Source: a virus. From it: a stretch of DNA of 22,146 bases. Below, piece after piece: positions 1-22,146 of this stretch. Location of the stretch: positions 1 through 22,146 of IMG/VR virus record IMGVR_UViG_3300005613_000443; one strand, given 5' to 3'. The position numbers and the translations under genes are program-made. How positions within the stretch are numbered: the first letter of the stretch is position 1; each line of letters opens with the position of its first letter. The notes below the pieces were generated by a model that worked only from the letters and a program-made list of their open reading frames with translations, searched no databases and was not told the origin of the DNA.

Positions 1-140
1 TTGGCGATGGCTCCAGCGTTGGCTCCGGTGATGGCTGTGGCTCCGGTGATGGCTCCGGTGATGGTGATGGCGTTGGCGTTGGCTTTGGCGATGGCTTTGG
101 CTTTGGCTCTGGCGATGACACAAGAACAGGAGATAGTTAA
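1..140 (+). CDS. Glycine-alternating (Gly-X)n low-complexity protein, 3' part only
   Basis: This is the C-terminal end of a reading frame that enters from the left edge; the first complete codon is at base 3. The visible residues alternate Gly with Asp, Ser, Val, Phe or Cys, and end with Gly-Asp-Asp-Thr-Arg-Thr-Gly-Asp-Ser before the stop at 138-140. The stop overlaps the start of the next ORF in a TAATG. I do not recognise a family. The dipeptide pattern resembles silk-like or other glycine-rich structural sequence, but no function can be assigned. I chose this frame because it reads as Gly-X and continues the same protein type as the two ORFs after it. Other frames are also open, because the DNA is a hexanucleotide-like array. 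Confidence 0.5.
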   Translation, partial: GDGSSVGSGDGCGSGDGSGDGDGVGVGFGDGFGFGSGDDTRTGDS

Positions 141-143
141 TGG
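128..143 (+). promoter_or_regulatory. Shine-Dalgarno with stop/start overlap, copy 1
   Basis: AGGAGATAGTTAATGG combines a strong ribosome-binding site, the stop of the upstream glycine-rich ORF and the start of the next in 16 bases. An identical copy lies at 433-448. The identity suggests the whole junction was duplicated together with the gene. Confidence 0.6.
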
Positions 144-445
144 CACATATAGGCTATGGCGATGGCTCCGGCTTTGGCTTTGGCGCAGGCGATGGCGATG
201 GCTATGGCGATGGCGATGGCTATGGCTTTGGCTTTGGCGATGGCTTCGGCTCCGGTGATGGCTCCGGTGATGGTGATGGCGTTGGCGTTGGCTCCGGCTC
301 CGGTGATGGCTCCGGTGATGATGCAGGCTATGGCGATGGCGTTGGCGATGACTTTGGTTTTGGCTATGGCGCAGGCTTTGGCTTTGGCGCAGGCTGTTGG
401 GATGGCTGTGGCTATGGCTATGGTAGTGGGTTAGGAGATAGTTAA
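140..445 (+). CDS. Glycine-alternating (Gly-X)n low-complexity protein
   Basis: A 101-residue protein that after the first four residues is almost entirely Gly at every second position, with Asp, Ser, Phe, Tyr, Val and Ala between. It is acidic and has no Lys or Arg in the repeat body. There is no signal peptide or known domain. The start is supported by an AGGAGA Shine-Dalgarno six bases upstream and by a one-base overlap (TAATG) with the stop of the ORF before it. The same SD/stop/start arrangement follows at its own end. Possible roles include an adhesin, a fibre accessory protein or a structural filler, but this is speculation. The composition and higher GC content set it apart from the AT-rich genes downstream. 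It could also be a non-expressed repeat array, although the Shine-Dalgarno sequences argue against that. Confidence 0.55.
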   Translation: MAHIGYGDGSGFGFGAGDGDGYGDGDGYGFGFGDGFGSGDGSGDGDGVGVGSGSGDGSGDDAGYGDGVGDDFGFGYGAGFGFGAGCWDGCGYGYGSGLGDS

Positions 446-448
446 TGG
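433..448 (+). promoter_or_regulatory. Shine-Dalgarno with stop/start overlap, copy 2
   Basis: The same 16 bases as at 128-143, here joining the second and third glycine-rich ORFs. The arrangement predicts translational coupling along the set. Confidence 0.6.
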
Positions 449-669
449 ACTTTGAATTCACCGGCTATGGCGTTGGCGCTAGTTATAGTTCTGGCTCCGG
501 CTTTGACGAAGGCACAGGCTTTGGCGATGGTAGTGGGTTAGGAGATGCGGATAGATTTAATCCCAGAACATGCTGTTTTGCTTATGGTTATGGAGTTATG
601 ACAACAATATATGGCGATGGCTCTGGAGAAGGAACAACAGAAGGAATGAGTTTTGAATACAGAATTTAA
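445..669 (+). CDS. Glycine-rich protein, third of a tandem set
   Basis: A 74-residue protein that starts with MDFEFTGYGVG and keeps a Gly-X pattern for about 35 residues. A less repetitive segment follows with two adjacent cysteines (RFNPRTCCFAYGYGV), then a second short Gly-rich stretch ending YRI. The start overlaps the previous stop in TAATG and has AGGAGA just upstream, as in the preceding ORF. It shares a 19-base stretch with the end of that ORF (421-439 and 528-546). In the preceding ORF this stretch leads into the stop, while here the frame stays open. I do not recognise a family. The non-repetitive middle makes it look more like a real protein than the pure repeat ORFs before it. Confidence 0.55.
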   Translation: MDFEFTGYGVGASYSSGSGFDEGTGFGDGSGLGDADRFNPRTCCFAYGYGVMTTIYGDGSGEGTTEGMSFEYRI

Positions 670-796
670 AAAAGGATTTAATTGGACAATTGGAGCGATC
701 ACGGGTTTAGCATTATCAGCAATAATGCTGTTTTTGGCAGGTACGATGATTGCTGGGTGTCTTAAAATATTAGTGATAATGGGAGATTTTTTGTGA
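653..796 (+). CDS. Very small membrane protein (47 residues)
   Basis: Starting from TTG at 653, this frame encodes 47 residues. A short polar N-terminus (LNTEFKKGFN, first residue read as Met) is followed by a long hydrophobic stretch, WTIGAITGLALSAIMLFLAG and onward, able to span the membrane once or perhaps twice. The start has AAGGAA close upstream and lies inside the end of the preceding glycine-rich ORF. Its TGA stop overlaps the GTG start of the next gene in a GTGA, a typical sign of translational coupling. Small hydrophobic phage proteins of this kind include holins and other membrane modifiers, but nothing here is specific enough to assign one. An alternative is that only the non-coding gap 670-792 exists. 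Confidence 0.5.
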   Translation: MNTEFKKGFNWTIGAITGLALSAIMLFLAGTMIAGCLKILVIMGDFL

Positions 797-1065
797 AACT
801 AATGCTGAACGAAATTAGCGGTTTATTTTTTGATCCTGACTTTTACAAAACACAAAAGAAAATCATACCAGAATTAAGGGTACTTTCAGAAAATCGATAT
901 GTTATCCAGGCAAAAAGACGATCGAAGTTTCTGGAAAAAGGCGACTTCATAGTAGTTGACGATGATAATAATAATATTTATGTGCTCGAAAAAGACTTTA
1001 TAGAGGCTTATCGGACAAAGCACGATCTATTAGACAAGATTGATCCAGCAGATAATTTAGATTAG
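793..1065 (+). CDS. Hypothetical phage protein, 90 residues
   Basis: The frame starts with GTG at 793, overlapping the stop of the small membrane ORF by four bases, with GGGAGA upstream. The protein is soluble and mixed in charge. Its centre reads GDFIVVDDDNNNIYVLEKDF, a pattern seen in small phage proteins that carry a short beta-hairpin of the type GDYIV-DDxxNIYV-xxxxF. I cannot name a function. Its last 68 bases are overlapped on the opposite strand by the small ORF 998-1162, so the two genes converge. Confidence 0.7.
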   Translation: MKLMLNEISGLFFDPDFYKTQKKIIPELRVLSENRYVIQAKRRSKFLEKGDFIVVDDDNNNIYVLEKDFIEAYRTKHDLLDKIDPADNLD

Positions 1066-1162
1066 CTAACATCGCTAAATAAACATCTGTTCTTTCTGGA
1101 TCAAGATCATTTCTCAGCAAAGTTACGTAAAAATCATAGTGTTTTTGCAAAAAATCGTACAT
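998..1162 (-). CDS. Small minus-strand protein (54 residues)
   Basis: Read on the minus strand, ATG at 1162 is preceded by AAGGTGATAAT, a good ribosome-binding site. It begins nine bases after the stop of the minus-strand gene 1172-1378. The product starts MYDFLQKHYDFYVTLLRNDL, and its body (DPERTDVYLAMLANLNYLLD) looks like an amphipathic helical segment. It ends DKPL. The frame runs into the 3' end of the plus-strand gene 793-1065, giving a convergent overlap of 68 bases. I do not recognise a family. The ribosome-binding site and the tight spacing to its neighbour are the main support. Confidence 0.55.
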   Translation of the reverse strand: MYDFLQKHYDFYVTLLRNDLDPERTDVYLAMLANLNYLLDQSCLIDRALSDKPL

Positions 1163-1171
1163 ATTATCACC

Positions 1172-1378
1172 TTAATCTTTTACTTTGTATCCATCAAACC
1201 AAGCCGTTATGTAATCACCTAGAAGCGCAATTTCATCTAATGTATAAGTCGTTTTGATGTCTTCCGGTGATTTTAGTTGTTGAGCGCCACACGATGATAA
1301 AAAGTCTAAAAGTAGTGCTTTTCTACGGGTTTCGGTGTCGTTTATGCGTTTGTTATTTCGGCTATTCAGGTAATCCAT
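1172..1378 (-). CDS. Hypothetical minus-strand phage protein, 68 residues
   Basis: The chosen start is ATG at 1378, giving a product beginning MDYLNSRNNKRINDTETRRK, followed by helical, mixed-charge sequence that ends ITAWFDGYKVKD. The frame extends upstream to 1456, but that extension (rich in Ile, Cys and Val) looks like translated AT-rich intergenic sequence, and GGATTAAAA precedes the internal ATG. The protein is small and soluble. With the 54-residue ORF after it, it forms a short leftward unit diverging from the structural operon, a place where phages often put regulatory or early genes. No DNA-binding motif is evident and no function is assigned. Confidence 0.6.
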   Translation of the reverse strand: MDYLNSRNNKRINDTETRRKALLLDFLSSCGAQQLKSPEDIKTTYTLDEIALLGDYITAWFDGYKVKD

Positions 1379-1436
1379 TTTTAATCCGTTCGTTTGAAGG
1401 TTTGAAGTGAAGCGTACACAACATTGTATACACAGT

Positions 1437-1465
1437 ATTATATACACCATCATCAAAGCAAAGTC
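1437..1465 (-). promoter_or_regulatory. Candidate promoter for the leftward gene pair
   Basis: On the minus strand there is a perfect TATAAT at 1442-1437, about 60 bases upstream of the start at 1378. The matching -35 position (1465-1460, GACTTT) is a poor match. A TGTATACA palindrome lies just downstream at 1425-1432 and could be an operator. Confidence 0.3.
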
Positions 1466-1576
1466 TATAAAAAATCATAGTGAGTTGATAATATAGACAA
1501 TATATAATATATTTAATAAAAGATCTGTGCTTTGCACAAATAAAGATAAAAGTAAAGATAAACAAGAAATGATTTA

Positions 1577-1606
1577 TTGGAACGGTATTTAAACAGATGT
1601 TATATA
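1577..1606 (+). promoter_or_regulatory. Candidate late-operon promoter upstream of small terminase
   Basis: TTGGAA at 1577-1582 and TATATA at 1601-1606 are separated by 18 bases and each match the sigma70 consensus at four of six positions. They lie about 30 bases upstream of the first structural-operon start at 1636. In such AT-rich DNA this can occur by chance. Confidence 0.3.
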
Positions 1607-1635
1607 AACAATTTTAAGCAAAATAAGGGTTTTCT

Positions 1636-1998
1636 ATGGTTTTTAAAAAGGGTCAATCTGGTAATCCAAAGGGAAGGCAAAAAAAACCACCGGAAATTGC
1701 TTTTGCACAAAAGCTTTCACGGGAGTTTGTCCAATTGAGGTTAACACATTTTCTTAGGTTACCTCTCGATGAGTTACAGGATGTTCTGAAGGACAAAAAG
1801 CGCGAATCCGTTGACCATTTCATAGCCAGAATAATAGTTATGGGCATTCTAAAGGGTGACCACATTAGGCTTAACTTTATGTTTGATCGGTTAATTGGTA
1901 AAGTGACCGACAAGGTGGAGATCAGCAAACCGGAGCCGTTTATCATCGAAGGTGTCAACGGTGAGAGGATCGAGATGGGTGTTAAGGATTTAAAATAA
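1636..1998 (+). CDS. Small terminase-like DUF5681 protein
   Basis: The 120-residue protein opens with FKKGQSGNPKGR (residues 3-14), the signature of the DUF5681 domain found in phage proteins next to packaging genes. A charged helical middle follows, then MFDRLIGKVTDKVE, a pattern common near the C-terminus of such small-terminase candidates. Small terminase subunits bind the phage packaging site as a ring and load the DNA onto the large subunit. It is the first gene of the rightward operon, with AAGGG eight bases before the ATG. The family assignment is good. The small-terminase role is inferred from the domain, the size and the position upstream of the large terminase, and three genes intervene before that gene. 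Confidence 0.7.
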   Translation: MVFKKGQSGNPKGRQKKPPEIAFAQKLSREFVQLRLTHFLRLPLDELQDVLKDKKRESVDHFIARIIVMGILKGDHIRLNFMFDRLIGKVTDKVEISKPEPFIIEGVNGERIEMGVKDLK

Positions 1999-2009
1999 GG
2001 TAAAAAAGC

Positions 2010-3251
2010 ATGAGTTATCATATTGCAGATATGGAGCATAATAAGTTTACGCACCTTAGGGAAAACGTCACAGCCGTTAACATGGTGCCAGCGGATTCGC
2101 CAGCATCGGATGCTTTTTCGAGGTTGAGGGTGTCTAGTCCTCTAACGGTTTTTGATAATTTTGAGACTACGGTACAAAAAACTTATGCCTGGTCAGAAGC
2201 AACATCTGGCGGTGCATCTATTGCTTATGTCTCTAACACAGCAGCCACAAAGTTTGAAACATCTGCAGCGAGTGGAGATAAGGCGACAAGGTCCAGCAAA
2301 AAACTTTGCGAATATGTTCCAGGCACATCGCTATTAATTTTAAATACTGGTGTTTTGGGTGCTGGTGCTGCTAATTCACATCAACGGATTGGCCTTTTTG
2401 ACGATCAAAATGGTGTGTTTTTTGATCAGGTAGATGGTGTTTTGGGTGTCACTATTCGCTCATACACTACAGGAACAGCAGTTGACACGCACATCACCCA
2501 GGCATCCTGGAACATTGACAAAATGGATGGTACTGGCGTTAGTGGTATAACGATTGATACCACTAAAACCAACATATTCATCATAGACCTTCAGTGGCTT
2601 GGTGTTGGTCGGGTAAGGTTTGGTTTCGACATCGATGGTATGATTTTTTGGTGCCATGAGGTTAACAATGCCAATACTCGAAATGTGGTTTATATGTCTA
2701 CACCGAGACTACCGATCAGATACGAAGTTGAAAACACAGGTGCTTCATCTGCTCTAAATGATTTCAGACAAATTTGTTCTACAGCCATTGCCGAGGGTGT
2801 TTTTGGTAGCAATTATTTCCCAAGATCGATCAACAACGGAGTTACCCCGATAGATACATCAACAACAAAGAAACCGCTAATTTCGATGCAATTGAAATCG
2901 GCATTTGTCAACAAAGCGAACATCAGAATTACAAATGTATCCCCATCATCGACATCTAAAAGCGAAACATTGTTTGAGGTTTATCTAAATCCTACACTTA
3001 CAGGAGCATCTTTCGCTGATGTTGATGGGATCGCTCAACGGGATGTAACAGCATCAGCTGTGACGGGTGGGACCAGGATCGCTTCTTTTTATGCTACAGA
3101 TGCAACAAAAGCACCATTAGCGGCTTTTAAAAATCAGTTTGTACTGGGATCAGATCTAGCTGGTACATCGGATATTTTTACCGTCACGGCTCAAACAATA
3201 ACTGGGACAGATACATCATTGTGTGCTGTTGATTACGACGAACTATATTGA
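2010..3251 (+). CDS. Putative virion structural protein (beta-rich)
   Basis: This 413-residue protein contains SDAFSRLRVSSPLTVFDNFE near residues 33-52, a motif resembling the DAFGRLRVSxPxTLFD start seen in many phage structural proteins. The rest is rich in Ser, Thr, Gly and Ala with alternating hydrophobic residues, as expected for a beta-sandwich virion protein. It has no signal peptide, membrane segment or catalytic motif. AAGGT lies upstream of the ATG. Its place between the small and large terminase genes is unusual for a major virion component. It could be a head fibre, decoration or tail-associated protein, and I cannot decide between these. Confidence 0.55.
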   Translation: MSYHIADMEHNKFTHLRENVTAVNMVPADSPASDAFSRLRVSSPLTVFDNFETTVQKTYAWSEATSGGASIAYVSNTAATKFETSAASGDKATRSSKKLCEYVPGTSLLILNTGVLGAGAANSHQRIGLFDDQNGVFFDQVDGVLGVTIRSYTTGTAVDTHITQASWNIDKMDGTGVSGITIDTTKTNIFIIDLQWLGVGRVRFGFDIDGMIFWCHEVNNANTRNVVYMSTPRLPIRYEVENTGASSALNDFRQICSTAIAEGVFGSNYFPRSINNGVTPIDTSTTKKPLISMQLKSAFVNKANIRITNVSPSSTSKSETLFEVYLNPTLTGASFADVDGIAQRDVTASAVTGGTRIASFYATDATKAPLAAFKNQFVLGSDLAGTSDIFTVTAQTITGTDTSLCAVDYDELY

Positions 3252-3259
3252 GAGTGGAA

Positions 3260-3703
3260 ATGTTAGATAACCCAATTATCAAACCGATAAAATCATCTGG
3301 GCATTTTTTTGAGCTAATGGAACAATATGATTTTTATTTTAGCTTACCTGGTCAGTGGTCAAACAATTTCTATCTTGTCATACAAAAGGGTTATCGGTTT
3401 GATGGTGCGTCTATACCGAGTGCGTTGTGGGGGTTCCCGTTGATGTTGTCACCAGTTCACCCAAGGATTGTCCTTGGATCTATGATTCATGACCTATGCT
3501 ATGAAACAAAAGGTCACATCAATAAATCTGAGGATGCTACCCTTTACCAAAAGTCTCAAAGCGGCACATGGTATAAGTCTTATGCACCAATATCAAAAAA
3601 GGATGCCGACCTTCTTTTTTTGAGTATCAACAAACAAATGAACATGGATATAATTAGACGTAATCTTACATATTATGCAGTTAGATTTTTTGGAAGGTAT
3701 TAA
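3260..3703 (+). CDS. DUF1353 family protein
   Basis: The protein shows the DUF1353 core: GYRFDGASIPSALWGF, then SPVHPRIVLGSMIHDLCYE, then a conserved Asp-Ala-Asp-Leu-Leu-Phe segment (KKDADLLFLSI) and a C-terminal YYAVRFFGRY. DUF1353 proteins of about 100-150 residues are frequent in phages, often beside lysis or tail genes, and their biochemical role is not settled. The frame opens at a TTG (3248) that overlaps the previous stop. I prefer the ATG at 3260 because GAGAG sits at the right distance before it. The gene is followed directly, without a gap, by the NeuB-family gene. Confidence 0.8.
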   Translation: MLDNPIIKPIKSSGHFFELMEQYDFYFSLPGQWSNNFYLVIQKGYRFDGASIPSALWGFPLMLSPVHPRIVLGSMIHDLCYETKGHINKSEDATLYQKSQSGTWYKSYAPISKKDADLLFLSINKQMNMDIIRRNLTYYAVRFFGRY

Positions 3704-4624
3704 ATGAAAGTTGTATTAGATGTCGGTAGTAATTTTGACAACTACACAGATTGTGTAGAATCATGCAAAAAAGCAAAGCAACTTGGAGCTCAAGCAATAA
3801 AGTTCCAATGTTTTACGAGTGAAGATTTATATGGTTTCAAAGAGTTTGTAAAAAACGGAATCCCAAAACAATGGGTGCCTGGTTTGGCTGGTGTATGTCG
3901 TGACGAACAAATAGAGTTTATGTGCTCTGTTTTTAATAAAGACTTAGTATCGTTTATAGATCCTTATGTCACTACACACAAAGTAGCATCGTCTGAGTGC
4001 CGTAACAAAGATTTGCTGATGGAAATAAAGAAAACCCAAAAGCCGGTTTACTTGTCAATTGGCGGCTCAACATTTGAGAACATACAAAAGGCTCTGGCTA
4101 TTCTTGGCAAAGACAAGACAACCATTCTTTATTGTGTTGTTGATTATCCATCCAGAACACATGCTTTGGTTAACATCCCAAATCTAAGAAAGCGCTACAA
4201 TGTAGATGTTGGCTATTCCGACCATTCTCTCGATATTTATGAGGCTCCAATGTCAGCTAAAAGGCATGGTGCGACAGTTTTGGAAAAGCATTTCAAAATT
4301 AGAGATTTTGACAGCACAGACAACAATCATGCTCTAAATTTGATTGAAACAATGGCGATGATTGATCATTTAAATACATTATCTCAAGAGTTCAAAACGC
4401 ACACAGAAATAAACAATGCTTATGCTATTACAAGGCGATGCGTAGCTACTGAGTTAATTGAGATAGGCGACGAATTGATACTGAACAAAAACTATGGGCA
4501 TTACCGAGGATCACCAGATCTTAGGATGTCTGTAAGAAAAGCGACAGATCCACATGGTCACAAAGCACTAAGGGTTATCTATAAAGGCGAGGAAATCGTA
4601 AGAAAAGATTACAAACAAGAATGA
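3704..4624 (+). CDS. NeuB-family nonulosonic acid synthase (sialic/legionaminic/pseudaminic type)
   Basis: NeuB enzymes condense phosphoenolpyruvate with a six-carbon N-acetyl-hexosamine derivative to make nine-carbon acidic sugars. The N-terminal TIM-barrel region is recognisable by AIKFQCF (Lys33, Gln35), HKVASSE (Lys93, Glu98), ILYCVVDYPS (Tyr148), GYSDHS (Ser172-His174) and VLEKHF (Glu194, His196). A C-terminal SAF/antifreeze-like domain (about 243-303) contains RRCVATELIEIGDELIL and GEEIVRKD. At 306 residues it is shorter than the usual ~340. The N-terminal acidic residue that is Glu in AEIGxNH-type enzymes is Asp6 here (LDVGSN), and the Asn usually found just before the YP motif is replaced. 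The gene abuts DUF1353 on the left (TAA then ATG) and overlaps the large terminase by ATGA, so it is part of the late operon. The family is clear. The exact sugar product cannot be read. Confidence 0.85.
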   Translation: MKVVLDVGSNFDNYTDCVESCKKAKQLGAQAIKFQCFTSEDLYGFKEFVKNGIPKQWVPGLAGVCRDEQIEFMCSVFNKDLVSFIDPYVTTHKVASSECRNKDLLMEIKKTQKPVYLSIGGSTFENIQKALAILGKDKTTILYCVVDYPSRTHALVNIPNLRKRYNVDVGYSDHSLDIYEAPMSAKRHGATVLEKHFKIRDFDSTDNNHALNLIETMAMIDHLNTLSQEFKTHTEINNAYAITRRCVATELIEIGDELILNKNYGHYRGSPDLRMSVRKATDPHGHKALRVIYKGEEIVRKDYKQE

Positions 4625-5925
4625 AATTTAAACCACATTCCGAAAAGCAAAACAGAATTATCTTTTCTGAGAAAAAGATTACGATTGCGGCAACAGGTAT
4701 CCAATTTGGAAAAACGTTGTCTGGAGTGGTGTGGCTCAAAAAGTACATGCATAGGCACACGTCAAAAGACGATAACTTTATTATCACAACACCAACGTAC
4801 AAGATTCTAAAACAGGCTACCTTACCACCGTTTATGAAACTTAATGATGGCTTGGGTAGACTTAACAAGGCCGACATGTGCTTCGAAATGCACGCTGGTG
4901 GGAATGTTTGGATCAGGTCCGGCCAAAATCCTGATTCGGTGGTGGGTATCACTAATGTGAGAGCCATATTATGCGATGAGGGAGGCCTTTATTCAAGGTA
5001 TTTCTGGGATAATATCCAGGCCAGGAGTTCTTTTTCATCATGTCCGGTTTGTATCGTAACATCACCGTACTCGTTAAACTGGCTTTATACCGATTTTATT
5101 CGGAAAATACAGCAAAAAGATCCATACATTATGGAGATGTGCGAATATGTCCAGGCAGCGAGTTACGAAAACCCATATTTTCCTAAAGCAGAATATGATG
5201 AAAGAAAACTGACCATGGACAGTCACCGTTTTTCGATGATTTACGGTGGTAACTTTGGCCGAATGGAAGGTTTGGTTTACAAATGTTTCGATGACGATGT
5301 CGATGTCATTGATCCAATACCGTTGCCGCCAGAGACCAAGTTTTATGGTGGGATAGATTGGGGGTACACTGATCCAATGGTCATTACTATCCGAGCAGTT
5401 CTACCATCTGGTTATCAATATCAGATTGCTGAGTATTACAAAACTCAGCAAACGATACGAGATGTGATCGAGATGGCAAAGTCTTATAATTCGATTTACA
5501 AAAAAGTCATATTTGTTTGCGATCCAAGCCGGCCAGAATATATCCAAGAGCTCAATGCCAACGGCATTATTGCTTATCCTGCTCGTAATGATATTAGGCT
5601 CGGAATCGACTACCACTATGATTTAATTGCAAATAAAAAGTACAAAGTTTTTAGAAATACTTCTCCGCACACAATAGACGAATATTCGCAGTACCATTAT
5701 CCTGAGCCTAAAAATCTTAAGCCCGATCAAGGGCAAAAAGATATGTTGCCGGTAGACATTCAAAATCATTGCATGGACAGCAACAGATATATTACTATGG
5801 CTACATATAACTTTGCAGGACACAAGAAAAAGATTATAATAAAAGATCATAACGTGAAAGAGGCATTGCCTTATTTAATAGATCCAGAACAAGAAAAGCT
5901 ATTTAAAAAAAGACGACTTGCATAA
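4621..5925 (+). CDS. terL: Terminase large subunit
   Basis: This is the packaging motor ATPase/nuclease. Residues 24-32 (ATGIQFGKT) form the Walker A loop, residues 116-120 (ILCDE) the Walker B motif with its catalytic Glu, and CIVTSPY at 144-150 fits the ATPase coupling motif. The RNase H-like nuclease domain follows with Asp246 in YGGIDWGYTDP, Asp301 in FVCDPSRPE and Asp386 in NHCMDSNRY as the likely metal-binding acids. At 434 residues it is complete and of normal size. The start overlaps the NeuB-family stop in ATGA. The family resembles the large terminases of headful-packaging podoviruses, but the packaging mode cannot be proved from sequence alone. Confidence 0.95.
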   Translation: MKFKPHSEKQNRIIFSEKKITIAATGIQFGKTLSGVVWLKKYMHRHTSKDDNFIITTPTYKILKQATLPPFMKLNDGLGRLNKADMCFEMHAGGNVWIRSGQNPDSVVGITNVRAILCDEGGLYSRYFWDNIQARSSFSSCPVCIVTSPYSLNWLYTDFIRKIQQKDPYIMEMCEYVQAASYENPYFPKAEYDERKLTMDSHRFSMIYGGNFGRMEGLVYKCFDDDVDVIDPIPLPPETKFYGGIDWGYTDPMVITIRAVLPSGYQYQIAEYYKTQQTIRDVIEMAKSYNSIYKKVIFVCDPSRPEYIQELNANGIIAYPARNDIRLGIDYHYDLIANKKYKVFRNTSPHTIDEYSQYHYPEPKNLKPDQGQKDMLPVDIQNHCMDSNRYITMATYNFAGHKKKIIIKDHNVKEALPYLIDPEQEKLFKKRRLA

Positions 5926-5934
5926 GGTGATAAA

Positions 5935-6303
5935 ATGCCACGTTACTGTTATCGGTGTCCTTCTTGTAACCAAGAGTTTGAGATCATAAAACGAATTGTC
6001 GATGTCGATAACATCGAACATTGTTCTTTTTGTTCTTCAGATTGCAAACCACAAGATCGACTTATTTCCACACCAGCGTTACACAACACAGCCGTGGAAT
6101 CACCAGAATATGATCCAGGCCTTGGAATGGTTATCAAATCGAGTGCTCACAGGCGACAGATCGCCAAAGAGCGAGGCCTTGAGGAAATTGGTAACGAATC
6201 ACCGGATAAGATCCATAAATACTATGCGGATCAAATAAAAGAAAAACGGTTAAATCGATATAAAAAACTATGCGAGCCGATTGAATTGAGGACAAGCAGA
6301 TGA
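5935..6303 (+). CDS. FmdB-type zinc-ribbon protein
   Basis: The N-terminus MPRYCYRCPSCNQEFEI and a second pair in HCSFCSSDC (about residues 29-37) give the two Cys-x2-Cys knuckles of the FmdB-like zinc ribbon. The C-terminal half is basic and helical (AHRRQIAKERGLEEIGN and following), with the conserved-looking stretch EYDPGLGMVIKS before it. Proteins of this layout commonly sit between the terminase and portal genes of podovirus-like environmental phages. A role at the packaging or portal-assembly step is possible but unproved. AAGGTGATAAA precedes the ATG, and the stop overlaps the portal start by ATGA. Confidence 0.8.
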   Translation: MPRYCYRCPSCNQEFEIIKRIVDVDNIEHCSFCSSDCKPQDRLISTPALHNTAVESPEYDPGLGMVIKSSAHRRQIAKERGLEEIGNESPDKIHKYYADQIKEKRLNRYKKLCEPIELRTSR

Positions 6304-8114
6304 AAGAGTTAATGGGTGGTTATGACCTTCTGCCGGAAAGCCAAATTGACGGTGCTAACATTGATCAATCTGATGAGGACCAACAAACGGTTAAGGCTCT
6401 TTTGTCTGACTTTTTCAAATGGAAGGCTCACCGAGAGAAGTATTCCAAGCATTGGCTCGATTACTATAAATTTATGCGTGGATCTCAGTGGGACACGCAA
6501 AGGCCGTCTTGGCGAAACTCTGAGGTAGTAAACTTGATTTGGTCAACAATTCAAGGTCAAATCCCGTTACAGACAGATGTAAGGCCAAAGTTTACATTTT
6601 TGCCACAAGATCCAGAGGACATGCTTTTTAGCCAGATTTTGGAAAAAGTGGCTGATTCTGAATGGGAAAAATACAATTGGCTAAGGGTTGTTTTCGAAGT
6701 AATATTTGATGGTTATATCTATGGCACTGGGTTTAGTTCCATGAACTATGATCCAGAGATTGATTTCGGGATTGGTGCAGCGGTTTATAAATCTGAAGAT
6801 CCCTACCACTGTTATCCCGATCCTGATTGCAATGATGTTAACGACAGCCTGTCGAGAGGTTTTTGGTATGTTCGGCCAATGACTACATCCAGGCTCAAGC
6901 AAAAGTATCCAAAGTTTGCTAGTAAGCTTAAGGGTGACGTTAACGATTTTATCTCTGACGAGAAAACAAATATCAAAACAGACATGCAATCGTCTTACAT
7001 GAATACCGACAGGAACATGCCAGAGGCACAATCTAGGTATCAGATGTATGGCGATTGTAAGATTGAAAAGACTTTAGTTTTTACTGGATATCTCAAGCCT
7101 AGCGATTTTGAAGAAATCGAGGAAGAGAATGAGGGTAAAAAGTCTTACACAATAAAGAAAAAATATCCTGATGGCCGTTATGTTGTTATAGCTAATGGCC
7201 TACTTCTAGAGGATGGACCTTTGCCTTACGAGGATGGTCTAATTCCTTTTTCGCGCTACTGCAATTACATACTGCCAAGAGAGTTTTTTGGTGTGAGTGA
7301 AATTGAGCAGCTTAAGCCTTCACAAGTAGTTTTTAATAAGATCCTAGCCTTTACGTTAGATTCCTTGGCGCTTATGGGTAATCCCATTTGGGTTTCTGAC
7401 GATCCCAATTTAGACATCGACAATCTTACCAATAGGCCTGGCATGGTTGTGCCAAAGACACCAGGCTCCACAGTTTCCAGGGAAATGGGTGTACCATTAA
7501 ATCCTGGCTTCATGCAGATCTTAGATAGATTAGTTGGTTGGTTTAATGACCAAGCCGGACAAAGCGAATTTTCTAGAGGTAACACAGAGGGTGCGGTTAC
7601 AGCAGCGTCAGCAATTGAACAACTTATATCTGCTTCACGGACCAGAATAAGGCAAAAGCAGCGTAACCTAGATGAGTACCTAAAAACGGTTGGTTGGCAA
7701 TATGCTAATCGAGTTTTTGAGTTTTACACCGTTCCAAAGATCTACAGGATCACTAATAGTGATGGGTCCGATCTTTACATGAAAATGCATGTTGAAAATC
7801 AAGAGGGTGAAAATGGCGAGGTAGCTAGGGTAGCTAGAATTACAGAATACCAAAATAATGGAAAGGGTGGTTTGATTCCGAGAAAAGAAGAAAGCCTTAT
7901 TATCAAGGGTAATTTCGACATAAGGGTGAAAACAGGATCGGACTTACCATTCGAGGCGGCCGATAAGGAAAGAAAATCTCTGGCATTATTTGACCGAGGG
8001 ATTATTGATGAAGAAGAGGTTTTGGATCAAATAAACATGCCGAACAAAGACAAGATATTACAAAGGTTGGCAGAGCGCCAACAGATGATGGCTCAACAAC
8101 AACAACAGGGGTAA
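6300..8114 (+). CDS. Portal protein (P22-like)
   Basis: The 604-residue protein has the size and layout of P22-type portals. A helical N-terminus with KHWLDYYKFMRGSQWD is followed by VVNLIWSTIQGQIPLQTDVR (about 76-95), DGYIYGTGFSSMNYDPE, EDPYHCYPDPDC and PFSRYCNYILPREFFGVSEI, and by a later helix-rich region containing AASAIEQLISASRTRIRQKQ. These are typical of portal stem, clip and wing sequence. The C-terminus is Gln-rich (MMAQQQQQG). Portals form the dodecameric ring at the capsid vertex through which DNA enters and leaves. The gene lies directly after the terminase and zinc-ribbon genes and overlaps the latter by four bases. Confidence 0.9.
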   Translation: MKELMGGYDLLPESQIDGANIDQSDEDQQTVKALLSDFFKWKAHREKYSKHWLDYYKFMRGSQWDTQRPSWRNSEVVNLIWSTIQGQIPLQTDVRPKFTFLPQDPEDMLFSQILEKVADSEWEKYNWLRVVFEVIFDGYIYGTGFSSMNYDPEIDFGIGAAVYKSEDPYHCYPDPDCNDVNDSLSRGFWYVRPMTTSRLKQKYPKFASKLKGDVNDFISDEKTNIKTDMQSSYMNTDRNMPEAQSRYQMYGDCKIEKTLVFTGYLKPSDFEEIEEENEGKKSYTIKKKYPDGRYVVIANGLLLEDGPLPYEDGLIPFSRYCNYILPREFFGVSEIEQLKPSQVVFNKILAFTLDSLALMGNPIWVSDDPNLDIDNLTNRPGMVVPKTPGSTVSREMGVPLNPGFMQILDRLVGWFNDQAGQSEFSRGNTEGAVTAASAIEQLISASRTRIRQKQRNLDEYLKTVGWQYANRVFEFYTVPKIYRITNSDGSDLYMKMHVENQEGENGEVARVARITEYQNNGKGGLIPRKEESLIIKGNFDIRVKTGSDLPFEAADKERKSLALFDRGIIDEEEVLDQINMPNKDKILQRLAERQQMMAQQQQQG

Positions 8115-8117
8115 GTT

Positions 8118-8423
8118 ATGGCAGAGATGATGCCACAAGGGCAACAGATGCAAGGACAAGGCCAGGAACAACAGATGCAAGGACAAGGCCAGGAGCAGGA
8201 GCCGAGCCAGGTCGGAATGATCATTGAAACAGTAGGGCAGGGACTTACGGCTTTAAACGATGGTTTGGCGCAATCTAATGCTCCTGATGAGGCAAAGCAG
8301 TTAATCGCTCAAGCGCTAGAATCTTTTCTTGGCGTTGTCGAAATAATGGGTGGTGGAGGTGCTCCTGGTGGTGGGCAACAAATGCCACAAGGTCAGCAGG
8401 AACAAAATCAGCAAGTATTATAA
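8118..8423 (+). CDS. Gln/Gly-rich small protein between portal and scaffold
   Basis: The 101-residue product has a low-complexity N-terminus made of a duplicated nine-residue unit (QQMQGQGQE), a helical middle (VGMIIETVGQGLTALNDGLA, then PDEAKQLIAQALESFLGVVE), and a Gly/Gln-rich tail. It begins three bases after the portal stop with AGGGG upstream. Small proteins of this kind often sit between portal and scaffold genes, and a scaffold-assisting or minor head role is conceivable. No family is recognised. Its Gln-rich ends echo the Gln-rich C-terminus of the portal just upstream. Confidence 0.7.
   Translation: MAEMMPQGQQMQGQGQEQQMQGQGQEQEPSQVGMIIETVGQGLTALNDGLAQSNAPDEAKQLIAQALESFLGVVEIMGGGGAPGGGQQMPQGQQEQNQQVL
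8142..8195 (+). repeat. Two tandem 27-base repeats in Gln/Gly-rich gene
   Basis: The unit at 8142-8168 recurs at 8169-8195 with one base changed, adding nine residues (QQMQGQGQE type) in frame. The near identity indicates a recent duplication. Confidence 0.85.
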
Positions 8424-8439
8424 TAAGGATATATAATAT

Positions 8440-9300
8440 ATGGAAGATTATGGACTTAATGAAAGCATGTTGCAAGAAGCGCCACAAGAAACTCAAACAC
8501 AAGATGTTGTGCAAAGTGATTCTCCTGTTGAATCTAAGCCAGATGATCAATTGTTTGAGTATCAGGTTAATGGCAAAACAGTAAAAGAAGATTTAAATAC
8601 TATTCTGAAACGCGCGGGCATGGGTTATAATTACGCGCAGCACATGAGTGAGTTTAAGCAAAAGCAAACTGAGCTAGAAGCAAGGATGCAACAGGCTCAG
8701 GAGCTAGAAAGTCAATGGAAGCCATATCATCAGTATGCGCAAGAGAATCCTGAGTGGGCAAGCCATTGGAAAAGCGCTTACGAAAATCGGTTTAACTCGT
8801 TTGACGGCCAACAAACGCAGCAACCATTTTCTGGGCAGCAAACGACAGAGCCAAACAACGAGTTGATGACATTAAAAAATGAGTTTTTAGAGTTAAAAAA
8901 GGCTTATGATAATGATCGTCAAACGAGGATGGTTCAAGAGCAGGATTTAGAGCTCAATAACCAAATTAACGAGGTTAAAAAGCAATATCCTGACATTGAT
9001 TTTACTTACACCGATCCAAGCACTGGCAAATCTTTGGAGTATCAAGTCTTAGAACATGGTTCTACACATGGGATCAATAGTTTTAAGGCAGCGTTCCGAG
9101 ATTTTTACCATGATCAGCTAGTAAGTTTAGCAGCATCTAAAGCCAAAGAGGCAGCGGCAAAAGAGTTGCAGCAGCGTCAACAAAAGGGGTTTATGTCAAC
9201 TAGCGACACACCACAATTAGTGACAAAAGGTTCGAAGGGGAGTTTAAAAAACATGTCCTACGAGCAGTTAATTGCCGAAGGATGGAACAACCAAGGCTAA
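8440..9300 (+). CDS. Scaffolding protein
   Basis: A 286-residue, acidic, strongly helical protein placed directly before the major capsid gene, the usual place for a scaffold. Its N-terminus is disordered and acidic. It is followed by a segment FEYQVNGKTVKEDLNTILKR, coiled-coil-like stretches (QKQTELEARMQQAQELESQW and a second near residues 145-180) and a C-terminal basic tail (KGSKGSLKNMSYEQLIAEGW). Scaffold C-terminal basic helices typically bind coat protein. AAGGA precedes the ATG. The function is inferred from layout and composition rather than from a single diagnostic motif. Confidence 0.8.
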   Translation: MEDYGLNESMLQEAPQETQTQDVVQSDSPVESKPDDQLFEYQVNGKTVKEDLNTILKRAGMGYNYAQHMSEFKQKQTELEARMQQAQELESQWKPYHQYAQENPEWASHWKSAYENRFNSFDGQQTQQPFSGQQTTEPNNELMTLKNEFLELKKAYDNDRQTRMVQEQDLELNNQINEVKKQYPDIDFTYTDPSTGKSLEYQVLEHGSTHGINSFKAAFRDFYHDQLVSLAASKAKEAAAKELQQRQQKGFMSTSDTPQLVTKGSKGSLKNMSYEQLIAEGWNNQG

Positions 9301-9311
9301 TGAGGTGACTT

Positions 9312-10232
9312 ATGTCTTTAACAGATCAATTAACAAGTATTACAAGAAACTATATTCAGCCAAAGATGTATGACAACATCTTTGATTCTAATCCACTACT
9401 TTCTAAATTTAAGAGCTCCGGCCGATACATTTCTCAAAATGGTGGAACAACTATCGACATACCATTAAACTATGCCCAAACTTCAAGTGCTGGTTGGTTT
9501 TCTGGTAGCGATACTTTGACAACAGCTGATAACGAAAACATTACCAGGGCATCTTTTGCTTGGAAATCTGCTTATGCCGCTATTACGGTAGCAGAGGAAG
9601 ACAAGCTTAAAAACGCAGGTGATCTTGGTGTTATCAAGCTTTTGGCATCTAAGGCCATGATCGCGGAAAAAACGCTGGCTGATATTATCGGCACTGGTCT
9701 TTTTTCTGATGGCACGACAGCCAAAAGTATCGTTGGCTTGAGGGATATCGTCGCTACAGATCAAACTGTTGGTGGGATTTCTCAATCAACATCATCCTGG
9801 TGGGCATCAAATGTCGATTCAACAACTACGACTTTGAGCATTTCAGCAATGAATACTCAATTTCAAAACGCTACAATTGGCGCAGATTCTCCTGACATGT
9901 GCGTTACGACAAGAGCAGTTTATAATCTCTTTTATAACCTTTTACAGCCACAGCAACGGTTTCTAGATAAGGATATGGCAAAAGCCGGCTTTACGTCTTT
10001 GATGTTCAACAGCGCTCCTATTGTGATTGACAGCCATTGTCCTGCAAATCACATGTTCATGCTCAATATGAAATATCTTGGACTTTATTATCATCCTGAT
10101 AGAAACATGAGTGCTAGTGAGTACCAAAAGCCAATCAACCAAGAGGTTTTGACTTCTCGGATTCTTTGGATGGGTGCTTTAACATCATCCAACAACAGGA
10201 TGCATGCATTGTTGTCAGGTATTACAGCGTAA
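9312..10232 (+). CDS. Major capsid protein (HK97-fold type)
   Basis: A 306-residue protein with the sequence features of phage coat proteins of this group. The N-terminus has QPKMYDNIFDSNPLLSKFKS and a Gly-Gly-x-x-Ile stretch (NGGTTIDIPLNYAQT). The pattern AAITVAEEDKLKNAGDLGVI and KAMIAEKTLADIIGTGLFSD corresponds to the spine-helix region, and CVTTRAVYNLFYNLLQPQQR lies in the later domain. It follows the scaffold gene with a strong GAGGTGA ribosome-binding site, consistent with high expression. No long N-terminal delta domain is seen, in line with a separate scaffold. Confidence 0.9.
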   Translation: MSLTDQLTSITRNYIQPKMYDNIFDSNPLLSKFKSSGRYISQNGGTTIDIPLNYAQTSSAGWFSGSDTLTTADNENITRASFAWKSAYAAITVAEEDKLKNAGDLGVIKLLASKAMIAEKTLADIIGTGLFSDGTTAKSIVGLRDIVATDQTVGGISQSTSSWWASNVDSTTTTLSISAMNTQFQNATIGADSPDMCVTTRAVYNLFYNLLQPQQRFLDKDMAKAGFTSLMFNSAPIVIDSHCPANHMFMLNMKYLGLYYHPDRNMSASEYQKPINQEVLTSRILWMGALTSSNNRMHALLSGITA

Positions 10233-10247
10233 CTTTTGGAGGTTTTT

Positions 10248-10718
10248 ATGAGTTTTCAATCAGCTGATCCCGTATTATTTTACGGAAAATCACATGTAAC
10301 CGCTTCTTTGGGATCTAACCATCCAGAGGTTGGGACATTAGTAACTTTTGAGGATGGCAATACTTATCGTTGGGTTTATAATGAGAGTGGCACACAAATA
10401 AGCCCGACCTATGCTGTACAGGTCAATAGTGCTGCAACCGGTTATTCTGTAACTGTGACAAACGCCACAAACACAGGTAAAGCTATTGGTGTTGTGAAAC
10501 ATGCCACACTTACGACAGCTACCTATGGTTGGGTTTTGACACAAGGTTTTGGCACCATTGAAATGGGTGCTAATAATAGTGCTGCTGTTCGAGCTAACAT
10601 TTATGTTGGTGCTGATGGCACAGGTGCTGGCGCTGCAGCTAGTGAGCATCCTTACGCAACAATTGTAAGTGCTGCCGCTAGCGGAGCATCTGCTGGCGCG
10701 TACGTTTCTTGTTATTAA
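10248..10718 (+). CDS. Putative head decoration protein
   Basis: The 156-residue product is rich in Ala, Gly, Ser, Thr and Val and shows the beta-strand patterning of capsid decoration proteins (for example GTLVTFEDGNTYRWVYNESG and GWVLTQGFGTIEMGA). It lies directly after the major capsid gene. I place the start at ATG 10248, five bases after GGAGG. A TTG at 10236 is in frame but would include that ribosome-binding site. The many exposed Ser/Thr residues make it a possible glycosylation acceptor for the Maf-type protein encoded next, but that is inference. Confidence 0.7.
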   Translation: MSFQSADPVLFYGKSHVTASLGSNHPEVGTLVTFEDGNTYRWVYNESGTQISPTYAVQVNSAATGYSVTVTNATNTGKAIGVVKHATLTTATYGWVLTQGFGTIEMGANNSAAVRANIYVGADGTGAGAAASEHPYATIVSAAASGASAGAYVSCY

Positions 10719-10742
10719 AATTTTGAAAAAGGTGATTAGATT

Positions 10743-11765
10743 ATGCAAAAGATTAGAGAAGTAGTATTAGATTTACAGCCATACATTAATAGTGCTCCAA
10801 TCTCTCCTGGTGCGGCACACCAACAAGCATGTACCAATGATGAGGTCACTATTAACAGATGGCGTGATCAATGGATTTCTCAAGTTAAATCTAATCACCA
10901 AACTTATGGTCCCTTCTCGGCTAAGTCGGTGGGAAATTTACATGGTTCATTTGGTGGTGCGCCATGTGTTATTGTCGGGTCGGGACCATCCCTTTCTGAA
11001 AACGCTAAGCTTTTAAAAGATAAGCCGGATGATTTAAAGGTCGTTTCCTGTCTTCATAACTTCCATTATTTGGAGGATCTTGGTGTTGATGTTGACTTCT
11101 ATGTGACCTTGGATGCCGGTGAATTGACGATTGGCGAGGTTTCGGAGGGTGGGACAAAGAGTGATGATGAGTATTGGGATCGGACAAAAACAAAAAAGCT
11201 TTTGGCCTTCATTGGTACTCATCCAGAGCTCTTAAAAAGATGGCAAGGTGAGATCTATTTTTATAATGCTCCTGTTCCCGATGATAGCTACACTAAAGCC
11301 GTTGATAAAATAGAGCCCTTTAACATTTATATCGAATCTGGCGGTAATGTTCTTGGTGCCAGCATGATGCTGGTTAAAGGTATCCTAGGTAGTCAGATCT
11401 CCATTTTTATTGGTGCTGACTTTTCCTTTTCGGACAAACCCAAGACAGCATTCCATGCGTGGGATTCGAAATATGATAAGGATCTTGGGAATTACATAAG
11501 GGTGCCTTCGATTTATGGCCATACATTAAAAACATGGCAATCTTATTATAATTTCAAGTTATGGTTTGATGTTGTAGCCCAGAGGGTGCCAGGCATTTAC
11601 ATTAATGCGACAGAAAATGGTTGTTTTGGTGCTTACAAAGAGGGGAACATTTGCCACGTTAGGCAGATGACTTTAAAATCAGCAATAGATCTTTTTTCTA
11701 TACACAAAATTAAAGCAGGTGTTTGCAAAGATCCTACAATAGAAAAAAGAATTATTTTAATTTGA
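10743..11765 (+). CDS. DUF115/Maf-family protein (putative nonulosonic acid glycosyltransferase)
   Basis: The central region has the DUF115 (MAF_flag10) signature: PCVIVGSGPSL at 74-84, DFYVTLDAG at 118-126, a helical ESGGNVLGASMMLVKGILG leading into IFIGADFSF at about 198-229, and INATENGCFGAYKEG at 287-301, resembling the family's NATEGG motif. Motility accessory factors of this family attach pseudaminic or legionaminic acid to Ser/Thr of flagellin. Other members are pterin kinases (MptE-like), so the activity is not certain. The gene sits between capsid/decoration genes and small virion genes, not near flagellar genes. The presence of a NeuB-family gene in the same operon favours a nonulosonic acid role. 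At 340 residues it is shorter than typical bacterial Maf proteins and has no large extra domains. Confidence 0.75.
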   Translation: MQKIREVVLDLQPYINSAPISPGAAHQQACTNDEVTINRWRDQWISQVKSNHQTYGPFSAKSVGNLHGSFGGAPCVIVGSGPSLSENAKLLKDKPDDLKVVSCLHNFHYLEDLGVDVDFYVTLDAGELTIGEVSEGGTKSDDEYWDRTKTKKLLAFIGTHPELLKRWQGEIYFYNAPVPDDSYTKAVDKIEPFNIYIESGGNVLGASMMLVKGILGSQISIFIGADFSFSDKPKTAFHAWDSKYDKDLGNYIRVPSIYGHTLKTWQSYYNFKLWFDVVAQRVPGIYINATENGCFGAYKEGNICHVRQMTLKSAIDLFSIHKIKAGVCKDPTIEKRIILI

Positions 11766-11773
11766 GGTAAAAA

Positions 11774-12043
11774 ATGGCTTACACGACTAGTAATTTAGTT
11801 AAAACAGTTTTTGGCGACCAAAGGGTTTTTGCTTTAAGAGTTACAGCGGATGCAGCTACTGGTGCTGTTGCTACTGGCTTATCGCACATCAATACGGCAT
11901 CTTTGTTGCCACAATCGTTATCTACTGCAGCAGTTAAGTTTTCGATCAATGAAAATTGTTCTGGTGTTGCAGCGTTGGGAACAATCGGGGTTTCAGGTGC
12001 TGCAAGCGGAGACGAATTTATTTTAACCGTTTTTGGGAAATAA
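11774..12043 (+). CDS. Small virion-associated protein (89 residues)
   Basis: The protein begins MAYTTSNLVKTVFGDQRVFA and continues as a short beta-rich, Ala/Ser/Thr-rich sequence ending EFILTVFGK. Small proteins with this MAYTTSNLxKTVFGD start are common in phage structural regions and probably belong to the virion, perhaps decorating the head. GAGGT overlaps the end of the previous gene as the ribosome-binding site. No catalytic motif is visible. The exact location in the particle is unknown. Confidence 0.7.
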   Translation: MAYTTSNLVKTVFGDQRVFALRVTADAATGAVATGLSHINTASLLPQSLSTAAVKFSINENCSGVAALGTIGVSGAASGDEFILTVFGK

Positions 12044-12047
12044 AATT

Positions 12048-12398
12048 ATGACTATTGGACCAGTTTTACCATATTCAGTAACAATGAACAGTGGTCTTAC
12101 TTTGACAAGCGCTTTAGATCTTGGTGGTGGTTACAATGGATATTTATTAGGTATTCCGACGATGACATCTGCCACTGACATACGGCTTAGATGTTCGCCA
12201 ACATTAGACGGCACATATCGACCACTATATCTAGAGCCTGTTGCTGGTACACAAACACCGGTTGTTTTTAACGCTAACTCTACAGTCACCAATTGTTATG
12301 TACCAATTAAGACTTCGGCAAGGTTTATCAAAGTTGAATTTACAACAGCGACAACGGCATCGTCACATGTTTTTGAATTAATTTGTAATGGGAATTAG
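12048..12398 (+). CDS. Putative virion protein, beta-rich (116 residues)
   Basis: The start is taken at ATG 12048, nine bases after GGGA, five bases beyond the previous stop. The TTG at 12033 is in frame but lies inside the previous gene. The sequence alternates hydrophobic and polar residues with many Thr and Ser (LRCSPTLDGTYRPLYLEPVA, then CYVPIKTSARFIKVEFTTAT), as in a jelly-roll or discoidin-like module. The phrase YVPIKTSARFIKVEF resembles such surface-binding beta modules. I place it among head or neck accessory proteins. No specific family is certain. Confidence 0.6.
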   Translation: MTIGPVLPYSVTMNSGLTLTSALDLGGGYNGYLLGIPTMTSATDIRLRCSPTLDGTYRPLYLEPVAGTQTPVVFNANSTVTNCYVPIKTSARFIKVEFTTATTASSHVFELICNGN

Positions 12399-12400
12399 AA

Positions 12401-12799
12401 ATGGCAAATGTAAAAGTTTTGAATTTAAATGATTATGATTATGAAGAAATGTACAACGGCACATTGATACGAATACCAGCACGCGGTCATATTACAATGG
12501 AGTATTTTGAGGCCAATCAATTTCTTGGCAAGATGAATCCTCTAGCCTTAGACAAAGAAGGTAGAATTGATAACAGATCGTACAAGATGTTAAAAATAGA
12601 CCAAAGCGACTTGAAAGATGCTTTGGATGAGTTAAATGCTCCTAAAACAGATGAAAAAGATACTGTTTACGTGTGCCATTCTTGTGGCAAAGACTTCAGA
12701 ACGAAAAAAGGCTTATTAACTCATATAAAGCGATATCATCAGTCAGAAATGGCTGATAAAGATGCTCGAGATGAGTTACTTGACGATGAGGAAATCTAA
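12401..12799 (+). CDS. Phage protein with C2H2 zinc finger
   Basis: The N-terminal 75 residues form an unrecognised domain (VKVLNLNDYDYEEMYNGTLI at the start). Residues 90-113 then read YVCHSCGKDFRTKKGLLTHI and on to KRYH, giving Cys92-x2-Cys95-x12-His108-x4-His113, a complete classical C2H2 finger. A strongly acidic tail follows. Classical C2H2 fingers are rare in bacteria but occur in some phage proteins. In a virion operon the finger may bind DNA at the portal/neck or act as a protein-protein contact. GGGA precedes the ATG, and the gene is spaced two bases from both neighbours. Confidence 0.7.
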   Translation: MANVKVLNLNDYDYEEMYNGTLIRIPARGHITMEYFEANQFLGKMNPLALDKEGRIDNRSYKMLKIDQSDLKDALDELNAPKTDEKDTVYVCHSCGKDFRTKKGLLTHIKRYHQSEMADKDARDELLDDEEI

Positions 12800-12801
12800 A
12801 A

Positions 12802-13239
12802 ATGAAACTAAAGGGTAGGTGGTGGGTATCTCTTTACGGTCCAGAGTTAAAAGAGAAGCGATCTGGTGACAATGTGATAACCGATGATGGTCTTTCTTTT
12901 GTGGCCAGCCATTTGGGTGCTGCTGCTGTCAGCGCTACTGCTTTTGATATGAAATATATTGCTATTGGCACAGGTTCGTCTGCTGAGGATTCTTCAGATA
13001 CTGCTCTTGGTGCTGAAATAGCAAGGATAACGGCAACGGTTTCAAACGTCACAGGAGCCATTTATCGGCTTTCTGGGACATTTCCATCAGGCACCGGCAC
13101 CGGAGCTATTACAGAATACGGTGTCTTTTCGACGATAACGACAGCGACCGGAACAATTTTGTCACGAGATGTCGAGGATGTTATCAATAAGGGTGCTAAT
13201 GACACGTTAACGGCTATAACAGAGATCACCTTGAGTTAA
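12802..13239 (+). CDS. Phage tail/fibre-accessory-like protein (145 residues)
   Basis: The sequence follows a pattern common in phage structural proteins. DNVITDDGLSFVASHLG is followed by MKYIAIGTGSSAEDSSDTAL, then GAEIARITATVS, AITEYGVFSTITTATGTILS and ALTAITEITLS. The IAIGTG and ITEYGVF stretches are found in proteins of tails or fibres that carry an Ig-like or collar-type beta fold. I therefore call it a tail-associated virion protein. No catalytic residues are apparent. GAGGAAA lies just before the ATG. Confidence 0.65.
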   Translation: MKLKGRWWVSLYGPELKEKRSGDNVITDDGLSFVASHLGAAAVSATAFDMKYIAIGTGSSAEDSSDTALGAEIARITATVSNVTGAIYRLSGTFPSGTGTGAITEYGVFSTITTATGTILSRDVEDVINKGANDTLTAITEITLS

Positions 13240-13241
13240 AA

Positions 13242-13670
13242 ATGGCTGACTATACCAAAACCTTTGTTAACTCAATTACCCTGTTTGGTGGTGCTACGGC
13301 CAATCGATGGGGTACAATGGTTTGGGGTGTTGACAATTGGGGTACTACCACAGATCTTGAACTATCGATTGCACATCTTATAAGCAATAGCCTTGACATC
13401 AGTTCAACGGTTGGTAAAAAAGCCGCACATCTTATAAGCAATAACCTTGATATGAGTTCAATCGTTGGTAAAAATGTTTCACGACACTACACCAATGCTA
13501 TGACTGTTTCTAATTCTATGACTTCAGTTCATTTGAAAAATGGTGATTATTATTACAGGTTTCCTGGTGGAATTAATTTTTTAAATCGAGTTTCTACTTC
13601 ATTTACACTACAAACTTTTACATCTAGTGCATGGAGTGAAGCTACTTTTACAACGACTACTTGGAGTTGA
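13242..13670 (+). CDS. Putative virion protein with internal duplication
   Basis: The 142-residue protein contains RWGTMVWGVDNWG at residues 22-34. Residues 44-79 are two copies of an 18-residue unit (AHLISNSLDISSTVGKKA and a close relative). A Thr/Ser-rich C-terminus ends in FTTTTWS. The Trp-rich motif is repeated in the tail nozzle-like protein encoded two genes downstream, with identical DNA over 24 bases. It is probably a tail or neck component, perhaps binding the same partner. No known family is recognised. The gene starts two bases after the previous stop. Confidence 0.6.
   Translation: MADYTKTFVNSITLFGGATANRWGTMVWGVDNWGTTTDLELSIAHLISNSLDISSTVGKKAAHLISNNLDMSSIVGKNVSRHYTNAMTVSNSMTSVHLKNGDYYYRFPGGINFLNRVSTSFTLQTFTSSAWSEATFTTTTWS
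13308..13331 (+). repeat. 24-base repeat coding WGTMVWGV, copy 1
   Basis: These 24 bases are identical to 16038-16061, about 2.7 kb away in another gene, and in the same reading phase. Both copies encode Trp-Gly-Thr-Met-Val-Trp-Gly-Val, followed by a further Trp three residues on. Confidence 0.85.
13371..13478 (+). repeat. Two tandem 54-base repeats
   Basis: The unit 13371-13424 is repeated at 13425-13478 with scattered differences. Both begin GCACATCTTATAAGCAATA and each encodes 18 residues. The differences suggest the duplication is older than that in the Gln/Gly-rich gene. Confidence 0.8.
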
Positions 13671-13674
13671 AAAA

Positions 13675-14316
13675 ATGGCTTTAACTGTATCTGATCTGAT
13701 GGAAAGAGCCCGTCAGCGTTATAACGCTGTTGGTGATGAATTTTTCTCGGACAAAATGTTAAGGGATGCAATTTATGATGCGCAAACAGACTTGGCAAAA
13801 GAAGGTTATGTGATCGAAAAAACTTTCGAGACAACGTCTGTAGCAGGGCAACGAGAATACACATATCCAGAAAATACTCTTTCGATCAAAGAGGTGAGGT
13901 ATGATTCAGACAAGCTTCAAAAAGTCTCACTAAGAGATGATCCCAAAACATCGAATGACGATCCTACTGGCACACCAGCGGATTATGCGATCTGGGATGA
14001 GGTTATTTATCTTTACCCTACTCCTGACACAGATGATGAGACTATTCAGATAAAATGTTATGCCTATCCACAGGACATTACCTCAAACACTGATAACTTA
14101 GAGGTTCCGCAAGAATACCGTGAAGATATCGTAACCTACATTAATTATATTATGGCACAAAAGGATCAAAACTTTACCTTGTCCGATAGGCTTTTGGTGA
14201 GATGGGAACAATCGATTGCCAAGGCAAAAAGGCAGCGCCAAAGACGATTAAGAGGTGATAGCTTTGCACAGGTCAACGATGCCTATTTCACATCACAAGT
14301 TATTCCGATCACATGA
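13675..14316 (+). CDS. Head-tail adaptor protein (SU10-type)
   Basis: The 213-residue product has the layout of SU10-type podovirus adaptors that bind below the portal ring. A helical N-terminus (VSDLMERARQRYNAVGDEFF, then LRDAIYDAQTDLAKEGY) is followed by a beta region with FETTSVAGQREYTYPENTLS. DDPTGTPADYAIWDEVIYLY follows, with PTPDTDDETIQIKCYAYPQD after it. A C-terminal helical part (VPQEYREDIVTYINYIMAQK) ends in a basic Arg/Lys-rich stretch. The start is ATG 13675 with GGAG upstream; the open frame extends to 13627 but that part lies inside the previous gene. Its place just before the nozzle-like gene fits. Confidence 0.8.
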   Translation: MALTVSDLMERARQRYNAVGDEFFSDKMLRDAIYDAQTDLAKEGYVIEKTFETTSVAGQREYTYPENTLSIKEVRYDSDKLQKVSLRDDPKTSNDDPTGTPADYAIWDEVIYLYPTPDTDDETIQIKCYAYPQDITSNTDNLEVPQEYREDIVTYINYIMAQKDQNFTLSDRLLVRWEQSIAKAKRQRQRRLRGDSFAQVNDAYFTSQVIPIT

Positions 14317-14324
14317 GGTAGACG

Positions 14325-16223
14325 ATGGCCAGTAATTTTGAGGTAATTTACCCAAAAAAAGACGCAATAACTTTCGATGGCGGTATGAATAACAAGTTTG
14401 ACAGAAACTTGATCAATATCAATGAATCTCCATCGTGCCAGAATGTTATTTTTGGCGACCGATCAGTAGAGACAAGAGGTGGGACAAAGAAGTTAAACAC
14501 GACATCGGTCGGCACATTTGTTTGTGACGGTCTTTACACCAGGCATGATAACGGTGGTACTGAGACAATGTGCGCTTGGTACAATGGTTCGTTATATACT
14601 CTTGGCGATGCTCTTGGATCAACAACATTTACTGCTGTAGCCAGCGCGGCATCTGTTTTCACGGCCGGTCAAAGAGTTTGTGCTGCAGAATATGAAAATT
14701 ACATCTTTTTTGGAAACGGTGGTTCAAATCCGTACAAATACAACGGCACAACATTTACAAGGCATGGTATACCGGCACCTACATCTGCCTTAACAGCGGT
14801 AACGGGTGCTAGTTCTGGTCTTAGTGGTGTTTATAGTTACAAGTATACCTATGTTAATAGTGCTGCTGTTGAAGGTGATGTATCTCCTGCCGTTACTATT
14901 AACGTTGCCAATGCGATCGTAAAAATTGAGAACATTGAGCAGGCACCTACTAGCTTTGGGGTAAACAAAAAAAACCTTTATAGGACAGAGGCAGGAGGAT
15001 CAGTTTATTATTTTCTTGATGAAATTTCTGATTTGTATGTGGAATACGAGGATGACACACCAGATGATGAGTTGTCTTCTTTAGCGGCACCAACAGATAA
15101 TGGTGTTCCTCCAAACTATTCATCTCTTGTCTTTCATCAAGCCAGGCTTTTTGCGATTGATCCTACTTATAATTGGGTTGTTTATAGCGAGATTGGCAAT
15201 CCATATGTATTTAAGGCGACAAGCTTTAGGCGTGTTGGAGATAATACGTTTGATGTTCCAAAGGCTCTAGCGGTATGGGATAATTCTATTTATGTGTTAT
15301 GCAAAAAGTCAATCTGGCTAATTTACATGGAATCGGTTGATGATTCATCATGGGTTAATGTCCGTATTAGTAGTAGTTATGGTTCGAATAGCCCTTTTGG
15401 TTGTTTTTTGTTTAACAATAGAGTTATGTTCGCAGCGACAGAGGGTGGAAAGTTTGTTGGATTTGGTGCTTTATCTGGCGGTAATGTCGAGCCTAGTGCT
15501 ACTTTGCTAACAAATAGTGCTGTAAAGTCAGATCTAAAATCTGAAATGATTGAACCCGACATGGAGAATCTAGTAGATGACTACATTGATCGAATTAGTT
15601 CAATTGTGTACAAAAACAAAGCCTACGTATCTGTAACCTATGCACCATCCACTAAAAACAACAGAATATATCATTTTGATTTTTCAATGGAAAATTTAAG
15701 AAAAGATCAAAAGTTTATGTGGTCACCATGGACAGGCCTAAATGCCGAACAGTTTACGGTCTACAATAATACCTTATATTATGGATCGTCGGATGATGAT
15801 GGTCACGTTTACGAAATGCTAACAGAAGACTATAACGATGATGGTAATGCGATTGATTCTTTTTACTGGACAAAAGAGTTTGATTGTGGACTACCATATT
15901 GGCAAAAAGATTTCAGGTGGTTAAACATATTGCATGGTGCTTTGGGTGGTTATAACATGAATTTAACTACTCGTTTAAATTCCTCTGAGGGATCTGGGAA
16001 CACAATACAAATACCTTTAAATGGTGAATCGACTTTGTGGGGTACAATGGTTTGGGGTGTTAATAGTTGGGATTCGGACAAATCACTAATAGAGATAAAA
16101 AAATCTATCGGTCAGTACAAGGGGAAGCGTATCCAATTTAAGTTTGACAATCAAAACACAGTTGACCAGGGTTTTAGGTTGGTCGAGATGAGAATTACTT
16201 TTAATCGTAGAGGTAAACGATAA
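14325..16223 (+). CDS. Tail nozzle / tail stabilisation-like protein
   Basis: The 632-residue protein begins with ITFDGGMNNKFDRNLININE and NVIFGDRSVETRGGTKKLN, typical of the large podovirus tail protein that forms the nozzle (P22 gp10 / SU10 nozzle-like). A long beta-propeller-like body follows, with repeated strands such as CAAEYENYIFFGNGGSNPYK, LVFHQARLFAIDPTYNWVVY and ALAVWDNSIYVLCKKSIWLI. It ends with a basic GKRIQFKFDNQNTVDQGFRL stretch. These rings close the tail below the adaptor. It carries WGTMVWGVNSW near residue 572. The family is inferred from size, position and pattern. GAGG precedes the start and the next gene overlaps by one base (TAATG). Confidence 0.75.
   Translation: MASNFEVIYPKKDAITFDGGMNNKFDRNLININESPSCQNVIFGDRSVETRGGTKKLNTTSVGTFVCDGLYTRHDNGGTETMCAWYNGSLYTLGDALGSTTFTAVASAASVFTAGQRVCAAEYENYIFFGNGGSNPYKYNGTTFTRHGIPAPTSALTAVTGASSGLSGVYSYKYTYVNSAAVEGDVSPAVTINVANAIVKIENIEQAPTSFGVNKKNLYRTEAGGSVYYFLDEISDLYVEYEDDTPDDELSSLAAPTDNGVPPNYSSLVFHQARLFAIDPTYNWVVYSEIGNPYVFKATSFRRVGDNTFDVPKALAVWDNSIYVLCKKSIWLIYMESVDDSSWVNVRISSSYGSNSPFGCFLFNNRVMFAATEGGKFVGFGALSGGNVEPSATLLTNSAVKSDLKSEMIEPDMENLVDDYIDRISSIVYKNKAYVSVTYAPSTKNNRIYHFDFSMENLRKDQKFMWSPWTGLNAEQFTVYNNTLYYGSSDDDGHVYEMLTEDYNDDGNAIDSFYWTKEFDCGLPYWQKDFRWLNILHGALGGYNMNLTTRLNSSEGSGNTIQIPLNGESTLWGTMVWGVNSWDSDKSLIEIKKSIGQYKGKRIQFKFDNQNTVDQGFRLVEMRITFNRRGKR
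16038..16061 (+). repeat. 24-base repeat coding WGTMVWGV, copy 2
   Basis: The second copy lies in the C-terminal part of the nozzle-like protein (residues 572-579). Identity at every base, including third codon positions, points to recent copying or gene conversion rather than long-term protein selection alone. Confidence 0.85.
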
Positions 16224-17236
16224 TGGCTGGAGCATTAGAAAGAAGATTTCAATTGGCACAATCGCAGTTAAAGCGGCAAGAATCAGGAAGGCGGTTAGAA
16301 GAGGAAAGGGCATTGAAACGCCATTTTGCACAAGCAGGAGCGATTGGTTCAGGTGCGATGTTAAAGGTTGGAGAGCAGCAGCGCGCCAAGTCTGCTGAGA
16401 GACTACAATCTGGAATGTTAGGCCTACAGGCAGAAAAACTAGGGCAACAATACCAAGAGGAACAGGCTGAAAAGCAGCGAGGTTTTATAACCAGTGAACG
16501 GCTCGGTAGCCAAGAGTTTGGCGCTGGTGAGGCGCAAAAGCAGCGAGGTTTTACTGCTGGTGAGGCGCAAAAGCAGCGAGGTTTTATAACTAGTGAACGG
16601 CTCGGTAGCCAAGAGTTTGGCGCTGGTGAGGCGCAAAAGCAGCGAGGTTTTATAACTAGTGAACGGCTCGGTAGCCAGAAATATTCGACTGCAGAAAGAG
16701 AAGCGGCTCAGAAATTTGCTCGTGGAGAAAGGTTGTCGGCACAAGAATATAATACTCTCGAAAGACTTGGCACCCAGGATTTTCAAAACTTGCAACGAGA
16801 AGAATCTCAGAAGTTTGCTACGCGTGAACGTGTTGGTAGTCAAAATTTTGCATCTGGTGAACGGGTAAAATCTGAAGCCTTTCAAAAAGGATTGTTTGAA
16901 ATAGAACAAGAATTTAAAGAAAAAGAGTTTGAGATAAATAAATATATAACTCTTGAAAACTTAAACATGGCTAGACGGAACATGGGTTTAGATCCTGTGG
17001 CTGGACTTCCTGGTGATGAAATCAAAGCACCAGGGCAACCAAGCCCAGAGCCAAGAGACTTTCCTACTTTAGAGGGCATTAGTACAGATGAAATTCGCAG
17101 GATAGCTACAGGTTATCAGCCAAGGAATCCAGCTACTAATAAAAGGATTGTAAATCTCGGTGGTAAAGCACAACAAATATCTACTGATGAATACAACGAA
17201 ATCTTAAGAAGATATAACGAAATGCCTTTTAAATAG
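16223..17236 (+). CDS. Coiled-coil internal virion/ejection protein with 11-residue repeats
   Basis: The 337-residue protein is Glu-, Gln- and Arg-rich and almost wholly helical up to about residue 240. Residues 84-237 can be laid out as fourteen 11-residue repeats with the loose form x-S-Q-x-F-x-x-x-E-R-x (for example GSQEFGAGEAQ, KQRGFITSERL, GTQDFQNLQRE). Such hendecads favour long, slightly right-handed coiled coils. The C-terminus is proline-rich then polar. A small glycine-containing segment (HFAQAGAIGSGAMLKVGEQQ) lies near residues 34-53. Position between the nozzle and the ejection-type genes suggests an internal virion protein that leaves with the DNA. No enzyme motif is seen. Confidence 0.65.
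   Translation: MAGALERRFQLAQSQLKRQESGRRLEEERALKRHFAQAGAIGSGAMLKVGEQQRAKSAERLQSGMLGLQAEKLGQQYQEEQAEKQRGFITSERLGSQEFGAGEAQKQRGFTAGEAQKQRGFITSERLGSQEFGAGEAQKQRGFITSERLGSQKYSTAEREAAQKFARGERLSAQEYNTLERLGTQDFQNLQREESQKFATRERVGSQNFASGERVKSEAFQKGLFEIEQEFKEKEFEINKYITLENLNMARRNMGLDPVAGLPGDEIKAPGQPSPEPRDFPTLEGISTDEIRRIATGYQPRNPATNKRIVNLGGKAQQISTDEYNEILRRYNEMPFK
16471..16677 (+). repeat. 66- and 33-base tandem repeats coding hendecads
   Basis: Units begin at 16471 (66 bases), 16537 (33 bases), 16570 (66 bases) and 16636 (42 bases before divergence). The 66-base copies are nearly identical. All lengths are multiples of 33, so copy changes keep the 11-residue register. Confidence 0.85.
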
Positions 17237-17279
17237 TCTTAAGATTGCTGATAACTTAAAACGATTGGAGGTACATGTT

Positions 17280-17660
17280 ATGGCAATAAAGCAAGTAATT
17301 TTACCAGAAAGGCGATCTTCAGGATCGTCAGGAGGGTCTATTTTTGGAAGCCTTGGAAAAGCAGGTCAAATCTTGGGTACTGTTGGAACATTGACGGGTA
17401 ATCCTATTTTGGCCGGTGTTGGTGCGGCAGCAACAACAGGATCTAGTTTGCTAGAAACAACAAGCAGTCAATCGCAAAGAATGCCTAAGCTAGTGGAAAC
17501 CAGTGATTTGGCAATGAATAGACGACTTAATTTAACAAAAGATGACCCAGAATCATCGTTAGATAGAAGTATTGCAACGTTAGAATCATTAAATTTGCCT
17601 GAGGAACAAAAGGCTAGGCTTTTAAAGCCGATGTTAATGGCAAAGAATGCGAGGGTTTAA
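17280..17660 (+). CDS. Small glycine-rich putative ejection protein
   Basis: The 126-residue product has a basic, Ser/Gly-rich N-terminus (ERRSSGSSGGSIFGSLGKAG), a hydrophobic glycine-zipper-like segment (ILGTVGTLTGNPILAGVGAA at about 36-55) and a polar helical C-terminus. Such small proteins with an amphipathic or membrane-active segment accompany podovirus ejection proteins and may help form the channel across the host envelope. I start it at ATG 17280, just after GGAGG. The TTG at 17265 lies at the ribosome-binding site. The function is inferred from composition and place. Confidence 0.6.
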   Translation: MAIKQVILPERRSSGSSGGSIFGSLGKAGQILGTVGTLTGNPILAGVGAAATTGSSLLETTSSQSQRMPKLVETSDLAMNRRLNLTKDDPESSLDRSIATLESLNLPEEQKARLLKPMLMAKNARV

Positions 17661-17663
17661 CAC

Positions 17664-18755
17664 ATGGCTATTGTAGCAGTACAACAACCAAAGATCAGAG
17701 AGCCAAAAGAAAAAGAAGATCCTTTTGATAGGATATTAAAAGGCTTACAAATAGCTTCTAATATTTACGGCATAAAAACTAGCTTTGAACAAAGCGAGTT
17801 AAACGAGTTACGAAAGCAGCGAGCCGAACAAGATATTGAGATGGGCGAAAGACAGCTGTTGGAAGAAGATAATGCAGCAAAAAAAAGAAGGCTTACGGAA
17901 CAGGCAATCATATTGCCTAGTGAAAAAAGAGAGATGAAATTATATGATGTGCCTAGTTTAGAAAACTTTTCTGATTTTATTGGTATCCAAAGAAAGGCAG
18001 ATGAATCTGGGGAAGAGGCCTTAAAAAGAGAAGCACCAAGTCTTTTCTCTAACATCCATAGAGTTAAGGTAATTGATCCCGAAACAGAGGTTGTGTCTGT
18101 TGATAGAGTTATACCTGTTGAAAAGATAGAGGATTATTTTAAGCTAAAAGATATTGCAGAACAAAAAAGATTAGATAGGTATCAAAAGCTTTATCAAGAT
18201 AAAGCAGAGGAAAACCAAGATCTACTTGTGCCTGGTTACGGGATCGCGTTAACAAAAATAGATGCAAAAGAATTAAAAGATGCTGTTTTATCAAAATTAG
18301 AAATAAATAGAATCCTTTCAGAAATGGAGGGTTTGAGGAAAAAATATGGCTTTGAGGTATTAGATAGGGCAGCGGTCGAACGTGGTCAACAATTATCGAA
18401 GATGCTTCTATTACAATATAAAAACATGGCAAAACTTGGCGTATTAAGTAAGTCAGATGAGGATATTATCAATGCAATTATTCCTAAAGATCCTTTAGGA
18501 ATCAAAGCACCATGGGGAGAAGATCCTATATTATCATTGGTTGATAAATTAAAAACTGACTTTAATAAAAAGTTGGACGACAATTTTTCTTTAAGATTAA
18601 AGTCTGGTTTTGATTTCAGATCTGGTGATTCACCAGCCAGCATATTACCAAAGGATCAAACAAAAAGTGAAATCCCCGGAGTTTCGATTCGGCAACAGAT
18701 TCCGAGTGATCCAACAGGACAAAGAAAACGGCTCCAAGAATTATTAAACCAATGA
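17664..18755 (+). CDS. Putative internal virion / ejection protein
   Basis: This 363-residue, highly charged and mostly helical protein starts with a short polar N-terminus. It has a coiled-coil-like stretch near residues 37-78 (FEQSELNELRKQRAEQDIEM and on). A later segment, GQQLSKMLLLQYKNMAKLGV followed by LSKSDEDIINAIIPKDPLG, resembles a motif seen in internal phage proteins of this location. The C-terminal third is polar and Pro/Gln-containing. It has no signal sequence, membrane segment or known enzymatic motif. It follows the small glycine-rich gene after three bases and lies before the largest protein of the block. Confidence 0.6.
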   Translation: MAIVAVQQPKIREPKEKEDPFDRILKGLQIASNIYGIKTSFEQSELNELRKQRAEQDIEMGERQLLEEDNAAKKRRLTEQAIILPSEKREMKLYDVPSLENFSDFIGIQRKADESGEEALKREAPSLFSNIHRVKVIDPETEVVSVDRVIPVEKIEDYFKLKDIAEQKRLDRYQKLYQDKAEENQDLLVPGYGIALTKIDAKELKDAVLSKLEINRILSEMEGLRKKYGFEVLDRAAVERGQQLSKMLLLQYKNMAKLGVLSKSDEDIINAIIPKDPLGIKAPWGEDPILSLVDKLKTDFNKKLDDNFSLRLKSGFDFRSGDSPASILPKDQTKSEIPGVSIRQQIPSDPTGQRKRLQELLNQ

Positions 18756-18765
18756 GGTAAATAAA

Positions 18766-21399
18766 ATGCCTGATGTCAGAACAGATAAACAGATTTTAGA
18801 TCTCTTGGTTGATCCTAATGTAAAGGGTACTCCTGAATATTATCAGGGTGTAAAAGATCTTGGCGTTGATGATAAAGATCTTGAGATGTACGAAATATCA
18901 AACTCTCTTTTAAAAGAAAACCCAGATGATGAGGCAGCTATAAAAGCGCGCAACAAAGTTTACGATAAAGTGGCATCAAATAGGCCAGCGATTAATACCC
19001 AGGGTGTAGGTTTTTTAGATCGTTTTATGGTCAAAAACCTTATATCTGATGAGCCAAAGCTACAATCTGACTATTTCAAGAAAAAGGGTTATCAAACAAG
19101 AATCGTTGGTAATGAGGTTGAGGTTAAAAAACCAGATGACATATCTTTCAAAAAGATAGATCCCGATAATTTAGACTGGTTTGATGCAACCGATCTTTTG
19201 GGTGATGTGCTTGAGGGTGCCTTTGTCGGTTCCGCTGGTTTAGCAGGCAGTGCTCTTGGCGGTTCTCCATTATCTCCTACAGGATTAGCCGGTGCTTTTA
19301 TGGCTGGTGGTGCTGCTGCTGGTGGTACCGAAACATTACGTCAATCTTTGGCTAAGTATTTTGGTTTAAGAGATGAATTAAATCCCGTTAAGGTAGCAGA
19401 GGCAGGGATTTTAGAGGGTACAGCCAACATTGTTTTACCTGGTGCGACCAAATACATTAAAAAGCAATTAGAAAAAGGCTTTGACATAGCGAAAGGTGGT
19501 GCTGCTGTTTTGAAGGATACCGCAGAGGAGATCGCAGATACTATTAAAAAAGCAGGGTTAACACCAATTAAGGCACAATTGACATCCTCAAAACGATATA
19601 GAGATCTTGTGGCTGATCAGATAAAAAGCCCACCGAGTTTCTATTCAAATGCTTTTAAAAGGAAGATAAATAAGGATTTTGATAAAATAAGAGATGAGGC
19701 GAAAGCTATAATCGCTCCTGAGACAACCAAAGATATCGGTGAGTATGGCGTTGAATTAGCGGATGCCATGAGTGATGATTTAGCTACGTTTATAGCACCG
19801 GCAAAGGTTCTTTACGAATCTGCAGAAGACAAGCTACTTAATGCCGCTAAGGTTCATGGCGGCAGTGGAAATAATGTTGTTGATATTGTGGCAAACCAAT
19901 CAAACCTTGATTATGGCATCAAAAAAGAAAAGTTTTTAGACGTTTTATTTAGAGATTCCTTAAGAAATACCTTAGATCAAATGGAAGACAAGGTTTTAAC
20001 AAAAGAGGGGATTAGCTACATAAAAGATCTTGATTTTATGATTGATCGGATTGACTCTTTCAAAAAGCTAGATGATGCCATGAGCGTACTTTCAAAAAAG
20101 TACGGTGACAGAAATTTTACAGATTCCGAACTAAGGAAACTAAATTTTGACTTCAGAGAAAAAATAAGAGATAGATTATCTCAATCTTATAAAACGATAT
20201 CTAATATTGTTGATACAAAAAACACATTAGATGCTGTCGATAACATAAGCGGCGTGTTTAATGATTACAGAGTTAAATTTGAAAAGTTGTCGGATTTCTT
20301 TTTAAAAGATTATATGAAGTTTAAAGAATCAAAAGATTTTATGTCTGATTTAGCTACGGATGTTTTTCAAAATAAAAGAAACATCCAAAGAAATCTTGAA
20401 AGCGGCAATCTTGAAAAAATCAAACTAAAAGACATTCCAAGTTTTTCTGTTATTGAGGGCAAGATTGATTCTTTAAAAAACTATCTTGAGACATCTTTGA
20501 AAAGAAAAGATGAATCTGGTGTTATACAGCTAAGAAAGCCTTTACCGCCAGAAGCGCAGAAAATAGTAACCAATTTTGTTAAAGATTTGGAAAAACAGGT
20601 TAATATTTATAAGCAAAAGGATTTGGCGAAGGTTGATATTTTGCAGGCTCAACAAAACATACTTGAAGCCGACAAGCTTTATAAAGCAGGTGCTGATGTT
20701 CTTAAGGCTCTTACAACCAAAAGCGGAAGGAAAGACTTTAAAAAGAGTTTAAATAAGCAGTTTCAGGACTTTATTGATGGTACACCAGACCAGGAGTTAG
20801 TTAAAAAGGTGCTTAGTTTTGCCGATATTAACAAAGCAAAAAAGATAAGACAGAGAGCTCCAAAGACGTTTGAGGTATTACGAAAAGCCGAGATTGATCG
20901 GATTTGGGACAAAATAAATGATGATAATGACCAGAGATTTATTAATAAACTAAGCACTGAATTAAAAAACATGCCTAAAGAAAAGGCTCTTTTGCTATTT
21001 GGTGAAGACTATGCCGATAAGCTAATGGGTTTTAGAAAGTACATTGAAACATTCCCTGTTACAACGAATCCAAGTGGAACGGCTCACACTTTATGGGATA
21101 TGGTTACAAAAGCCAATTGGTTAGATGGTGTTAGATCAAATCTGTTTGGCATTGCCAGCACATTACCATCATCAGCGGTATCAAGGAGTAGGGCAAGGGA
21201 GATAGATCTTTTGGAAAAAGCGGCAAATAAGGATTTCACGCCAAAGGCTTTGGAATTTTTTAAGAAATTGGACCGGGCAGTTAGTTCTGTGCCTGGTCGT
21301 GGGATACAATCTGTTGGTGCTAGAGAATCTATTTTACCTCTTTTGCCATATTCAAAAGATGAAAATAATCGACAACAATCAATTATACCAGGGAGATAA
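18766..21399 (+). CDS. Large putative ejection protein (877 residues)
   Basis: This is the largest protein of the window. An acidic N-terminal region (about 1-150) leads into a glycine/alanine-rich hydrophobic segment near residues 150-195 (GAFVGSAGLAGSALGGSPLS and PTGLAGAFMAGGAAAGG). That segment is long enough to insert in a membrane and is typical of podovirus proteins ejected ahead of the DNA. The remaining 650 residues are charged and helical, with several coiled-coil-like stretches. I see no lytic transglycosylase or peptidase motif. It may therefore be a channel/scaffold component rather than a cell-wall enzyme. GAGGTAA overlaps the stop of the previous gene. Confidence 0.65.
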   Translation: MPDVRTDKQILDLLVDPNVKGTPEYYQGVKDLGVDDKDLEMYEISNSLLKENPDDEAAIKARNKVYDKVASNRPAINTQGVGFLDRFMVKNLISDEPKLQSDYFKKKGYQTRIVGNEVEVKKPDDISFKKIDPDNLDWFDATDLLGDVLEGAFVGSAGLAGSALGGSPLSPTGLAGAFMAGGAAAGGTETLRQSLAKYFGLRDELNPVKVAEAGILEGTANIVLPGATKYIKKQLEKGFDIAKGGAAVLKDTAEEIADTIKKAGLTPIKAQLTSSKRYRDLVADQIKSPPSFYSNAFKRKINKDFDKIRDEAKAIIAPETTKDIGEYGVELADAMSDDLATFIAPAKVLYESAEDKLLNAAKVHGGSGNNVVDIVANQSNLDYGIKKEKFLDVLFRDSLRNTLDQMEDKVLTKEGISYIKDLDFMIDRIDSFKKLDDAMSVLSKKYGDRNFTDSELRKLNFDFREKIRDRLSQSYKTISNIVDTKNTLDAVDNISGVFNDYRVKFEKLSDFFLKDYMKFKESKDFMSDLATDVFQNKRNIQRNLESGNLEKIKLKDIPSFSVIEGKIDSLKNYLETSLKRKDESGVIQLRKPLPPEAQKIVTNFVKDLEKQVNIYKQKDLAKVDILQAQQNILEADKLYKAGADVLKALTTKSGRKDFKKSLNKQFQDFIDGTPDQELVKKVLSFADINKAKKIRQRAPKTFEVLRKAEIDRIWDKINDDNDQRFINKLSTELKNMPKEKALLLFGEDYADKLMGFRKYIETFPVTTNPSGTAHTLWDMVTKANWLDGVRSNLFGIASTLPSSAVSRSRAREIDLLEKAANKDFTPKALEFFKKLDRAVSSVPGRGIQSVGARESILPLLPYSKDENNRQQSIIPGR

Positions 21400-21401
21400 T
21401 C

Positions 21402-22146
21402 ATGGCTGAACCTAGTGTTACTTACACATTTTCGAATGATTCTGTAGCTGATGCGGATGAGGTTAACACCAATTTTACAGACCTTATTAATGGTATTACA
21501 GACGGGACAAAAGACTTAAACGTTAACATTGCCACATGCGATACACTTAACGCGACTGATATAGAGGCTGATAATCTTGACATTACCAGGATTGATTCTT
21601 CCGGTGGGATATCTATTAACCAAGATTTTAGCAATGTTGGTTTTGCTGTTTATGGTACTGATGTACTTAAGTACATGGCATGGGAGCCGACAGGTACTTT
21701 GAGGGTTAATGATGATCTAATCGTTAATGACAGTATAGAATGTGATGACTTGACCGTTGGCTCTAATCCAAGCTTACACGAGCTAGATGTTACGGCACGT
21801 CTAGTTAGTGATTTGATCCCGAAAACAGACAGCACCTACGATCTTGGCAGCACATCGTTAAGATATGCAGAGGCATGGATAGATTCCATTACAGGAACAA
21901 CAGCGACTTTTGATGACTTTGTAGCGTCACTTGGTGCTGTTGGTACACCATCTCACACATTTTCTGGTGATACTGATACGGGTATGTATTCTTCTGGTGC
22001 TAATACTATAGATTTTGCTACTGGTGGTACAAATAGGATGACCATCGATTCCAGCGGCAACGTAGGGATTAGTGGTAGTCCGGCTTCAGGCTATGAATTA
22101 GCTATCAGAGGAACATCACCAGCCGCTGGCTTAATAGCAACAACTG
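21402..22146 (+). CDS. Tail fibre protein, N-terminal part
   Basis: The frame opens at ATG 21402 with GGGAGA upstream and continues past the right edge, so only about 248 residues are seen. It begins AEPSVTYTFSNDSVADADEV, then NTNFTDLINGI, a start typical of phage fibre/tail proteins. It continues with LIPKTDSTYDLGSTSLRYAE and HTFSGDTDTGMYSSGANTI, and then NRMTIDSSGNVGI. These beta-strand motifs (DLGSTSLRYAEAW, GDTDTGMY, TIDSSGNVGIS) recur in many environmental phage tail fibres, where the distal part binds the host surface. The receptor-binding C-terminus is outside the window. Confidence 0.8.
   Translation, partial: MAEPSVTYTFSNDSVADADEVNTNFTDLINGITDGTKDLNVNIATCDTLNATDIEADNLDITRIDSSGGISINQDFSNVGFAVYGTDVLKYMAWEPTGTLRVNDDLIVNDSIECDDLTVGSNPSLHELDVTARLVSDLIPKTDSTYDLGSTSLRYAEAWIDSITGTTATFDDFVASLGAVGTPSHTFSGDTDTGMYSSGANTIDFATGGTNRMTIDSSGNVGISGSPASGYELAIRGTSPAAGLIATT

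Follow-up and report, generated by a model that had tools for sequence, protein, structure and literature searches.

Sugars resembling sialic acid are known on proteins mainly from cell surfaces and flagella. In the Maf flagellin O-glycosylation islands of Campylobacter, Clostridium, Aeromonas and Magnetospirillum, PseB-, PseH-, PseI/NeuB- and CMP-synthetase-type genes accompany a PF01973 transferase gene located beside the gene of the likely acceptor, and the acceptor is modified in the cytoplasm ahead of assembly. The sps genes of B. subtilis specify a legionaminic acid pathway that coats the spore crust (PMC7439481); in this cellular system SpsE/NeuB and an SpsF-type cytidylyltransferase work alongside SpsG, and no Maf/DUF115 protein has been described there. 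Sugar-activation genes are also carried by phages, one marine virus having six sugar genes (Gmd, WcaG, ManC, NeuA, KdsA and WaaG; PMC5332604), but such sugar-nucleotide genes tend to be dispersed and are generally taken to modify LPS or capsule. The phages described below resemble the Maf islands in their enzyme set and in the placement of the PF01973 gene, and differ from them in that the genes are phage-borne, lie in a virion operon and have a capsid decoration protein as the candidate acceptor.

The DNA analyzed (22,146 bases, here called the window) comes from a virus and is an incomplete contig whose right end falls inside a tail-fibre gene. It belongs to an uncultured P22/SU10-like tailed phage lineage with genomes of about 35-40 kb, and its gene order is common to about 40 contigs from many metagenomes (GC 37-66%). 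Identity to named phages does not exceed about 25% for TerL and about 33% for the major capsid protein (MCP). Searches of named phages returned no usable match for DUF115 or the CMP synthetase, and for NeuB only two weak matches of 28-29% identity. Neither the DUF115 nor the NeuB family was found in PHROGs, and a DUF115 query of 84,980 species genomes found no prophages or hosts. A search of open-licence papers other than bioRxiv preprints turned up no previous description of a phage system like this one.

NeuB and a Maf-like protein in the head operon

A sequence-only reading of the window had placed the two enzymes expected at the ends of a nonulosonic acid modification route within the packaging/head operon. 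Profile checks bore out both assignments, PF03102 scoring 147 bits for NeuB (cut-off 22.1, E 7.2e-43) over the TIM barrel (positions 52-235 of 241) and PF01973 scoring 71 bits for DUF115 (cut-off 34.6). Both genes run in the same direction as terL and the genes for portal, scaffold, MCP and tail (Table 1), the ATGA overlap between the NeuB gene and terL is present at 4621-4624, and an SD-like GGAAGG precedes the NeuB ORF. No family match was found for the small gene f13 that follows the DUF115 gene.

Table 1. Head and packaging genes and the truncated tail-fibre gene of the window
Feature	Position	Strand	Evidence
Small terminase-like gene (DUF5681), first of packaging block	1636..1998	+	PF18932 E 1e-9; upstream of NeuB/terL, position conserved in relatives
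Virion structural protein (phrog_1645)	2010..3251	+	E 1e-87
DUF1353 protein (phrog_1158, annotated tail assembly chaperone)	3248..3703	+	Family match
NeuB-family nonulosonic acid synthase, 306 aa	3704..4624	+	PF03102 E 7e-43
Terminase large subunit	4621..5925	+	phrog_2 E 1e-32
Portal protein, P22/SU10 type	6300..8114	+	PF16510 E 5e-29
Scaffold-like protein, before MCP	8440..9300	+	Conserved position and family
Major capsid protein	9312..10232	+	phrog_9953 E 3e-64
Predicted surface-exposed capsid decoration protein (DECO)	10248..10718	+	AF2 model fold match
Maf-like (DUF115/PF01973) putative glycosyltransferase, 340 aa	10743..11765	+	PF01973 E 1e-19
Small conserved virion-operon gene f13	11774..12043	+	Conserved synteny
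Tail-fibre gene, cut by contig end	21402..22146	+	phrog_28766 E 3e-10

Relatives of NeuB in the PDB include B. subtilis SpsE (1vli, 4e-21) and a pseudaminic acid synthase (8h2c). The catalytic Lys (KFQ) and two metal-type His residues (SDH, EKH) are kept in all 36 phage NeuBs, and the N-terminal EIGxNH-type motif is changed to E/DxGSNW/F. Pfam reports no SAF domain (PF08666) in NeuB, and the C-terminus shows only a SAF-like motif that includes a conserved Arg; by alignment this segment is present in 34 of the 36 proteins, several relatives being shortened. NeuB scores below the NCBIfam equivalog cut-offs for PseI (TIGR03586, 112 against 340 bits) and NnaB (TIGR03569, 122 against 400 bits). Judged by dN/dS values of about 0.06-0.14 in the closest resolvable pairs, NeuB is under purifying selection. 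The 25 cellular NeuBs compared form a clade that excludes the phage proteins, which is consistent with one old origin.

The AF2 model of DUF115 (pLDDT 87.6) matched Maf best among PDB folds (5mu5, E 3e-10), followed by HPPK/MptE (8sd5, E 1e-4) and the sialyltransferase ST8SiaIII (9e-4); the protein thus combines the PF01973 (Maf_flag10) domain with a sialyltransferase-like fold. A PDB profile search likewise retrieved 5mu5 and not MptE, and membership of the MptE pterin kinase branch, which the earlier reading had named as a possible refutation, was not borne out. Identity to Maf is about 15%, and the N- and C-terminal Maf domains are missing. The GSGPS and LDAG residues of DUF115 are invariant. 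Since it has only 340 aa compared to 666 in 5mu5, we class the phage protein, from its sequence, as Maf-like and not as a full Maf: the three-domain architecture is absent, and a single central domain stands where the islands have proteins of about 600-700 aa. Uncultured Caudovirales proteins labeled "MptE-like" in BFVD (A0A6J5PG89, A0A0F7L3H2) share the DUF115 fold at about 15-16% identity, with no linked sugar pathway recorded.

In loci chosen by DUF115 or MCP and not by NeuB, the DUF115 gene follows the MCP gene in 68 of 68 cases, and of the 43 cases that could be tested for NeuB, 41 have its gene immediately before terL. Co-occurrence in relatives, whose lack beyond chance would have spoken against the reading, is nearly universal.

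A sugar cassette beyond the tail fibre

As the reading had stated, the window has no NeuA gene: no CTP_transf_3 gene was found in the 22,146 bases. Of the two sources of activation it offered, the host or a gene elsewhere, the second applies, as the genomes of relatives include a CMP-sugar synthetase gene, along with more genes of the pathway, in a region that the window does not cover. The contig stops just short of the spot where relatives carry the synthetase and does not reach the cassette. The notion of a lone NeuB and DUF115 pair, derived from the window only, was dropped once the relatives had revealed these genes.

After the tail-fibre gene the order in relatives is PSEB-GFO-CMPS-AT3-PSEH, for a PseB-like dehydratase, usually a Gfo/Idh protein, an SpsF-type CMP-sugar synthetase, a class-III aminotransferase and a PseH-like acetyltransferase. 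The cassette was detected in 22 of 23 contigs that extend 6 kb or more beyond the tail fibre (at 23060-27271 in G007, the closest long relative) and in three more contigs that hold it at their start. The PseB-like protein has retained TDK...Y...K, and its best PDB match is FlaA1/PseB of H. pylori (2gn4, E 9e-41); the synthetase matches the cytidylyltransferase 6oew (E 3e-30), and among NCBIfam models the GNAT protein fits PseH best. Catalytic residues are conserved. The 4,6-dehydratase, acetyltransferase, synthase and CMP synthetase of the CMP-pseudaminic/legionaminic pathway are thus all present in relatives. Unlike the Maf islands, the phages have an aminotransferase of the class-III type where a PseC-type enzyme would be expected, and no PseG UDP-sugar hydrolase was found (0 of 31 records); the nearest cellular aminotransferases occur in pse/flagellin-glycosylation islands, the Aeromonas one beside Maf and flagellar genes. 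NeuB as well as the PseB and PseH proteins fall below NCBIfam equivalog cut-offs, so the sugar is called here only a putative nonulosonic acid.

Since plain congruence with TerL alone was indecisive, divergence was compared by partial correlations given three core genes and GC, in 22-32 contigs and with p values uncorrected for multiple tests. DUF115 correlated with CMPS (0.39), PSEH (0.35), NEUB (0.28) and AT3 (0.19), compared to 0.08 for DECO (p 0.24, not significant) and 0.05 for MCP; the highest values for NEUB were with AT3 (0.62) and CMPS (0.47). By this measure, DUF115 divergence follows the sugar genes and not the capsid neighbours. Gene families, conservation, co-evolution and fold are established from sequence or from comparison, and the enzyme assignments have good support.

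Candidate acceptor, proposed route and alternatives

The start of the gene preceding DUF115 was moved from TTG 10236 to ATG 10248, with GGAGG upstream. Its AF2 model has medium confidence (pLDDT 75.5), and its fold matches include the head-fibre base of phi29 (6qyy, E 8e-5) and the TW1, T1 and HFTV1 decoration proteins (decoration-fold entries 6qyy, 8hdt, 8qsy, 9kzj and 5wk1); the gene adjoins that of the MCP. The product is predicted to be a capsid decoration protein and is our best guess for the sugar acceptor, although the non-significant DUF115/DECO correlation lends no positive support to this protein in particular.

The earlier reading is partly supported: its core, a phage-borne nonulosonic acid route with the transferase in the head operon, stands up well, and from the data we infer catalytic activity, the exact sugar and a virion acceptor. 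In our reading, most of a CMP-nonulosonic acid pathway, together with the Maf-like transferase, belongs to the long-standing core genome of these phages. Late in infection, the PseB-like 4,6-dehydratase, Gfo/Idh protein, class-III aminotransferase and PseH-like acetyltransferase would supply an amino-sugar precursor of the 6-deoxy type. NeuB, co-produced with the terminase, would condense it to a nine-carbon acid, which the SpsF-type synthetase would activate with CMP; the hydrolase step has no phage candidate and may be supplied by the host. DUF115, made beside the capsid and decoration proteins, would then act as Maf acts on flagellin: while still in the cytoplasm, ahead of assembly or in its course, a virion protein would receive the sugar on Ser/Thr. 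We consider it rather likely that a flagellin-glycosylation-type system modifies the virion of the phage itself, with a decoration protein as the most likely target.

Alternatively, the phage-made sugar could end up on the host late in infection, with DUF115 or a host enzyme attaching it to flagellin, LPS or capsule; superinfection, or the binding of progeny to debris, might be blocked in this way. Marine-phage sugar-nucleotide genes are commonly interpreted as LPS/capsule genes, and the known acceptor of Maf is a host protein, flagellin (PMC11339370). One relative, G045, has lost NeuB, PseB, the synthetase and the acetyltransferase and retains an intact DUF115, which also counts for a host target and indicates that the phage pathway is not a strict requirement for DUF115. 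Yet synthase and transferase are fixed in the late virion operon of essentially all members, a GT2 glycosyltransferase was found in none of the 29 contigs searched, and an integrase in only 6 of 29, so that lasting lysogen conversion is not the general case. Modification of the host surface is less likely than that of the virion, and we regard it as improbable. Slightly more doubtful is a product other than a canonical nonulosonic acid, some other activated keto-sugar acid still destined for virions. The lack of PseG, the aminotransferase and Gfo/Idh types, the altered NeuB motif and the position of NeuB below all NCBIfam synthase cut-offs and outside the cellular clade point this way; the core NeuB residues are nevertheless conserved, and the phages combine PseB-, PseH-, NeuB- and CMP-synthetase-type enzymes in the way that cellular pse islands do.

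The name of PF01973 (MptE-like) and the second-best fold match, HPPK 8sd5, would suit an MptE-type pterin kinase incidentally paired with NeuB as an unrelated auxiliary gene. We hold this to be very unlikely given the far better fold match to Maf, the profile search that retrieved Maf and not MptE, the near-universal co-occurrence and a divergence that follows the sugar genes. Host contamination or chimeric assembly, conceivable as the window and its relatives are metagenomic contigs, is refuted by repeated independent assembly of one order in about 40 contigs and by the interleaving of sugar genes with terL, portal and MCP genes, and deserves almost no credence.

Meaning for the phage lineage

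These phages, then, probably give their virions a sugar coat as these are being assembled. As in the sps system, SpsE/NeuB and an SpsF-type cytidylyltransferase would serve to coat a protein shell, and unlike other phage sugar-nucleotide genes, the set is near-universal and tied to a Maf-like head-operon transferase. The broader view, for which the case is evenly balanced, is that nonulosonic-acid capsid glycosylation is a core function of a whole tailed-phage lineage, through a co-opted flagellin-glycosylation system with a single-domain Maf and a decoration protein as acceptor, its dedicated enzymes being specified by the packaging and head operon and by genes next to the tail fibre. If true, phage particles can be made with a dedicated charged sugar coat by core virion genes, which bears on adsorption, on evasion of host or predator recognition, on immunity to phages and on mass-spectrometric searches that are blind to glycopeptides. 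The 340-aa Maf-like transferases and their co-evolving donor pathways may also be of use in glyco-engineering.

Gene order in the window and its relatives

Read in one direction, the window, a single viral contig of 22,146 bases, carries DUF5681 (TerS-like), virion protein, DUF1353, NeuB, TerL, zinc-ribbon protein, portal, scaffold, major capsid protein (MCP), small protein, DUF115, several small genes for tail or head and finally a gene for a tail fibre, which is cut by the contig's right end and incomplete. The sequence-only reading had recognized a NeuB-family synthase and a Maf/DUF115 protein in this operon, and profile searches bore out both assignments (PF03102, E 7e-43; PF01973, E 1e-19), as did the sequence for the ATGA overlap of NeuB with terL. 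An SD-like GGAAGG lies upstream of NeuB.

Coordinates of features in the window and in relative contig G047
Contig	Positions	Feature	Observation
Window	1-430	low-complexity array	periods of 6/12/18 bases (TGGCTN/GGCGAT); several open frames on both strands, one Gly/Asp-rich
Window	3704-4624	NeuB	sugar-acid synthase
Window	10248-10718	putative decoration gene	start corrected to ATG 10248, GGAGG upstream
Window	10743-11765	DUF115	Maf-like
Window	16470-16652	tandem repeat	99-base unit, 98% match, within a Gln/Arg/Glu-rich virion-operon protein
G047 (locus L210)	2-1546	f38 (virion structural protein) and NeuB	one unbroken reading frame

Similarity searches of IMG/VR retrieved 5 NeuB, 25 DUF115 and 21 MCP loci, and a DUF115 profile search at least 127 loci. 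Since named phages gave no useful match for NeuB, DUF115 or the CMP synthetase, and no DUF115 relative was found in 84,980 cellular genomes, we regard the lineage as uncultured and assign it no host. The DUF115 of the closest long relative, G007, is 76% identical to that of the window. Integrases were seen in 6 of 29 contigs, and some members may therefore be temperate; G059 (loci L234/L235), a relative without NeuB, carries a tyrosine integrase.

The association of the two genes proposed from the window held across relatives. Profiles made from 21 contigs and applied to 40 revealed a constant order: TerS, (virion protein), NeuB, TerL, zinc ribbon, portal, scaffold, MCP, decoration, DUF115, tail genes, fibre, small membrane protein and a cassette of PSEB, GFO, CMPS, AT3 and PSEH. 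In loci chosen by DUF115 or MCP, not by NeuB, and with a few contigs counted as two loci, NeuB sits immediately ahead of terL in 41 of 43, and DUF115 follows MCP in 68 of 68. The cassette is present in 22 of the 23 surveyed contigs that extend at least 6 kb beyond the tail fibre, GFO being undetected in one of the 22 (G044). Seventeen long contigs chosen by DUF115 contained NeuB (15), a PseB-like gene (14) and the CMP synthetase (13). In two of the 22 contigs with the cassette, G014 and G057, PSEB is relocated next to TerS and NeuB, and in two distant MCP relatives (G040 and G043) NeuB, DUF115, CMP synthetase and PseB were all not found. Measured from where the fibre gene starts, the G007 cassette begins after 2.1 kb; the window stops 0.7 kb into that gene.

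Sugar cassette and candidate transferase

PSEB matched PF02719 (E 5e-67), with PseB as top NCBIfam model and H. pylori 2gn4 as top structure (E 9e-41), and retains the TDK/Y/K catalytic motif. CMPS belongs to PF02348, its top structure being cytidylyltransferase 6oew (E 3e-30), better than KdsB. The top NCBIfam model for PSEH is PseH; AT3 is a class-III aminotransferase, 25 of whose 26 sequences keep the PLP lysine, and GFO is a short Gfo/Idh-like protein. No PseG was found among 31 records. No GT2 transferase was found in 29 contigs, leaving DUF115 as the sole transferase candidate seen.

Placement of DUF115 in the MptE branch, which the sequence-only reading had raised against its own proposal, is disfavoured: the AlphaFold2 model (pLDDT 87.6) matched Maf 5mu5 at E 3e-10, versus 1e-4 for HPPK/MptE 8sd5 and 9e-4 for human sialyltransferase ST8SiaIII, and a PDB profile search found 5mu5 and not MptE. 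We term the protein Maf-like because, unlike Maf, it has no flanking domains. Three further viral proteins annotated MptE-like/DUF115 (BFVD A0A6J5PG89, A0A0F7L3H2 and, from Mimiviridae ChoanoV1, A0A5B8IGA8) share its fold at ~11-16% identity, and their annotation may conceal Maf-like transferases.

The four closest cellular AT3 relatives (Colwellia, Endozoicomonas, Undibacterium and Aeromonas) each lie within an island with PSEB, CMPS and NEUB. The Aeromonas locus, as read from sequences, runs PseB, PseC, aldo-keto reductase, SpsF-type synthetase, AT3, PseG, PseH and NeuB, followed on the opposite strand by a 697-aa Maf and flagellar genes (PseC, PseG, the reductase and the flagellar genes were identified by eye). 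The alignment between this Maf and the profile of phage DUF115 proteins spans 233 columns (E 1e-5).

Evolution of the gene set

Divergence correlations take TerL, portal, one tail protein and the difference in GC into account, and are uncorrected for multiple tests. The four genes of 17 correlating best with DUF115 were CMPS (0.39), PSEH (0.35), NEUB (0.28) and AT3 (0.19), against 0.08 and 0.05 for its own neighbours, the decoration gene and MCP. NEUB followed AT3 (0.62) and CMPS (0.47), both 15-20 kb distant, and did not correlate with MCP (-0.18) or portal (-0.08); the strongest partners of MCP include portal and other virion genes. Such correlations between transferase and sugar genes are what one would expect if the transferase and the pathway that makes its donor were matched to each other, though the evidence is correlational. 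PSEB and GFO lacked this pattern, and NEUB also correlated with TAILNOZ, a tail protein (0.40), and with f14 (0.28).

In G045 (loci L206/L207) the NeuB, PseB, GFO, synthetase and acetyltransferase genes were all lost together, and it follows that NeuB and the cassette form one functional unit. There, AT3 is a remnant that has lost its PLP lysine and DUF115 is intact, which suggests that some other donor can serve DUF115; donor promiscuity (Neu5Ac, KDO) is known for CbMaf (PMC11339370).

The 25 cellular NeuBs of a small reference set form a clade with 100/100 support that excludes the 36 phage NeuBs, a placement that fits one origin for the phage proteins. Among the window's closest relatives, dN/dS was 0.06-0.14 for NeuB and 0.04-0.07 for DUF115; thus, both are under purifying selection. 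The SAF-like C-terminal part of NeuB is absent or shortened in G003-G005, G009, G014 and G030. In the joint frame of G047, synthase and virion protein are possibly fused naturally.

Acceptor candidate and likely use

The protein encoded immediately upstream of DUF115 gave an all-beta model (pLDDT 75.5), whose best matches were the base of the phi29 head fibre and the decoration proteins from Pam3, HFTV1, T1 and TW1. By analogy with Maf beside flagellin, this putative decoration protein is the leading acceptor candidate; the co-evolution test gave it no specific support in this role. No earlier description of such a phage system was found in the open-licence literature searched. Support is good both for the gene set and for its linkage, and the most likely use of the set is glycosylation of the virion.
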